Below, one piece after another: positions 1-64,000 of a stretch of 64,000 nucleotides of DNA; position 1 is the stretch's first letter, and the number at the start of each line of letters is the position of its first letter. Below the pieces are notes generated by a model. It saw nothing but the letters and a program-made list of their open reading frames with translations, did not search any database and was not told where the DNA came from. Source of the DNA: Pelobacter propionicus DSM 2379 (GTDB taxonomy: Bacteria > Desulfobacterota > Desulfuromonadia > Geobacterales > Pseudopelobacteraceae); assembly GCF_000015045.1 (NCBI RefSeq), contig NC_008609.1, positions 2,365,501 to 2,429,500 of the forward strand. The letters run 5' to 3'. The position numbers and the translations under genes were made by a program.

Positions 1-410
1 CTCCATTTTAAGTATCTGAAATATCGGTTATATACCGTTTTGGGTATAAGCCTCATGCCTGCGCCTTTGGCGGGGATCGTGTGACATCACCGCCGCACAC
101 CACCCTGTTTTTTCAATATCTTTAATTGAAGGCGACGGAACGCAAATGCTATAGTGCAGTCGCATTACAGCCGGGAGAATGACAACTCGTCTGGAATTGG
201 AGCCGGGGCAGAAGGGAACGAGGGCCATCGTTGAATGATGCAGTGGTGGAGTTTTTCGTATCAGGGACTATGTCTGCAAGGTTCATGCTTGAATATTTCC
301 GGAAAATTGCAGGATATTCGGCAGGTTCAAGCCTTCAAGGCCCCACTGCTGTCTGTTCAACGACCATTCTTCTGTGCACATCAAGATACGATTCAGCGAG
401 AAAAAACATT
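1..410. other. Region without a supported gene
   Basis: No convincing coding sequence was found here. Short open frames exist on both strands but lack a ribosome-binding site and recognisable protein features. The region is visibly less GC-rich than most of the window. The open frame of the next gene extends upstream into this stretch, but the earlier part looks non-coding (no conserved features, no Shine-Dalgarno sequence). Confidence 0.5.
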
Positions 411-1013
411 ATGACACCACTCACTGGAAGATTACGCTACTTCAAAACGGTATATCGCGGGTGGTTGATAGCGGTTCTTGGCGGCGCATACGCGCTGCTG
501 GGTGTAATTACATTCGCTCGTGATAACCTGCTTCCGCCCGCTCTAAGAGCGAGGTTGGATACTTTCACACTATTGCCCCACTGGTCGTTGACATCATGGC
601 TAGTCATTGCGCTGGGAATTTTCCTTGTGGGTGCTCTAGAAGGTTCCTACAGATATTATCTCGTTCAAGAACAAAGTTACGGCAACTTGGAACAACAAAT
701 CGCGAGTCTACAGCAGGAGATTCGGGATCATGATCAGGCCGCTGCGTCCTCGTTCCACGATGATTTCATCGCCGACAATCGAACGCGTCAGGCTCCGATC
801 ATTCACATCAAGGAGCTTCGCGCTCATTTTGACGCCCTATTGGCATTAGCTCGAACTGGTGACCGAGCTGCGCTTGCGCGCTTACGCCGGATTGCGCCGA
901 AACTCGACGCGGTCAGTTTAGAGTGCTTTGCGAGTAGCCTCGATCACGTCGAGGATATTAGACGAATTAAGGAATTGGTCAGGCTCGGTGCTGAGGTGGC
1001 GAGGCCGGGCTGA
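411..1013 (+). CDS. Small inner-membrane protein with coiled coil, function unknown
   Basis: This 200-residue protein is not recognised as a named family. Two hydrophobic segments lie near the N terminus (about residues 16-35 and 61-80). They are followed by a heptad-like charged stretch rich in Gln/Glu (about 90-115) that could form a short coiled coil, then a soluble C-terminal part with Arg/Leu-rich helices. The open frame continues upstream to position 231, but the ATG at 411 is preferred because the transmembrane pattern begins right after it. Base composition is less GC-rich than the neighbours, which may mean recent acquisition. The role is unknown; a small membrane-anchored accessory protein is only a guess. 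Confidence 0.55.
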   Translation: MTPLTGRLRYFKTVYRGWLIAVLGGAYALLGVITFARDNLLPPALRARLDTFTLLPHWSLTSWLVIALGIFLVGALEGSYRYYLVQEQSYGNLEQQIASLQQEIRDHDQAAASSFHDDFIADNRTRQAPIIHIKELRAHFDALLALARTGDRAALARLRRIAPKLDAVSLECFASSLDHVEDIRRIKELVRLGAEVARPG

Positions 1014-1200
1014 TTTGACTTCCTATTACAGGGGTCTGGGATAGGGGAACCGGGGGTCCTGGGGCCAGGCATTGAACCATTGAAGATGGATGACGCTCTT
1101 CATGTTCATGCAAGAAAATCAAGCAAATTAACCACCACAGCCCCCCTCTCTTCGACCGCTGGTCAGGCCTCACGTTCATGCAGGTCGGAAAGGAAGTGAG

Positions 1201-1617
1201 ATGAACAAAGACAGCTATGAAATCGAACCGATCGGAACCATACACTCGGAACTAAAAACTCGTCAGGAAGCGCCCAACCAGGGGTGTGAGGGTGCGCCCG
1301 AGGCCTGGATCGACCTGAACCCGGAGTTCGCGGAGGGACTTGAGGGGATTTCGGCGGGGTGCGATCTTATCCTGATCACCTGGCTTCACCGGGCGCGGCG
1401 CGACGTTCTGAAGGTGCATCCCCGCAGGGACCCGACCAGGCCGTTAGCGGGAGTGTTCGCCACACGGTCTCCCGACAGGCCCAATCCCCTCGGCCTGCAC
1501 CAGGTCAGGGTGCTGGAGATAAACGGCGCCAGGATCAGGGTCGGTCCCCTGGAAGCCATTGACGGAACACCGCTGGTGGATATCAAGCCGCTGCTCCCCC
1601 GGTCGGCGAACGCATGA
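1201..1617 (+). CDS. TrmO/TsaA-like tRNA methyltransferase family protein
   Basis: A 138-residue protein of the TrmO (YaeB/TsaA) family. TrmO N6-methylates the threonylcarbamoyl group of t6A37 in certain tRNAs, using S-adenosylmethionine. The sequence opens with the family's I-x-P-I-G-T-I-H-S strand, carries the diagnostic RSPDRPNPLG motif around residues 89-98, and ends with the conserved D-G-T-P-L-x-D-I-K-P segment. It matches a single family domain and is shorter than E. coli TrmO, which has an additional C-terminal domain. Archaeal and deltaproteobacterial paralogues of this length exist whose substrate is untested, so tRNA specificity is inferred from family. A good ribosome-binding site (AAGGAAG) precedes the ATG. 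Confidence 0.8.
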   Translation: MNKDSYEIEPIGTIHSELKTRQEAPNQGCEGAPEAWIDLNPEFAEGLEGISAGCDLILITWLHRARRDVLKVHPRRDPTRPLAGVFATRSPDRPNPLGLHQVRVLEINGARIRVGPLEAIDGTPLVDIKPLLPRSANA

Positions 1618-1715
1618 CACCATCACAGTTTATCGGACGGCTAGGCGGATCGCCCAACGGGCAGTCGGTGTGGCTGTTGTCATACCATTAAAAAGACAGT
1701 GGAGGAAACAAACCC

Positions 1716-2192
1716 ATGAAAAGCACCGCAGCCGGCCTGGCCCTCATTTCGTCGATCCTTCTCTTAACGGCAACTCCCATCCACGCAGTCGAGCAGAAAA
1801 CGGTATTCAACACCACCGGTATCGAGTACAAAGCAGGCACGGGGGCAGAACGGTGTCAGGAGAAGTGCGACAAGCGCTCGGGACCCGACGCGCAGTCCCT
1901 CTCCGCCGAAGGGTGGACGATCATGACATCCTCCCCCAAGAAGGTAACCGCGGAAGCCTACCGGTATACCCCGTGCAGCTCCTGTCAGCCCCACGGATGC
2001 ATCTGCATCGGCACGGAGTATCTGCTCCAGAGGGACGAGCCAACGCCGCGGGCCGGCACGACCCCGGCCAATGAACCTGTCCAGTTACAAAAGGAAAACG
2101 ACCTGCTGAGGAAGGAGATGACACTCTTGCGACAGGAGAATGAAAAGCTGAGGAACCAGTTGAAGTCGATCCAGAAGCTGACCAGCGAATAG
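1716..2192 (+). CDS. Secreted Cys-rich protein with C-terminal leucine zipper
   Basis: A 158-residue protein preceded by a GGAGG ribosome-binding site. A signal peptide is evident (about residues 1-25, ending in a small-residue HA-V site). The middle part carries several paired cysteines (C-x3-C near residue 48, then a C-x2-C-x4-C-x-C series around 90-100), suggesting a disulfide-stabilised periplasmic domain, possibly PAN/apple-like. The last 40 residues form a strong amphipathic heptad repeat (leucines and asparagines in LRKE/LRQE/LRNQ blocks), predicting a parallel coiled coil and oligomerisation. A clear intrinsic terminator follows at 2292. Function is unknown. Confidence 0.7.
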   Translation: MKSTAAGLALISSILLLTATPIHAVEQKTVFNTTGIEYKAGTGAERCQEKCDKRSGPDAQSLSAEGWTIMTSSPKKVTAEAYRYTPCSSCQPHGCICIGTEYLLQRDEPTPRAGTTPANEPVQLQKENDLLRKEMTLLRQENEKLRNQLKSIQKLTSE

Positions 2193-2291
2193 CCGTGACG
2201 GGCCAGCGCGGAAACGGGCGTCAGGGGAGCAGCGCACGTGCCGGCTGAGACGGTGGCTGTCCGATGATGTGGGCGGGAACTGACCTGCCAC

Positions 2292-2344
2292 AGCCTCCCC
2301 CTGTTCCGTTCCCAGACGGGAAGGACGGGGGGAGGCTTTTTTTA
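2292..2344 (+). terminator. Rho-independent terminator
   Basis: A GC-rich stem (AGCCTCCCCC pairing with GGGGGGAGGCT) is followed by seven T residues. It ends the transcript of the upstream secreted coiled-coil protein. The convergent gene at 2392 ends just beyond it. Confidence 0.85.
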
Positions 2345-2391
2345 CGGGCTGTTCATGATGCCAGCCTGACGGAGCGCCAACCTCTCCGCGG

Positions 2392-3264
2392 CTACTGTTT
2401 CACGGGGCCGACAACCCGGCTGACCGCCGCGAAATCGCTGTCTCCCAGCCCCATTCCCAGCGCCGTCTTGAAGAGTTCGTTGGCCGAAGCGGTGGTGTGC
2501 AGCGCCTGCCCCAACTGGTTGCCCAGGTTCAGCGCCAGGCGCAGGTCCTTCTGCATATGCTTGAGGGGAAAGGCCGGCGGGAACCTGTCCTGGACGATCT
2601 GCGGCCCCTTCAACCGGAACATGGGGTTCGACATCGCCCCGGCATCCAGCACGTCCAGGATGTCGGCCGACTCCAGTCCAGCCCTGGCGCCCAGTGTCAA
2701 TCCCTCGCAGAGCATGGTCATCATGCCGCCCATGACCATGTTGGCCACGAGCTTCATGCGCGCCCCCTGCCCCACCTCTCCCAGGAACAGAATCTTCTTT
2801 CCCATCGCCGCTAGTGCCGGTTGCGCCTGATCGAACAGGGGGCGATCCCCGGCAGCCAGGATGACCAGGGTGCCGTCCTCGGCCGGCTTCTTGCTCCCCA
2901 AAACCGGCGCCTCCAGGAACAGCCCCCCCGCTTCCCGCACCGCCTTGGCAACCGATTGGGCGGTTTCAGGGGCCACCGTCGACATATCCACGTATCCCTT
3001 GCCCGGCTTGATGCCGGCAACCACGCCCTCATCTCCCCGACAGACCGCCTCGGCCGCGGCAGGGTCGGCAAGCATGGCGATGGTGACATCCGACGCCTCC
3101 ACCACCTGACGGGGAGAAGCGGCCTGCACCGCCCCCAGTTCGGTCAGCGGAACGCATTTTTCCGGGGTGCGGTTCCAGACCGTCAGCCTGAACCCCGCCT
3201 TGATCAGGTTCGCCGCCATGGGGGTTCCCATGATGCCAAGTCCAATGAATCCAATGGTACCCAT
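2392..3264 (-). CDS. Beta-hydroxyacid dehydrogenase (succinic semialdehyde/glyoxylate reductase-like)
   Basis: A 290-residue NAD(P)-dependent dehydrogenase of the 3-hydroxyisobutyrate dehydrogenase family. It has an N-terminal Rossmann motif G-x-G-x-x-G (GFIGLGIMG, residues 5-13), the conserved substrate-loop DxST (D-M-S-T near residue 94), the G-S-K-K-P region and the catalytic lysine in K-L-V-A-N. From memory, Geobacter homologues of this length have been characterised as NADPH-dependent succinic semialdehyde reductases that also reduce glyoxylate, so the product is probably a short hydroxy acid such as 4-hydroxybutyrate or glycolate. The enzyme is cytoplasmic. AGGAGG precedes the ATG. It appears monocistronic, divergent from the diheme gene. 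Confidence 0.85.
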   Translation of the reverse strand: MGTIGFIGLGIMGTPMAANLIKAGFRLTVWNRTPEKCVPLTELGAVQAASPRQVVEASDVTIAMLADPAAAEAVCRGDEGVVAGIKPGKGYVDMSTVAPETAQSVAKAVREAGGLFLEAPVLGSKKPAEDGTLVILAAGDRPLFDQAQPALAAMGKKILFLGEVGQGARMKLVANMVMGGMMTMLCEGLTLGARAGLESADILDVLDAGAMSNPMFRLKGPQIVQDRFPPAFPLKHMQKDLRLALNLGNQLGQALHTTASANELFKTALGMGLGDSDFAAVSRVVGPVKQ

Positions 3265-3420
3265 ACTGATTTCCTCCTTCTGTAAACTCCATGAAGCGGC
3301 ACCAGACTAGCACACAAACAGGATAAAGCAAAATGGCTCTCCCCGAAAAACGGGCTCAGGAGGAGCTGTTTTTTATCTAAAACAAAGGCCGGCGGGCTGG
3401 AACCAAGTTAATGAAATAAT

Positions 3421-3449
3421 TTGACACGACAAACAAGACACTGTTATAT
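3421..3449 (+). promoter_or_regulatory. Sigma70-type promoter of the riboswitch-controlled diheme gene
   Basis: TTGACA (3421-3426) and TTATAT (3444-3449) are separated by exactly 17 bases. This is nearly a consensus promoter and predicts a transcript start near 3456, about 15 bases before the predicted GEMM-I aptamer. Confidence 0.8.
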
Positions 3450-3471
3450 ACCGTCATACACATCGTACGTT

Positions 3472-3558
3472 CCTTTTGAAAAGGCCAAACCCTTCGCGAG
3501 GAGGGGGCGGAAAGCGAGGGATCTTCCCTGAAGAGAAGATGGCCGAGCTGCCAAAGGG
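3472..3558 (+). promoter_or_regulatory. GEMM-I riboswitch aptamer (cyclic di-GMP or 3',3'-cGAMP)
   Basis: The leader shows the hallmarks of the GEMM-I class. P1 can form from CCTTTTG (3472-3478) and CAAAGGG (3552-3558). The A-rich junction and GGCCAAACC lead into a short stem capped by a GCGA tetraloop (3495-3498). GGGGGCGGAAAGC follows, the core that docks with the tetraloop. A second hairpin (ATCTTC...GAAGAT, 3521-3540) and the conserved GGCCGAGCTGCC close the structure. Aligned as in the Geobacter cGAMP-responsive subclass, the ligand-discriminating position (20 in Vc2 numbering) would be A, favouring cGAMP, but an alternative alignment gives G. The 3' side overlaps a terminator, so ligand binding should allow read-through. 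Confidence 0.8.
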
Positions 3559-3588
3559 TTATTTCCTTTTGGCGTGCTCGGTTTTTTT
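3543..3588 (+). terminator. Riboswitch expression platform (intrinsic terminator)
   Basis: CCGAGCTGCCAAAGG (3543-3557) pairs with CCTTTTGGCGTGCTCGG (3565-3581), followed by seven Ts. The 5' arm is the same sequence used for the aptamer's 3' core and P1 strand, so terminator and ligand-bound aptamer are mutually exclusive (ON switch). Confidence 0.85.
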
Positions 3589-3861
3589 ATGGGTTGGCGC
3601 CTACTGGAACCACGGCCGTACCGTGCGGTCACGAAAGGAGGTGACGGAACAGCGCAACATCCATGACAGTGGAGTGCATTTGATCAACAGCTCCCCTGGG
3701 GTGATTTTTCAAAAAACAGCGGAGAGTGGAATCGGTAACGAATCAATTGTCCGCGATTCCACACCGTCCCAGGCCGCCATATCCACTAAGTTTCATACGA
3801 ATCAGCACGTGCGGTCCGCATGTACGCAAGCATCTGGATTACAAAAAAGGGAGGAGGACAC

Positions 3862-5388
3862 ATGAAGAGAACCAATGCATTTTTCATGGCAGTACTATTC
3901 TGCTGCATAGCCGGCACGGCCCTGGTTGCCTCGGCAGCCTACCATCACGCCGGGAGCGCCGATACCGATGCGGGAAACTTCCTAAGAGTTTACCCAGACA
4001 AGGCGGGCACGAAGCTGGACAACTGCGCCACCTGCCATGGCGGGGGAGTATACACCAGCAGTAGCGGCAAAAAGAGTACACTGGGCAGCTGCCAGTACTG
4101 TCACGCCGCCACAAACTACGGCGCCGATACGGGCAAATATGCCCAAACGCTCAATTCATACGGCACAGCCTACATGGACAATGGCCGTAACGAAACGGCG
4201 ATTGCGAACATACAGAACGAGGATTCCGATAGTGACGGCTACTCGAATCTCACCGAGATCCAAGCCAACCGCTATCCCGGCGATGCGAACGACCATCCCG
4301 GCAAGGTGGTCGCACCTTTCCGCATTTTCACCAAAAAGCAACTGGAGGCCATGCCCCAGCACAGGCAGTTCATGCTGATGAACACCACCAAATCGGGTGA
4401 CTTCTACACCCAGTATTCCGGCGTCACGATGGAGAATCTGCTGAAAAAAGCGGGAATATCCTCCTCGGCCACCCGGATCTTTGCCTATTCGCCCGACGGC
4501 TATGCCCAGCAGCATCCGCTGGAAGACAGCAGCGACAACACGGGGAACAGCTATGCCCCCTTTGTGATCGGCAGCTATCCCCAGGCCAGCTATTTCTATG
4601 CCGCGGAAGCGGACAAGGCGATCAATGAAACGTACGGCTGGTGCGATTACAGCTCCCCCAATGCACAGGGGCGCCAGAACGGTGACCCGATCAGGGTTAA
4701 AAACGGCCTCCGGCTTATGCTGGCCATCAAGGCGGACGGAACCGACCTGACCCCCGGCGTGCTCGGCGACGACAACAAGCTGACCTCAGGCAGCGAAGGG
4801 CCCTTCCGGGTCGTGTCCCCCGAGAAGATCCTCGGACCTCCCGACCAGCCCTCCACCAAACCAGCACTGGGTTCGATCTGGCAGTATAATCCCAGTGCGG
4901 ACCACAACGCCGGTTTCTCGACGAAATGCGCGACCATGATCAAGGTGGACCCGCTTCCGGACGGAACCACCGACATCGATGTCATGGAGGCGGGCTGGGG
5001 CTACGTGGACCAGGGCAAGATCGTCGTCTACGGCGCCCTGCAGGGACCGCAACCGATCTTCCCGGCCGCTGGCGCCACGAAAGTGAACTGGCATCCCGCC
5101 TTCTTCATGTGGAAACACAGCCCCGGCGTGGAGAGGAAGGATATTGTCAGCTACAAGCTCGAATACACGAAAGACGAGACTCTGACCGACTGGACGACCG
5201 TAATGATCGAACGCAGCGCAAAAAAAGCGCGCATGCACTTTGATCCCATGGTAAAGGACAACACCACCATCATCCTGGAGCCCAACACCCGCTACTGGTG
5301 GAGGGTAACGGACCTGGATGAAAACGGCGGCACCACCGTAAGCTCAGTGCGCAGCTTCACCACAAAGGCCAAACCGGCCAGGAAGTAG
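3862..5388 (+). CDS. Secreted diheme c-type cytochrome with molybdopterin-oxidoreductase-like domain
   Basis: This 508-residue exported protein starts at the ATG behind GGAGGAGG. Signal peptide: residues 1-25. Two CxxCH heme-binding motifs follow (CATCH about residue 55, CQYCH about 76), then a DSDSDGYSNLTE stretch resembling a calcium-binding thrombospondin-3/EF-type loop (about 120). The central part (about 150-330) has features recalling the oxidoreductase molybdopterin-binding fold (G-V-x-x-x-x-L-L-K-K-A-G, then EGPFRVV and a GPPDQ segment), but no molybdopterin-binding cysteine could be assigned. The C terminus resembles a fibronectin type III or purple-phosphatase-like beta domain (RYWWRVTDLDENG). 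Role inferred: periplasmic or extracellular electron transfer. Expression is predicted to be controlled by the GEMM-I riboswitch in the leader. Confidence 0.75.
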   Translation: MKRTNAFFMAVLFCCIAGTALVASAAYHHAGSADTDAGNFLRVYPDKAGTKLDNCATCHGGGVYTSSSGKKSTLGSCQYCHAATNYGADTGKYAQTLNSYGTAYMDNGRNETAIANIQNEDSDSDGYSNLTEIQANRYPGDANDHPGKVVAPFRIFTKKQLEAMPQHRQFMLMNTTKSGDFYTQYSGVTMENLLKKAGISSSATRIFAYSPDGYAQQHPLEDSSDNTGNSYAPFVIGSYPQASYFYAAEADKAINETYGWCDYSSPNAQGRQNGDPIRVKNGLRLMLAIKADGTDLTPGVLGDDNKLTSGSEGPFRVVSPEKILGPPDQPSTKPALGSIWQYNPSADHNAGFSTKCATMIKVDPLPDGTTDIDVMEAGWGYVDQGKIVVYGALQGPQPIFPAAGATKVNWHPAFFMWKHSPGVERKDIVSYKLEYTKDETLTDWTTVMIERSAKKARMHFDPMVKDNTTIILEPNTRYWWRVTDLDENGGTTVSSVRSFTTKAKPARK

Positions 5389-5427
5389 TCCCGTCGCCGA
5401 ACCAGGGCCTGCTGCCCGACAGACGAC

Positions 5428-5462
5428 AAAAAGGCCGGATTCATGTCAGAATCCGGCCTTTT
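5428..5462. terminator. Bidirectional intrinsic terminator
   Basis: AAAAGGCCGGATTC and GAATCCGGCCTTTT form a 14-base-pair stem flanked by A and T runs. It can end both the diheme cytochrome transcript (plus strand) and the fasciclin gene transcript (minus strand). Confidence 0.85.
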
Positions 5463-5565
5463 GCGTGTTTCAGCAACGAAGGTCAGGCGTAGTTCTCGTC
5501 TGTCGCCAGACTTCTCAGCCATGCATTTCGTGCAGTGGACCAGGGAGAAGGACGCAAGGAGAGGC

Positions 5566-5991
5566 TCACGACAGGTCTTCGCGGTACCAGCCCGACAGAC
5601 GCGGCTGAAAGACGTTGTCGATTATGTGGATGATGCCGTTGGAGCATTCGATGTCACCGCTGACGATCTTGGCGTTATCGATGACCGCCTCCCCCTCGTC
5701 ATGTTCAACCGTCAGGGACTTGCCGTTTTCGGTGGAGATAAAATCCGAGGCCGAGACCTGGGCGGCGGTAAGCTTTTCCGCAACCAGGTGATAGTTCATG
5801 GTCTCGATCAGGTTCGGGATGTCTTTCAGTTGCTCCGCGAAGTTCATCCTGGCATAGGCGGTGTCGTCGGGAGCGAACAGGGTGTAGGGGCCAGCTCCGT
5901 CCAGGGTGGCAGCCAGACCGGCTTTTTCCAGAGACACCGCGAGACTGTTCAATCTCGCGTCGTTTCGGATGGTTTCAATGATGGTGGCCAT
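5566..5991 (-). CDS. Fasciclin (FAS1) domain protein
   Basis: A 141-residue single FAS1-domain protein. The FAS1 H1 box is visible as G-P-Y-T-L-F-A-P-D-D-T-A-Y (about residues 36-48), and the H2 box as I-E-C-S-N-G-I-I-H-I-I-D-N-V (about 115-128), with the YH motif (NYHLVAEKL) in between. FAS1 domains mediate adhesion and surface-matrix interactions. Here no signal peptide follows the preferred start at 5991, which sits 9 bases after AGGAG, so export is not evident. The frame extends a further 28 residues upstream, without hydrophobic-signal character. The domain covers the whole protein, as in bacterial stand-alone FAS1 proteins. Confidence 0.85.
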   Translation of the reverse strand: MATIIETIRNDARLNSLAVSLEKAGLAATLDGAGPYTLFAPDDTAYARMNFAEQLKDIPNLIETMNYHLVAEKLTAAQVSASDFISTENGKSLTVEHDEGEAVIDNAKIVSGDIECSNGIIHIIDNVFQPRLSGWYREDLS

Positions 5992-6354
5992 GAATGTATC
6001 TCCTTTTCCGGCTTGTCGTAGTATAAATGTCGCATCACCTCTAGCAAAGCATACATTTTCCCGTCGCGCAACCAAGCAGCATCCCTTTTCCCCGCCAGGC
6101 TACGCGCCTGACGACCGAATCACGGCCAGAGAGGCTCTTCAAACCTGGAGCCTGCAGCTGGTGCCACCCGAAGATGTGGCGCAAAAGTCGATGAATATTC
6201 TTCATCCATCCCGTAACCTTTTGGGCGGATGTCGCGTCTTCCACAGGTAGAGGACACGAAACGCCTGTTTCCGGCCATAACCGTCGTGCCATTGCCATGG
6301 TGTTGTATACTTAAAAGGGACAGGAGCCACCCCACGGGAAAGGAGATTCGGACC
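5992..6354. other. Intergenic region between divergent genes
   Basis: No gene is supported here. A small hairpin (GATGAA/TTCATC with loop TATTC, 6190-6206) is present. A TATACT (6306-6311) is a plausible -10 element for the gene at 6355, but a good -35 was not found. The rest is unexplained. Confidence 0.4.
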
Positions 6355-7350
6355 ATGAAAAGATGCGCCAGGTTAACGGGTATGCAGCTGCTTCTCTGTC
6401 TGTTCCTGCTGAGCATGCCCATGGCGGTTTCCGCCGAAACGGAAACCGGGCAGGCCCAGCAACCTCCCATTGGCCAGCAACTGGTGCGCGAAGGCGCCTT
6501 TGCCATCAAGCTGGCCGAGGCGCTGGAGATCGTATCCACCGATAACGAGGTCGAGGCGGAGAGCAAGCTTGCCGAGGTTGGTATCGTACCGCGCAACGGC
6601 TGGATAGCCGATTATCCGGTGACGCCCGATATCATCGCCGAACTCCAGGGTGCGGTGCGCGCCTCAGCCGAGGCGAACAAACTGCACTTCGAAAAGGACG
6701 AGGCCCTCGGGCGCTTCCAGCGCGTCAACCAGGAACTCAGCCTGGGAATCAGGCCCTATGCGGAAGGCGACAAGGCACCGGACAGCCAGCCAAAAGCCAA
6801 CGGCTATCCCAATCCGGCGGTGATCAACAACTACTATTACCAGCAGGGCCCTCCCGTCGTCACCTACTACACCCCGCCCCGGGACTACTACTACCTGTAC
6901 AGCTGGATTCCCTCACCATTCTGGAGTTTCGGCTTCTGGTTCCCCGGGTTCTACGTCATGAACGACTTTCACCTGGTCGTGCATGGCGGTTATAGTGTGT
7001 CGAATCACTATAACGACCACAGAATGCATCGGGTGTACCGCGTCGATCCGCGGGCGCGCTACCATGGGCGCACCTATGGCGGCATCGGTGTTTCCCGGCC
7101 ACGGGGATTCCTGTCAACCGGAGTGCCCCACAGCGACAGGACAATCTTCAACGGCAGCCGCAATCGGGCACCCAGCGGCTACAGGGGCAGCGGAATGCCG
7201 ACCACGGGAGGCAGGACGTACGGCACGGCTCCGCGCGGGAGTGCACCCTCGTTCCACCGCGCCCCAAGTGGCGGGAGTCATCGGAGTATGGGCGGAATGA
7301 CGGCACCTTCCCGGGGAGGCGCTCCTTCCGGTGGAGGGCGGAGACGCTGA
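6355..7350 (+). CDS. Secreted Tyr- and Gly/Ser-rich protein of unknown function
   Basis: A 331-residue exported protein. The start at 6355 is chosen because GGAG lies just upstream and a classical signal peptide (about 1-27, ending VSAE) follows. Residues 30-130 are helical and Glu/Ala-rich, with a repeated EAL/LAEAL pattern. Residues 150-210 are very rich in Tyr, Trp, Phe and Pro (NNYYYQQG, YYYLYSW, FWSFGFWFPG). The C-terminal 100 residues are a low-complexity Gly/Ser/Arg/Pro tail ending in GGGRRR. The composition suggests a surface or periplasmic structural protein. No enzymatic motif was seen and the family is not recognised. Codon usage matches the neighbourhood. Confidence 0.65.
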   Translation: MKRCARLTGMQLLLCLFLLSMPMAVSAETETGQAQQPPIGQQLVREGAFAIKLAEALEIVSTDNEVEAESKLAEVGIVPRNGWIADYPVTPDIIAELQGAVRASAEANKLHFEKDEALGRFQRVNQELSLGIRPYAEGDKAPDSQPKANGYPNPAVINNYYYQQGPPVVTYYTPPRDYYYLYSWIPSPFWSFGFWFPGFYVMNDFHLVVHGGYSVSNHYNDHRMHRVYRVDPRARYHGRTYGGIGVSRPRGFLSTGVPHSDRTIFNGSRNRAPSGYRGSGMPTTGGRTYGTAPRGSAPSFHRAPSGGSHRSMGGMTAPSRGGAPSGGGRRR

Positions 7351-7439
7351 TACGGATTTCTCACCAGTCCGTTTCCAGTCCTATAACCTCTCGTATCCTG
7401 TGGGACCACCCCAGGGAATACGAATGATGAATTGTTGCA

Positions 7440-7483
7440 CGGGCGGCGCGGGAAGACTATTCTCGTTGCCGCCCGCTGTTTTA
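7440..7483 (+). terminator. Possible weak terminator before the efflux operon
   Basis: GGGCGGC (7441-7447) can pair with GCCGCCC (7468-7474) and is followed by a short T-rich run. The loop is long (20 bases) and the T tract imperfect, so this is tentative. Confidence 0.35.
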
Positions 7484-7544
7484 TATCACCGTCCTGTCAA
7501 AACGGCACGGCACGTATCCCATTGGGAGGCTTCGTTTCATCATC

Positions 7545-8768
7545 ATGAGCACCGACACACCTATACCTGTTCCCCAGCCCCCTTCTCGCAGGCGATGGCT
7601 GTTCCTGTTCTCCCTGATCTGCCTGGCTTTGGCGGGAACCTACATGCTCGTCAGCAGGGATCCCGACGCAAACGACGGCACAAAAAAAACACCGCCGAGT
7701 CCGCCGGTGGCGGTGGTGACCCAAGCGGCCAAAAAGAGCGACATCAGCGTCTACCTCACCGGCATCGGGACGGTAACGCCGCTGAACACCGTCACTGTCA
7801 GGTCCCGCGTGGATGGCCAGCTAATGGAAGTGCTCTACCGCGAGGGGCAGACAGTAAGCCGAGGACAACTGCTGGCCAGGATCGACCCGCGCCCCTTTCA
7901 GGTGCTCTTGACCCAGGCCGAGGGACAGATGGCCCGCGACCAGGCCCAGCTCTCCAATGCCCGGGTGGATCTCCAGCGCTACCGCACCCTCTGGGCACAG
8001 AACTCAATCCCCCGCCAGCAGCTGGATACCCAGGAGGCGCTGGTGCGCCAGTACCAGGCGGCTGTCAAGAGCGACCAGGGTCAGGTGGACAGCGCGCGAC
8101 TGCAGCTGACCTACAGCCGCATCACCGCTCCCTGCGACGGACGTGTCGGCTTGCGGCTGGTGGATGCGGGCAATATCGTGCATGCCAGCGACAGCGGCGG
8201 GCTGGTGGTGATCACCCGCATGCAGCCCATGACGGTGGTCTTCACCATCCCCGAGGACAACCTGCCGCTGCTCGTGGACCGCATGAGGGGAGGCCGGAAA
8301 CTGGCGGTGGATGCCTTTGACCGGGAGCAGAAACGGGTGCTTGCCACAGGATCGCTCTTGACCCTGGACAACCAGATCGACCCCGGAACCGGCACGGTCA
8401 AGCTCAAGGCGATCTTCACCAACCGTGACAACGAACTGTTCCCCAACCAGTTCGTCAATGCCCGCCTGCTAGTGGATGTCAGGCGGGATGCGATCACGGT
8501 GCCGTCCGCCGCCATCCAGAACGGCCCCAAGGGCACATTCGTCTACCTGGTCAAGGGGAACAGGACGGTGGAACTGCGGCCGGTGGAGAAAGGCGAGTCC
8601 GAGGGGGGGAAAACGGCCATCACCCGGGGGCTTGCCATTGGCGAGCAGGTGGTGGTGGACGGCGCCGAGCGCCTGCGCGAAGGGAGCAGGGTTCAGATTA
8701 AACAGCCAGGGCAGGCTTCCGCGACTCCTGTGAGGCGGGACACAAACCCCGCCCACGGCGCCCCATGA
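7545..8768 (+). CDS. mdtA: RND efflux periplasmic adaptor (MdtA-like)
   Basis: A 407-residue membrane-fusion protein linking an inner-membrane RND pump to an outer-membrane channel. It has an N-terminal membrane anchor (about residues 18-38). The biotinyl/lipoyl-like half motifs are V-R-S-R-V-D-G-Q-L before, and [10 protein letters not shown] after, an alpha-hairpin rich in Gln/Arg/Asp. Beta-barrel and membrane-proximal domains follow, with R-E-G-S-R-V-Q at the end. It overlaps the next gene by 4 bases (ATGA), giving translational coupling. Order and similarity match MdtA of the MdtABC multidrug and bile-salt exporter. The symbol reflects this family resemblance; substrates are unknown. Confidence 0.88.
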
Positions 8769-11700
8769 ATATCTCCGCCCCCTTCATTCTGCGCCCGGTG
8801 GCCACCACCCTCCTGATGCTGGCCATCCTGCTGGCCGGGGCGATGGCCTACACGCAGCTGCCGGTCTCCGCCCTGCCCCAGGTGGACTACCCCACCATCC
8901 AGGTGCGCACCTTCTATCCCGGCGCCAGCCCGGATGTCATGGCCACCTCGGTGACCGCCCCCCTGGAACGGCAGTTCGGACAGATGCCGGGGCTTACCCA
9001 GATGTCCTCCACCAGTTCCGGTGGCAGCTCGGTGATCACCCTGCAGTTCTCCCTGGAGCTTTCCCTGGATGTGGCCGAGCAGGAGGTGCAGGCTGCCATC
9101 AACGCCTCCTACAACTACCTTCCCACGGACCTCCCCACCCCCCCCGTCTACAGCAAGGTCAATCCGGCCGATGCGCCGATCCTGACCCTGGCCCTGACCT
9201 CCCCCAGCCTGTCGCTGTCCAAGGTCGAGGATCTGGCCGATACCCGCCTGGCTCAGAAGATTTCCCAGCTTCCCGGGGTCGGCCTGGTCAGCATCAGCGG
9301 CGGCCAGCGACCGGCGGTGCGCATCCACGCCAACCCCACCGCCCTGGCAGCCTACGACCTTACCCTGGAGGACCTGCGCACGGCACTGACCGCAGCCAGC
9401 GTCAACCAGGCCAAAGGGGGCTTCGACGGCCCGGCCCAGGCCTTCATCATCGGCGCCAACGACCAGCTCTTCACGAGCGACCAGTACCGCAACCTGATCA
9501 TCGCCTACAAGAACAATAGCCCGCTGCGCCTCTGCGATGTGGCCGAGGTGAGCGACGACGTGGAGGACACAAACCAGGCTGCCTGGATGAACGGAGAACC
9601 GGCCGTGATCGTCAACATCCAGCGCCAGCCCGGCGCCAACGTGATCGAAGCGGTGGACCGCATCAAGAAGCTGCTGCCGCAACTACGGGGGGCGCTTCCC
9701 GCAGCGGTCAAGGTCTCGGTGCTCACCGACCGCACCAGCACCATCCGCGCCTCGGTGCGCGACGTGCAGCATGAGATGCTGCTGGCGGTGGCCCTGGTGG
9801 TCATGGTTATCTTCCTCTTCCTGCGCAACCTGCCGGCCACCGCTATACCGGGCGTGGCGGTGCCGCTCTCCCTGGTGGGGAGCTTCGGGGTGATGTACCT
9901 GCTGGGCTTCAGTCTGAACAACCTGAGCCTGATGGCCCTGACCATCTCCACCGGCTTCGTGGTGGACGATGCCATCGTCATGATCGAGAACATCTCCCGC
10001 TACGTGGAGGAGGGGGAAACGCCGCTCCAGGCCGCGTTGAAGGGATCCAAACAGATCGGCTTCACCATCCTCTCCCTGACCCTGTCCCTGATCGCCGTAC
10101 TGATACCGCTGCTGTTCATGGGCGATGTGGTCGGGCGACTGTTCCGCGAATTCGCCGTCACCCTGGGGGTGACCATCCTGATCTCGGCGCTGGTCTCCCT
10201 GACCCTGACCCCCATGATGTGCAGCCGGATGCTGAAGCATGTCCCCGAGGAGAAACAGGGGCGCTTCTACCACGCCTCCGGAGCCCTGCTGGAGCGGATC
10301 ATCCGGCGCTACGGGACCAGCCTGAACTGGGTGCTGGAGCACCAGTCCGCCACCCTGGCCGTGGCCGTAGGAACGCTGCTCTTGACCGTGTTGCTCTACC
10401 TCCTGGTGCCCAAGGGCTTCTTCCCGACCCAGGACACCGGCGCCATCCAGGGCATATCCGAGGCATCCCAGAGCGTCTCCTTCTCCGCCATGGCCCGACG
10501 TCAGCAGGAGCTGGCGCGGGTCATCCTGAACGACCCGGCCGTGGAGAGCCTGTCATCGTTCATCGGCGTGGACGGTGTCAACAGCTCCCTCAACAGCGGG
10601 CGCATCCTGATCAACCTCAAGCCGCTGGGAGAGCGGGACGCCTCGGCCAGCCAGGTCATCGCCCGCCTGCGGCCGGAACTGGCCAGGGTTGCCGGCATCA
10701 CGCTCTTCATGCAGCCAGTGCAGGACCTGTCCGTGGACGCCAGGGTCAGCCGGACCCAGTACCAGTACACCCTGGAGAATCCCAATTCCCAGGAACTGTC
10801 CGCCTGGGCGCCCAGGATCATGGAGCGCCTGGGGAGCCTGACTGAACTGCGCGACCTGGGCAGCGACCAGCAGGAGCGGGGCTTACGGGTATCCCTGGAC
10901 ATCGATAGGCCTACAGCAGCCCGTTTCGGCATCACTCCCCAGCAGATCGACGACACGCTCTACAACGCCTTCGGTCAGCGCCAGATCTCCACCATCTTCA
11001 CCGAGCTGAACCAGTACCGGGTCATCCTGGCGGTAAAGCCGGAGTTCAGCAGCGGTCCCGACCAGCTGCGCTCGCTCTACCTGCGGGGAACCGGCGGCGC
11101 ACGGGTGCCGCTCTCGGCCATCAGCCGGGTCAGCGAGACCACCGGGGCGCTGGTGATCAACCGGCTGGGGCAGTTCCCGGCCGTGACCGCATCCTTCAAC
11201 CTGGCACCGGGCAGGTCACTGGGCCAGGCGGTGACGGCCATCGAAAACGCCACCCGCGGCATGGGGATGCCAGCCAGCATCAGGGGGAGTTTCCAGGGGA
11301 CCGCCCAGGCATTCCAGGCCTCGCTGGTCAACCTGCCGCTGCTGATCCTGGCCGCCTTGGTCACGGTCTACATCGTACTGGGAATCCTCTACGAAAGCTT
11401 CATCCACCCGGTAACGATCCTCTCCACCCTCCCCTCGGCCGGCGTGGGGGCGGTGCTGTCGCTGATGGCCTTCCGCAACGACCTGAACGTGATCGCCGTG
11501 ATCGGCATCATACTCTTGATCGGTATCGTCAAGAAGAACGGCATCATGATGGTGGACTTCGCCCTGGAGGCGGAACGCAGCGGGGGAAAGAGCCCCCGGG
11601 AGGCGATCTACCAGGCCTGCCTGCTGCGTTTCCGGCCGATCATGATGACCACCATGGCGGCCCTCTTGGGCGCCCTCCCCCTGGCCATGGGGAGCGGCGT

Positions 11701-11854
11701 CGGCTCGGAGTTGCGCCGTCCCCTGGGCATCGCCATCGTGGGCGGACTGATCTTGAGCCAGATCCTGACCCTCTACACCACGCCGGTGATCTACCTGGCC
11801 TTCGACCGGCTGGCGCGGAGAAGGGGGAAGCGTAACACCACCGAAACCCCATGA
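8765..11854 (+). CDS. mdtB: RND efflux transporter, MdtB-like
   Basis: A 1029-residue RND (HAE1) proton/drug antiporter, the normal size for the family: twelve membrane helices with two large periplasmic loops after helices 1 and 7. The proton-relay pair D401/D402 lies in [13 protein letters not shown] (helix 4). The N terminus begins N-x-S-A-P-F-I-x-R-P-V-A-T-T-L, typical of MdtB/MdtC. The paralogue immediately downstream suggests that, as in E. coli MdtBC, the working pump is a heterotrimer of the two proteins. It overlaps both neighbours by 4 bases, so all three should be co-translated. Confidence 0.9.
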
Positions 11855-14800
11855 ACCTCTCCGCCCCCTTCATACACCGCCCGGTGGCCACGACGCTCCT
11901 GACCCTGGGGCTGTTCCTGGCCGGCATGATCGCCTTTCGCCTGCTGCCGATTTCACCGCTGCCCCAGGTGGACTTCCCCACCATCTCCATATCGGCCAGC
12001 CTGCCGGGAGCGGACCCGGAGACCATGTCCACCTCGGTAGCTGCCCCTCTGGAGCGCCAGTTCGGCCGCATCGCCGGCGTGACCGAGATGACCTCCACCA
12101 GCAACCGCGGCTCCACCAGCATCACCCTGCAGTTCGACCTGGACCGCGACATCGACGGTGCTGCCCGTGATGTCCAGGCCGCCATTAACGCGGCGCGCGG
12201 CTTCCTGCCGACCAACCTGCCCAAAAACCCGACCTACCGCAAGGTGAACCCGTCCGATGCGCCGATCATGATCCTGGCACTCACCTCCACCACGATCAGC
12301 AAACCCAGGATGTACGATCTGGCCTCCACGGTCCTGCAGCAGAAGATCTCCCAGGTGAGGGGAGTGGGACAGGTTACAGTGGGGGGCAGTTCACTCCCCG
12401 CCGTGCGCGTGGAGCTGAACCCCCTGGCACTGAGCAGGTACGGCGTAAGCCTGGAATCGGTGCGCACGACGCTCTCCGCCAACAACGTCAACCGCCCCAC
12501 CGGCCAGCTCTCCGACGGCGAGCGCAGCTGGCAGATTCAGACCAACAACCAGCTGCACCGGGCCGAAGAGTACCTCCCCCTGATCATCTCCCACAACGCA
12601 GGCAGCAGCCTGCGCCTCGCCGACGTTGCGCGTGTGGAGGACTCGGTGGAGGATCTGCGCTCCACCGGACTGGCCAACGGCCAGCCAGCGGTGCTTCTGA
12701 TCATCAACCGCCAGCCCGGCGCCAACATCATCGAGACCGTTGACCGGGTGCGTGACCTGCTGCCGCAGCTGGAGGCGGCCCTGCCCGGCGGCATCAGGAT
12801 GTCGGTGACCATGGACCGCACCCCCTCCATCCGCGGCTCCCTGGCCGAGGTGGAGCAGAGCCTGGTCATCTCCGGCCTGCTGGTTATCCTGGTGGTGTTC
12901 GCCTTTCTGCGCACCCTGCGGGCGACCCTGATCCCGGCCGTGGCGGTGCTGGTCTCCATCGTCGCCACCTTCGCCGTCATGTACCTGTGCGACTACTCCC
13001 TGGACAACCTGTCGCTGATGGCGTTGACCATCGCCACCGGTTTCGTGGTGGATGACGCCATCGTGGTGCTGGAGAACATCACCCGCTACCGCGAGATGGG
13101 GCGTTCCCCCCTGGAGGCGGCCCTGGCCGGATCCAAAGAGATCGCCTTCACCGTGCTCTCCATGAGCATCTCCCTGGTGGCGGTATTCATCCCGATCCTG
13201 CTCATGGGGGGCATGGTGGGGCGTCTGTTCCGCCAGTTCGCCGTGACCCTCTCCACAGCGATCCTGGTTTCCCTGGCGGTCTCCCTGACCCTGACCCCCA
13301 TGATGTGCGCCCGGCTGCTGAAGCCCGACAACCCCACGGGGCACGGTCGGCTTTTCCGGGCCGGCGAACGCCTGTTCGACCTGCTGCTGGAGGGCTACCG
13401 GCGAAGCCTGGCCTGGGCCCTGGCCCACTCCCGCCTGATGCTGGGGCTGGTGGTGGTGACGGTGGCGGTCAATGTCTACCTGTTCCGCGTCATCCCCAAG
13501 GGGTTCTTCCCCGAACAGGACACCGGCCGCATCTCCGGCAACATCCAGGCCAGCCAGGACATATCCTTCCAGGCCATGAGCGCCAAGCTGGCGCAGGTGG
13601 TGGAAATCATCGGCAGGGACCGGGACGTGGAGTACGTCACCGGCTTTACCGGCGGCGGATCAACCACCAACAGCGGACGCATGTTCATCGCCCTGAAACC
13701 GTTCGAGCAGCGCAGCACCAGCGCCCAGCAGGTGATCGGCCGCCTGCGGCAGAAACTGGCCGGAGTGGCGGGAGCGCCCACCTTCCTGCAGCCGGTGCAG
13801 GATCTGCGCGTGGGCGGCAGGGGGAGCAGCGCCCTGTACCAGTACACCCTGAGCAGCGAGGATCTGTCGCTGCTCACCAGCTGGGCGCCGGCCATGCTGG
13901 CCAGGATGCGCACCCTTCCGGGACTGGCCGACGTGAACAGCGACCAGCAGAACAGGGGCCGGGAGGTGGAACTGACCATCGACCGGCCGACCGCCGCGCG
14001 CCTGGGCATCACGCCCAAGGTGATCAACAATACCCTCTACGACGCCTTCGGCCAACGCCAGGTAGCGGTCAGCTACACCCTGCTGAACCAGTACCACGTG
14101 GTCATGGAGGTCGCGCCCCGCTTCTGGCAGCACCCCGACACCCTGCGCGACATCCGGGTCACCTCCTCCGACGGCGCCCAGGTGCCGCTCTCCGCCTTCA
14201 CCCGTTTCCAGACCAGGCCCACCACCCTGGCCGTGAACCACCAGGGGCAGTTCCCCTCCGTGACCCTCTCCTTCAACCTGCTGCCGGGATATTCCCTGGG
14301 CGACGCCGTGGAGGCCATCGACAAAGCCAAACGCGACATGGGCTTTCCCGCCGCCATCCGGGGGAGCTTTCAGGGCACGGCCCAGGCCTTCCGGTCATCC
14401 ATGGCCAGCCAGCCGCTGCTGATCCTGGCAGCCCTGGTAACGGTCTACATTGTGCTGGGCATGCTTTACGAGAGCTACATCCACCCGATCACCATCCTCT
14501 CCACCCTCCCCTCGGCAGGCGTGGGGGCGGTTCTGGCGCTCTTGCTCTGCAAGACCGACATGAGCCTGATCGCCATGATCGGGGTAATCCTCTTGATCGG
14601 CATCGTCAAGAAGAACGGCATCATGATGGTGGATTTCGCCCTGCAGGCCGAGCGGGGCGAAGGCAAGAGCCCGGAAGAAGCCATCTTCGCCGCCTGCCTG
14701 CTCCGCTTCCGTCCCATCATGATGACCACCATGGCAGCCCTCTTGGGCGCCCTCCCCCTGGCCCTGGGCCATGGTGTCGGTTCGGAACTGCGCCGCCCGC

Positions 14801-14961
14801 TGGGGATCGCCATCGTGGGGGGGCTGATTTTCAGCCAGATGATGACCCTCTACACCACGCCGGTGGTCTACCTGTACATGGACCGTTTCAGGATCTGGCT
14901 TGACCGGAAGAGGAAGCGGCGGTTTTCCACTGACGCAACTGCACAGGATGTCAACCTATGA
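11851..14961 (+). CDS. mdtC: RND efflux transporter, MdtC-like
   Basis: A 1036-residue RND pump and close paralogue of the preceding gene. They share the opening N[15 protein letters not shown], the helix-4 proton-relay pair D401/D402 ([13 protein letters not shown]), and the [15 protein letters not shown] stretch in the second half. In the MdtBC system one subunit drives proton coupling and the other binds drug; which is which here cannot be told, since both keep the Asp pair. Four-base overlaps link it to mdtB and to the outer-membrane factor gene downstream. Confidence 0.9.
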
Positions 14962-16382
14962 AAAACATGAAACCGATACTGCCCGTTGCCATGGCTACGC
15001 TGCTCTTGGCCTGCAGCGTGGGACCTGACTATGTCAGGCCGACCGCGGTCGTGCCGGCCGCATTCGGGGAGAGCGCCCCCTGGAGGGTTGCCCAGCCCCG
15101 CGACAACGCCCAGCGTGGTCCCTGGTGGCATATCTACGAAGACCCTCGCCTGAACGGGCTGATGGAACAGGTTACGCTTTCCAACCAGTCGCTCAAGGCC
15201 GCCGAGGCGCAGTTCCGCCAGGCGAGAGCCCTTGTCCAGGCCGCCCGCTCCGGTTATCATCCCCAGCTGCACGGGGGAGCGTCGCTGGATCGTTCCCGGA
15301 GCTATTCCAAAAACAGTGGGTCAACCTCCACGACCTACCTGCTCTCAGCCGATGCCTCCTGGGAACTGGACCTGTGGGGACGGGTGCGCCGCGACGTCGA
15401 GGCCAGCCGGGCCGAGGCCCAGGCCAGCGCGGCCGACCTGGAATCGCTGCGTTTGAGTATCCAGGCGGAACTGGTGGGAGACTACTTCCAGCTGCGAACC
15501 ATCGACGCCCAGAAACGGCTCCTGGACGAGACCGTCTCCTCCTACGAGCAGTACCTGGAGCTGACCAGAAACCGCCATGCGGCCGGCGTGGCCTCCCCGG
15601 CCGACGTGCTCCAGGCCGAGACCCAGCTGAGGAACAGCCAGGCCCAGGCAATCGACCTGGGAGTGGAGCGCGCCCAACGGGAGCACGCCATTGCGCTTCT
15701 GATCGGCAGGGCCCCGGCCGAGTTCACCCTGACGCCCATTCCCCTGGACAGCATCCCTCCCCCTTCACCTCCCGGCCTGCCGTCCCGGCTCCTGGAACGC
15801 AGGCCGGACATAGCGGCGGCCGAGCGGCGGGTTGCTGCGGCCAATGCCCGCATCGGCGTCGCCACGGCAGCCTACTTCCCCGCCATTACCTTGAGCTCTT
15901 CCGCCGGCTTCGCCTCATCGAGCCTTTCCAACTGGCTGAGTTGGCCCGGCCATGTCTGGGCCCTGGGGAGCGCCATCGCCCAGACCGTCTATGACGGCGG
16001 CCTGCGAGGGGCGCAGGTGGACGAGGCCCGGGCAACCCATGAAGCCACGGTGGCCAACTACCGCCAGACGGTCCTGACCGCCTTCCAAGAGGTAGAAGAC
16101 AACCTGGCCGCGCTGCGTATCCTGGAGCAGGAGGCGGCAGTGCAGGATCAGGCGCTGCGGGCGGCACGCCAGTCGCTGGTAATCACCACCAACCAGTACC
16201 GTGCCGGGATCGTCGGCTATCTCAACGTCATCGTCGCCCAGACAACCGCCCTTGAACTGGAGCGGGACAGCATCGACCTCATGGGACGGCGCATGGCGGC
16301 CAGCGTGAATCTGGTCAAGGGGATCGGGGGTGGCTGGGATGCCGCTGACCTGGCGGCGATTGACGGGAACGGACAGCAATAG
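14958..16382 (+). CDS. Outer-membrane efflux lipoprotein (NodT/OprM family)
   Basis: A 474-residue TolC-type outer-membrane factor anchored as a lipoprotein: the lipobox ends at Cys19 (TLLLACS), followed by the family signature V-G-P-D-Y-x-R-P. The two repeated halves of the TolC fold are visible, with W-W-x-x-Y-x-D-P-x-L-N near residue 55 and [14 protein letters not shown] near 280. It completes a tripartite pump with the MdtABC-like proteins. Unlike E. coli, where MdtABC uses the unlinked TolC, this operon supplies its own channel. The coding sequence overlaps mdtC by 4 bases. Confidence 0.9.
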
Positions 16383-16395
16383 TACTACTGGAGAG

Positions 16396-17739
16396 ATGAA
16401 ACCATTCTGCTTCTCATCCAGCGATCTGAAGTTTCTGCTGCGCGCCCTGCATTCCCGCAACTACCGGCTCTTCTTCATTGGACAGGGTACTTCGCTGATC
16501 GGCACCTGGATGCAGCAGGTGGCGGTCAGCTGGCTGGTCTACCGGCTGACCGGTTCGGCGCTCCTCCTGGGGGTGACCGGATTCGCCAGCCAGTTTCCCA
16601 CCTTCCTGATGGCCCCCGTGGCCGGAGTGATGGTGGATCGTTGGAACAAACAGCGCCTGTTCCTGGCAACCCAGCTCTGCGCCATGCTCCAGTCGGTCAT
16701 GCTGGCCGGCTTCGTGCTGACCGGAACCATCCAGGTCTGGCAGATCATCCTCTTCAGCACCTTCCTCGGCGTGGTCAACGCTTTCGACATCCCGGTGCGC
16801 CAGGCATTGGTGATCGATCTGGTGGAACGCAAGGAAGAGCTGAGCAACGCCATCGCTCTCAACTCATCCATGTTCAATGCCGCCCGCCTGATCGGTCCCT
16901 CCATCGCGGGCGTGCTGGTTGCCTCCCTTGGTGAGGGGGTCTGCTTTGCCATCAACGCGGCCAGCTACCTGGCCGTGATCCTGGCCATTACGGCCCTGAG
17001 GCTCACACCGCCGGCAAAAGCAAGAGCTCGGAAGCATATCCTCCATGAACTGCGGGAAGGCTTCGGCTACGCCTACTCCTTCACCCCCATCAGGAGCCTC
17101 CTCATCCTGCTGGCGCTGACTTGCCTGATGGGCATGCCCTATGTGGTCCTGCTCCCCATCTTCGCCCGTGAGATACTCCACGGCGGCGCCCACACCTTCG
17201 GTTTCCTCGTGGCTGCCGTCGGCATCGGGGCCCTGGCCTGCACCCTCTACCTTGCCTCCCGCCGCAGCGTCCTGGGGCTGGACAGGATCATCGCCGTCTC
17301 CGCCGGACTGTTCGGCGTAGCGGTGGCCTGTTTCGCCCTCTCCGGCACCTTCTTCCTGTCTCTGGCCTTCCTCTGTCTGGCCGGATTCGCGTCCATGGCC
17401 CAGATAGCCTCCAGCAATACGATCCTGCAGACCGTCGTGGATAACGACAAGCGGGGGCGGGTGATGAGTTTCTACACCATGGCCTTCATGGGATCGACTC
17501 CCCTGGGAGGGTTGGTGGCCGGAATCATAGCCACGAGGATCGGAGCGCGGCCGACCCTGATCATGGGGGGGCTGGCCTGCCTGGCCGGGGGAATCGTCTT
17601 CGCCAGGCATCTGCCGGAATTCCGCAGGATGGTGCGACCGATCTACGAGCGGCTGGGGGTCATCCCTGATGCAGCGTCGTCAGCGGGAGCGGAACAGGCC
17701 CCTGATTCTAATTCCAACTCAAAGCGCTCTCTTCGCTAG
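16396..17739 (+). CDS. MFS exporter (EntS/MFS_3 family)
   Basis: A 447-residue major facilitator superfamily transporter with about 12 membrane helices, resembling the EntS-type exporters (MFS_3). R-N-Y-R-L-F-F-I-G-Q-G-T-S-L-I-G-T-W-M-Q precedes helix 1, and the motif-A-like loop is V-D-R-W-N-K-Q-R. The start at 16396 follows GGAGAG 14 bases after the outer-membrane factor stop, so it is likely the last gene of the efflux operon. E. coli mdtABCD also ends in an MFS gene, but MdtD belongs to another MFS subgroup (inference from family knowledge). The final residues (SNSNSNSKRSLR) are low-complexity and run into an unusual downstream sequence. Confidence 0.85.
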   Translation: MKPFCFSSSDLKFLLRALHSRNYRLFFIGQGTSLIGTWMQQVAVSWLVYRLTGSALLLGVTGFASQFPTFLMAPVAGVMVDRWNKQRLFLATQLCAMLQSVMLAGFVLTGTIQVWQIILFSTFLGVVNAFDIPVRQALVIDLVERKEELSNAIALNSSMFNAARLIGPSIAGVLVASLGEGVCFAINAASYLAVILAITALRLTPPAKARARKHILHELREGFGYAYSFTPIRSLLILLALTCLMGMPYVVLLPIFAREILHGGAHTFGFLVAAVGIGALACTLYLASRRSVLGLDRIIAVSAGLFGVAVACFALSGTFFLSLAFLCLAGFASMAQIASSNTILQTVVDNDKRGRVMSFYTMAFMGSTPLGGLVAGIIATRIGARPTLIMGGLACLAGGIVFARHLPEFRRMVRPIYERLGVIPDAASSAGAEQAPDSNSNSKRSLR

Positions 17740-18021
17740 CTCGTCGAAGGCTCCTCAACGTACTATCTGTACGCCTCCGTCGCCTTCTTACTCACTGCTT
17801 TGATATCATCTTTGATTTGAAACTGAAATGAAACGTCTATGGAAGAGCGAGAGGAGGACCGATCAGCTGGTGGGTGACCAGTGTGAAGACGGCCACCCCG
17901 GCCTCTATTCTCCAATGCGAGGCAGCGCAGGGTGTCCCGGAATTCCTGCATGGCCATTAACCGGAACTGGGGGTACCATGGTAACAAGGGGTGGGGATTG
18001 GGACTAACATGGAGGTGGGTT
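17740..18021. other. Intergenic region, possibly containing a degenerate repeat or gene remnant
   Basis: No intact gene is supported. The stretch from about 17,720 to 17,830 differs in style from its surroundings. It has a short hairpin CGTAC-TATCT-GTACG (17758-17772), and a minus-strand reading ends in KAVSKKATEAYR. This looks like the tail of a truncated gene or a dispersed repeat, but it was not identified. Confidence 0.35.
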
Positions 18022-18573
18022 ATGAAGATCAGGTTCTTATGGATACTGGCCGCATTGCTCCTTGCCGGTTGCACCCATGTCTTCAGCGAACAGGCAAGCA
18101 GTCTGGTGGATTCTTCCCTTACCTTCGAGCAGGTAAAAAAAGAGCCAAAGGCTCATCTGGGCAAATTCGTCAAGCTGGGGGGGATCATCGTTAACACCAG
18201 GAATACCGCGGAGGGGTCGCAGGTCGAGGTGGTCCAGTTCGGGCTGGGGAGCGACGACGTGCCTGACGAATCGACCACGTCAGGAGGGAGGTTTCTTGCC
18301 CTTACCCCTATCTACCTGGACAACATGGTCTACAAGGCGGGACGCCCCGTCGCCCTCATAGGCGAGGTGAAGGGGGAAAAGGCCATGGCGCTTGACGAAA
18401 TCACCTACACGTACCCGCTTGTCGCCATTTCTGAAATCCATGTCTGGAGGGTCAGGGAAGCGTATCCGTACGGGTATCCGCCCCACTACTCTTACGATCC
18501 GTTTTTTTATCCCTACTGGTGGTATGAACCGCCCTACTGGAGGTATCCCGCCCCCCGGATGCGGTACCGCTAA
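18022..18573 (+). CDS. Slp-family outer-membrane lipoprotein
   Basis: A 183-residue lipoprotein of the Slp family (starvation-induced outer-membrane lipoproteins). The start at 18022 places a short signal peptide ending in the lipobox LLAGC17. Family features include the F-x-x-V-K-x-x-P-x-x-x-x-G-K-x-V-x-x-G-G-x-I segment (about residues 36-56) and V-A-L-I-G-E-V-K-G (about 115). The C-terminal 35 residues are unusually rich in Tyr, Pro and Trp (PYGYPPHYSYDP, YPYWWYEPPYWRYP), resembling the Tyr-rich part of the protein at 6355. Slp function remains poorly defined, and the upstream gene appears unrelated. Confidence 0.82.
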   Translation: MKIRFLWILAALLLAGCTHVFSEQASSLVDSSLTFEQVKKEPKAHLGKFVKLGGIIVNTRNTAEGSQVEVVQFGLGSDDVPDESTTSGGRFLALTPIYLDNMVYKAGRPVALIGEVKGEKAMALDEITYTYPLVAISEIHVWRVREAYPYGYPPHYSYDPFFYPYWWYEPPYWRYPAPRMRYR

Positions 18574-18670
18574 ATCGCGGAGTTTCACTTTTTTCAGGAC
18601 GTTTATTCAGGGACAGGCATCCTACACATGCTTGATGAGGTATTACTGTGCGGGGCGGTTCCATCCGAAA

Positions 18671-20209
18671 CTATTCCAGGGCGTCCAGCACCAGCTTGTA
18701 TTTCGGATCCTCCCAATAATTCACATCTATAATGGAAGAAGCGTTATCCAGCAATTTGCGGCAGTCTTCACTCAAATGGCGCAGGTGCACCTTTTTTCCC
18801 ACCTTGGCATATCGTTCCGTGGTTCTGTTGAGGGCTTCGATGGCGGAGTGGTCAACCACCCTTGATTCCTCAAAATCAATGATGACCTCCTGAGGGTCGT
18901 TCAGTACATCAAACTTTTCCTGGAACGCCGCGACAGACCCGAAAAACAACGGACCGTAAATGTGGTAATGCTTGACGCCGTCTATGTTGATGTGCTTCCT
19001 GGCCCGAATTCTGGTGGCGTTTTGCCAGGCGAAAACCAGGGCCGAGATCACCACGCCGATCAGAACGGCCAACGCCAGATTGTGGAAGAGCACCGTTACC
19101 CCAGCAACAAGAACCATGACGAACACATCGGCGGCAGGTACTTTGCGGATGATTCTCAGGCTGGCCCATTCAAAGGTTCCGATAGCCACCATGAACATAA
19201 GCCCAACCAGCGCCGCCATGGGGATTTTTTCGATCAGTGGCGCACCTACCAGAATAAAAAGCAACAGCCCAACAGCGGCCACGATTCCCGACAACCGCTT
19301 CCTGCCTCCCGAACTGACGTTGATAATGCTCTGTCCGATCATGGCGCAACCGCCCATACCGCCGAAAAACCCCGTCAGCACGTTGGCGGCGCCTTGGGCA
19401 AGGCATTCCCTGTTGCCGCGTCCGCGGGTTTCCGTCATTTCATCAACCACGGCCAGGGTCAGCAGGCTTTCGATCAGTCCCACCATGGCCATGATCAGCG
19501 AATAGGGGAAGATTATCCTCAGCGTCTCGAAGTTCAATGGCGCCAAGGGAAAGTGAAACTGGGGGAGTCCGCCGGATATGGAAGCGATATCGCCGACGGT
19601 TCGGGTGGGGATTCCAAAATAGATAATGACCGCTGACACAATGACAATAGCAGCAAGCGAGGCGGGAACGGCCTTGGTGAACTTGGGCAGGAAGTGGATG
19701 ATTGCCATGGTAGCAAGGACAAAGCCCAGCATGATCCACAGCGGCGTGCCTGTTACCCAGGACAACGCGTTACCCGGTCCGGCAACCTTGAACTGGTTGA
19801 GTTGAGACATGAATATCACAATTGCCAGGCCGTTGACGAATCCGAACATGACCGGGTGCGGCACCAGGCGGATGAATTTGCCCAGACGAAACAGGCCGAC
19901 ACTTATCTGGATGAGCCCCATGAGTACGACGGCTGCAAACAGGTATTCCACGCCATGTCTGGCAACCAGGCTGACGACGACGACGGCTACAGCGCCGGTT
20001 GCTCCTGAAATCATACCTGGCCGTCCACCGAAAAGCGCGGTGATGAGGCCAATGATGAATGCAGAATAGAGCCCCACCAGGGGGCTTACGTTGGCGATGA
20101 GCGAGAAGGCAACAGCTTCGGGGACAAGAGCAATGGCAACAGTCAGTCCGGACAGGATTTCGTTCTTGGCGTTGAGATGTGAACTTTTCATTGCTTCAAT
20201 AAATGTCAT
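18671..20209 (-). CDS. SulP-family anion transporter with STAS domain
   Basis: A 512-residue SulP/SLC26-type permease. The N-terminal membrane domain begins with the conserved [18 protein letters not shown] signature and G-L-Y-S-A-F-I. The signature [11 protein letters not shown] (about residues 282-292) is also clear. A cytoplasmic STAS domain occupies about residues 405-505, with the [10 protein letters not shown] core. Substrate could be sulfate, bicarbonate or another anion; the compact length and sequence resemble the BicA-like/sodium-dependent subgroup, but specificity cannot be read from sequence. AAAGGA precedes the ATG. No sulfate-assimilation genes lie nearby. Confidence 0.88.
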
Positions 20210-20677
20210 GCGGTTCCTTTACCGGTGAATTGAGTTTCCCGCAGGCGACGGGACATCCCAGGGACAGATTGGCGCATATGCCATCAAACACAACCGGCAC
20301 AGTGAACCATTGCCCCTTGAGAAGGATGGTACGGAAAAGCGGATAGACATACCCGCAACTCCCTGCCGTCAACGACGAGGCGATTACATAGTTGTTTCTA
20401 GTTCTGATGTCTGGGGCTTGTCATGCAGTGGACTGCGAGGGAAGCACTGATTGAAAAGGCTTGGATCATTGCAGAAAATTTCTAGAAATTTATCAAGATA
20501 AGAATAGCAAAGCAAGGCTTTTTATTGCGCCGGTGCGTCCATCCGTCCCTTCTGATGTCAACGACATAATAGACGACTCTCTTCAGGGGCGAGTGTCGCG
20601 TGGCAGCATCACCAGAGTGCAGGCACAACCCCTGATCGCCGCCCTCCCGTGGTGTGCCGGAAAATCGTGGCAGCTCC
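20210..20677. other. Intergenic region with a 16-bp perfect palindrome
   Basis: No gene is supported in this 468-base stretch upstream of the SulP gene. AAATTTCTAGAAATTT (20476-20491) is a perfect palindrome in an AT-rich patch and may be an operator. A 77-residue open frame over the region lacks a start signal and recognisable features. Confidence 0.45.
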
Positions 20678-21421
20678 CTAGATGGAGCGGTTGACGAGAT
20701 CGATCAGATAATCCTCTGACGGGAAGGAAAGGTACTCCTGGTAGAAGGCGCTCAGGATACCGGCTACCAGCGTCCTGGTTTCCGATCCGACGACGCCGTC
20801 CCCACCCCGTGTCGCGGGCAGGGCTCTTTGCACAAGTACGTATAAAACCTTGGCAAAGGCCTGCAGGTATGGCCTGTCGTCACTGTGTGCCGCTCTGAAA
20901 AAAGGCCTCTGCCCCATGACCTGCATCACATCGGTGATCGCCTCAGGATCATTCAGACAGAGCATCTGAAGTTCAGTCAGTTGGCTGCTCCCCAGACAGA
21001 ACGGCTCCTGTGACAGGTAGGCCAGGTTGTCTCTGGCAGCCAGCGCGGATTTAGGATTAACCGCCAACGGCACGTTATTCATCAGCTCATAGGCAGTTAT
21101 GCTCTCGTTGATCCTGCTGTCTATCTGGTCCATTGACAACAACCTGTCGTGTATCTGGCTGTTGGAGAAGAAACCACCCTCATAGAGAATGTGCGCTGAA
21201 AAATGAAAGTAGGCATCCCCTATCCCTGCCAGCAGTTCAGGGTTCTCCCGTATCACGTCGAAGTCAGACAGTTGTTCCCTGATTTCCTCCCGGTCGCCGG
21301 GTTGAGTGCCGGCTGTCGGCTGATTGTTCAGAAACGCCTCGGCCAGTTCGGCTGCGGTAGACGTGCTGCACAAAATACGATCTATCTCGTGGATGATTCC
21401 GTTCTCTCGTTCCTTCGACAT
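20678..21421 (-). CDS. Hypothetical cytoplasmic helical protein
   Basis: A 247-residue protein with no recognised family. AGGAGG precedes the ATG, and codon usage resembles neighbouring genes, so it is probably real. It is predicted to be mostly helical and acidic, with no signal peptide, no membrane segment, and no obvious metal or nucleotide motif. A few cysteines (about residues 18, 144 and 154) are scattered. It lies downstream of the flavin reductase gene on the same strand with a gap of about 200 bases, so co-transcription is possible but not evident. Confidence 0.65.
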   Translation of the reverse strand: MSKERENGIIHEIDRILCSTSTAAELAEAFLNNQPTAGTQPGDREEIREQLSDFDVIRENPELLAGIGDAYFHFSAHILYEGGFFSNSQIHDRLLSMDQIDSRINESITAYELMNNVPLAVNPKSALAARDNLAYLSQEPFCLGSSQLTELQMLCLNDPEAITDVMQVMGQRPFFRAAHSDDRPYLQAFAKVLYVLVQRALPATRGGDGVVGSETRTLVAGILSAFYQEYLSFPSEDYLIDLVNRSI

Positions 21422-21617
21422 GCCGGCCTCCTTGTGGCGCCCTGGTAAGCCTTATCCGATCCAAACATAACGTGCATCTCTTCGTCGGCTCACCGGAGGC
21501 CGGGTGAGGGCCTCCGAAGTCTTCTTTGCAACCTTGACAACATCGCTGCCCCTGGACACAGCGACCGCAGGCCGCCGGAGTCTCCCCCAACAGGTCTCTC
21601 CGGCAGCCGCGGACCGG

Positions 21618-22187
21618 TCAGGCCAGATCCTTCCCCACCGAGAAAGCCTTGCCCAGCAGGGGGCCGACGCCGCGATACTCCCTGCGGGACACATCGTAGA
21701 TCAGCGGCCTGATCTTGGTGATATCCGGCAGGCCGTCATCGCCGAACAGGGCCGCATCCATCTTCACGTCCAGGATCTCCCCGATGAACTGGGTGTGCAC
21801 GCCGATCTCCAGGGTGTGCAGCAGGCGGCACTCCAGCACCACCGGAAACTCCTCGGCATAGGGGGCATCCACCAGCTCGCTTCTGACCGGGGTCAGGCCG
21901 CTGGCGGCGAACTTGTCCGCATCCTTCCCCGAGACGATGCCGACGTAATCAGCCTGTTTTATCCATGGCTCAGAGGCGATGCCGACCGTGAAGGCCTTGC
22001 GCTCCACGATGGCATCATAGGTGTGGCGCGACTTGCGCACGGAAACGGTCACGCAGGGGGGCTCGGAGCAGCAGATGCCGCCCCAGGCGGCGTTCATCAG
22101 GTTCGGCTTGCCGTTTTTGTCGTAGCTGCCGATCATCAGGACCGGCGTGGGAAACATCAGTGTCTTGGCTCCAAGGGATTGCTTCAT
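21618..22187 (-). CDS. Flavin reductase-like / flavoredoxin family protein
   Basis: A 189-residue FMN-binding split-barrel protein of the flavin reductase-like family, which includes flavoredoxin (Flr) of sulfate reducers and related flavin reductases. Typical features are P-x-P-V-x-M-I-G-S-Y-D near the N terminus, N-x-x-x-A-A-W-G-G-I-C-C-S-E-P-P (about residues 32-47), and S-x-x-K-x-x-D-K-F. It would bind FMN and exchange electrons with NAD(P)H or an electron-transfer protein. AGGAGG lies about 11 bases before the ATG. The partner oxidoreductase is not visible here. Confidence 0.85.
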   Translation of the reverse strand: MKQSLGAKTLMFPTPVLMIGSYDKNGKPNLMNAAWGGICCSEPPCVTVSVRKSRHTYDAIVERKAFTVGIASEPWIKQADYVGIVSGKDADKFAASGLTPVRSELVDAPYAEEFPVVLECRLLHTLEIGVHTQFIGEILDVKMDAALFGDDGLPDITKIRPLIYDVSRREYRGVGPLLGKAFSVGKDLA

Positions 22188-22277
22188 GGTTAATCGAACC
22201 TCCTCGTAAAGTATGGTATCCGTCTGGTTGTCCAGCGATGATCACAAAAAGGAACGGTCCCTGTCGCCCAGGAGCCG

Positions 22278-22791
22278 TCAATCATGGGCGACAGGGATCA
22301 AGGCACTCGTATCAAACCCCAGGGCAGCGGCTTTCGCCACCAGTCTGTCCCGAACACCTGGCTCCATTTCAGGACTCCTGGACAGGATCCAGAGGTATGA
22401 GCGGTCCGGGCCACAAACTGAGTGCATAACGGTAGTATTCTTGGTCAAGATCGACCACGACATAGGCTCCGTAAAAGGGGCCGAAGAATGACACCTTGAG
22501 AAAGCCCTGCCCCGGATCCTGAACGAAATAGGCTTTGCCCACGGCCTGCTTCCAGCGGTTTTCCCGCGCCGAATAGCCGCGATTGACCACCCGCAGCCCG
22601 CCATCCTCCCGCACGGTGTACTCAGCGCTGACGCGGGTCAGGCCACGTTCGAACGGATGGTCCAGGCGGGCTACTTCATACCATTTCCCCAAAAATTTTT
22701 CGACCCTGAAGCCATCAACGGGTGTCACCCCGTCAGGCAACGTGACGCATCCGCTTATGAAAAGCGCCAGCAACAGCGACAGTATTTTCAT
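22278..22791 (-). pseudogene. blc: Lipocalin (Blc-like) gene interrupted by a frameshift
   Basis: This encodes an outer-membrane lipoprotein of the bacterial lipocalin family, but its reading frame is broken. From the ATG at 22791 the frame gives a signal peptide with lipobox FISGC15, then the lipocalin signature G-K-W-Y-E-V-A-R, and proceeds as far as YYRYALS. There the frame shifts: the next bases encode the expected continuation in the +1 frame (CGPDRSYLWILSRSPE, then LGFDTSALIPV). One extra base near 22417-22420 accounts for it. Unshifted, translation ends at 22369, losing about 30 residues. The restored protein would be about 170 residues, close to E. coli Blc (177). Genuine mutation and sequencing error are equally possible. 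Confidence 0.8.
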
Positions 22792-23050
22792 GGCGATTCT
22801 CCCCCTGATGATCCGCGGAACTGGCAACGCATCTTTTCACCCTGTCCACAGGACAGTGTCATTCCAGCACCATGCCGCTTCGGCAGCCGCTTGCCGTCCA
22901 TTCGGTCACACCTATGTACGGTCCGCGCGCGCCCCTGTCAACTCCATTCCCTGCCCCGTTCTCGCCGACCTCACCCTACCTGCGAAAAATCTCTTTCGCG
23001 CCATTGCCAACCGGGCGATCCTGTGGTTAATTAAAAACCAGGAGGCAGCC

Positions 23051-23908
23051 TTGGAAGTCAACGGAAGCTATAGCCGCACCGCCCTGGCAACGGCAAGCAT
23101 GCGCGCCGCACATCAGGTGATTGATGCACGGCCGCTCATACTGGATGACCCGCTGGCCCTGCGGATTCTGGGGGACAACGCCGCGGACGGGATCAAGAAC
23201 GCCCTGGAACGGTACCAGAACCCGCGGGGCATGGCCCTGCGCGCCCACGTCGTGCTACGCTCCCGCTTCTGCGAGGACCGGTTGGCAGAGGCGGTGAAGA
23301 ACGGCGTCCGGCGCTACCTGATCCTGGGGGCCGGCTTCGACACCTTTGCCCTGCGCCAGCCCGAATGGGCGCGGAAGCTGGAGATCGTGGAGATCGACCA
23401 CCCGGCGACCCAGGCCGAAAAACGCTCCCGCATGGCGCGGTCCGGACTCGCAACGCCGGACAACCTGCGCTTCATCCCCATGGATTTCCAGTGCGACTGC
23501 CTGATCCAAAAACTGGCGAAAAACGGCATCCATGCCGACCAACCCACCTTCTTCTCCTGGCTGGGGGTGACCATGTACCTGGACGGAAAGACCATCGATG
23601 CCACGCTGCGCGCCTTGGCCAGCTTTCCGGCCGGCAGCGGGGTGACACTCTCCTTCATGCAGCCATTGGAGCCGGGCCACGACGGTGAACGGCAAGAGCT
23701 GGCGCGGCGTGTGGCCCAAAACAGCGAACCGTTCGTGAGCTTCTTCACTCCCGAGGATATGGAGGACGCGCTGCAGAAGGCCGGCTTTGACGCCATCCAT
23801 TTCCTGACCCCGGAAGAGATCGGCAGGCGCTATTTCAGCAGCAGACCGGCCGACCTTCCCCGGCCGCGCAGGGTAGGCATCCTGTCGGCGGAAAAGGGGA
23901 CAGGATAA
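23051..23908 (+). CDS. Leucine carboxyl methyltransferase-like SAM methyltransferase
   Basis: A 285-residue class I methyltransferase of the LCMT-like family (putative S-adenosylmethionine-dependent methyltransferase, often in natural-product or unassigned contexts). The start is read as the TTG at 23051, 5-6 bases after GGAGG; longer upstream extension is unsupported. Motifs: S-R-T-A-L-A-T-A-x-x-R-A-A-H near the N terminus, the SAM-binding G-A-G-F-D-T-F-A-L-R (about residues 97-106), the acidic D-x-P loop E-I-D-H-P-A-T-Q (about 115-122), and F-F-S-W-L-G-V-T-M-Y-L (about 160-170). The substrate is unknown, and no biosynthetic genes are adjacent. Confidence 0.82.
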   Translation: MEVNGSYSRTALATASMRAAHQVIDARPLILDDPLALRILGDNAADGIKNALERYQNPRGMALRAHVVLRSRFCEDRLAEAVKNGVRRYLILGAGFDTFALRQPEWARKLEIVEIDHPATQAEKRSRMARSGLATPDNLRFIPMDFQCDCLIQKLAKNGIHADQPTFFSWLGVTMYLDGKTIDATLRALASFPAGSGVTLSFMQPLEPGHDGERQELARRVAQNSEPFVSFFTPEDMEDALQKAGFDAIHFLTPEEIGRRYFSSRPADLPRPRRVGILSAEKGTG

Positions 23909-24283
23909 CCTCTCAACGGGCAGATGCGCTGCAAAAACGGAAAAGGTCCGAAGGGAAGGGAAAAACACCACATCATGGGAAAGAGTGCCGGTAGTGGGGC
24001 AGGTCGGGCGGTTCGTTAGTGCAATGAAGCTCTCGTGGAATAAAGCTTTCCGGGGAAACGGTCCCGCAGCCACTCGGGTCGCAGAAAAACAGTCCCGTGC
24101 CCTCTGGCGCTCTGACCCGGCAACAGGGAAGAGAGGCCGCGGCCGGCGACTGGATCACGGGAACGGCAGCAGCCGGAAACCCTTTAGGCTTCGAACGTTC
24201 CGGCTGCTTCTTGCCTACATTTCAGCGGCAACCAGGGGCGCGGCGTATCCGCGGACACAGGCACCCGTCGGATGCTGAACCGC
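23909..24283. other. Intergenic region with strong hairpin
   Basis: No gene is supported. AGCAGCCGGAA (24168-24178) and TTCCGGCTGCT (24198-24208) form a perfect 11-bp stem, followed by TTCTT on the plus strand. This is a candidate terminator for the methyltransferase or for the convergent flavodoxin-type gene, although the T run is short. The remainder shows nothing clear. Confidence 0.5.
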
Positions 24284-24853
24284 CTACTCCAGCAGTTCCC
24301 TGGCAACATCCTCGGCCTGCTTCAGAATCTTCTCGGGGATGGCATCCACGGTCAGGGGGCCGTAGCCGCAGGCGCGGATCAGGCGCCGTTCGGCAAACCC
24401 CATCCATTTCAGGAACCCCTCGTAATTGGGGTAAATATCCGCAAACAGCGCTTCGTCCGCATGCCCCTGACAGAGGACAAAGACCAGTTTCTTCGGGCTC
24501 AGCCTGGTCATGTTGCTGCCGGTCATGTATTCCGGCGTCAGGTACGAGTAGGTGCGGTCGAGAAACCCCTTCATCTGGGCGGTGACATCACCGAAGTAGA
24601 CCGGTGAGGCCAAAAGCACCAGATCAGCCTCCTGCACCGCATCAAGCACCTGGGTCAGGTCGTCCTTCAGTATGCACCGGTCATAATCCCGCTTGCAGGC
24701 ATAGCATCCCTGGCACCCCCGAAAGGTAAGCCGGTTCAGCTCGAAGGTACGGATATCCGCCCCCAGGCTGGCGGCGGTCTCGGTGAAACGGTTGGCAATG
24801 CTGGCGCTGTTCTTGCCCCTGCGCGGACTTCCAAGAATCGATACGACTTTCAT
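24284..24853 (-). CDS. NADPH-dependent FMN reductase / flavodoxin-fold protein
   Basis: A 189-residue flavodoxin-like protein (NADPH-dependent FMN reductase family, iron-sulfur flavoprotein-like). The FMN phosphate-binding loop is G-S-P-R-R-G-K-N-S-A-S (about residues 8-18). It is followed by F-R-G-C-Q-G-C-Y-A-C-K (about 44-54), the Cys cluster of the ISF-like subgroup, and then S-P-V-Y-F-G-D-V-T-A-Q-M-K-G-F-L-D-R (about 83-100). The Cys spacing C-x2-C-x2-C resembles iron-sulfur flavoproteins, which carry C-x2-C-x2-C-x4-7-C for a [4Fe-4S] cluster; Cys at about residue 60 may be the fourth. Start at 24853 follows GAGGAGG; a longer upstream frame is unlikely. Confidence 0.82.
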   Translation of the reverse strand: MKVVSILGSPRRGKNSASIANRFTETAASLGADIRTFELNRLTFRGCQGCYACKRDYDRCILKDDLTQVLDAVQEADLVLLASPVYFGDVTAQMKGFLDRTYSYLTPEYMTGSNMTRLSPKKLVFVLCQGHADEALFADIYPNYEGFLKWMGFAERRLIRACGYGPLTVDAIPEKILKQAEDVARELLE

Positions 24854-25042
24854 ATCTTCCTCCTCGAAAAGAATTCCCGAATCCATGAATTCCGATGATC
24901 GAGCCCCACGGGACGCCGGATTCAAGCTCCCTATTCCCTAGCATACCAGAATTCCCGCGGGAGTATTCCGCACCCATTGTCATCGTTGCCTGAAAGATCC
25001 CCGCCCCAGGAATCAGACGGGAAAGCAGATCGGGAAAGAGTG

Positions 25043-26050
25043 TCAGCTTTCCAGCAGGTTGACCACCACGCGTCCCGTGATGCCTCCCCGCAGAATCGCC
25101 GCAATCTCCTGCTCCAGTCCCGCCAGCGTGCACTCGCGAATCATCCGCTCCAGATGGGCCGGTTTCCATTCCGAGGCCAGCCGTTGCCAGAGTTCCTGGC
25201 GGATGTCGTAAGGGCACTGCACCGAATCCACTCCCAGCAGGCTCACCCCCCGCAGGATGAAGGGATAGACGTTCATGTTCAGTTCAGTCGAACCAACCAG
25301 GCCGCAGCAGGTGACCGTACCGCCGTAGCGGGTTGATTTCAGCACCGCGGCCAGGGTCGCTCCACCGACCACGTCCACGGCGCCCGCCCATTTCTCGGCC
25401 AGCAGCGGCTTCTCCGCGAATGCGGTCACCTCGTCACGGCTGATTATACGGGCAGCCCCCAGTGCGGTCAGGAACTCCTCATACCCGCTCTTGCCGGTGG
25501 AGGCCACCACCCGGTAGCCGGCACGACTCAGGATGGCGACCGCCATACTGCCGACACCGCCGGTGGCGCCGGTCACCAAGATTTCGCCAGCTTCGGGATG
25601 CACGCCGGCCCGTTGCAACCGGAGCACCGACAGGGCAGCCGTCAGGCCTGCGGTGCCCAGGGCCATACTCTCCCGAAAGGTCAGGTTTTCGGGCAACCAC
25701 ACCGCCCAGGAGGAGGGAACGCGGATGTACTGACCAAAACCGCCATCGGTCTCCATCCCCAGGTCATAGCTGGTCACGATCACCCGGTCTCCGGCTGAAA
25801 AAGCGCCGCTGTCGCAGGAAACTACCTCCCCCACGGCGTCAATGCCGGGAGTGTGGGGAAAGTGGCGGGTAACGCCGGGGTGCCCCGTGGCTGAGAGTGC
25901 GTCCTTGTAGTTGAGTGAGGAGTAGTGGACCCGCACCAGCAGGTCCCCCTCGGGCAGGTCAGCCAGGGAACGCTCCCGGATGGTGCGCAAAAACCGTTTG
26001 TCAGCCGTCTTTTCCACCACCAGCGCCCTGAATTTCATGTCTTCACCCAT
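25043..26050 (-). CDS. YhdH/YhfP (AcuI-like) quinone oxidoreductase, acrylyl-CoA reductase family
   Basis: A 335-residue medium-chain reductase lacking catalytic zinc. Features: V-x-Y-S-S-L-N-Y-K-D-A-L near the N terminus, the Rossmann motif G-A-T-G-G-V-G-S-M-A (about residues 152-161), and Y-G-G-T-V-x-x-C-G-L-V-G (about 241-252). The family includes YhdH/AcuI, reported to reduce acrylyl-CoA, an electrophile, with NADPH. The start at 26050 has GGAG at good spacing; M-K-F-R at residue 5 is an alternative. A NemR-like TetR regulator is encoded next on the same strand, and operator-like repeats lie between the two genes. Confidence 0.85.
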   Translation of the reverse strand: MGEDMKFRALVVEKTADKRFLRTIRERSLADLPEGDLLVRVHYSSLNYKDALSATGHPGVTRHFPHTPGIDAVGEVVSCDSGAFSAGDRVIVTSYDLGMETDGGFGQYIRVPSSWAVWLPENLTFRESMALGTAGLTAALSVLRLQRAGVHPEAGEILVTGATGGVGSMAVAILSRAGYRVVASTGKSGYEEFLTALGAARIISRDEVTAFAEKPLLAEKWAGAVDVVGGATLAAVLKSTRYGGTVTCCGLVGSTELNMNVYPFILRGVSLLGVDSVQCPYDIRQELWQRLASEWKPAHLERMIRECTLAGLEQEIAAILRGGITGRVVVNLLES

Positions 26051-26068
26051 GTCCGGCTCCTTGTGTAT

Positions 26069-26097
26069 GAATTAGACCAGTCGTCTAGACTGGCGGC
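26069..26097 (-). promoter_or_regulatory. Putative yhdH promoter/operator (TetR-type box)
   Basis: On the minus strand a TAATTC (26069-26074) could serve as -10. Overlapping inverted repeats TAGAC-CAGTC-GTCTA (26073-26087) and CCAGTC-GTCTA-GACTGG (26077-26093) lie just upstream. The site resembles the TAGAC...GTCTA boxes at 26752, 48440 and 48611. No good -35 is seen. Confidence 0.6.
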
Positions 26098-26150
26098 GAT
26101 TACCACGACCGGGGACGTCATGTCCTTGTCGGACTGCCGACCGGGCCGCT

Positions 26151-26741
26151 CTACTGCTGAGAACGAAGCACCGTCGCAAACAGGATCTGGATGAAATCCC
26201 GGATCGGTTGCGGCGACTTCATCACCTTGGCCCGCAGGATGGCCCCCTCCCACCCGGAGAGGATGAAACAGGCCAGAACCTGGGGGTCAACCTCTCCCGA
26301 CAGTTCACCCGCCGCCTGCGCCTCCACCAGACAGGCGGCGAAGCGTTCCTTCCAGGAGGTGAAGATCTGGTCCAGGCGGGAGCGGAACCGCTCGTTGCTG
26401 TCCGCCAGTTCCTGCCCCAGATTGCCCACCAGACATCCCCTGGTACAGAGGTTCTGCTCCAGCCGCACAAGGCCGCTCTCCAGATAGTTGCGGATGCGGT
26501 TGAGGGGCGTCACCTCTTCATCAGCCAGGAAGGTTTCCAGTCGCTGGTCATAGCGCTCGGCAAAGTGGTCGATCACCGCCAGGCCGAACTCCTCTTTGCT
26601 CTTGAAGTAGTGGTAGAACGATCCCTTGGGTATGCCGGCTTCCCTGAGCACCGCGTCGATTCCGGTGGCGTTGTACCCGTTGCGGCTGATCAGGTCGGTG
26701 CCGATCTTGACGATTTCGCTTCGTGTATCTCGTTTTGCCAT
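26151..26741 (-). CDS. TetR-family regulator, NemR-like electrophile sensor
   Basis: A 196-residue TetR-family DNA-binding protein. Helix-turn-helix: T-G-I-D-A-V-L-R-E-A-G-I-P-K-G-S-F-Y-H-Y-F (about residues 26-46). The C-terminal domain has the conserved R-G-C-L-V-G-N-L-G-Q-E stretch with Cys99 and Cys103. Cys103 aligns with the redox- and electrophile-sensing cysteine of NemR (S-G-C-L), making a thiol-based sensor plausible. The neighbouring yhdH encodes a reductase of activated double bonds, fitting this. The gene likely represses itself: its promoter contains a palindromic operator between -35 and -10. Start could be either ATG, at 26747 or 26741; the predicted transcript start coincides with 26741. 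Confidence 0.82.
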   Translation of the reverse strand: MAKRDTRSEIVKIGTDLISRNGYNATGIDAVLREAGIPKGSFYHYFKSKEEFGLAVIDHFAERYDQRLETFLADEEVTPLNRIRNYLESGLVRLEQNLCTRGCLVGNLGQELADSNERFRSRLDQIFTSWKERFAACLVEAQAAGELSGEVDPQVLACFILSGWEGAILRAKVMKSPQPIRDFIQILFATVLRSQQ

Positions 26742-26747
26742 GGGCAT

Positions 26748-26776
26748 AAAATAGACTGGGCAGTCTAACCTGTCAA
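26748..26776 (-). promoter_or_regulatory. tetR promoter with embedded palindromic operator
   Basis: On the minus strand TTGACA (26771-26776) and TATTTT (26748-26753) are 17 bases apart, with the operator TAGACTGGGCAGTCTA (26752-26767) in the spacer: 7-bp arms, 2-base centre. The same design, TTGACT-17-TATTTT with TAGACTGATCGGTCTA, recurs at 48607-48635. Autorepression is likely. Confidence 0.78.
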
Positions 26777-27074
26777 GGAAATCCCCCGGAAACGGCATCA
26801 TCCCCCGCCTGCTGGACGCTCTGGAAACGATCGGCTGTTCCCCCTGGGGGTTCAAGGTGGAGCGGCATTCCCCGACCGCGCCTCCGCTGCCGTTGATCAC
26901 TGTAAAAGGATGGTGCAATTGATGGGGTTGGGAATCGGCTTCATCTGGATGGGGCTGGAGGGAGAGCAGAACGCCAACGACAAGTTGAAGGGGGGCGCCA
27001 GAACCTGCCCCTGCCGCCAGGGGCACGACAGCGACACAAAAGCTGCGCCCCCCGGCGGCTGGAGGGATTCAGCC
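26777..27074. other. Intergenic region, no clear features
   Basis: About 300 bases between the tetR promoter and the DUF4405/EF-hand gene. Open frames exist on both strands but have no start signals or recognisable protein features. Several G- and C-runs occur (CCCCTGGGGG, GGGGGGCGCC, GCGCCCCCCGG). No function assigned. Confidence 0.4.
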
Positions 27075-27593
27075 TCAGAGGCTGTTTCGCCGAACAGGAT
27101 TCCCCCGTGGGCCGTGCGGTCCGCGTGCGTTGCCACCCTCCCCCTGCCCCCCCATGGACAACAGCTCTTGGGTAGAAATGGCGCCGTCATGGTTGCCATC
27201 CAGCCTGTTGAGCGAGTCAGCAGCAGCGGAGACCTCGTCAGCATCGATAAGCCCGTTTCCGTTCAGATCAAATGTCTGTACAAGCTGGTTCGGTCTACCC
27301 TGTTTGCCACCGCCCCCTGTTCCGGCATACAGGACAACCAGTGACAGGATGATGCCGCCACATACCGCGAGTATGGCCGAGCGTTCACGGAAATGACTCA
27401 GGAAGGACCGCCAGTTGACCACCAGATGGATGACCGCCGCCAGCGTAAAGACATAGCCGATCCATTCGTGGAGCGCCTTGATGCCGCCGTTTTTTACATG
27501 GAATGCCATCAGGATTCCGGTGACCCCCACGACGAGAAAGGTTACGGATGTTATCGGGCTGATCCATGTTCGATTCAACAGCCTGTTTTTCAT
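27075..27593 (-). CDS. DUF4405-like membrane protein with C-terminal EF-hands
   Basis: A 172-residue protein in two parts. Residues 1-95 form a three-helix membrane module resembling the DUF4405 (cytochrome b561-like) family, with histidines at about 32, 42 and 56 that are positioned as possible heme ligands. After a Gly-rich linker, residues 105-145 hold two EF-hand loops, D-L-N-G-N-G-L-I-D-A-D-E and D-G-N-H-D-G-A-I-S-T-Q-E. This suggests a membrane redox protein responding to calcium, but no function is established. A reasonable start at 27593 follows AAGGAG. It lies close to the DUF2059-like secreted gene upstream and to the TetR gene downstream. Confidence 0.65.
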   Translation of the reverse strand: MKNRLLNRTWISPITSVTFLVVGVTGILMAFHVKNGGIKALHEWIGYVFTLAAVIHLVVNWRSFLSHFRERSAILAVCGGIILSLVVLYAGTGGGGKQGRPNQLVQTFDLNGNGLIDADEVSAAADSLNRLDGNHDGAISTQELLSMGGQGEGGNARGPHGPRGNPVRRNSL

Positions 27594-27713
27594 GAAACAA
27601 TTCTCCTTGTTCCGATATATTCACGCCTAAGGTGCTGTCATGTTGACAAAAAGAAAGACGCGCGGACGGACCGAATGGTTACATTTTTCGTCCCCGGAGA
27701 ATCAGTTTTTCCG

Positions 27714-28190
27714 CTAGCTGATGGTCGCCGCCAGGAGCATCCTGATCTGGCTGGACACCTCAATCATGAAATCCGAGTTTTTCTTCCTCAGTTCATCACT
27801 CAGCTGGGATTCGTCATACCGGGCCAGCACGCTGATTTCGTCCACGGTGAAATTACGCTTCAACCCGGCGGTAATCATGCGCTTCATGATGTCCGGGGTC
27901 AAGTTCACCCTGATGCGATTGAGCGCCTTTTCCCGGTCGGATTCGGCAAGCGACGCCGGCAGCTGCTTTTCAATGGCTGAGTAGACCGATGCCGACATCA
28001 GCTCGGGCGGGTTTCGACCAAGGTAACTGCTGATCGCCTCATCCAGCGCCCTTCTGTCGTCATCTCGCTCGAGCAGGGAACCGCCGCCCTGGGTCACCAG
28101 AACGACCCTGGGCTGGCTGGCATGGGCAATGCCGCCCCCAGCGGCAGCAAGGGAAAGACCGATTACCACAAGGCATGCACTCTTCTTCAT
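27714..28190 (-). CDS. Periplasmic protein, DUF2059-like
   Basis: A 158-residue protein starting at the ATG behind GAGGAGG (28190), with a signal peptide of about 24 residues (GIAHAS). The mature protein is helical. Its C-terminal 60 residues (I-T-A-G-L-K-R-N-F-T-V-D-E-I, A-R-Y-D-E-S-Q-L) resemble the DUF2059 family of small periplasmic proteins; the match is by eye and moderate. It lies directly downstream of the MacAB-TolC genes on the same strand, so it may be co-expressed with them. Function is unknown. Confidence 0.6.
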   Translation of the reverse strand: MKKSACLVVIGLSLAAAGGGIAHASQPRVVLVTQGGGSLLERDDDRRALDEAISSYLGRNPPELMSASVYSAIEKQLPASLAESDREKALNRIRVNLTPDIMKRMITAGLKRNFTVDEISVLARYDESQLSDELRKKNSDFMIEVSSQIRMLLAATIS

Positions 28191-28260
28191 TTTCTCCTCC
28201 TCGTTTGCCACGGTCTCAGCGCCGGAACACGCTTCCGCGGCAGGTCCACACAGATGCCGG

Positions 28261-29820
28261 TCACTCTTTATCCCCGGATGTCGCCGTCATGGCTCCACCC
28301 AGGGCCTGGTAGAGGGTCATTAGATTCTTGAGCCGGTTAAGCCTGTTCTCGACCAGGGAGTTCTCGGCGCTGCGCCGGCTCTCCTGGCCGTCCAGCCAGA
28401 GTTGCAGCTCCGTGGCCCCGGCGCGATAGCGGACCTCGGCCAACTCCTCGGCCTTTCTGGCCAGACTCAGCGACTCCTCCAGGCAGCTGTTTTCCTCCTC
28501 GTACTGGACGCGGCCGGACAGGGCGTTCTCCACGTCACTGAGGGCCGCGTAGAGCGTCTGACGGAAGTTGACCACGGCCTCCTCATATTCCGTCTTTGAG
28601 ATGGCCACGTCAAGCTTCATGGTGTTCCACTGGATGAACGGCAGAGTCAGACTCGCTCCCAGGGCGGCATAGGGGTTCTGCAGAAAACTCAGCAGGCTGG
28701 TGCTGCTCGTGCCGAGCGTTCCGGTGAGGGAGAAGGCTGGATAGTAGCTGGCGCGGGTGTAATCAACGTTGGCCAGGTATTTCCTGAGCCGCTGCTCCGC
28801 CGCCCGCAGGTCGGGACGCCTGCCCAGCAGACTGGCGGGGAGATCGGCACTCACCGCCGGGAGCGGGCCGGCGGGCAGGCGCTCACGCTCGGGCACACTG
28901 TTCTGAGGGGCCTGGTCGAACAGTATGGCCAGGGCATTGCGCGCCTCCGTGCGCTGCCGGATGAGATCGGTCAGTCCGGCGCGCTGGCTGGCCAGGGTCT
29001 GCCGGGCCTGGACCAGATCCAGGGAGGAGACGGCGCCGGCGTTGTATTTTACCTCCACCAGATCCAGGCACTTCCGGGCATAGGCGATGCTGGCTTCGGT
29101 CGTAGCGATGCGCTCGTTCAGATAGGCGATCTGCCAGTAATCCTTTGCTGTCGTGGCGATCAGAGACAGGGCCGTGCTCTGGCGGTCGGATTCGGTGGCC
29201 TCGGCCTCCCAGCGGCTGGCGTCGCGGTTGCTGGCCAGCTTACCCCACAGGTCCAGCTCGTAGCTCACCGCACCGGTGACACCGCTGGATTCGCTGCTGG
29301 TGTGCCGCTTCAGGTCGCGGCTGACGCTGCTTGTGGCCTCGACAGTCACCGTGGGGGTTATGTTGGTATCGGTCAGCCGGGAGTTGAGCTGGGCACGGCG
29401 TACCTTGATGGTCGCCGCGGCCAGGTCGTTGTTGGTGGTGAGGGCCCGCTCGATCAGGCTGTTCAGGGTCGGATCGTTGAAATCGCGCCACCACCTTTCA
29501 CCATTGGCCACCGCCGTGCCGCTGGTGGTCTCCCCCTGCCAGCCTTGCGGCAGGTTCACCTCCGTCCTGCTGTACTGGCTACGGGGAAGCAGGCCGCCGC
29601 AGCCGCCAAGCAGGAGCGTTGCCGCCAGGAGGAAGAGGGCCACCGATCCCCGGCGCCACCCTGGGGAGCAGGCAGGCCGCCGAAACGGTTTGTGATCGGT
29701 TTCGAGCACCCCCTTGCCGTGACGTTCAGGCCAGGTATCACACACCGGCTCGGCGGGCAATTCCACCATGGGGGGGCGGGTTACCCCCGATGTCCGTATG
29801 GAATAGAAAAAGTCGTTCAT
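28261..29820 (-). CDS. Outer-membrane efflux lipoprotein of the MacAB system (NodT family)
   Basis: A 519-residue TolC-like outer-membrane factor. A lipobox (TLLLGGC74) follows a hydrophobic stretch, then the mature domain begins G-E-R-W-W-R-D-F-N-D-P-T-L-N-S-L-I. The second repeat carries L-L-G-R-R-P-D-L-R-A-A-E-Q-R-L. The N terminus from the first ATG is about 70 residues longer than typical before the lipobox. A later start may be used: the frame runs from ATG 29820, directly after macB, but a start nearer 29706 would give a normal signal peptide. As the third gene of macA-macB-tolC it supplies the channel of the export system. Confidence 0.88.
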   Translation of the reverse strand: MNDFFYSIRTSGVTRPPMVELPAEPVCDTWPERHGKGVLETDHKPFRRPACSPGWRRGSVALFLLAATLLLGGCGGLLPRSQYSRTEVNLPQGWQGETTSGTAVANGERWWRDFNDPTLNSLIERALTTNNDLAAATIKVRRAQLNSRLTDTNITPTVTVEATSSVSRDLKRHTSSESSGVTGAVSYELDLWGKLASNRDASRWEAEATESDRQSTALSLIATTAKDYWQIAYLNERIATTEASIAYARKCLDLVEVKYNAGAVSSLDLVQARQTLASQRAGLTDLIRQRTEARNALAILFDQAPQNSVPERERLPAGPLPAVSADLPASLLGRRPDLRAAEQRLRKYLANVDYTRASYYPAFSLTGTLGTSSTSLLSFLQNPYAALGASLTLPFIQWNTMKLDVAISKTEYEEAVVNFRQTLYAALSDVENALSGRVQYEEENSCLEESLSLARKAEELAEVRYRAGATELQLWLDGQESRRSAENSLVENRLNRLKNLMTLYQALGGAMTATSGDKE

Positions 29821-29826
29821 AGTGAC

Positions 29827-31785
29827 CTACTCCCTGGCCAACGCTTCGATCGGGTCGAGACGCGCCGCGTTGCGTGCCGGCAAGAAGCCGAACAGGATAC
29901 CGATGATGCTTGAGCAGAGAAACGCCGATACGATCGAGGCCAGGGAAAACTGCATGGCAAAGCTGGAGACGAACAACGGAAAGAGCAGCCCCACCCCGTA
30001 GGAGAGCAGGATGCCGATCAGGCCGCCGATCAGGCAGACCAGCACCGATTCGATCAGGAACTGCTGCAGGATGTCGTCCTGCCGGGCGCCCACGGCCAGG
30101 CGGATGCCGATCTCATGGGTCCTTTCGGTGACCGAGACCAGCATGATGTTCATGACCCCGATCCCCCCCACCACCAGCGAGACAACGGCAATGGCCGAGA
30201 TCATCAGGGCCATGGTGGAGGTGGTCTTGTTCACGGTTTTCATGATGGTGTCGCTGCTGTTGGTGAAGAAGTCCTTGCGGCCGTGGCGCTGCGTCAGGAG
30301 CTTGATGATGCTCTGCTCGGCGATCTGGTTGGAAAAACCGTCCCGGACCCTGACCGTGATGGAACTGAAATACTGCTCTCCCAGAAGCCGGCTCATGGCG
30401 GCGCTGTAGGGAATCCACACCTCCAGGTTCTGGCTGCTGCCGAAGGGACCATCCTTTTCCTTGGTCACGGCCATGACCCGGCAGGGGAGCGAGCCGACAA
30501 AGAGCACCTTGCCAACCGGATCAATGTCTTTGAAGAATTTCTTTCTGGTGTTCTGGTCGATAACCACCACCTGGGCCTGGCGCTTGATATCATCGGAACC
30601 AAAGGGGGCGCCCTGTGCGGTCTTGTATCCCTTGACACGGAAATACTGTTCCCCCACGCCGCTGACCGTGGCATTGGCCGTGATGTTGTGGTAGCGCAGG
30701 AGCTGGGTGCCGCCGGTGGAGGGGGTCGTGCTGTCCACGTAGACCTGTGCCTTCAGCGCCTCCAGATCGGCAGGCACCAGTGTCTGGATATCGGCGGCAT
30801 CCTCATCCCCCCAATCCTTACCCGGATTGATATCGATGACATTGGTCCCCATGGCGCTGATATCATTGATCACCTTCTGGCGGGCGCCCTGACCCAGCGC
30901 CACGACGGAGACCACCGAGGTGATGCCGATGATGATCCCCAGCATGGTCAGAAGCGTCCGCATGCGGTGGGATGCCATGGCGATCAGGGCCATCTTGAAA
31001 GCCTCGGCGAAGCGCCCCCAGTTGGCCTGTAAAAAGGTGGCGTCTTTCTCCGGCAGTCTCCTCTGGGGCAATTTCTCCTTTGCAGCCGTTTTCACGGCTG
31101 GGTTGCACTGGTCCCGGACAATCTCGCCATCGCTGATCTCGATGATCCGCTGGGCGTGGCTGGCCACCTGCATGTCATGGGTGACCAGGATGATGGTGTG
31201 CCCCCGGTCGTGCAGCTCATGGAGAATGGTCATCATCTCCTGGCCGCTCCTGCTGTCCAAGGCACCGGTCGGTTCATCGGCCAGTATCAGGTCGCCGCCG
31301 TTCATCAGCGCCCGGGCAATACTCACCCGCTGCTGCTGGCCGCCGGAGAGCTGGTTGGGGCGGTGGTCGCAGCGATCCCCCAGGCCAAGGCGGCGGAGCA
31401 GCTCGATGGCCCGCGCCCGCCGCTCCCCCTTGCGCATTCCGGCATAGACCGCCGGTATTTCGGCGTTCTGGGTGGCGCTCAGGTGCGGCATCAGGTGGTA
31501 GCGCTGGAAGATGAAGCCGAAGTACTCCCGCCGCAGCCTGGCCAGTTCGTTTCCCGAGAGCCGGCCCACCTCCATGCCGTTTATGCGGTACATTCCCTCG
31601 CTTGGCCGATCCAGACAGCCGAGGATGTTCATCAGGGTGGATTTTCCCGACCCGGAGGCGCCCACGATGGCCACCATCTCGCCGCTGCGGATGCTCAGGT
31701 CGATCCCCTTCAGCACCGGGATCTCCTCTCCTCCGGTGACAAAGCGCCGCCCCACCCCCTGGAGTTCTAGTAATGGCCGTTCCAT
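29827..31785 (-). CDS. macB: MacB-like ABC exporter (ATP-binding/permease)
   Basis: A 652-residue MacB-type protein. The N-terminal nucleotide-binding domain has Walker A G-A-S-G-S-G-K-S-T (about residues 42-50), the signature L-S-G-G-Q-Q-Q-R (about 145-152) and Walker B L-I-L-A-D-E-P-T-G-A-L-D. A transmembrane helix at about 275, a large periplasmic domain and three C-terminal helices follow (V-V-G-G-I-G-V-M-N-I-M-L-V-S-V-T-E-R-T-H-E-I-G motif). It powers export of macrolides, peptides or lipid-like substrates by a mechanotransmission mechanism (family knowledge). It follows macA with a 2-base gap and precedes the outer-membrane factor by 6 bases, so all three form an operon. Confidence 0.93.
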   Translation of the reverse strand: MERPLLELQGVGRRFVTGGEEIPVLKGIDLSIRSGEMVAIVGASGSGKSTLMNILGCLDRPSEGMYRINGMEVGRLSGNELARLRREYFGFIFQRYHLMPHLSATQNAEIPAVYAGMRKGERRARAIELLRRLGLGDRCDHRPNQLSGGQQQRVSIARALMNGGDLILADEPTGALDSRSGQEMMTILHELHDRGHTIILVTHDMQVASHAQRIIEISDGEIVRDQCNPAVKTAAKEKLPQRRLPEKDATFLQANWGRFAEAFKMALIAMASHRMRTLLTMLGIIIGITSVVSVVALGQGARQKVINDISAMGTNVIDINPGKDWGDEDAADIQTLVPADLEALKAQVYVDSTTPSTGGTQLLRYHNITANATVSGVGEQYFRVKGYKTAQGAPFGSDDIKRQAQVVVIDQNTRKKFFKDIDPVGKVLFVGSLPCRVMAVTKEKDGPFGSSQNLEVWIPYSAAMSRLLGEQYFSSITVRVRDGFSNQIAEQSIIKLLTQRHGRKDFFTNSSDTIMKTVNKTTSTMALMISAIAVVSLVVGGIGVMNIMLVSVTERTHEIGIRLAVGARQDDILQQFLIESVLVCLIGGLIGILLSYGVGLLFPLFVSSFAMQFSLASIVSAFLCSSIIGILFGFLPARNAARLDPIEALARE

Positions 31786-31787
31786 GC

Positions 31788-32987
31788 TCAGCGCCTCCCG
31801 CCCGGGGGAGCGCCCATGGCGCCGGATGCTTCCGTTGCCGGAAGCGTCGTGCTGTCACCCACCACCACCTTCTCCCCTTCGCGCAACCCCTCCAGCACCT
31901 GCACCTGGACGTTGTTGGAGATGCCGGTGCGGATGGTTCGCTCCAGAGCTTCTCCATCTTTCAACACCCTGACCCGGTAGCGGTTATCCTTAAGCTTCTC
32001 TCCCAGGGCCGAAACCGGGATGCAGAGCGCCTGTCGGACTTGATTGAGGAGAATGGAAACCTGGGCGGTCATGGAGACCTTAAGCCTCCCGGCGGGATTG
32101 GGCACCTCGAACAGGCCATAGTAATAGATTGCCGAACTGGAGCTGGAGCTGCTGCTGGAACTAGAACTGCTGGTACTGCTGGAAACCGGCCCCGGTTCGA
32201 TGGCCCGCAGCTTGCCGTAGTAGCGCGTGTCGCTATCGCCCAGCAGGGTGAAGTAGGTCGTCAGGCCGGGCCTGACCCGGTTGACATCCGCCTCGGAGAT
32301 CTTGGCCTTGACGGTCATGGTATCAAGGGTGGCCAGGGTTATGATGGTGGTGGAAGACTGTGTGGAAACCACCGTCTGCCCCTCCTCGGTATCAATGGAG
32401 ATGACAATCCCATCGATGGGAGCGCTGATGTGGTGGTAGCCCAGGTTGGCTTTTGCGTTATCCACGGCGATTCTTGCCTTCCTGATCTGGGCATCCAGGG
32501 CGGAGATGTCACAGCCTGTGCTCTCCAGCTGGGCCTGGGCGCTCTCCAGGTCCGACCTGGAGGAAGCATCCTGTGCATTCATCCGGCTTTGGCGCTTGAA
32601 GGCCAGCTCGTACTGTTTCAGCAACGCCTGCTTGGAGCGTTTCTGGGCGGCCAGGTTCACCACCTCCGCCTCGGCATCCATGAGGGTGTTTTTCTGAAGC
32701 ACCGGATCGATCTCGGCCAAAAGCTGTCCCTTTTTCACCCGGTCGCCAAGTTCGACGTGCAGGGTCTGCAACTGGCCGGTCACCTGCGACCCCACCTCGA
32801 CGGTCTTGAACGCCTTGACGATGCCGGTGGCAAGGACGCTCTCTTCCAGGTCCATCCTGACGGCATCGGCGGTAACAAAGGTTGCCTTTGGTTTGCCGAA
32901 GAACAGCTTCTTGACAGCCAGGCCGGTTCCCAGCAGGACCAGGAGCACAACGGTTCCGATAATGATCTGTTTTCGCGACATATTCAT
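31788..32987 (-). CDS. macA: MacA-like periplasmic adaptor
   Basis: A 399-residue membrane-fusion protein. It has a short cytoplasmic N terminus, one anchor helix (about residues 7-24), the lipoyl half motifs V-G-S-Q-V-T-G-Q-L and I-S-A-P-I-D-G-I-V, and a coiled-coil hairpin between them. It connects MacB to the outer-membrane factor encoded downstream. A run of serine (residues 269-285, with one Thr at 272) interrupts the beta-barrel region, which is unusual for MacA. The gene follows the PDZ gene after about 60 bases, and a weak promoter between them cannot be excluded. Confidence 0.9.
   Translation of the reverse strand: MNMSRKQIIIGTVVLLVLLGTGLAVKKLFFGKPKATFVTADAVRMDLEESVLATGIVKAFKTVEVGSQVTGQLQTLHVELGDRVKKGQLLAEIDPVLQKNTLMDAEAEVVNLAAQKRSKQALLKQYELAFKRQSRMNAQDASSRSDLESAQAQLESTGCDISALDAQIRKARIAVDNAKANLGYHHISAPIDGIVISIDTEEGQTVVSTQSSTTIITLATLDTMTVKAKISEADVNRVRPGLTTYFTLLGDSDTRYYGKLRAIEPGPVSSSTSSSSSSSSSSSSSAIYYYGLFEVPNPAGRLKVSMTAQVSILLNQVRQALCIPVSALGEKLKDNRYRVRVLKDGEALERTIRTGISNNVQVQVLEGLREGEKVVVGDSTTLPATEASGAMGAPPGGRR
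32133..32183 (-). repeat. Serine-codon tract in macA
   Basis: A run of Ser codons (mostly AGC/TCC/AGT) covers residues 269-285 of the MacA-like protein. Mixed codons argue against a simple slippage microsatellite and for selection on the protein or an old repeat. Confidence 0.75.
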
Positions 32988-33047
32988 GGTGTCATTTCCG
33001 TTTTGTTTCTACAGTCGCCCGCGAATAGTCAATGGCGCCAGGAATTC

Positions 33048-33386
33048 TCAGGCAGGCCAGTACTCTTCAACGTAGGGAATCGTCACGAACCGCCAGGCGC
33101 TGACTCGACGGAACAGAATCCTGATCGGATCCCTCGATTCACGCCCGACCAGGGACCCTTCCAGGTCGTCGAACGTCCTGACCGGCAGGCCGTCCACCTC
33201 GGCAATGATATCTCCGGAGGCAATGCCGGTCAGATCGGCGACACTTCCCAGCCTGACCGTGGCCACGATCAGCCCCTGATCAGTCTCCATTCCGCTTCGC
33301 TGCGCGGAAAAACCGTTGATCCGGCTGATAACCATACCCAACACATCCAGGCTTGCCGCCCTCCTGTCAGGGCATACAAAATCCAC
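33048..33386 (-). CDS. Small stand-alone PDZ-domain protein
   Basis: A 112-residue protein consisting mainly of one PDZ domain. The GTG at 33386 is preferred because GGAGG lies 6 bases before it. It overlaps the last base of the Spy-like gene stop (TAGTG), which implies translational coupling. The PDZ core is visible: A-D-L-T-G-I-A-S-G-D-I-I-A-E-V-D-G (about residues 50-66), followed by the V-x-T-F-D-D-L alpha-2 helix region. No signal peptide or protease domain is present, so it is probably a cytoplasmic or non-classically exported binding module. Its position between a Spy-like chaperone and MacAB suggests a role in the same stress response, but this is inference. Confidence 0.72.
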   Translation of the reverse strand: MDFVCPDRRAASLDVLGMVISRINGFSAQRSGMETDQGLIVATVRLGSVADLTGIASGDIIAEVDGLPVRTFDDLEGSLVGRESRDPIRILFRRVSAWRFVTIPYVEEYWPA

Positions 33387-33961
33387 TACCAACCTCCCTC
33401 ATCCGCGGCGTCCGGGTGGCGCGGCCACTCTCCCCCGCAGGGTGGCGGAGGCATGTGGCACGGACCACATTCATCGGCGCAGCAGGGGGCGGGGCCACGG
33501 CCACCACGGAAGGGTGGCGGGAATTTTTCCGCCTCTGCCCGCTGTTCAGGCGTGAGCAGGGCGTTGATCCGACTCCTGACTCTGGCCCGGGAAACAGTCA
33601 GCTCCACCTCTGACTGGGCCACCTTGCTGGCGATGTTACGAAATGCGGTCTCGTCAAAGGCCTCGCTTTCTTCGACCACCCGAAGCTGCTTCCGAGACTC
33701 CGCCAGATTACTGAGCAGCTTCGAGCTGTTTTCATTCTCCTTAATCATAAGCGCCCTGATCTTCGTCTGCTGCTCAGCGCTCAACGAAAGCCGACGGGTC
33801 ATCCGGCAGAGCAGCGCCTCAGGAGGTGGAGCCATCACCTCGTCCGGTTTCGGACAACAACCGCCACGAGGGCCATGGCCGTCACTGCCCGCCGCACCCG
33901 CGACGCCGGCCGCGGCCATTACAGCCAATAGCAGAACAGATGTGAGTAGTTTTCGTTTCAT
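33386..33961 (-). CDS. Spy/CpxP-like periplasmic protein, Cys-rich
   Basis: A 191-residue exported protein of the Spy/CpxP/ZraP (LTxxQ) family. Signal peptide: residues 1-24. Two family motifs are present, L-S-L-S-A-E-Q (58-64) and L-T-P-E-Q (136-140), framing a helical hairpin with many Glu and Arg. It is unusual in carrying cysteines near both ends, C35/C36, C52 and, in a Pro-rich tail, C160, C161, C165, C168 and C175, suggesting metal binding like ZraP or CnrX-type sensors. Role inferred: periplasmic chaperone or metal/stress sensor feeding the BaeS/CpxA-like kinase at 36461. It is coupled with the PDZ gene. Confidence 0.8.
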   Translation of the reverse strand: MKRKLLTSVLLLAVMAAAGVAGAAGSDGHGPRGGCCPKPDEVMAPPPEALLCRMTRRLSLSAEQQTKIRALMIKENENSSKLLSNLAESRKQLRVVEESEAFDETAFRNIASKVAQSEVELTVSRARVRSRINALLTPEQRAEAEKFPPPFRGGRGPAPCCADECGPCHMPPPPCGGEWPRHPDAADEGGW

Positions 33962-33991
33962 CCGAGTATCTCCTTACCTATCGCATTCACC

Positions 33992-34300
33992 CTACCACCC
34001 CGCGGGAGCATCACTCGTGCCATGCCCCCCTCCCGGTGGTGCGGGCGGTGGCCCCTCGGGAACCGCTGCAAGCTGCCCCTCAAATTTCCGGCAGGTTGCC
34101 TTGATGCTTGATCCCTGGGGAGTGGTGACCGTCACCGCATCTCCCTCATCCTTGTTCGCGCAGGCATCGAATGCCTCTTGGGGAGGCTTTCTCCCTCTGC
34201 TTCCTCCCGGCCGCGGACCGCCATCGCCCCAAGCGGCAACCGGAACCAGGATGGCAAGCAGACAGAGCGCCGTCTTTCTGTTCAACCGGTTTCGTTGCAT
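33992..34300 (-). CDS. Small secreted protein, Gly/Pro-rich tail
   Basis: A 102-residue exported protein. The ATG at 34300 follows AGGAGG by about 10 bases, and a signal peptide covers residues 1-25 (AAWGD). Cys at about 47 and 70 could form one disulfide. The C-terminal 25 residues are Pro/Gly-rich. It lies directly upstream of the Spy-like gene (30-base gap), so it is probably in the same transcript. The middle resembles a small metal-response-type periplasmic protein, but no family could be named. Confidence 0.6.
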   Translation of the reverse strand: MQRNRLNRKTALCLLAILVPVAAWGDGGPRPGGSRGRKPPQEAFDACANKDEGDAVTVTTPQGSSIKATCRKFEGQLAAVPEGPPPAPPGGGHGTSDAPAGW

Positions 34301-34473
34301 ATCCTCAGTACCTCCTTTGCATGTGTGTCGTGGCCGAAACAGCGGAATACCACGCACGCCTTCGAGAACATCGCCAATCTCCAGTCAAACCATAGCGGGT
34401 GAATGTGATGGAAATATGTAACAACCAAGGAGAAACCGTATCAGCTGACAGATACGCATCCACGAACCTGCTA

Positions 34474-34506
34474 TAAAAAAAGACCGCCTCCCGGGGGAGG
34501 CAGTCT
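34474..34506 (-). terminator. Rho-independent terminator of the EF-hand gene
   Basis: On the minus strand GACTGCCTCC pairs with GGAGGCGGTC around a short CCCGG-type loop, followed by seven Ts. It separates the EF-hand gene from the small secreted protein and Spy-like gene downstream. Confidence 0.82.
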
Positions 34507-34530
34507 GAGCGCAATTCCTTGTGCAACGGA

Positions 34531-35352
34531 TCAGCCGGTGACACTGATCAGAGATTCAGTGCCTGACTTGGTTTGGGACGTATATGACCTGGAGAGTTGA
34601 TCCAGCAGCGTCTGCAACTGGGCAATCAGGTCAGTGCTGGAACCGCTGATCGAACTCAGCGAGGATGTACCCGTTGTCTGCTCATCCTCATCCTCCGCAG
34701 GAGGTCCCATGGCCATGCCACCCGGCGGAGGCGCGGGTGCAAAGCCGCTCTCGTCCATGAACGATTTCAGTTCGTCGCTACCCAGCGAACCATCGCCGTC
34801 ACTGTCGTAGGACGAAAACGTATCCTCGTCCACCGAGATACTCTGGCCGGTCATGCTGTTCAGGTTCTGAGCCAAGGTCTTCAACTCGTCCAGAGAAACA
34901 CCGCCACTACTGTCGTTATCCACCGTGCCGAAGAATCCGTCACCTTCGTTGTTCGATGCCGATGTTGACACACCCATGGACTGAAGCTGGGACAAAAGGC
35001 TCTGCAAACCGGAGATGATCGAAGCGAGCGTATCGTCCTCTTCTCCCGTATGTTCCGAATAGGTCGTTGCCGCCTGTTCCGCGCTGGGAGGTGGCGGCGC
35101 CATGCCTTCCATGTCCAGGGGAGGCTTAGTGCTGTCCAGCACGGCATTCAGTTCATCTTCCGACAGTGTTCCGTTTCCGTCGCTGTCGTACTGTGCGAAA
35201 GACTCCTCGCTCGCATCAAGGTTCGATTCGGCTATCATTTCCGACAGCGTCTGCAATTCCGACCGGGAAACGTCGTTGCTGGCGTCACTGTCAACTTTCT
35301 TGAACAGGTCAAATACAGTACTGCTTGTGCTGATACCGCTGATAGTACTCAT
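34531..35352 (-). CDS. Four EF-hand calcium-binding protein
   Basis: A 273-residue acidic protein with four EF-hand loops: D21-E32 (D-S-D-A-S-N-D-V-S-R-S-E), D56-E67 (D-S-D-G-N-G-T-L-S-E-D-E), D145-E156 (D-N-D-S-S-G-G-V-S-L-D-E) and D183-E194 (D-S-D-G-D-G-S-L-G-S-D-E). They occur as two pairs, each followed by a Pro-rich linker, suggesting an internal duplication. No classical signal peptide is seen; the Ser/Thr-rich N terminus and the C-terminal Ser/Gln-rich stretch might be used in non-classical export. It has its own terminator. Calcium binding is predicted, function unknown. Confidence 0.75.
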   Translation of the reverse strand: MSTISGISTSSTVFDLFKKVDSDASNDVSRSELQTLSEMIAESNLDASEESFAQYDSDGNGTLSEDELNAVLDSTKPPLDMEGMAPPPPSAEQAATTYSEHTGEEDDTLASIISGLQSLLSQLQSMGVSTSASNNEGDGFFGTVDNDSSGGVSLDELKTLAQNLNSMTGQSISVDEDTFSSYDSDGDGSLGSDELKSFMDESGFAPAPPPGGMAMGPPAEDEDEQTTGTSSLSSISGSSTDLIAQLQTLLDQLSRSYTSQTKSGTESLISVTG

Positions 35353-35794
35353 GATATGACTCCTTGCAGGTTTCAGTTCACAGGTTTAGGCTGTTCCGAT
35401 GCATGTATGATGACACCTCGATCAGTCGGTGTCACCGGTGGCTTCCACAGAAGAGGTCCGGCCTGTTTACGCACATCGTTTTCGGGTTCCGCCATCACCC
35501 CCAGAGCGTCCACTGCATGCGGACGGTCCAGCCGGCGACGGCGCTCAGCGTCCATGGTTTCATGCCCGTGTACCCCCTTTCGAACACGACATGACGGACA
35601 GGTTGCAAGCGGTGAAAGGGCATCCTTCTCTTGGCAGGGGAAAGATGAACCCAGTTGAAGGCGTTTAATTGTAAGAGAACAATGGGGAAGAAATGTGAAA
35701 AAAACGAGGAAAGAGGCTCTTCCCCTGGCCAGGCGGGAAGAACTGGGCGCCAGACAGACGAAGGGTGCAGGTCGGTTGACACGCCAAAGCGCAG
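35353..35794. other. Intergenic region without a supported gene
   Basis: About 440 bases between two minus-strand genes. A 153-residue minus-strand frame covers most of it and contains a C-P-S-C pair, but there is no signal for translation start and no recognisable family, so it was not called. AAATGTGAAA (35691-35700) also occurs at 36365, upstream of the two-component system. Confidence 0.4.
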
Positions 35795-36277
35795 TCAGAC
35801 GCTGGCAAGCCTCCCCGGAGGGAGCGCGGGACACTGGTTGATCTCGGAACGGAGAAACCTGACCATCTCCTGCTGTTCCGGAGTCAGGAGGGCATGTATC
35901 TGACAGTGGGCCTTGATGCGGAAGACAGTCAACTCCGCGTCGATCCTGGCCTGACCAGCGGCAAGATCGCGCACAGCTTCCTCGTCGAAGGTCATGGCCT
36001 CGGCAGCCTGCATCAGACGGTTCCTGTTTTCATCCACCTTATCCAAAAGCGGCCTGACCATCTCCATTTCGGCATCGATGATGGCATTGATCCTGTTTTT
36101 CTGATTGCTGCTCAACCTGAGCACCCGTGACATGCGCATGAGAAAATTGCGCAACGACAGTTCGGCATCCACCATGAGGTCACCGCCCCTCCCCGTACCA
36201 GGCCCCGCCAAGGCTCCACCAACAACGATGGCCGCCACCAGGGGAGTCACCGTACGCACATTTCGCCTGTTTGCCAT
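35795..36277 (-). CDS. Spy/CpxP-like periplasmic protein divergent from the two-component system
   Basis: A 160-residue exported protein of the LTxxQ family (Spy/CpxP-like), with a signal peptide (about residues 1-25) and a helical core rich in Arg, Met and Glu. L-T-P-E-Q is at residues 131-135. It is transcribed away from the sensor kinase gene, the arrangement of cpxP relative to cpxRA in E. coli, where the small protein inhibits the kinase. Here that role is inferred from gene position and family. Start 36277 is taken from the ATG opening the signal peptide, although ribosome-binding sequence is weak; the frame begins at 36316. Confidence 0.78.
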   Translation of the reverse strand: MANRRNVRTVTPLVAAIVVGGALAGPGTGRGGDLMVDAELSLRNFLMRMSRVLRLSSNQKNRINAIIDAEMEMVRPLLDKVDENRNRLMQAAEAMTFDEEAVRDLAAGQARIDAELTVFRIKAHCQIHALLTPEQQEMVRFLRSEINQCPALPPGRLASV

Positions 36278-36368
36278 ATTCCGCCTACCCACACTATCAA
36301 TTGGGGAGTAATCCAATTTTCCCTGTACAGCTGATACCGCCGGGGTGTGGACGAATTATGGACAAAAT

Positions 36369-36381
36369 GTGAAAAGTTCAC
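36369..36381. promoter_or_regulatory. Inverted repeat in the divergent Spy-like/kinase promoter region
   Basis: GTGAA-AAG-TTCAC is a short perfect inverted repeat located between the divergently transcribed Spy-like gene and the histidine kinase gene. It is a candidate binding site for the response regulator encoded at 37943. Confidence 0.4.
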
Positions 36382-36460
36382 CCCGGACAACAGAGCCCAT
36401 GTCCCTATACATCCAGCTGTGATACAACTACGCCATTCTTTAGCGAAGGAACGACTCGCC

Positions 36461-37942
36461 ATGAGGCTCGGCGTAACCCACAAACTGTTTCTTGCGATCC
36501 TGACGGCGGCCGGACTCGCGGTGATCTGCTCCGCGCTCATCATGCAGTGGAGGCTCAACCGGGGGTTTAACAACTACCTGAATTCAATCGAAAAAGCTGG
36601 GATTTCCCGCCTGGCCGCCACACTGGAGAAGAGCTACGGCACGGAGCGGAGCTGGGGGTCCCTGGCCAGGAATCATGAGCGCTGGCGACAGCTGGTTATC
36701 TCCTCGTTTCCCATGATCCCCCTGGAGGAGATTCCCCCCGGGGATCAGATGCCGCCGCCTGCAGGCATGCCTCCCGGCGCCCCGGAAGAACACACCGACC
36801 AGAACAGTGCTCGCCCCCACGGGCTGCTGCCGCCTCCCATGGCCCGTCGTTTCGACCAGCGCCTGTACCTCCTGGATGCGGACAAAAGAGTCGTGGTCAG
36901 CAGGGTCATGGCTCCGGACGCAAGCAGGGCGACCCCCCTGCGATACCGGGGAGCGGTGGTGGGCTACCTGGGGATCATGCCGCGCACACGCCCATTCGCC
37001 GACGAGCCCCAGCGGCGCTTCATCAGGGACCAGGAACAGGCCCTGACCCTGACGGCTGGGGTCGTGGTACTCCTGGCAGCCATCCTCTCCCTACTCATGG
37101 CCAGACGACTGGTTCGGCCGCTGCGGGAACTGGCCGCGGCAACCCATCGTCTGTCGTCCGGGGTATTCTCCGTCCGGGTGCCGATCAGTTCTCGAGACGA
37201 ACTGGGGGAGCTTGCCGGCGACTTCAACTCCCTGGCGCTCACCCTGGAGAAGAACGAGGAGAGCCGGCGCCAATGGGTCGCCGACATCTCCCATGAACTG
37301 CGCACCCCCCTGGCCATCCTGCGGGGAGAAATCGAAGCGATCCAGGACGGCATCCGCCAGCCGACACCGCAGACGATCCAGTCTCTCCATGGGGAGGTGC
37401 TGCACCTGGGGCGACTGGTTGACGACCTGTACCAGCTCTCCATGTCCGATGTGGGTGCGCTGACCTATCGCAAGAGCGAACTCGACCTGGGGGATCTGCT
37501 CTCCGAGACCGTTGCAGCGTTCCGCCCCGAGTTCTCCTCCAAGGGGATAACCATCGTGGAGAGCATCAACGACACAGCAGGCACCACCGTTTTCGGCGAC
37601 CCGGAACGCCTGCGCCAGCTCTTCACGAACCTGCTGAAAAACTCCCTCAAATATACCGATGCCGGTGGCACGCTTATCGTGCGCCTGCAGGCGAACGGGG
37701 ACATGGCAACGGTGGATTTCCAGGATTCCCCCCCCGCCGTTCCGCCGGCGGAAATGGAGCGACTGTTCGAACGGCTCTACCGGGTGGATTCCTCCCGCAA
37801 CCGCTCCACAGGTGGGGCCGGCCTCGGCCTGGCAATCTGCCGCAACATCGTTGAAGCACACGCCGGATCGATAACAGCCCGGCCATCTTCCCTGGGCGGA
37901 TTATGGATACGGATCGAGATTCCGAGGAAAGGAACCAACTAG
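36461..37942 (+). CDS. Sensor histidine kinase (BaeS/CpxA-like)
   Basis: A 493-residue membrane sensor kinase. It has an N-terminal helix (about residues 8-30), a periplasmic domain with a Pro/Met-rich stretch (P-P-P-A-G-M-P-P-G-A-P), a second helix near 190-210, a HAMP domain, and then the HisKA phospho-acceptor in D-I-S-H-E-L-R-T-P-L with His278. The ATPase domain has N, D-x-G-like and G2 boxes (S-T-G-G-A-G-L-G-L-A-I). It should sense envelope stress and phosphorylate the response regulator encoded immediately downstream. The ATG at 36461 is preferred over an upstream ATG at 36347 since AAGGA precedes it and the membrane helix starts properly. Confidence 0.88.
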   Translation: MRLGVTHKLFLAILTAAGLAVICSALIMQWRLNRGFNNYLNSIEKAGISRLAATLEKSYGTERSWGSLARNHERWRQLVISSFPMIPLEEIPPGDQMPPPAGMPPGAPEEHTDQNSARPHGLLPPPMARRFDQRLYLLDADKRVVVSRVMAPDASRATPLRYRGAVVGYLGIMPRTRPFADEPQRRFIRDQEQALTLTAGVVVLLAAILSLLMARRLVRPLRELAAATHRLSSGVFSVRVPISSRDELGELAGDFNSLALTLEKNEESRRQWVADISHELRTPLAILRGEIEAIQDGIRQPTPQTIQSLHGEVLHLGRLVDDLYQLSMSDVGALTYRKSELDLGDLLSETVAAFRPEFSSKGITIVESINDTAGTTVFGDPERLRQLFTNLLKNSLKYTDAGGTLIVRLQANGDMATVDFQDSPPAVPPAEMERLFERLYRVDSSRNRSTGGAGLGLAICRNIVEAHAGSITARPSSLGGLWIRIEIPRKGTN

Positions 37943-38611
37943 ATGAATGGAAGCGTACTGATTGTTGAGGATGAGGAGAAGCTGTCGTCGCTTCTGCACG
38001 ATTACCTGTCGCAGTCCGGCTTCGAGACGCACCGCTTGAGAAACGGCCTGGACGTGGTTCCCTGGGTGCGCGAACGGAACCCGGACCTGATCCTGCTCGA
38101 CCTGATGCTGCCGGGGCGGGACGGCCTGGAGATATGCAAGGAGATCCGCTCCTTTTCATCGGTGCCGATCATCATGACCACGGCCCGGGTGGAGGAGATC
38201 GACCGACTGCTCGGCCTGGAACTGGGGGCCGACGATTACATCTGCAAACCGTTCAGTCCCCGTGAGGTGGTTGCGCGGGTCAAGGCGGTCCTGCGCAGAA
38301 CCGATGGGGGAACGACCATCAAGGCCTCCGGACTGACTTTGGATGAATTGCGCCTGCGGGCCGTCCTGAACGACCGGGACCTGGAACTGACCGCGGTGGA
38401 GTTCAAGCTGCTGCAGTTTTTGGCCGCCAACCCCGGGCGCATCTACAGTCGCCAGCAGTTGATGGATCGCATCTATCCTGACGAGCGCATCGTTTCCGAC
38501 CGGACCATCGACAGCCACATCAAAAAGCTGCGCCGCAAAATCGCCGTTGCCACCCCCGATGAGGAGCTGATCCATTCCGTGTACGGTGTGGGTTACAAGT
38601 TTGAACGCTGA
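37943..38611 (+). CDS. OmpR-family response regulator (BaeR/CpxR-like)
   Basis: A 222-residue response regulator. Receiver domain: acidic pair D10/E11, phospho-acceptor D53 (L-L-D-L-M-L-P-G), T80-region and K102 (C-K-P-F). The C-terminal winged helix has L-T-x-V-E-F-K-L-L, S-R-Q-Q-L-M and V-Y-G-V-G-Y-K-F. The gene starts directly after the kinase stop (TAG-ATG), so the two are translationally linked. By position and family it probably controls the adjacent Spy-like gene and perhaps the MacAB or Mdt efflux genes in this window, as BaeR does for mdtABC in E. coli. That control is inference. Confidence 0.9.
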   Translation: MNGSVLIVEDEEKLSSLLHDYLSQSGFETHRLRNGLDVVPWVRERNPDLILLDLMLPGRDGLEICKEIRSFSSVPIIMTTARVEEIDRLLGLELGADDYICKPFSPREVVARVKAVLRRTDGGTTIKASGLTLDELRLRAVLNDRDLELTAVEFKLLQFLAANPGRIYSRQQLMDRIYPDERIVSDRTIDSHIKKLRRKIAVATPDEELIHSVYGVGYKFER

Positions 38612-38745
38612 GGTGATACCACGGAGAGAAGAAAAACGCCGCTCACCCCAGACGGGAAAAAAAGCGGGATGACCAGAAATAATGTTTTACAAGCACCTGA
38701 ATATATTCAGCTACATAACGGTTAACAGCCATCGGCAGAGCACAC

Positions 38746-38774
38746 AAAAAAGCCCGTGCGAACACGGGCTTTTC
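38746..38774 (-). terminator. Rho-independent terminator of ferredoxin gene
   Basis: On the minus strand AAAAGCCCGTG and CACGGGCTTTTTT form a hairpin with a TT C G loop and a T run. It lies 25 bases after the ferredoxin stop codon. The A/T runs on both sides might also stop the plus-strand two-component transcript. Confidence 0.85.
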
Positions 38775-38797
38775 GATGCATGATGCGATGGTACGGC

Positions 38798-38968
38798 TTA
38801 GTGACCCAGAATAGCATTTACGGGACAGGTGTCCACGCAAGCGCCACAGTCGATGCAGGTATCAGCGTCAATTACACGCTTACCGTCCTGCTCACTGATG
38901 GCGTTTACCGGGCAGGAATCATCACATGCTCCACAGTTGATGCAATCGTCATTAATGGAATGTGCCAC
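38798..38968 (-). CDS. 2[4Fe-4S] ferredoxin
   Basis: A 56-residue clostridial-type ferredoxin: two C-x2-C-x2-C-x3-C-P motifs (C-I-N-C-G-A-C-D-D-S-C-P and C-I-D-C-G-A-C-V-D-T-C-P) bind two [4Fe-4S] clusters. It starts with GTG at 38968 behind AGGAGG; a longer open frame upstream lacks a ribosome-binding site. It would carry low-potential electrons, for example for pyruvate:ferredoxin oxidoreductase, which fits with the acetate kinase gene transcribed divergently beside it. Two TGTATACAATTG motifs lie between the two genes. Confidence 0.92.
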   Translation of the reverse strand: MAHSINDDCINCGACDDSCPVNAISEQDGKRVIDADTCIDCGACVDTCPVNAILGH

Positions 38969-39077
38969 GGTTTCACCTCCTTGTAGGATATGTCTTCTTG
39001 GATCGAAAACAGTGGTTTGTTTACCATGCCCCCCAGCGAATGTCCAGAAAAAAAACAGCATCAGAACACAGGCATAC

Positions 39078-39089
39078 TGTATACAATTG
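39078..39089. promoter_or_regulatory. Operator-like repeat, copy 1 (TGTATACAATTG)
   Basis: The first of two identical 12-base motifs, 47 bases apart, in the region between the divergent ferredoxin and ackA genes. TGTATACA is a palindrome typical of GntR-type operators. It may control the ferredoxin promoter. Confidence 0.6.
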
Positions 39090-39103
39090 GAGTTGCAAAC
39101 CTG

Positions 39104-39132
39104 TTGAATAATACTTCGCTTTGTTGTATACA
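39104..39132 (+). promoter_or_regulatory. ackA promoter (sigma70-type)
   Basis: TTGAAT (39104-39109) and TATACA (39127-39132) with a 17-base spacer predict a transcript start near 39139. The -10 element lies inside the second TGTATACAATTG copy (39125-39136), so a protein bound there would block the promoter. Confidence 0.65.
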
Positions 39133-39136
39133 ATTG
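39125..39136. promoter_or_regulatory. Operator-like repeat, copy 2 (TGTATACAATTG)
   Basis: The second copy of the 12-base motif. It overlaps the predicted -10 element of ackA. Confidence 0.65.
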
Positions 39137-39161
39137 AAAGTTTATTTCAGGAGGATACAAC

Positions 39162-40424
39162 GTGATAATAATGGCTTTAAACTGCGGCAGTTCGTCGGTC
39201 AAGTACCAGCTTTTCGATTGGAATCAGAAAGCGGTCGTGGCCAAGGGTATGGTTGAGCGGGTCACCATCGATGATTCCTACATCGTGCATGAGGTCCCCG
39301 GGCGTGAGGTGTACAAGGATGAGCACAACTGTCCCACCCATCAGGCCGCCATCGACCTGATCATCAGGACGGTCACCGATTCCGAGCAGGGCGTCATCAA
39401 GAACGTCTCCGAAATCGCGGCCGTCGGCCACCGCCTGGTGCATGGCGGAGAGAAATTCACCTGTTCCGTCGTAATCGACGAGAACGTTCTGGAGACGGTC
39501 AAGGAGTGCCAGCACCTGGCGCCGCTGCACAACCCGCCCAACATCGAGGGGGTCCAGGCTGCCCGTGCGCTGCTGCCCACCGTTCCCCAGGTGGCGGTCT
39601 TCGACACCGCCTTCCATCAGACCATGCCGGAACAGGCCTACATCTATCCGGTTCCCTACGAGTGGTACCAGAAGCACCAGGTCCGTCGCTACGGCTTCCA
39701 CGGCACCTCCCACCTGTACGTCGCCAAGCGCGCGGCGGCCCTTTTGGGCAAGAAACCGGCCGACACCAACCTGGTTACCCTGCACATCGGCAACGGCGTC
39801 TCCCACTGCGCCATCAAGAATGGCATCTCCATCGACACCTCCATGGGGCTCACCCCGCTGGAAGGGGCCATCATGGGCACCCGTTGCGGCGACATCGACC
39901 CGGCCATCCCGCTGTTCATCATGCAGAAGGAGGGTTTGAACGCCAAGGAGATCGACACCATCCTGAACAAGAAGAGCGGCATCATGGGCATCACCGGCCG
40001 TTTCTCCGACCGCCGCGACGTGTCCCATCATGCCGAGACCGGCGACAAGCTCTGCAAGCTGGCCATGGACATCGAGGCCTACCGCATCAAGAAGTACATC
40101 GGCGCCTACATGGCTGCCGTGGGCAAACTGGACGCAGTCGTCTTCACCGCCGGCGTGGGCGAGATGAGCGTTGAGACCCGCGAGATGGTTCTGGAAGGAA
40201 TGGAGCATCTGGGGCTGATCCTGGACAAGGAGCGCAACAAGGTGCGCACCCGCAAGAAAGAGACCCTGATCACCACCGACGACTCCCCGGTCAAGGCCTT
40301 CGTCATCCCCACCGACGAGGAGCTGGTCCTGACCGAGGATGTGGCTGCCATCCTGAACGGCACCTACGCCGACCACATGAACTTCGAGTACTCCTTCTCC
40401 CGGCCGGATTTCGTACGCAAGTAG
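39162..40424 (+). CDS. ackA: Acetate kinase
   Basis: A 420-residue acetate kinase (ATP + acetate to ADP + acetyl phosphate, reversible). N-terminal signature: A-L-N-C-G-S-S-S-V-K-Y. The second signature G-H-R-x-V-H-G-G-E-K-F appears near residue 90, H-x-T-S-H-L at about 180-186, and the C-terminal G-A-D/G-V-G-E-M-S region later. It starts with GTG at 39162 behind AGGAGG (M-I-I-M-A-L-N); the next ATG (39171) gives a protein starting M-A-L-N. No phosphotransacetylase gene follows, so pta must be elsewhere. The gene ends in a good terminator. Confidence 0.94.
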   Translation: MIIMALNCGSSSVKYQLFDWNQKAVVAKGMVERVTIDDSYIVHEVPGREVYKDEHNCPTHQAAIDLIIRTVTDSEQGVIKNVSEIAAVGHRLVHGGEKFTCSVVIDENVLETVKECQHLAPLHNPPNIEGVQAARALLPTVPQVAVFDTAFHQTMPEQAYIYPVPYEWYQKHQVRRYGFHGTSHLYVAKRAAALLGKKPADTNLVTLHIGNGVSHCAIKNGISIDTSMGLTPLEGAIMGTRCGDIDPAIPLFIMQKEGLNAKEIDTILNKKSGIMGITGRFSDRRDVSHHAETGDKLCKLAMDIEAYRIKKYIGAYMAAVGKLDAVVFTAGVGEMSVETREMVLEGMEHLGLILDKERNKVRTRKKETLITTDDSPVKAFVIPTDEELVLTEDVAAILNGTYADHMNFEYSFSRPDFVRK

Positions 40425-40449
40425 TCCGGACACTAGACAGGTCACACGG

Positions 40450-40475
40450 AAAAGCCGGCGTTAACGCCGGCTTTT
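40450..40475. terminator. Bidirectional terminator between ackA and the TPR gene
   Basis: AAAAGCCGGCGTT and AACGCCGGCTTTT form a perfect palindromic stem that can end ackA and the convergent TPR gene. Confidence 0.88.
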
Positions 40476-40514
40476 CTCGTTTCAGACCGATTTCATGCGA
40501 CTGCTGTGGCAGCC

Positions 40515-41312
40515 TTACCCCTTCAGTTCCTCTTTCAGCCCCTCGATCACCGCCTTGACCTCGGCGACCATCTCGGAGGCACTGGGGGACTTCTCGTACT
40601 CCAGGTAGCGCTGGAAATAGCGCACCGCATCTTCAAGCCGCTCCTGGTCCATGCAGATGCTGCCCAGGGTCAGATAGGCCATGCTGAAGCAGGGGTCCAG
40701 CCTGACCGCCTGGCAGCATTCCTGCTCGGCCTCTTCCAGTTCATCCATGTCATAGTAGAGCTCCCCCAGATTGAAGTGCGCCGCCGGATCATCCGGATCG
40801 ATCTCGACCCCCTTGCGGTAGGCATCAACGGCACCCTGCACGTCGTCCCCGCCGTAGAGGGCGTCACCGAGGGCATTCCAGGCGAACACGTTGCGGGGAT
40901 CGCTCTCCAATGCCTGGCGGAAGCAGGCGATGGCCTCGTCGCCGCGGTCCAGGCTCGAGTAGACCAGCCCGATGCTGACCAGAACGTCCATGTCGCCCGG
41001 TTCAAGCTCCCGCACCCTGGTATAGCTGGCAATGGCCGCCTCGTGCTGTCCGGACTCGAACAGCAGGTCGCCCAGGGTCGTCAGGGCATCGGTATCGTCG
41101 GGGGCGATGGCCAACCCCTCGCGGTAGGCGACAATGGCCTTGTCGATATGGCCATCCTCGGCCAGGGCATCTCCCAGATAAAAGAAGCCGTCGGGGTTGT
41201 CGCGATGGTTGCTGGTATACGCCTCAAGCACCGTGCGCGCTCCGCGCGCATCTCCCGACTCCAGCAGGTTGATCCCCTCGATGATGGCATCAGCCGGTTT
41301 TACTTCACACAT
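40515..41312 (-). CDS. TPR-repeat protein
   Basis: A 265-residue protein made of about six to seven tetratricopeptide repeats. Typical positions are visible, for example G-x-F-Y-L-G-D-A-L-A-E-D-G-H-I-D-K-A-I-V-A-Y-R-E-G-L-A-I-A-P in two blocks and D-V-L-V-S-I-G-L-V-Y-S-S. No membrane segment or signal peptide is present, so it is cytoplasmic. The start at 41312 (M-C-E-V) follows GGAGGAG and excludes the 44-residue upstream extension. It lies divergent from ptsP. It probably mediates protein-protein contacts; partners are unknown. Confidence 0.85.
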   Translation of the reverse strand: MCEVKPADAIIEGINLLESGDARGARTVLEAYTSNHRDNPDGFFYLGDALAEDGHIDKAIVAYREGLAIAPDDTDALTTLGDLLFESGQHEAAIASYTRVRELEPGDMDVLVSIGLVYSSLDRGDEAIACFRQALESDPRNVFAWNALGDALYGGDDVQGAVDAYRKGVEIDPDDPAAHFNLGELYYDMDELEEAEQECCQAVRLDPCFSMAYLTLGSICMDQERLEDAVRYFQRYLEYEKSPSASEMVAEVKAVIEGLKEELKG

Positions 41313-41442
41313 ATTTCTCTCCTCCATTGGGCGCCGTGTAATGTCATCCGAAGATAGCAGACGGTCCGGTGTATTTCCACCCCTATCGCTACGCAATGCT
41401 TTTCTTTCAAAAAAATGTACTCTATACTCCGACATAAAAAAC

Positions 41443-43806
41443 ATGCCATTGGATCGTTTTATGAAAGAGAATCAGCACTCCATAGGGTTACGCACCCTGG
41501 AAGATATCAGCGCCATCATCCTGCACTCCCACAACCTCCAGGAGACTCTGGACAATATCGTCACCATCGTCGCCAAGCGCATGCGAACGGATGTCTGCTC
41601 CATCTACCTTTTGGAACTGGACAGCAACACCCTGGTGCTCAAGGCCACCAAGGGCCTTTCAAAGTCATCGGTCAACCGCATCTCCATGAAAACCAGCGAG
41701 GGGCTCAGCGGACTGGTACTGGAAACGCGCGACATGGTCATGACCGACAAGGCGCCGTCCCACCCCCGCTACAAGTACTTCAAGGAAACCCGCGAGGAGC
41801 GCTTCCTCTCCTTCCTGGGGCTACCGCTGTTCGAACGCAACACCCCCATCGGCGTCATCACCATCCAGACCTGCGAACCGCGCAGTTTCAGCGTGGATGA
41901 AATCAGCGCCCTGCGCACCATCACGTTCCAGATCGGCAGCATCATCCACAACGCCCGACTGCTGGACTCGATCCAGCGCAAGGAGCAGGAGCGTGCCTGG
42001 TTCGAGCAGGAACTGACCAGGGCCAAGGGCGGCGCGACAACGGAGGAGGGCAGGAGCGCGGCAAGCGTCAAGACGGCCGACGGCACCAGGATGCTGCGGG
42101 GGACGGCCGTTTCAACCGGTTTCAAGCGGGGCAAGGTCTACATCCTGGACCCTTTCAGCGACAAGGTGGTCAAGGTCGCCAAAGTCGGCACCAGGGCCGA
42201 GGAGCAGCGCAAATTCTCGACCGCCCTGGAAAAGGTCAAGATTCAGACCATCTACATGGAAAAGCGGGTCAGCGAAAAGCTCTCCCAGGATGATGCCGCC
42301 ATCTTCCACACCCATCTGATGATCCTGGAGGACCGCAGCTTTTCCAGCAAGGTCAGCGAACTGATCAACCAGAACCATGGCGCAACCCGGGCCGTGTATG
42401 ATGTTGTCCAGCACTACATCCAGGCCTTCGGCGCCATGGAGGACCCCTACCTGCGGGAGCGCTCGGCGGACATGGAGGATATCGGCCGCCGGATCATCGA
42501 CGCGCTGGAGGGGAACGACACCTCGTCGCTGAAGCTCAAGGAAAACCGGATCATCGTAGCTGAGGAGATCTTCCCGTCCCACCTGGCCATGCTGGACCAT
42601 GACAGGATCATCGGCATCGTCACCGAAAAGGGCAATATCTACTCCCATGCGGCCATCATGTCCAAATCCCTGGGGGTTCCGGCCATCGTGGGCGTCGCGG
42701 GGCTGATGGACGCCGCCAACGTCAAGGACCAGATCATCGTGGACGGCACCTCAGGGTTCGTCTACATCAACCCGGACAGGGCCATCATACAGGAATACGA
42801 ACGTCTGGAGCTGGGCCATGCCAGCCGCCAGAAGGAACTGGAGGGGCTGCGTGACCTGCCGGCAGTCACCAGCGACGGTACGGCCATCACACTCAATGCC
42901 AATATCGGCCTGCTCTCCGACGTGCGGGTGGCCACCCTGCACGGCGCCGAGGGGGTGGGACTCTACCGCACCGAGTTTCCCTACATGGCCCGTTCATCCT
43001 TCCCCACCCGCATCGAACAAGCAACGCTGTACCGCAAAATCCTCTCCGCCTTTCCCGGCCAGAACGTCAATATCCGCACCCTGGACATCGGCGGCGACAA
43101 GGGGCTCCCCTACTTCCCCTGCCCCCATGAGGACAACCCCTTCATGGGGCTGCGCTCCATCAGGCTCTCCCTTGAGCACCGTGAAATTCTGCACGAGCAG
43201 CTGGCCGCCATCATGATGGCGGCGGATGCCGGCAAGCCCACGATCATGTTCCCGCTGATCTCCGGTGTCGACGAGATCCGCGAGATCCGGAAGATGCTTG
43301 CCGCGGTCGCCGATGAGTTGGAGCAGCAGGGGTATGCCCCGCCCAGGGATCTCCCCCTGGGCATCATGATCGAGATCCCGGCCGCGGTACAGATCATCGA
43401 TTTTCTGGTGGACGAGGTCGACTACGTCAGCGTCGGCACCAACGACCTGATCCAGTACACCCTGGCGGCCGACCGCAACAACGCGCGGATGAAGCAGTAC
43501 TACAATCCCCATCACCCGGCGGTGCTGCACTCAATGAAACAGATCGCCGACGCCGCGCGGAGGGCCGGCAAGAAGGCCTCCATCTGCGGCGAGATGGCCT
43601 CCGACCCGCTCAACACCCTGCTGCTGATGGGCATGGGCTTCAGCGAATTCAGCCTCTCCGCCCCCAGCATTCCGGTGGTCAAACAGGCCATCCGCGGCCA
43701 CTCCCTGGAGGAATGCCGCGCCGCTGCCGATGCCATCCTGGCCTGCCGCAGCAACGGGGAGGTGGCAACGGCACTGGCCAGGGCCAACGAGGCCCTGCGG
43801 CTGTGA
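41443..43806 (+). CDS. ptsP: PtsP, phosphoenolpyruvate-protein phosphotransferase with GAF domain (nitrogen PTS EI)
   Basis: A 787-residue EI-Ntr enzyme. N-terminal GAF domain about residues 20-170, linked by a helical stretch to the enzyme I core: N-terminal domain, phospho-histidine motif in G-N-I-Y-S-H-A-A-I-M-S-K-S (about residue 400), and the PEP-binding C-terminal domain with G-T-N-D-L-I-Q-Y and C-G-E-M-A. It passes phosphate from PEP to NPr and then to EIIA-Ntr, which act elsewhere; those genes are not in the window. The usual active-site motif has T/S-S-H; here it reads Y-S-H. Start at 41443 (M-P-L-D) or the ATG at 41461 is possible. Confidence 0.9.
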   Translation: MPLDRFMKENQHSIGLRTLEDISAIILHSHNLQETLDNIVTIVAKRMRTDVCSIYLLELDSNTLVLKATKGLSKSSVNRISMKTSEGLSGLVLETRDMVMTDKAPSHPRYKYFKETREERFLSFLGLPLFERNTPIGVITIQTCEPRSFSVDEISALRTITFQIGSIIHNARLLDSIQRKEQERAWFEQELTRAKGGATTEEGRSAASVKTADGTRMLRGTAVSTGFKRGKVYILDPFSDKVVKVAKVGTRAEEQRKFSTALEKVKIQTIYMEKRVSEKLSQDDAAIFHTHLMILEDRSFSSKVSELINQNHGATRAVYDVVQHYIQAFGAMEDPYLRERSADMEDIGRRIIDALEGNDTSSLKLKENRIIVAEEIFPSHLAMLDHDRIIGIVTEKGNIYSHAAIMSKSLGVPAIVGVAGLMDAANVKDQIIVDGTSGFVYINPDRAIIQEYERLELGHASRQKELEGLRDLPAVTSDGTAITLNANIGLLSDVRVATLHGAEGVGLYRTEFPYMARSSFPTRIEQATLYRKILSAFPGQNVNIRTLDIGGDKGLPYFPCPHEDNPFMGLRSIRLSLEHREILHEQLAAIMMAADAGKPTIMFPLISGVDEIREIRKMLAAVADELEQQGYAPPRDLPLGIMIEIPAAVQIIDFLVDEVDYVSVGTNDLIQYTLAADRNNARMKQYYNPHHPAVLHSMKQIADAARRAGKKASICGEMASDPLNTLLLMGMGFSEFSLSAPSIPVVKQAIRGHSLEECRAAADAILACRSNGEVATALARANEALRL

Positions 43807-43987
43807 GACCGGATTGGACCCGGCCGGACAGATCGTGACAGGAATTTGTTTTTAATTTCAACGGACGTGGTGTGAGGGTGTGGATGCAGGGATCACGCCG
43901 GCGCATGATCGGCTGTTTGACGATGCCAGATGTGAGACCTGAATCAGCCGTTCAAACGGACGTTACATCAACCAGAGGAGGCATGAG

Positions 43988-44602
43988 ATGAAGAATCGTA
44001 TCGTAGCAATGGTGGCACTGCTGACCGTTGCAATGGGAACGGGCGGTTGTGTCACGGTTTCACCGGAACACGAGGGCGCGGCAAAGGGAGCCGGCATAGG
44101 CGCGGCAACCGGCGCCATTGCCGGAGCCGTGCTGGCGGGAGAGGGTTCCCGGACCAAGGGAGTCCTTATCGGCGGACTGGCCGGAGCGCTCCTGGGCGGC
44201 GTGATCGGAAACTACACGGTGGACCAGAAGAAGAGCGCCGAAGAAACCACGACTAAATACGACTACAAACAGAGCGACGGAACGGTGGTCAGGATTGAAA
44301 GCACCCAGATGACCCCCATCATCCTCAACCAGGGCGAAACCGTCAAACTTGAGGCCACCTATGCCATCATGGCCCCCTCCAGCGAAAACCAGGTCTCCGT
44401 CACCGAATCACGGGAGGTGACCCTCAATGGCGAGCTGGTGGCAAACCCGGAGATCACCGTACAGCGCAGCTCCGGCACCTACACCTCAAGCATCCCGCTG
44501 ATGCTCCCCGCGGATGCCAAGACCGGCACCTACAAGGTCATCACCACCATACGGACGGCAACGGGCAAGGACGCGCGGCAAAGCAGCTTCACCGTCAAGT
44601 AA
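43988..44602 (+). CDS. Glycine-zipper lipoprotein
   Basis: A 204-residue lipoprotein with lipobox G-T-G-G-C21. Residues 35-80 form a glycine-zipper repeat (G-A-G-I-G-A-A-T-G-A-I-A-G-A-V-L-A-G, then G-G-L-A-G-A-L-L-G-G-V-I-G) of the Slp-like/YMGG type. This is followed by a beta-rich part with V-x-L-x-x-Y and an E-S-T-Q-M-T segment. Glycine-zipper lipoproteins insert in or decorate the outer membrane; specific role unknown. AGAGGAGG precedes the ATG. It ends in an extremely stable hairpin. Confidence 0.82.
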   Translation: MKNRIVAMVALLTVAMGTGGCVTVSPEHEGAAKGAGIGAATGAIAGAVLAGEGSRTKGVLIGGLAGALLGGVIGNYTVDQKKSAEETTTKYDYKQSDGTVVRIESTQMTPIILNQGETVKLEATYAIMAPSSENQVSVTESREVTLNGELVANPEITVQRSSGTYTSSIPLMLPADAKTGTYKVITTIRTATGKDARQSSFTVK

Positions 44603-44623
44603 CCCTGTCCGGCAGTTACGGGC

Positions 44624-44666
44624 AGCAGACAGGAAAGCCCGCCTGAAGCGGGCTTTCCTGTCTGCT
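44624..44666. terminator. Long perfect bidirectional terminator
   Basis: AGCAGACAGGAAAGCCCGC pairs perfectly (19 bp) with its reverse complement around CTGAA. It separates the glycine-zipper gene from the convergent fapA gene. The T run is short, and termination efficiency would rest on the stem. Confidence 0.8.
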
Positions 44667-44679
44667 ATCCTGCCTGTCC

Positions 44680-46134
44680 CTACTCCCCGCGCACCTGGCT
44701 GCGCATGGCATGTTCCCTGACGAAAGCCTGCTCGATGTCCGCAGCCCCGACATCCAGACTGGTCATCTCCACGAAACGCACCCCCCCTTCGATGCTGTTC
44801 GCGATGGCGCTGAAGGGCCCCTGGCGTTCGTCGACCTTTTCCCTGACCTGCAACCCCAGCCAGAGAAAGCTGTTGTCGTAGAGCATGTCGGTTACATTTA
44901 TCTTCGCATTGGCCCGTTCATGTGACCGAGTACGCAAGGCCCTGACCTTCTCCATCAGCACGGCCCTCTCCCCGCGCAATTCATCGATCTCTGCGGTCTG
45001 GCGCACCTGGGACGTGCGCACACCGTTCCGTTCCAGTTCCACCAGCAGCCGCTCGTACTCGGCACAGTCACGGAAGTCGGCGCCGGCACAGAGCACGGTC
45101 TTCACCGATGCGCCGGAACCTACCTTCCTGGTCTGGATACCCCCCAGGGCGGTGCAACTCCCCCCGGCAATGGCGCCACGCTTGACAACAACCCGGCCCA
45201 GGGACCTGATTTGACTGTTGTGCAGTTCGACTTCGATATTCAAGTCGCCGCTGCACTCCACATCGGTTTCATGGATGAAGTTGGCGGTGATGGAGCCGCC
45301 GCAGACGATCGTCCCCTTCTTCTGGCCGTCCATGCCGCAGAAGACGATATCGCCATCGCTCTGGATGGCGCAGGCGCCGATGTTGCCGTTGACACGCAGC
45401 CCCTTGGCGGCGGTTATGCTGAAACCGTCCAGCACATCCCCGCGCACCTCCACATAACCGTTGAACACGATGGAACCGATGCCGAAATCCACGTCGCCGC
45501 CAACGATGAACTCCTCGGCAACCGAGATCTCCCCGCCAGCGCAACAGACCCTGCCGGCGGCTTCGGCCACCATGGTTGAGCCGTCCTCCAGCAGGCGGAT
45601 GTTGCCGCCGATCTTCAGCTTGAGCGCCTTGCCCGGCTTCTGGATGATGGGCTGACCGGTAACGCTCCTGCCGGCTCGTCCGCTCGTGGGCGGGATGACG
45701 CGACCGATTTCGTCACCGGGCATGACGTTGATAAATGACTGCACATTGTGCATATCCACACAGACTGATTCGTCGCAGGCGCTGCGAACAACCACCGATT
45801 CCCGTGCCGTATACTGGATATGCCCGTCTTCCCCCGCCTCGGGGGGCGTGCCTTCGGCGATGAGCGCCATGGCCAGCGTCTGGCCAGCGGCCGCCCTGGT
45901 GACGAAATCGTCGAACGCCTGGGGGATGATTCCCTCCCTGACTCCCGACTGGGCCAGGTACCCCTTCAACTCTTCTGCGGTCATCATGGTGCCCTGCTGA
46001 TTCGGAACGTAGCTTAAGCGGCACTCCAGCTTGTCTTCGGCAATCCAGACGTACAGGGTGTAGCCAAGCTTCTTGAACTCCCTGCCTGCCCCCCCCTGTG
46101 TCGTCGTCGACCGATTTGTCGGGACACTCTCCAT
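44680..46134 (-). CDS. FapA/DUF342 family protein
   Basis: A 484-residue FapA (DUF342) protein. The N-terminal domain is followed by a right-handed beta-helix/polymer-forming-like region with repeated G-x-I, C-x-G-D and I-x-V/N-G-N patterns, e.g. F-I-V-G-G-D-V-D-F, V-E-V-R-G-D-V, G-L-R-V-N-G-N-I-G. A coiled-coil segment near residues 385-415 follows. FapA proteins have been linked to flagellar assembly and cell-surface organisation in other bacteria; exact role is unclear. It contains roughly a dozen cysteines, several in the beta-helix region. No other motility genes are adjacent except the YjfB-like gene at 52,387. Confidence 0.8.
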   Translation of the reverse strand: MESVPTNRSTTTQGGAGREFKKLGYTLYVWIAEDKLECRLSYVPNQQGTMMTAEELKGYLAQSGVREGIIPQAFDDFVTRAAAGQTLAMALIAEGTPPEAGEDGHIQYTARESVVVRSACDESVCVDMHNVQSFINVMPGDEIGRVIPPTSGRAGRSVTGQPIIQKPGKALKLKIGGNIRLLEDGSTMVAEAAGRVCCAGGEISVAEEFIVGGDVDFGIGSIVFNGYVEVRGDVLDGFSITAAKGLRVNGNIGACAIQSDGDIVFCGMDGQKKGTIVCGGSITANFIHETDVECSGDLNIEVELHNSQIRSLGRVVVKRGAIAGGSCTALGGIQTRKVGSGASVKTVLCAGADFRDCAEYERLLVELERNGVRTSQVRQTAEIDELRGERAVLMEKVRALRTRSHERANAKINVTDMLYDNSFLWLGLQVREKVDERQGPFSAIANSIEGGVRFVEMTSLDVGAADIEQAFVREHAMRSQVRGE

Positions 46135-46315
46135 ACGACTCCTCCTCTCCCCCAGATTCCATGAACTCCAACCACGTTGCCCCTCTCTCCCGTCTCAGCA
46201 TCGGGGACGGCAGGAGCGTTATCGCCGCGGGCTGATCCGCCCAAGCGGCGGATATGATACATAGTATGCAACATTTTCATGAAAAGAACAGGAGCCGGCG
46301 GGAACGCCGTACGGA

Positions 46316-47506
46316 TCAGCGCCTGCCGAGTTGTGCCACGGCCTTTTCCAGGCCGGTGAGGGTCAGGGGGAACATGGGAAAGATCTGGCCGATCATAGCG
46401 ATGGTCGTGCTGTAATCCCACAGGGAGCTGCATTTGGGGTTCAGCCAGACGCTGTGGCGGAAGCTTGTGGCCAGCATGTTCAGCCAGGTGAGGCTGGTCC
46501 GGGTCTGCCTGGTCTCGATGCTGATGCTCCCCTTGATCTGGGTCAGCTCCTCCAGGGCCATGCTGGCATCGCCCACGAAGATCAGGCGGGTCTCCGGGTC
46601 GCGGCTCAGCAGACTCTCCACCCGCTCCGGTTGCCGGCGACGCTGGGGGTCGCGCCAGACCCGATCCATGATGGTATTGTGGTAGTAGTAGATGGACAGA
46701 TCCCGGAACTGGGCCTCGGCATAGTGAAACAGCGCCTGAACGATCTCCACGTAGGGGTCCATGGACCAGCCGCCGTTGTCGATCAAGAGCAGCACGTTGA
46801 GCTTGTCCTTCAGCCGGCGGTCGAAAACGATCTCGACTTCGCCGGCATTGCGCATGGTCTGGTAGATGCTCTTGTCAACGTTGACCTGATCCCGGGGGCC
46901 CGAAGGGGTCAAGTGGCGCAGGCGTTTGAGGGCCTCGCCCATCTGGGAGCGGGTCAGGGGAGCATCCTGGGAGTAGTCCCGGTAGCGGCGTTCCATGGCG
47001 GTCTTTAAGGCCGAGCTCTTGCGCGAGACACCGCCGATGCGCATGCCGCCGGGGCGGCTGCCGCCATGGCCCACCGGCGAGACACCGCCGGTGCCGATCC
47101 AGCGCGAGCCGCCGTGGTGGACCCCCTTCTGGTCCTTGAGCCGGTCGAGGAAATACTGCTTCAGCTCCTCGCCGCTTAAGGAAGCCAGTTCCTGTTCGGT
47201 CAACCCAAGAGCCTTGGCCAGTTCGGCCGGTTCCTTCAGCCACTCCTCCAGCAGTTGGCGCACCGCCTGATCCAGCATGACTTGGGCCTCGTCCGCGCTC
47301 TCGGCCCCGCGGAACAGCTCGGCAAAGACCTGATCATAGATGTCAAAATCACGCTCGCTCTTGACCAGCAGGGAACGGGCCACGGAATAGAAATCGTCCA
47401 GGGAGGTGATCAGCCCCAGCCCCAGGGCCTTCTGCAGACGGAGAAAGGCGGTGGGGGTCACCGGGATGCCCCGTTCCCGCAGCGTAAAGAAGAAGGATAC
47501 AAACAT
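46316..47506 (-). CDS. VWA domain protein (CoxE-like)
   Basis: A 396-residue protein with a C-terminal von Willebrand A domain. The MIDAS region reads L-L-I-D-N-G-G-W-S-M-D-P rather than the usual D-x-S-x-S, so metal binding may be altered. R-R-Y-R-D-Y precedes the domain. Such proteins pair with MoxR-type AAA+ ATPases to form chaperone or cofactor-insertion complexes (as in CoxD/CoxE and related systems). The MoxR partner is encoded immediately upstream on this strand with a 16-base gap. Start at 47506 (M-F-V-S-F-F) is chosen because the longer frame overlaps the ATPase gene. Confidence 0.85.
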   Translation of the reverse strand: MFVSFFFTLRERGIPVTPTAFLRLQKALGLGLITSLDDFYSVARSLLVKSERDFDIYDQVFAELFRGAESADEAQVMLDQAVRQLLEEWLKEPAELAKALGLTEQELASLSGEELKQYFLDRLKDQKGVHHGGSRWIGTGGVSPVGHGGSRPGGMRIGGVSRKSSALKTAMERRYRDYSQDAPLTRSQMGEALKRLRHLTPSGPRDQVNVDKSIYQTMRNAGEVEIVFDRRLKDKLNVLLLIDNGGWSMDPYVEIVQALFHYAEAQFRDLSIYYYHNTIMDRVWRDPQRRRQPERVESLLSRDPETRLIFVGDASMALEELTQIKGSISIETRQTRTSLTWLNMLATSFRHSVWLNPKCSSLWDYSTTIAMIGQIFPMFPLTLTGLEKAVAQLGRR

Positions 47507-47522
47507 GGCTAGCTCTCCCGCT

Positions 47523-48362
47523 CTACGCCGTCGTGAACGAGGAAGCCCGCTCAAGGTCGCTGCTCTTCTTGAACAAAACCCCCAGATAGGGGAGCGCCTC
47601 ATCGGCCAGGGCCTCGAAACGGAAGTCGGGATCGGCCCGCAAGGCGCGCAGCCAGTTGAGCAGCTCGCGGGTGGCCGGCTTCTTCTCAATTCCCTCGATG
47701 TCCCTGAGCCGGTAGAAGGCGCTGATGCTGGCACGGGCCAGGTCGTCGCTTAAGTCGGGGAAGTGGATGCTGACGATCCTGCGCATCATCTCCGCATCGG
47801 GAAAGGCGATGTGGTGGAAGTTGCAACGCCCCAGAAAGGGGTCGGAGAGGTCCTTCTTGGCGTTGGAGGTGATGATCACCACCGGCCGGCAGCGTGCCTT
47901 GACGGTGCGGTCGACCTCCATGATGTCGAACTGCATCTGGTCCAGCACATCCAGCATGTCATCCTGGAAATCGGTATCGGCCTTGTCGATCTCGTCGATC
48001 AACAGCACCACCCGCTGGTCGGCCACAAAGGCCTGGCCGATCTTGCCCATGCGGATGTACTCGGAGATGTTCGCCACCTCGCGGGACGAGTCGCCGAAGC
48101 GGCTGTCGTTCAAGCGGGTGAGGGTATCGTATTGGTAGAGCGCCTCCACCAGTTTCATGCTGGATTTGACGTTGAGGATCAGAAGCGGCATGCTCAGGCT
48201 CTCGGCAATGGCATGGGCCAGCATGGTCTTGCCGGTGCCCGGTTCCCCCTTGAGCAGAAGCGGCATCTCCAGCGCCATGGATACGTTGACGATCTTGGCA
48301 AGTTCCTCGTCCAGGACATAGCGGCTGGCGCCGCTGAAGCGTCGGGTGGTCTGGTCCGTCAT
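47523..48362 (-). CDS. MoxR-family AAA+ ATPase
   Basis: A 279-residue MoxR ATPase. Walker A: G-E-P-G-T-G-K-T (about residues 38-45). Walker B: V-L-L-I-D-E-I-D-K-A-D (about 114-124). Sensor 1 asparagine: V-I-I-T-S-N (about 161-166). The start at 48362 follows AGGAG. It should work with the VWA protein encoded downstream, using ATP to remodel a client protein. The promoter region upstream contains two TetR-type operator boxes like those at the tetR and yhdH genes, suggesting this pair is in the same regulon. Confidence 0.9.
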   Translation of the reverse strand: MTDQTTRRFSGASRYVLDEELAKIVNVSMALEMPLLLKGEPGTGKTMLAHAIAESLSMPLLILNVKSSMKLVEALYQYDTLTRLNDSRFGDSSREVANISEYIRMGKIGQAFVADQRVVLLIDEIDKADTDFQDDMLDVLDQMQFDIMEVDRTVKARCRPVVIITSNAKKDLSDPFLGRCNFHHIAFPDAEMMRRIVSIHFPDLSDDLARASISAFYRLRDIEGIEKKPATRELLNWLRALRADPDFRFEALADEALPYLGVLFKKSSDLERASSFTTA

Positions 48363-48435
48363 TGAGTAGCTCCTTCTTCTCGAGTTGTTTCCCCTATCCC
48401 TGACCATTCCTGACTGTTCGATCGACGCAGATCCA

Positions 48436-48464
48436 AAATTAGACCGGTCGTTCTGGTCTCATCC
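48436..48464 (-). promoter_or_regulatory. TetR-type box near moxR (box C)
   Basis: TAGACCGGTCGTTCTGGTCT (48440-48459) shares the TAGACC-R-GTCGT pattern with the box before yhdH (26073). A minus-strand TAATTT (48436-48441) may be a -10. The -35 is poor, and the gap to the moxR start is about 75 bases. Confidence 0.55.
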
Positions 48465-48606
48465 CGCTTCGGCCACCAGGAAGAGCCCCGCGAACGGGGT
48501 CACAAGATGCCTTTCTCCCTGAAGAGGAGTATATCGGGCTGAAGATTGATCCGGGGTTGCCGAGCGAAACAGTATCGTGGCACGGGTTCAGGTATATCCT
48601 GGGCAC

Positions 48607-48635
48607 AAAATAGACTGATCGGTCTACCAAGTCAA
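48607..48635 (-). promoter_or_regulatory. Promoter with embedded TetR-type operator upstream of moxR
   Basis: On the minus strand TTGACT (48630-48635) and TATTTT (48607-48612) have a 17-base spacer containing TAGACTGATCGGTCTA (48611-48626). The stretch from 48601 matches the tetR promoter region (from 26742) in 29 of 37 positions. It lies just downstream of ubiD and reads toward moxR. Confidence 0.72.
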
Positions 48636-48652
48636 GCGATTTGCGGAGACAG

Positions 48653-50515
48653 CTATACCAGCCCTTCCAGCGGACCTCCCTTGACCGCCAGGCTATCGAT
48701 GCGGCGCTCCACCTCGGGGTCATCCTCCAGGGGTGGGGCGTGGAACGGCTTGATGCGCGCGTCGATCACCAGCGCTCCCTGGCACCCCCAGTGACGTCCG
48801 CGGGTCAGGCTGCGGATGCCGTACAGGTCCGTTTCCGGGTTGGATCGGGTGAAGGTCACCCAGAGGAAATTGTTCAGCGTGTCAGCCGTAAAGTCACAGT
48901 CGTCGCAGATCACGATCAGCGGAAAGCCGTCGAAGCGGTCCCGCTCTCCGTAGAAGTTGCAGAACGTCTCGATCGACGCGTCGCACTCCCCCCTCCCCTG
49001 CCGGGACGCCGGCCCCTGGATGGCCAGTATGCCGGGGAGGCAGACCCGGGCTCCCCCGAAACCGGCGGGGAACTCCAGACCGGCCGGAACCTGCTGTCCC
49101 AGCACGCGCAGTTGCGGGCCGGCAACGGCGATCACCAGCTTTGAGCCTTGGTTCAGGCCGGAGCCGCTGTAGTCCAGGGTATCGATGGTCGTGGCGGTCT
49201 GGAAGTGCAGATGGCAGCGCCAGTCGGCCCGTTCCAGCATATGGCCGAGAAAGGAAGCCACATCGTGGGTGTGCAGATCAGGTGCATCCTCCTGGGCAGC
49301 CACGAAGAGATACTTGGCCAGGGAGAGTTGCCCCTGCCCCAGGATGGCATTGGCAATGGTCAGAAGCTCCTGGGGCTGGCGTCGGGGCGCATAGGGGACG
49401 TAGCGTTCGCTGGCAATGGCCAGGAGCAGCGGATGCACGCCTGCCGCATCCACGGCATGCACCTCTTTCACCCCCGCCACCACCGTGGGAATCAGCGGCC
49501 CGGTCAGTTCGTGGATAAAGGCGCCGAAGCTGGTATCCTCCTGGGGAGGTCGCCCCACGGTGGTAAAGGGCCAGATGGCGTCGCGACGATGAAGGACCTC
49601 CTCCACCTGCACATAGGGGAACTCATGGGCCAAGCTGTAGTAACCGAGATGGTCGCCGAAGGGCCCTTCGGGGAGGGTCCTGTCCGGATGCACCAAGCCG
49701 CGGATGCAGAAGTCGGCCTCGGCCAGCACCGGCAGCTGCCCCTCCATGCGGGCCATGGGAATGCGCTGTCCCCCCAGCAGGCCGGCAAAGGAGAGTTCCG
49801 GCATCCCCTCGGGGAGCGGCATCACCGCGGCCAGGGTCATTGCCGGCGGCCCGCCCACGAAGATGTTGACCTTAAGCGGCTCGCCACGGGCGATGGCTTC
49901 GGCGTGGTGGCCGCCGATGCCCCGGTGGATCTGGTAGTGCAGGCCGACCTGCCTGTCCGGCTCGTAGTTGTTGCCGGAGATCTGCACCCGGTACATGCCC
50001 AGGTTGGATGACCCGAAACCCGGTTTCGAGGGGTTTTCCGTATAGACCTGCGGCAGGGTGATGAAGGCGCCGCCATCCTTAGGCCAGGAGACCAACTGGG
50101 GGAGGCGGGAGAGAGTCGTGCGGCACTCCATCACCGGCGCCCGGGAGGAAAACGTCGGGAGCAGATGCCAGGCAGCACAGGGGGCCTTGAGCAGATCAAG
50201 GGGATGTTTGAGGAGGGAAAAGGGATCGACCTTCAGCTCCACCAGGCGCCGGATGTCGTCCAGGGTGTCGCGGAAGATGAAGCGGGTCCGCTCCAGGGTG
50301 CCGAACAGGTTGCCCAGAAGCGGAAAGCGGCAGTTGACCGGATTGGTGAAGAGCAGTGCCGGACCGCCCCGCTGGTAGCAGCGCCGCTGCACGGCGCCGA
50401 TCTCCAGGTTGGGATCCAGTGGCGCCTCGATGCGCACCAGCATCCCCCGTCGTTCCAGATCCGCCACACACTGCTGAAGATTGCGATACCCCACCACTCC
50501 TCCCGGATAGATCAT
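48653..50515 (-). CDS. UbiD-family prenylated-FMN-dependent decarboxylase
   Basis: A 620-residue UbiD-type decarboxylase. Typical features: E-R-R-G-M-L-V-R-I near the N terminus, R-x-Q-I-S-G-N-N-Y-E-P-D (about residues 180-190), and E-G-P-F-G-D-H-L-G-Y-Y-S (about 291-302) in the prenyl-FMN/metal pocket. The length is more than that of short aromatic decarboxylases and close to E. coli UbiD. Substrates could include the quinone-precursor 4-hydroxybenzoate (ubiquinone or menaquinone by the futalosine route) or another aromatic acid; none can be assigned. No UbiX (flavin prenyltransferase) is adjacent. Confidence 0.88.
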   Translation of the reverse strand: MIYPGGVVGYRNLQQCVADLERRGMLVRIEAPLDPNLEIGAVQRRCYQRGGPALLFTNPVNCRFPLLGNLFGTLERTRFIFRDTLDDIRRLVELKVDPFSLLKHPLDLLKAPCAAWHLLPTFSSRAPVMECRTTLSRLPQLVSWPKDGGAFITLPQVYTENPSKPGFGSSNLGMYRVQISGNNYEPDRQVGLHYQIHRGIGGHHAEAIARGEPLKVNIFVGGPPAMTLAAVMPLPEGMPELSFAGLLGGQRIPMARMEGQLPVLAEADFCIRGLVHPDRTLPEGPFGDHLGYYSLAHEFPYVQVEEVLHRRDAIWPFTTVGRPPQEDTSFGAFIHELTGPLIPTVVAGVKEVHAVDAAGVHPLLLAIASERYVPYAPRRQPQELLTIANAILGQGQLSLAKYLFVAAQEDAPDLHTHDVASFLGHMLERADWRCHLHFQTATTIDTLDYSGSGLNQGSKLVIAVAGPQLRVLGQQVPAGLEFPAGFGGARVCLPGILAIQGPASRQGRGECDASIETFCNFYGERDRFDGFPLIVICDDCDFTADTLNNFLWVTFTRSNPETDLYGIRSLTRGRHWGCQGALVIDARIKPFHAPPLEDDPEVERRIDSLAVKGGPLEGLV

Positions 50516-50670
50516 TTTCAGAATAATTCACACAGCATTGCCCTATCAAACGGGCGGCGACAGTATCTGATTTTCTCTTGCCATTGTACATAAAAATGTG
50601 TTCTTGCTGACTCAGCGGGCCGCCACGGAGCGGACGGAGTTCAGGCCACGCCACAACAGAGGATACGAAT

Positions 50671-51486
50671 GTGAACAGTCAACGGATCTGGCGACTGGTG
50701 CAGAGCGAGGCACTGCCGGCAGCCGAAAACATGGCCATTGACGAAGCCCTGCTGCGCTGCTTCGATCCCTTAGCCTCCCTGCCGACCCTGCGCCTGTACG
50801 CATGGAACCCTCCGGCCCTGTCGCTGGGGCGATTCCAGAAGGCGGCCCAGGTGCTTAACCTGGAGCGCTGCCGCACCGATGGCCTGACAGTGGTCAGGCG
50901 TGTCACTGGTGGCAGCGCCATCTACCATGCCAGTGAGCTGACCTATTCCCTGATCTGCGCCCCGGAGCAGATCCCGCCGGCATGCTCCATCAGGGACTCC
51001 TTCCGGGTGCTGACCGGTTTCCTGCTCGGCTTCTACGCCAGGCTCGGCCTGCGTGCCGGCTACGCCCGGGACCTGGTGGAAAAAGATACGCGGCTTGGCG
51101 CGCATACCGCCTTCTGCTTCTCCGGAAGGGAGAGCTTCGACATCCTGATCAGCGGCCGCAAGATCGGCGGCAATGCCCAACGCCGGCAGCGGGGGCTCAT
51201 CTTCCAGCACGGCTCCATCCCCCTGTCATGCCATGTGGAAACCGGCCTCTCCTACATGGCTGACCGCTCCCCGTCCCACGCCCGGGGAGCGATCAGCCTG
51301 GCCCAGTGCGGCGTCCATGCCAGGCCGGAGCGCCTACGGGAGGAACTGGTGGCCGCATTCGACGACAGTTTCGGCGTTGAGTGCCGTGAAGAACCTCTCT
51401 CACAACAGGAGCAGTCATGGGCCAAGGCGCTGATTGCAAACAAATATTCAACTGACACCTGGAATCTGGAGGGGGTGGAAAATTGA
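50671..51486 (+). CDS. Lipoate-protein ligase / octanoyltransferase LipM-like
   Basis: A 271-residue BPL/LplA-type protein. Core motifs: R-R-V-T-G-G-S-A-I-Y-H (about residues 76-86), with the catalytic lysine in G-R-K-I-G-G-N-A-Q (about 162-170), and F-C-F-S-G-R-E before it. It attaches lipoate or octanoate to E2/GcvH lipoyl domains. The LipA gene follows with a 4-base overlap, so it may act as octanoyltransferase supplying the LipA substrate, replacing LipB. A GTG start at 50671 with GAGG upstream is used. Confidence 0.86.
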   Translation: MNSQRIWRLVQSEALPAAENMAIDEALLRCFDPLASLPTLRLYAWNPPALSLGRFQKAAQVLNLERCRTDGLTVVRRVTGGSAIYHASELTYSLICAPEQIPPACSIRDSFRVLTGFLLGFYARLGLRAGYARDLVEKDTRLGAHTAFCFSGRESFDILISGRKIGGNAQRRQRGLIFQHGSIPLSCHVETGLSYMADRSPSHARGAISLAQCGVHARPERLREELVAAFDDSFGVECREEPLSQQEQSWAKALIANKYSTDTWNLEGVEN

Positions 51487-52325
51487 AGATTGAGCGCAAG
51501 CCGGAGTGGCTGCAAAAGAGGATCAATCCCGGAGGCCAGATCCCCATGCTGCGCCTTCTGGAGGAGCTGAATCTGAACACGGTCTGCCGCCAGGCGCTCT
51601 GCCCCAACATCTCCGAGTGCTTCGCCCGCAACCAGGCGACCTTCCTGATTCTGGGCAAAAACTGCACCCGCCACTGCTCCTTTTGCAATGTGGACAGCTG
51701 CGAACCAGAGGAGGTCGACCAAGAGGAACCGCAACGCGTGGCCCAGGCGGTGGCCAGACTGGGGCTCTCCCACGTGGTCATCACCAGCCCGACCCGCGAC
51801 GACCTTGATGACGGAGGTGCTAGCCTCTTTGCCCAGACCGTCAGGGCGATCCGCGCCGTCACGCCCTCTACGCGCATCGAACTGCTGATACCCGATTTCC
51901 TGGGAGACATCCCCAGCCTGGACAGGGTCATCGCCTCAGCACCGGACATCCTGGCCCACAACCTGGAAACAGTGCCACGGCTCTACCACATCCGCGCCGG
52001 CGCCGATTACAACCGCTCCCTGGAACTGCTGCGCCACTGCGGCGAAACAGCTCCGGCTATCCGGCTCAAGTCCGGGATCATGCTCGGCCTGGGTGAGAAG
52101 GAACAGGAAATTCTGGAGCTGTTTCGGGACCTGCGTGAGGTCGGCTGCGTGTACCTCAGCATCGGCCAGTACCTCGCCCCCAGCAAACGGCACCACCCGG
52201 TTCGGGAGTACATCCATCCCGACCGGTTCGAATATCTGCGTGAACAGGCTCTCCAGATGGGCTTTGTCCACCTGGAGAGCGGCCCCTACGTGCGCAGCTC
52301 CTACCACGCCGGTAGCTACAGCTGA
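51483..52325 (+). CDS. lipA: Lipoyl synthase (radical SAM)
   Basis: A 280-residue LipA. The radical SAM motif C-T-R-H-C-S-F-C (C-x3-C-x2-C) binds one [4Fe-4S] cluster, and C-x-x-x-x-C-P-N-I-S-E-C (about residues 35-46) binds the auxiliary cluster that donates sulfur. It inserts sulfur at C6 and C8 of octanoyl chains bound to proteins, forming lipoate needed for pyruvate and 2-oxoglutarate dehydrogenases and the glycine cleavage system. The start codon is TTG at 51483, overlapping the ligase stop (TTGA), so the pair is translationally coupled. A terminator follows. Confidence 0.93.
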   Translation: MKIERKPEWLQKRINPGGQIPMLRLLEELNLNTVCRQALCPNISECFARNQATFLILGKNCTRHCSFCNVDSCEPEEVDQEEPQRVAQAVARLGLSHVVITSPTRDDLDDGGASLFAQTVRAIRAVTPSTRIELLIPDFLGDIPSLDRVIASAPDILAHNLETVPRLYHIRAGADYNRSLELLRHCGETAPAIRLKSGIMLGLGEKEQEILELFRDLREVGCVYLSIGQYLAPSKRHHPVREYIHPDRFEYLREQALQMGFVHLESGPYVRSSYHAGSYS

Positions 52326-52333
52326 TAAGACAC

Positions 52334-52367
52334 AAAAAAAGCCGGCCAAAATGGCCGGCTTTTTTTG
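52334..52367. terminator. Bidirectional intrinsic terminator
   Basis: AAAAAAAGCCGGCC pairs with GGCCGGCTTTTTTT around an AAAAT loop. It ends lipA and the convergent YjfB-like gene. Confidence 0.9.
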
Positions 52368-52386
52368 TGAAAGGAAAGAGATCTGT

Positions 52387-52578
52387 TCAGGCGTAGATCG
52401 AGAAAGCGTACGAACTGTCAGGAACCGGTTGCGCGGCCGTGGCGACAAGCTGGGCCAGCATGCTGGCCACCTGGGTCTGCTGTTCGGCCGCCTGCTTCAT
52501 CAACGCGACGGACATGGCCTCTTGGGTCTGGGATGCTTTCATCAGTAACGCCGCACCTGCGATGCTGCTCATATCCAT
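52387..52578 (-). CDS. YjfB-like putative motility small protein
   Basis: A 63-residue acidic/Ala- and Gln-rich helical protein resembling the YjfB family (small proteins sometimes listed as putative motility proteins). It starts at 52578 (M-D-M-S-S-I-A) behind AGGAGG and has alternating Met, Ala and Gln that would form one or two amphipathic helices. Function is not known. Convergent with lipA. Confidence 0.65.
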   Translation of the reverse strand: MDMSSIAGAALLMKASQTQEAMSVALMKQAAEQQTQVASMLAQLVATAAQPVPDSSYAFSIYA

Positions 52579-52840
52579 GGCATGCCTCCTTGACTGTGAG
52601 AGCAATTATTTCAGGACGGTCGCATAGTAGCAAGCGAATTCTCTCTCCCTGCCGAACATACTGAGGAGTTCGGCACTGCTCCCGACCGGCAACACCCCGT
52701 CCCCGCCGTGACAGCTACCCGGTTCCGTCGGGAATCATGAATCAATCCGGCAATTGCCGCGGAGTGCGGCCCAACCTTGCATTAGCTGGTAACTGCCGAT
52801 ATACTCCCCCTGTTTCCATCCCAGCTCCCGGACGTACTCC

Positions 52841-55330
<2,490 letters not shown>

Positions 55331-55345
55331 GAGTCTGTCGGGCTT
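55331..55345 (+). repeat. Left terminal inverted repeat of the IS
   Basis: GAGTCTGTCGGGCTT, a 15-base perfect match to the right end in inverse orientation; similarity continues for a few more bases (A/G then AC). Confidence 0.9.
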
Positions 55346-55486
55346 AACGCATTCAGCCGTCATCTCCAGGGCGTTTTCAATTGGTTAACCTGCTGTATTT
55401 ATTGAATAAGTCGTCAGCTTTAGCTTGCGTTTTCTTGGTGTATCCCGTATATTTGTCCGGTAATATCAACTGGTTAGGTATCGGGG

Positions 55487-56851
55487 TTGACTATGAAATC
55501 AAAGTTTATTGAAGTTGACCGGGAAACACCCTATCTGCTCCCGCCATCGCTGCAGGATTGGCTACCAGAAAAGCACTTGGCCCGGTTTGTGGTCGAAATT
55601 GTCGAACAGCTCGACCTGCGCTCTTTGAAAGCTACCTATGCCGGCCGAGGCTCGCAGCCCTATAACCCTGAGATGCTGGTAGCATTGTTGTTTTACGGTT
55701 ATGCGACAGGCGTATTCTCCAGCCGGAAGCTTGAGCGCAGCACCTACGACTCCGTGGCATTCCGGTTCATAGCGGCAAACAGTCATCCTGACCACGATAC
55801 CATTGCCACCTTCCGCCGGCGTTTTCTGCCGCAACTGAACAAGCTGTTTGCCCAGATTCTGCTGATCGCTCATCAGATGGAGGTGCTGAAACTGGGCAAC
55901 GTTAGTTTGGATGGCAGCAAAATCAAGGCGAACGCCTCCAAGCACAAGGCGCTGAGCTATGAGCATGCCTGCAAGCTTGAAGAGCAGATCAAGGCTGAGG
56001 TTGGCGAACTGCTCAAAAAGGCCGAGGCAGCGGACCGTGCCGATATTCCGGACGGCATGAACATCCCCGAAGAACTGGAACGTCGGGAAAAGCGTCTTTC
56101 CGCCATTGCCGCAGCCAAGGTCGAGATCGAAAAACGAGCCGCTGAGCGCCATGCTCGTGAACAGGCCGCTTATGAGAAGAAAGTCGCCGAACGGGCCAAG
56201 AAGGAGCAGGCAACGGGCAAGAAGGCCAAGGGGAAAGAGCCGAAACCGCCCAAATCCGGCCCCACTGCCAAAGATCAGGTCAATCTGACCGATGAAGAGT
56301 CGCGGATCATGCCGACCTCCGGTGGCGGATTCGAGCAGACTTACAACGCCCAGGCCGGTGTGGATACAGCATCAAAGCTCATCGTTTCGGCCCATGTTAC
56401 CCAGAATCCCAATGACAAACAGGAGCTGACACCGACCCTGGAGAACCTGGCGGCGCTGCCTGAGAAGCTTGGCAAGGCAACCGATCTGGTAGCTGACAGT
56501 GGCTACTTCAGCGAAACCAATGTAACTGCCTGTGAGGAGAACGGGATAACTCCCTACATTGCCGTAGACCGGCAGAGTCACAACGTGCCACTGATGGAGC
56601 GCTTTGCCGAACCGCCGCCGTTACCCGAAGATGCCGATTCCGTGGCCAGAATGAAGCATCGCCTGAAGACACCTTCCGGCAAGGCGATCTACGCCCAGCG
56701 AAAAGTCACCTCGGAACCGGTCTTCGGCATCATCAAGGCGGTCATGGGATTCAGAAGCTTTCTTCTTCGTGGCTTTGAAGCAGTAAAAGGCGAATGGAAC
56801 CTCGTCTGCATGGCCTACAACATCAAACGGCTGCATGTCTTGGCCGGATAG
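55487..56851 (+). CDS. IS1182-family DDE transposase
   Basis: A 454-residue transposase of the IS1182 family. The N-terminal domain has the motif Y-L-L-P-P-S-L-Q-D-W-L-P and R-R-R-F-L-P-Q, typical of the group. The DDE catalytic residues are the Asp in N-V-S-L-D-G-S-K-I-K-A-N (about residue 140), the Asp in A-D-S-G-Y-F (about 335) and the Glu of S-E-P-V-F-G-I-I-K (about 408). A Lys/Glu-rich helical insertion lies at about 155-255. The reading frame is intact, so the element may be active. Confidence 0.93.
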   Translation: MTMKSKFIEVDRETPYLLPPSLQDWLPEKHLARFVVEIVEQLDLRSLKATYAGRGSQPYNPEMLVALLFYGYATGVFSSRKLERSTYDSVAFRFIAANSHPDHDTIATFRRRFLPQLNKLFAQILLIAHQMEVLKLGNVSLDGSKIKANASKHKALSYEHACKLEEQIKAEVGELLKKAEAADRADIPDGMNIPEELERREKRLSAIAAAKVEIEKRAAERHAREQAAYEKKVAERAKKEQATGKKAKGKEPKPPKSGPTAKDQVNLTDEESRIMPTSGGGFEQTYNAQAGVDTASKLIVSAHVTQNPNDKQELTPTLENLAALPEKLGKATDLVADSGYFSETNVTACEENGITPYIAVDRQSHNVPLMERFAEPPPLPEDADSVARMKHRLKTPSGKAIYAQRKVTSEPVFGIIKAVMGFRSFLLRGFEAVKGEWNLVCMAYNIKRLHVLAG

Positions 56852-56992
56852 AATGAGAAATAGCGAAAATCAGCCTGTAATAACCGCAGTCATCGCTGAA
56901 AGGGCTGAATTAACCAGGTTGCCGGTGGGAAGACGAACACATACGGAACTTTTTTAATCGGCTTGGCCACAAAAGAGGGCGCCCCTGAGGTC

Positions 56993-57007
56993 AAGCCCGA
57001 CAGACTC
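56993..57007 (-). repeat. Right terminal inverted repeat of the IS
   Basis: AAGCCCGACAGACTC on the plus strand, inverse of the left repeat, followed by CTAG (57008-57011). Confidence 0.9.
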
Positions 57008-57020
57008 CTAGAGCACTCGC

Positions 57021-58367
57021 ATGAAACAGAACAACACACCCGGCCTCTGGGACAGGGACCAGGGGGAATCCACGGCCGCCCCCTCCGCCAACGCCCCCCT
57101 GGCCGAACGGATGCGGCCGCGCACCCTGACGGAGTTCACCGGCCAGGAACATCTGGTGGGCGAGGACCGCATCCTGCGGCGCATGATCGAGACCGACACC
57201 CTCTCCTCGCTGATCTTCTGGGGACCTCCCGGATGCGGCAAGACCACCCTGGCCCATGTCATCGCCCGGGAGACACGGGCGCACTTCATCTTCTTCTCGG
57301 CCATCCTGTCCGGCATCAAGGAGATCAGGGAGATCTTCCGCGAGGCCGAGGGGGTGGCCAGCCGTGGCCGGCGCACGATCCTGTTCGTGGACGAGATCCA
57401 TCGCTTCAACAAATCCCAGCAGGACGCCTTTCTCCCCTATGTGGAAAAAGGGGTAGTCACCATGATCGGCGCCACCACCGAGAACCCCTCCTTCGAGGTC
57501 ATCGCCCCGCTGCTCTCCCGCTGTCGCGTGCTGACCCTGAAACAACTGGAGCCGTCCACCATCGCGGGGCTCATCGGCCAGGCACTGGCCGACCGGGAGC
57601 GGGGACTGGGGGAACTGGGGCTAGACATTTCCGAAGAAGGGCTGGACTTCCTGTCCCGGCAGGCCGGCGGCGACGCGCGCGTGGCCCTGAACACCCTGGA
57701 GGTCGCGGCGGGCCTGGCCCGGGAGAGGCTGATCTCCCTGGAGACGGTCCAGGAGGCGCTGCAGAAGAAGGCGCTCCTGTACGACAAGAGGGGCGAAGAG
57801 CACTACAACGTGATCTCCGCTTTCATCAAGTCCATGCGCGCCAGTGACCCGGACGCGGCCCTGTACTGGCTGGCCCGCATGCTGGAGGCGGGAGAGGATC
57901 CGGTCTTCATCCTGCGGCGCATGATCATCCTGGCGTCGGAAGACATCGGCAATGCCGACCCGCGCGCCCTCCAGCTGGCTGTTTCAGCCCTGCAGGCCTT
58001 CCAGGTGATCGGCATGCCCGAGGGGCGCATAATCATGGCCCAGGCGGTCACCTATCTGGCCACCGCCCCCAAGTCCAACGCCTCCTACCTGGGCATCGAC
58101 GCTACCCTGGCCGAGGTCAGGAAGAGCGGCGGCCTGGGGGTGCCGATGCATATCCGCAACGCCCCCACCACGCTGATGAAGGACCTGGGCTACGGCAAGG
58201 GGTACCAGTACGCCCACGACTATGCCGAAGGGTATGCCGGCCAGCCCTGCCTGCCGGACGAACTGGCCGGACGCACGTTCTACGAACCAAAGGGGTATGG
58301 ATACGAGAAGAGCATCGTGGAACGCATGGAGTGGCTGAAGAGGATCAAGGAGGAAAGAAAAAAATGA
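57021..58367 (+). CDS. rarA: Replication-associated recombination protein A (RarA/MgsA)
   Basis: A 448-residue AAA+ ATPase of the RarA/MgsA/WRNIP1 family, active at stalled replication forks. Walker A G-P-P-G-C-G-K-T-T (about residues 63-71) and Walker B L-F-V-D-E-I-H-R-F-N (about 118-127) are present. The C-terminal MgsA domain contains Y-L-A-T-A-P-K-S-N-A-S-Y-x-G-I (about 346-360). The ATG at 57021 lies 9 bases after the right-hand CTAG and has no strong ribosome-binding site, consistent with former translation coupling to glgP. The next gene overlaps its stop codon. Confidence 0.93.
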   Translation: MKQNNTPGLWDRDQGESTAAPSANAPLAERMRPRTLTEFTGQEHLVGEDRILRRMIETDTLSSLIFWGPPGCGKTTLAHVIARETRAHFIFFSAILSGIKEIREIFREAEGVASRGRRTILFVDEIHRFNKSQQDAFLPYVEKGVVTMIGATTENPSFEVIAPLLSRCRVLTLKQLEPSTIAGLIGQALADRERGLGELGLDISEEGLDFLSRQAGGDARVALNTLEVAAGLARERLISLETVQEALQKKALLYDKRGEEHYNVISAFIKSMRASDPDAALYWLARMLEAGEDPVFILRRMIILASEDIGNADPRALQLAVSALQAFQVIGMPEGRIIMAQAVTYLATAPKSNASYLGIDATLAEVRKSGGLGVPMHIRNAPTTLMKDLGYGKGYQYAHDYAEGYAGQPCLPDELAGRTFYEPKGYGYEKSIVERMEWLKRIKEERKK

Positions 58368-58825
58368 AACCGTTCACCCTTGAGCGCAGCCAGATTCTTC
58401 CGGTGAGCCAGGACGAGGCCTGGAGGTTCTTCTCCGATCCGGCCAACCTGGGCAACATCACCCCCCCTTCCATGGAGTTCCGGCTGACCTGCCAGCCACC
58501 GAAGGAGGCCCACGCCGGCATGATCCTGACCTATTCCCTGCGGCCACTGTTCGGCATCAGGATGGCCTGGACGACCGAAATCACCCACCTGCAAAGGCCG
58601 CTTTTCTTTGTTGACGAGCAGCGCTTCGGCCCGTATCGTTTCTGGCATCATCAGCACCATTTCCGGGAAGTTGACGGCGGCGTGGAGATGCACGACCTGG
58701 TGCACTACCTGCTGCCGGCCATGCAGTTCACCTGGCTGATGAACCGGTGCATCGTGGCCCCCCGCCTGAAGCGGATATTCGACTATCGACGCGACGCCCT
58801 GCAGCGGATCTTCCCGGCAGGCTGA
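58364..58825 (+). CDS. SRPBCC-fold ligand-binding protein
   Basis: A 153-residue member of the START/SRPBCC (ligand-binding/coenzyme Q-binding-like) superfamily: N-x-S-Q-I-L-P-V-S-x-D-E-A-W-R-F-F-S-D-P near the start, the T-P-P-S-M-E-F pattern, and H-D-L-V-H-Y-L-L-P later. Such domains form a hydrophobic cavity for lipids or other small molecules. Its ATG overlaps the rarA stop (ATGA), so the two are coupled. The function is unknown. Confidence 0.8.
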   Translation: MKPFTLERSQILPVSQDEAWRFFSDPANLGNITPPSMEFRLTCQPPKEAHAGMILTYSLRPLFGIRMAWTTEITHLQRPLFFVDEQRFGPYRFWHHQHHFREVDGGVEMHDLVHYLLPAMQFTWLMNRCIVAPRLKRIFDYRRDALQRIFPAG

Positions 58826-58826
58826 C

Positions 58827-59900
58827 GTGCGGCGAAGAAGCTACTACCGCGGCCAGTCGCGCAAGGCCGGCCTTCCTCCCGGCACCCTGGTACACACCGG
58901 CGCCCTGCCCACCACCGGGGCCACCACCGTCAGCGCCATCAGCTATTCGACAGAGGATTTCCGCGAATATCATCCGCAGAACCTGGACCAATGCATTCCG
59001 GTCAAGGGGACCGGCAAGATCACCTGGATCAACCTGGAGGGGCTTCACGACCTGGAGCTGATCAGGCACTTCGGCGACTGCTACGGACTGCACCCCCTGA
59101 TCCTGGAGGATCTCGTCAACACCAGCCAGCGCCCCAAGCTGGAGGATTACGGGGATTACCTCTTCATCGTCACCCGCATGATCCGCTTCCAGAAGGATCG
59201 GGGCATCGAGACGGAACAGGTGGCCATGATCCTCGGCCCCGGCTACCTGCTCTCCTTCCAGGAGGGGATCGTTGGAGACGCGTTCGAATCGGTGCGGGAG
59301 CGGATCCGCTCCGGCCGGGGACGCCTCAGGTCCCTGGGGGCCGACTATCTGACCTACGCCCTGATGGATGCCATCGTGGACGGCTATTTCACCGTGCTGG
59401 AGGAGATGGGGGAATATCTGGAGGACCTGGAGGAGGAGCTTGCCCAGGGGCCGACGCAGATGATCCTGAAACGGATCATCGCACTCAAGCGGGAGATCAT
59501 CTTCATGCGCAAGAGCGCCTGGCCGCTGCGGGAGGTGACCTCTGCCCTGGAGCGGGGTGAGTCGCAGTTGATCGGCGACCCGTCCCGTGTCTACTTCCGC
59601 GACATCTACGACCACAGCATCCAGGTGATCGATGGGGTGGAGACCTTCCGCGACCTGCTCTCCGGCATGCTGGACCTGTACCTCTCCAGCATCGGCAACC
59701 GGACCAACGAGGTGATGAAGTTTTTGACCGTGATCGGCACGATCTTCCTGCCACTGACCTTCCTGGTGGGGGTATACGGCATGAACTTCAAGCACATTCC
59801 GGAACTCTCATGGCCCAACGGCTACTTCGAGTTGTGGGGGGTGATGCTGGCCATCTCCCTGGGCATGGTGCTCTATTTCAAAAGAAAGCGGTGGCTCTAA
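58827..59900 (+). CDS. corA: CorA-type magnesium/cobalt transporter
   Basis: A 357-residue CorA (2-TM-GxN) channel. The pore signature Y-G-M-N-F (about residues 320-324) lies in the first of two C-terminal helices, followed by a short loop and final K-R-K-R-W. The large N-terminal cytoplasmic domain has long helices (E-D-L-E-E-E-L, M-R-K-S-A-W-P-L-R-E). It mediates passive uptake of Mg2+ (and Co2+/Ni2+). The start is GTG at 58827, just after the SRPBCC stop. Confidence 0.92.
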   Translation: MRRRSYYRGQSRKAGLPPGTLVHTGALPTTGATTVSAISYSTEDFREYHPQNLDQCIPVKGTGKITWINLEGLHDLELIRHFGDCYGLHPLILEDLVNTSQRPKLEDYGDYLFIVTRMIRFQKDRGIETEQVAMILGPGYLLSFQEGIVGDAFESVRERIRSGRGRLRSLGADYLTYALMDAIVDGYFTVLEEMGEYLEDLEEELAQGPTQMILKRIIALKREIIFMRKSAWPLREVTSALERGESQLIGDPSRVYFRDIYDHSIQVIDGVETFRDLLSGMLDLYLSSIGNRTNEVMKFLTVIGTIFLPLTFLVGVYGMNFKHIPELSWPNGYFELWGVMLAISLGMVLYFKRKRWL

Positions 59901-59915
59901 CCACTTGGTGACGAC

Positions 59916-60260
59916 ATGAAACAACTGCTGCTCAGATGGGTTTTGAATTCCTTTGCCCTGTTCTTCGTGATGAAACTGATTCCCGGCATCCAGATCGACC
60001 GTTTCGGCGACCTGATGCTGGCGACCCTGGTGATCGGCCTCTTGAACGCCTTCCTGCGGCCGCTGATCGTGCTGTTCACCCTGCCGGTCACCATCGCCAC
60101 CCTGGGGCTGTTCACCCTGGTGATCAACGGCGTTATCTTTGCCCTGGCCGCCCTGCTTCTGAAGGGCTTCCATGTCACCGGATTCGGAACCGCCTTCGTG
60201 GCCGCCCTGCTCTTCAGCATCTTCAGCTTCATACTGAACATGGTCTTCCGCACAAAATAA
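59916..60260 (+). CDS. Phage-holin-family-like small membrane protein (DUF/PF04020)
   Basis: A 114-residue protein with four hydrophobic segments: about residues 1-22, 31-50, 52-73 and 85-110. Features match the family annotated as phage holin family 4/membrane protein of unknown function (PF04020), including L-N-A-F-L-R-P-L-I-V-L-F-T-L-P-V-T. These are not true phage holins in most genomes. It lies 15 bases after corA, so it may be co-transcribed. Confidence 0.8.
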   Translation: MKQLLLRWVLNSFALFFVMKLIPGIQIDRFGDLMLATLVIGLLNAFLRPLIVLFTLPVTIATLGLFTLVINGVIFALAALLLKGFHVTGFGTAFVAALLFSIFSFILNMVFRTK

Positions 60261-60272
60261 AACGGGTGGGGG

Positions 60273-60551
60273 TCATCCGTACAGGGACAATCTCTGGCGG
60301 GGACTGTCGGCATCCAGGAGGGCCTTCTTCTCGGCAGGAGTCACGGCCTGTGACGGTTTCAGCCCGTGGCCGGTATTGGTGGAGCCTGACACCGAGGGGG
60401 AGAGGGTTACCCGGTCATCCTGAGTCCCCCGTTCACGCCGTTCGGGGGAGTTTTTCTCGTCGGCCTCGATCTGCCGCCCGGAAGGACGAAGCGGAATCAG
60501 AGGCAAAACGGTATCGGCTTTTTTTTCCAGCGTCGCGATGGATGATGTCAT
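60273..60551 (-). CDS. Small hypothetical protein
   Basis: A 92-residue, Ser/Thr-, Arg- and Glu-rich protein with no recognised family. The ATG at 60551 is preceded by GGGGGGTGA, a strong ribosome-binding site. Composition predicts mostly disorder. It is convergent with the membrane protein gene and divergent from the lipoprotein gene. Confidence 0.5.
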   Translation of the reverse strand: MTSSIATLEKKADTVLPLIPLRPSGRQIEADEKNSPERRERGTQDDRVTLSPSVSGSTNTGHGLKPSQAVTPAEKKALLDADSPRQRLSLYG

Positions 60552-60696
60552 ACCGTTCACCCCCCGTTCATCTCTTCATTAATTCTAGCGCCGCTCGTCT
60601 CACGCCACAAGCTGTTTCACGGGATTGCATCACCCCCTGTTTTTGATATAGTACTGCCAGCCTTACCCCATTTCCCGACCTGAAAGGTACGAAAGC

Positions 60697-61320
60697 ATGA
60701 ACGGAAAACTCCCCATTGTCGGATCACTTCTCTGCGCGCTCCTGCTCCTGGCAGGGATCTGCGGGTGCACCACGGTCGACCAGACGGTCTCCCTGAACTA
60801 CGCTCCCCTGGAGAGAGCCTTCGGCCAGCAGAGCGGCGAATTCATTGTCAGCCGGGTGGACTCCCGGCCGTTTGCCAGAAACGCCAGAGGCGAATGGATC
60901 ATCGGTTCACTCAACAACGTGCATGGCGTCCACCAGGCTGACCTGCTGGCCGACCGCAACCAGGGAGAGTGGATCAGCGAGGCGCTGCTGCTGGAGTTGA
61001 AACATTCGGGCTACACGGTCACCCGGAAAAGCCCGCTGCCGCCCGACACGGCCCGGGGCATCGAGATCCGTGACCTGAACGCCTCGCTGAACGTCAACCA
61101 GGACCTGTTCACCAGCAGCGCCAAACAGGAACTGAAGTTCAACGTGGATCTCTACCTGAACGGCACAAAAATAAAAACATTCGCCGTTGTATCGCGCGCC
61201 AGCCACACCCTGCCCTTGAAGGCGTCGGCCGAAGAGAACGCCAGGATCATGCTCCAGTCCATGCAGGATGCCATGCAGCAGGTCATGGCCGAAGTAAGCG
61301 CCCTTTTCGACAGAAAGTGA
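60697..61320 (+). CDS. YajG-like lipoprotein
   Basis: A 207-residue lipoprotein. The signal peptide ends in a Cys cluster (A-G-I-C-G-C24). Two beta-rich repeats and a C-terminal helical part follow, resembling the YajG family of outer-membrane lipoproteins, whose function is not well known. Features include R-V-D-S-R-P-F-A-R-N-A-R-G-E and the alternation K-Q-E-L-K-F-N-V-D-L-Y. Its stop overlaps the tilS start (GTGA), so co-translation is likely. Confidence 0.72.
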   Translation: MNGKLPIVGSLLCALLLLAGICGCTTVDQTVSLNYAPLERAFGQQSGEFIVSRVDSRPFARNARGEWIIGSLNNVHGVHQADLLADRNQGEWISEALLLELKHSGYTVTRKSPLPPDTARGIEIRDLNASLNVNQDLFTSSAKQELKFNVDLYLNGTKIKTFAVVSRASHTLPLKASAEENARIMLQSMQDAMQQVMAEVSALFDRK

Positions 61321-62774
61321 TCGCCACGAACCTCCCCGCACGCGTCAGCCGCACCATCCGTGATCAGCAACTCTTCGCCCCCGGCGACACCGTCATCCTG
61401 GCTCTGTCCGGAGGGGCGGACTCCTGCGTTCTGCTGGACATCCTGGCCGGGCTGACGGAGTTCTCCCCCTGCCTGGTGATAGCCCACCTCAACCACCAGC
61501 TGCGGGGGGCTGAATCCGACGGCGACGAGTTATTCTGCCGCAGCCTGGCCGAACGCTACGGCCTCCCCTTCCGCTCCCGCAGCCTGGACGTGGCCGCCCT
61601 GGCCCGCCGGCAGGGGCTCAACCTGGAGGATGCCGGACGCCGGGCTCGTCTGGAATTCCTGGAGGACGTTGCCAGGAGTTTTCATGCAACGGCCATCGCC
61701 CTGGCCCACCACGCCGACGACCAGGCAGAAACCGTGCTGATGCGCCTCTTGCGCGGATCGGGCATGACCGGTCTGCGCGGCATGTCCTTCCGCGGCCCGG
61801 GCGGCCGCATCCGCCCCCTGCTGAACAGCCGCCGCTGCGAGATCGATGCCTATCTGCGGGCACGGGGGCTGGAGCACCGCGAGGATGCCAGCAACCGCGA
61901 CACCGCCTTCCTGCGAAACCGCATCCGCCACGAACTGCTGCCGCTCTTGGAACAGTACAACCCCGCCATCCGCGAGCGCCTGGTCGGCACCGCCGCGCTC
62001 CTGGCCGACGAGGACGACCTGCTGGAGGGGATGGCGGAGGATCTGGCGGCCAGGGCCTGCCATTTCGGCAGCGACAGCGTCTCCTGCTCCCTGACCCGAC
62101 TGGAGGGGGAACCCCAGGCACTCAAACGCAGGCTGGTGCGCCGGATCCTGGCCCATCTGACAGGGAACGGCGAACACGTTACCCGGCGCCATATCCAGGC
62201 CATGGAAGATCTCATGGATTCTCCCCGGCCCAACGCGACCCTTAACCTGTTCCGAGGGATCAGGGCGGTACGGGAATACGGAACCTTGCGCCTCTCAAGG
62301 GGGCTGCCGCCGGAGGATCTCCCCCATGAAGCGCGGGAACTGCCCGGCCCCGGCCGATACATTCTCTCCGACGGTTCCCTGCTGACGCTGGCTCCGGCGA
62401 CCGCTCCGCCGGATCCGGCCTCCCTGCCGGCAACCGTGGCCCTCTTCGACCTGGAGAAAGCCCCCTTTCCCTGGAGGGTGCGCACCTTCACCCCCGGAGA
62501 CCGGATCGCCCCCTTTGCCATGGCCGGCAGCAAGAAGGTCAAGGAACTGTTCATGGAACGCAGGGTCCCCCGCGACCAACGGGGACGGATCCCGCTAATC
62601 TTCTGTGGCGACGACCTGATCTGGGTCTGCGGCCTGCGCACATCCCGACTGGCGCAGCTTGACGCCGGATCCCGGAACATCATTATGGCGGTATACTCTC
62701 CACGGTCGGGGGATGATCGACTGACCGACGCCAAGGAGAGGGACAGGGAGGAAAAACCATGCGCATGGGAATGA
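61317..62774 (+). CDS. tilS: tRNA(Ile)-lysidine synthase
   Basis: A 485-residue TilS. It ligates lysine to C34 of tRNA-Ile(CAU), changing its specificity from Met to Ile. The ATP-pyrophosphatase motif is L-S-G-G-A-D-S (about residues 29-35), the second motif H-L-N-H-Q-L-R-G-A-E-S-D, and R-x-R-R-x-R-L-E-F-L is also present. The C-terminal TilS domain (P-G-D-R-I-x-P-F, K-K-V-K-E-L-F) is complete. GTG start at 61317. It overlaps gnd by 16 bases. Confidence 0.93.
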   Translation: MIATNLPARVSRTIRDQQLFAPGDTVILALSGGADSCVLLDILAGLTEFSPCLVIAHLNHQLRGAESDGDELFCRSLAERYGLPFRSRSLDVAALARRQGLNLEDAGRRARLEFLEDVARSFHATAIALAHHADDQAETVLMRLLRGSGMTGLRGMSFRGPGGRIRPLLNSRRCEIDAYLRARGLEHREDASNRDTAFLRNRIRHELLPLLEQYNPAIRERLVGTAALLADEDDLLEGMAEDLAARACHFGSDSVSCSLTRLEGEPQALKRRLVRRILAHLTGNGEHVTRRHIQAMEDLMDSPRPNATLNLFRGIRAVREYGTLRLSRGLPPEDLPHEARELPGPGRYILSDGSLLTLAPATAPPDPASLPATVALFDLEKAPFPWRVRTFTPGDRIAPFAMAGSKKVKELFMERRVPRDQRGRIPLIFCGDDLIWVCGLRTSRLAQLDAGSRNIIMAVYSPRSGDDRLTDAKERDREEKPCAWE

Positions 62775-63784
62775 TCGGAGTGGGGAGGATGGGCGGAGAC
62801 ATGGTGCGGAGGCTCTTGAAGGGCGGTCACGAGTGCGTGGTCCACGCCCGCAGACCATCGTCCATGGAACCGCTGGTCAGAGAGGGGGCACTGGGGGCAG
62901 CGCCCCTGGCCGAACTGGTCTCGCTGCTCCCGAAGCCGCGCGTGGTCTGGCTGATGATCCCGGCCGCCTCGGTGGACAGGGTCATCGCCGACATAGCGCC
63001 GCTTCTCGACGCGGGCGACATTCTGATCGACGGCGGCAACTCCCACTACCACGACGACATCAGGCGTTGTGACGAACTGCGCGACAGATCGATCCACTAC
63101 CTGGATGTGGGCACCAGCGGCGGCGTCTGGGGGCTTGAGCGGGGCTACTGCCTGATGATCGGCGGTGAACGGGAAGCGGTGCAGTACCTGGACCCGCTCT
63201 TCGCCACCCTGGCCCCCGGCAGGGGCGCAGCCCCGGACAGTCCCGGCCGGAGCGACTCCGGCTCCAGTGCCGAAAGGGGCTACCTGCACTGCGGACCCAG
63301 CGGGGCCGGACATTTCGTCAAGATGGTGCACAACGGCATCGAATACGGCATGATGGCCGCCTATGCCGAGGGGTTCAACATCCTGGCCCATGCCAACATC
63401 GGCAGCCAGGAGCGGGAGACGGATGCCGAGACAACGCCCCTGCGCGACCCGCGCCACTTCCGCTTTGAGCTGAACCTGGCCGACATCGCCGAACTGTGGC
63501 GAAGGGGGAGCGTGGTTTCCTCCTGGCTTTTGGACCTCACCGCCAGGGCCTTGGCCGCTGGCCAGGGGTTGGAGCGCTTCAGCGGACAGGTTTCCGACTC
63601 GGGCGAGGGGCGCTGGACCGTGGCCACGGCCATCGAGGCAGGTGTCCCGGCACCGGTGCTTGCCACGGCGCTCTTCCAGCGTTTCAGCTCGCGCGGCGAG
63701 GCGGACTTCGCCGACCGCCTCTTGTCGGCCATGCGCTACGAATTCGGCGGCCACCATGAAAAGAGCACATCAGGGGAGGGATAG
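62759..63784 (+). CDS. gnd: 6-phosphogluconate dehydrogenase, decarboxylating (YqeC/GndA-like)
   Basis: A 341-residue short-form 6PGDH. It oxidises and decarboxylates 6-phosphogluconate to ribulose-5-phosphate. Rossmann motif G-x-G-x-x-G (G-M-I-G-V-G-R-M-G, residues 4-12). Substrate site: G-G-N-S-H-Y (about 91-96), D-V-G-T-S-G-G-V-W-G (about 118-127), and H-C-G-P-S-G-A-G-H-F-V-K-M-V-H-N-G-I-E-Y with the catalytic lysine (about 180-199). AGGAGG-type site precedes the ATG. The zwf gene follows after 3 bases. Confidence 0.92.
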   Translation: MRMGMIGVGRMGGDMVRRLLKGGHECVVHARRPSSMEPLVREGALGAAPLAELVSLLPKPRVVWLMIPAASVDRVIADIAPLLDAGDILIDGGNSHYHDDIRRCDELRDRSIHYLDVGTSGGVWGLERGYCLMIGGEREAVQYLDPLFATLAPGRGAAPDSPGRSDSGSSAERGYLHCGPSGAGHFVKMVHNGIEYGMMAAYAEGFNILAHANIGSQERETDAETTPLRDPRHFRFELNLADIAELWRRGSVVSSWLLDLTARALAAGQGLERFSGQVSDSGEGRWTVATAIEAGVPAPVLATALFQRFSSRGEADFADRLLSAMRYEFGGHHEKSTSGEG

Positions 63785-63787
63785 ATC

Positions 63788-64000
63788 ATGCCGTCATCCA
63801 GAAAGCTGGACCCGACCATCATCGTGATCTTCGGCGGCGGGGGGGATCTGACCAGGCGCAAACTCATTCCGGCGCTGCACAACCTCATGCTGGACAATCT
63901 GCTCCCCCAACGCTGCGCCATCATCGGCATCGGCCGGAGGAGCATGGACGACGACACCTTCCGCAACCATCTCAAAAGCGGCCTGGAACAGTTCTCCCGA
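63788..64000 (+). CDS. zwf: Glucose-6-phosphate dehydrogenase, N-terminal part (cut by window end)
   Basis: The first 71 residues of G6PDH (glucose-6-phosphate to 6-phosphogluconolactone). The NADP+-binding motif reads F-G-G-G-G-D-L-T-R-R-K-L, where the family usually has G-A-S-G-D-L. The gene continues past the window edge. Together with gnd it forms the oxidative pentose phosphate module; the lactonase (pgl) probably lies beyond the edge. Confidence 0.9.
   Translation, partial: MPSSRKLDPTIIVIFGGGGDLTRRKLIPALHNLMLDNLLPQRCAIIGIGRRSMDDDTFRNHLKSGLEQFSR

Follow-up and report, generated by a model that had tools for sequence, protein, structure and literature searches.

A probable c-di-GMP-type GEMM-I riboswitch upstream of an exported diheme protein gene of Pelobacter propionicus

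Which second messenger is read by the leader of a gene for an exported diheme protein in Pelobacter propionicus DSM 2379, and how would it act on that gene? The locus lies in a stretch of 64,000 nucleotides (hereafter the window) taken from the main contig (4,008,000 bp; positions 2,365,501-2,429,500), one of three contigs in a genome of 4,241,119 bp. On the smallest contig (L125, G000:C2:1-6000), 4.6 kb are 99% identical to Providencia plasmids; this match covers an efflux outer-membrane subunit and a recombinase, and is either a recent mobile segment or contamination. A first-pass annotation of the window had proposed that the leader is a GEMM-I ON switch of the cGAMP (GEMM-Ib) subclass. Using a combination of methods (covariance models, structural alignment, RNA folding and surveys of genomes), we propose that a diheme protein of the GEGP family, exported and encoded by a monocistronic gene, is under the transcriptional control of a single c-di-GMP-type GEMM-I riboswitch, a reading to which we give a probability of about 80% on sequence grounds.

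When the whole window was scanned against all 4227 Rfam families with permissive filters, the sole strong match was that of RF03167 (c-di-GMP-I-GGC) at 3475-3556 on the forward strand (61.6 bits; E=4e-12; gathering score 59), all others being far below threshold, while RF01051 (c-di-GMP-I) gave 56.4 bits on the same segment (gathering score 35). A covariance search was the check that the first-pass annotation had called for, and with both families above their gathering scores we identify 3475-3556 as the core of a GEMM-I riboswitch aptamer, in which the GCGA tetraloop, GGGGGCGGAAAGC and GGCCGAGCTGCC named by that annotation are all present. The parts of the aptamer, all on the forward strand, are as follows. 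The P1 5' strand CCUUUUG (3472-3478) can pair with CAAAGG (3552-3557), according to direct reading and a constrained fold, and its CCUUUUGG letters are found again in the terminator described below, on its right arm. P1 carries an A instead of the consensus G at position 94 (Vc2 numbering throughout), and the opposite base is U, a compensating change. In the structural register, P2 (3485-3510) has six pairs, closed by the GCGA tetraloop, with C21-G46 and C22-G45 as its lower pairs. P3 (3513-3549), with its outer pairs joining 3513-3515 to 3547-3549, is supported by the Rfam alignment, the structural register and the constrained fold. Taken by itself, the aptamer does not fold more stably than shuffled sequences do (z 0.05), which can be the case where tertiary contacts hold an aptamer. 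Searched as DNA against the genome, the leader matched nothing beyond short P2 segments of two other aptamers.

The base at position 20, on which ligand specificity depends, is a G (3484) and not the A that had been claimed earlier: the Rfam alignment, an explicit structural register and the alignment to our own model R1 all agree, and the register, fixed by two C-G pairs and the AAA/GGC internal loop, leaves no room for A20. With an A at position 47 (3511; Rfam alignment and structural register) and a C at position 92 (3551; structural register), which is expected to pair with one guanine of the ligand, the ligand contacts form the canonical c-di-GMP combination. The Rfam label could not be taken at face value. 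From the consensus letters we infer that the names GGC (RF03167) and UAU (RF03168) stand for positions 20, 47 and 92; the window reads G-A-C, without the G47 of the RF03167 consensus, so that the label reflects the overall score only (RF03167 exceeds RF01051 by 5 bits despite the absent G47, model position 37). RF03167 is thus the best-scoring Rfam family for an aptamer that does not carry its name-giving signature, as read from the consensus. As to the Vc2 type of RF01051, the window shares with it the P1-P2-P3 layout, G20, A47, C92, a P2 tetraloop and a score above the gathering cut-off, but differs from it by the GCGA loop, by a P1 U-A pair instead of C-G at 13/94, and by two C-G pairs in lower P2 where the canonical pairs are G21-C22/G45-C46.

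We built two covariance models, R1 from 17 G20/C22 aptamers and R2 from 36 A20 (cGAMP-type) aptamers, the P. propionicus genome being represented in neither. The window aptamer scores 74.6 bits with R1 and 37.5 bits with R2, whereas the genome's own A20 aptamers (L011-L015) score 87-106 bits with R2 and 55-57 bits with R1; by these model scores, the window aptamer groups with the G20/C22 aptamers and not with the A20 ones. The membership in the cGAMP subclass that had been proposed is therefore not supported, and we reject the A20/cGAMP assignment on both the alignment and the model scores. It is known that a G at position 20 goes with c-di-GMP and an A with cGAMP, and that natural G aptamers of Desulfobacca prefer c-di-GMP in in-line probing (PMC9481103). 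Since the A20G mutation in the aptamer of Geobacter Gmet_0970 switches its selectivity from cGAMP to c-di-GMP (PMC6456294), c-di-GMP is the better prediction for the ligand. At E<=1, RF01051 matches the genome 17 times, and 16 of these matches exceed the cut-off. Eight of its GEMM-I aptamers (L002, L003, L005, L006, L007, L009, L010 and L016) score best with RF03168 (c-di-GMP-I-UAU); several of these combine U92 with G20, and L016 has U at both positions.

How binding would be turned into gene control is indicated by an intrinsic terminator (3541-3588, forward strand), made of an 18-pair stem, a 6-nt loop and a U tract at 3582-3588. Its stem (3541-3583) has a folding energy of -29.1 kcal/mol (z -6.6), and none of 200 shuffled sequences was as stable. 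The left arm of the terminator (3541-3558) contains the 3' strands of P3 and P1, plus C92 and C93, and the aptamer and the terminator are therefore mutually exclusive. This overlap had been noticed in the first-pass annotation, whose ON-switch layout is likewise supported, at the level of sequence, by the overlapping terminator, the folding of growing transcripts and a survey of related leaders. When growing transcripts were folded with and without the aptamer enforced, the cost of enforcing it was 1.5 kcal/mol with a 3' end at 3560-3568 and 16.8 kcal/mol once the terminator was complete, which leaves the ligand only a brief interval of transcription in which to act. In the survey, a terminator reusing the 3' end of the aptamer was found in 19 of 20 C22-class, 35 of 43 A20 and 10 of 10 G20/U22 leaders (0.5, 1.3 and 0.6 leaders, respectively, being expected with downstream bases shuffled). 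The pilM riboswitch of G. metallireducens, for which the ON mechanism is known, has the same mutually exclusive layout (PMC9262584). Because the strong terminator reuses the 3' strand of the aptamer, the leader is most naturally read as an ON switch. Computation thus shows how the aptamer folds, which bases it has at positions 20, 47 and 92, and that a terminator overlaps it, and from this we infer the ON polarity in the cell, together with c-di-GMP binding and a physiological role.

The proposed mechanism would operate as follows. As the RNA polymerase leaves the promoter, the P1-P2-P3 aptamer could form from about nt 3558 onwards. With c-di-GMP bound, G20 and C92 would contact the two guanines, A47 being stacked between them, and P1 and P3 would hold the strand 3541-3558, so that no terminator forms and the gene is ON. 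With no ligand, synthesis of 3565-3583 would allow the same strand to switch into the 18-pair terminator, and transcription would stop at the U tract.

By direct reading, a putative promoter (3421-3449, forward strand) combines TTGACA (3421-3426), a 17-nt spacer and TTATAT (3444-3449), TATATA (3445-3450) being an alternative -10 element with an 18-nt spacer; transcription is predicted to start at about 3456. The first-pass annotation had called this promoter near-consensus, and it was right as to the perfect -35 element and the spacer, but overstated the whole: the -10 element is weak, and a consensus promoter scan listed no site at 3421-3450. The promoter is thus plausible, yet not near-consensus. 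Downstream of the terminator, an Rfam scan of the 270 nt leading to the start codon revealed neither another aptamer nor any other known RNA family. A small ORF in the leader (3476-3865, TTG start) was discarded as mechanical; it spans the aptamer and the terminator and is without support.

The regulated gene (3862-5388, forward strand; ATG at 3862 with the Shine-Dalgarno sequence GGAGGAGG just 5') encodes a GEGP motif-containing diheme protein of 508 amino acids. As proposed earlier, it is predicted to be a secreted diheme protein: it has a signal-like N-terminus and two CxxCH motifs, and its score of 441 bits with NCBIfam NF041762 (diheme_GEGP; curated cut-off 300) places it in this family; at the GEGP motif it reads SEGP, as do several homologues. 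Pfam gave no family above its cut-off for this product. PF00174 (molybdopterin-binding oxidoreductase domain) matched below the cut-off, with E values of 0.035 for the diheme protein and 0.017 in L023. PDB sequence searches returned no useful match for the protein, and its AlphaFold model is poor (pLDDT 48). Matches occur in 7 of the 141 genomes of the order (P. propionicus included), plus a few metagenome-assembled genomes. None of the 10 homologue loci scanned (flanks of 1.5-3 kb) carries a GEMM-I aptamer, and so, on this comparison, GEMM-I control of the diheme gene is peculiar to P. propionicus among the genomes compared, and conservation lends no support to this combination of switch and gene. 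Two homologue loci have a molybdenum-cofactor riboswitch, which lies about 190 nt directly upstream of the gene in L029 (2623-2742) and about 2 kb away on the opposite strand in L030 (852-989). Together with the weak PF00174 match, these riboswitches hint, as a lead only, that the diheme protein may work with a molybdenum or tungsten cofactor.

As a step towards the messengers present in the cell, a survey of the genome for GGDEF domains gave 35 matches, of which 30 loci were read. Most of these have an Asp at the position separating c-di-GMP synthases from Hypr enzymes. L051 (634-1998) has a Ser at this position, with GHLVGS, GGDEY, an apparent receiver domain and an apparent hisS gene directly behind, and L055 has a Thr together with GGDEF; natural Ser and Thr enzymes with GGDE[F/Y] make up the Hypr pattern (PMC6456294). 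The closest solved relative of L051 is 6d9m (221 bits vs 107 for the next one), whose description fits a construct reported in the GacA paper, the GGDEF domain of G. metallireducens GacA fused to T4 lysozyme. L051 is likely the GacA orthologue, a cGAMP synthase. Given that most GGDEF loci are of the Asp type and that L051 and L055 are of the Ser/Thr Hypr type, it is likely that both c-di-GMP and cGAMP are made in this organism.

We searched the 141 genomes of the order with two DNA patterns identical except at position 20. On this scaffold, G20 was found at 79 sites in 44 genomes (64 with C22 and 15 with U22), and the A20 pattern in 124 genomes, most of them with several matches and with U22 in all of the about 150 sites listed; the reversed-pattern controls gave no match for G20 and two for A20. 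Each genome contributes one locus or only a few, and the loci are often close relatives, which means that the counts do not represent independent events. The genes behind the G20/C22 group mostly encode proteins with signal-like N-termini and, in the part read, no heme motifs, and thus the diheme protein is not typical of the group. We advance only tentatively, and with more doubt than trust, the broader proposal that G20/C22 aptamers form a distinct, coherent subclass on a GEMM-Ib-like scaffold, in which c-di-GMP would be read beside cGAMP aptamers in the same cells, two inversely regulated messengers would act through almost the same RNA on different secreted proteins, and position 22, covarying with position 20, would be a further determinant of specificity.

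Both types of aptamer also occur in series. At L126 (G000:C3:3116427-3122000), an A20 (cGAMP-type) aptamer with its own terminator (C3:3117927-3118003) and a G20/A47/C92 (c-di-GMP-type) aptamer (3118185-3118275; 80 bits) precede a fibronectin-type-III protein, and behind the second stands CCTCCTTGT, a possible pairing partner of ACAAGGAG at the ribosome site. This tandem is possibly a two-messenger gate; the gate table of a review (PMC9481103) holds no c-AMP-GMP/c-di-GMP pair. In four related genomes (L074, L075, L078 and L080, at about 1300-1740), an A20 aptamer has a similar G20 (U22) aptamer about 190 nt downstream; both carry a terminator, and in most of these genomes multiheme-type genes come next, giving a natural A20/G20 pair in one leader.

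Could the window aptamer nevertheless answer cGAMP? It shares with the Geobacter GEMM-Ib riboswitches (pilM, pgcA) the GCGA loop, GGGGCGGAAAGC, a terminator formed from the aptamer 3' strand and the predicted ON polarity, and a genome with five clear A20 aptamers and a GacA-like Hypr enzyme would suit a cGAMP-specific switch, in which cGAMP from that enzyme turns the diheme gene on. However, the GEMM-Ib riboswitches have A20 and U22 where the window has G20 and C22, their J1/2 reads GAyAAT and not GAAAAG, and P3 differs too; the low score with the A20 model and the effect of A20G on the Gmet_0970 aptamer speak the same way, and we consider a cGAMP-specific switch quite improbable. A relaxed specificity, with the hybrid scaffold responding to both c-di-GMP and cGAMP at physiological levels, draws on the same common scaffold, on C21/C22-G45/G46 pairs unlike the canonical ones, and on the view that position 20 biases selectivity rather than acting as a strict filter (PMC9262584). 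It is slightly easier to entertain than the cGAMP-specific switch, but still unlikely, the engineered A20G variant of the related scaffold being reported to be selective for c-di-GMP (PMC6456294).

The least probable alternative in our eyes is a degenerate leader, in which a relic aptamer has left control of the gene to the promoter or to elements in the 270 nt before the start codon. The homologue loci devoid of GEMM-I, the long stretch 3' of the terminator and the weak -10 element are consistent with it, but a relic would hardly have kept all ligand-contact positions, the compensating change in P1 and a strong overlapping terminator, nor would it score so high with a model made from other genomes. 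We thus retain the c-di-GMP reading: the riboswitch is real and is probably a functional c-di-GMP-type GEMM-I ON switch, and it is reasonable to think, as was proposed earlier, that a dinucleotide second messenger sets the production of the diheme protein.

The identity of this messenger matters for the physiology of the organism. In G. metallireducens, the levels of c-di-GMP and cGAMP run inversely (PMC12285248). With A20 aptamers and a probable cGAMP synthase both present in P. propionicus, a mistaken choice of messenger could invert the prediction of when the gene is expressed, and the correction from cGAMP to c-di-GMP may flip the expected physiology. Together, the near-identical GEMM-I scaffolds that differ at position 20 within one genome offer a natural test of one-base messenger specificity.
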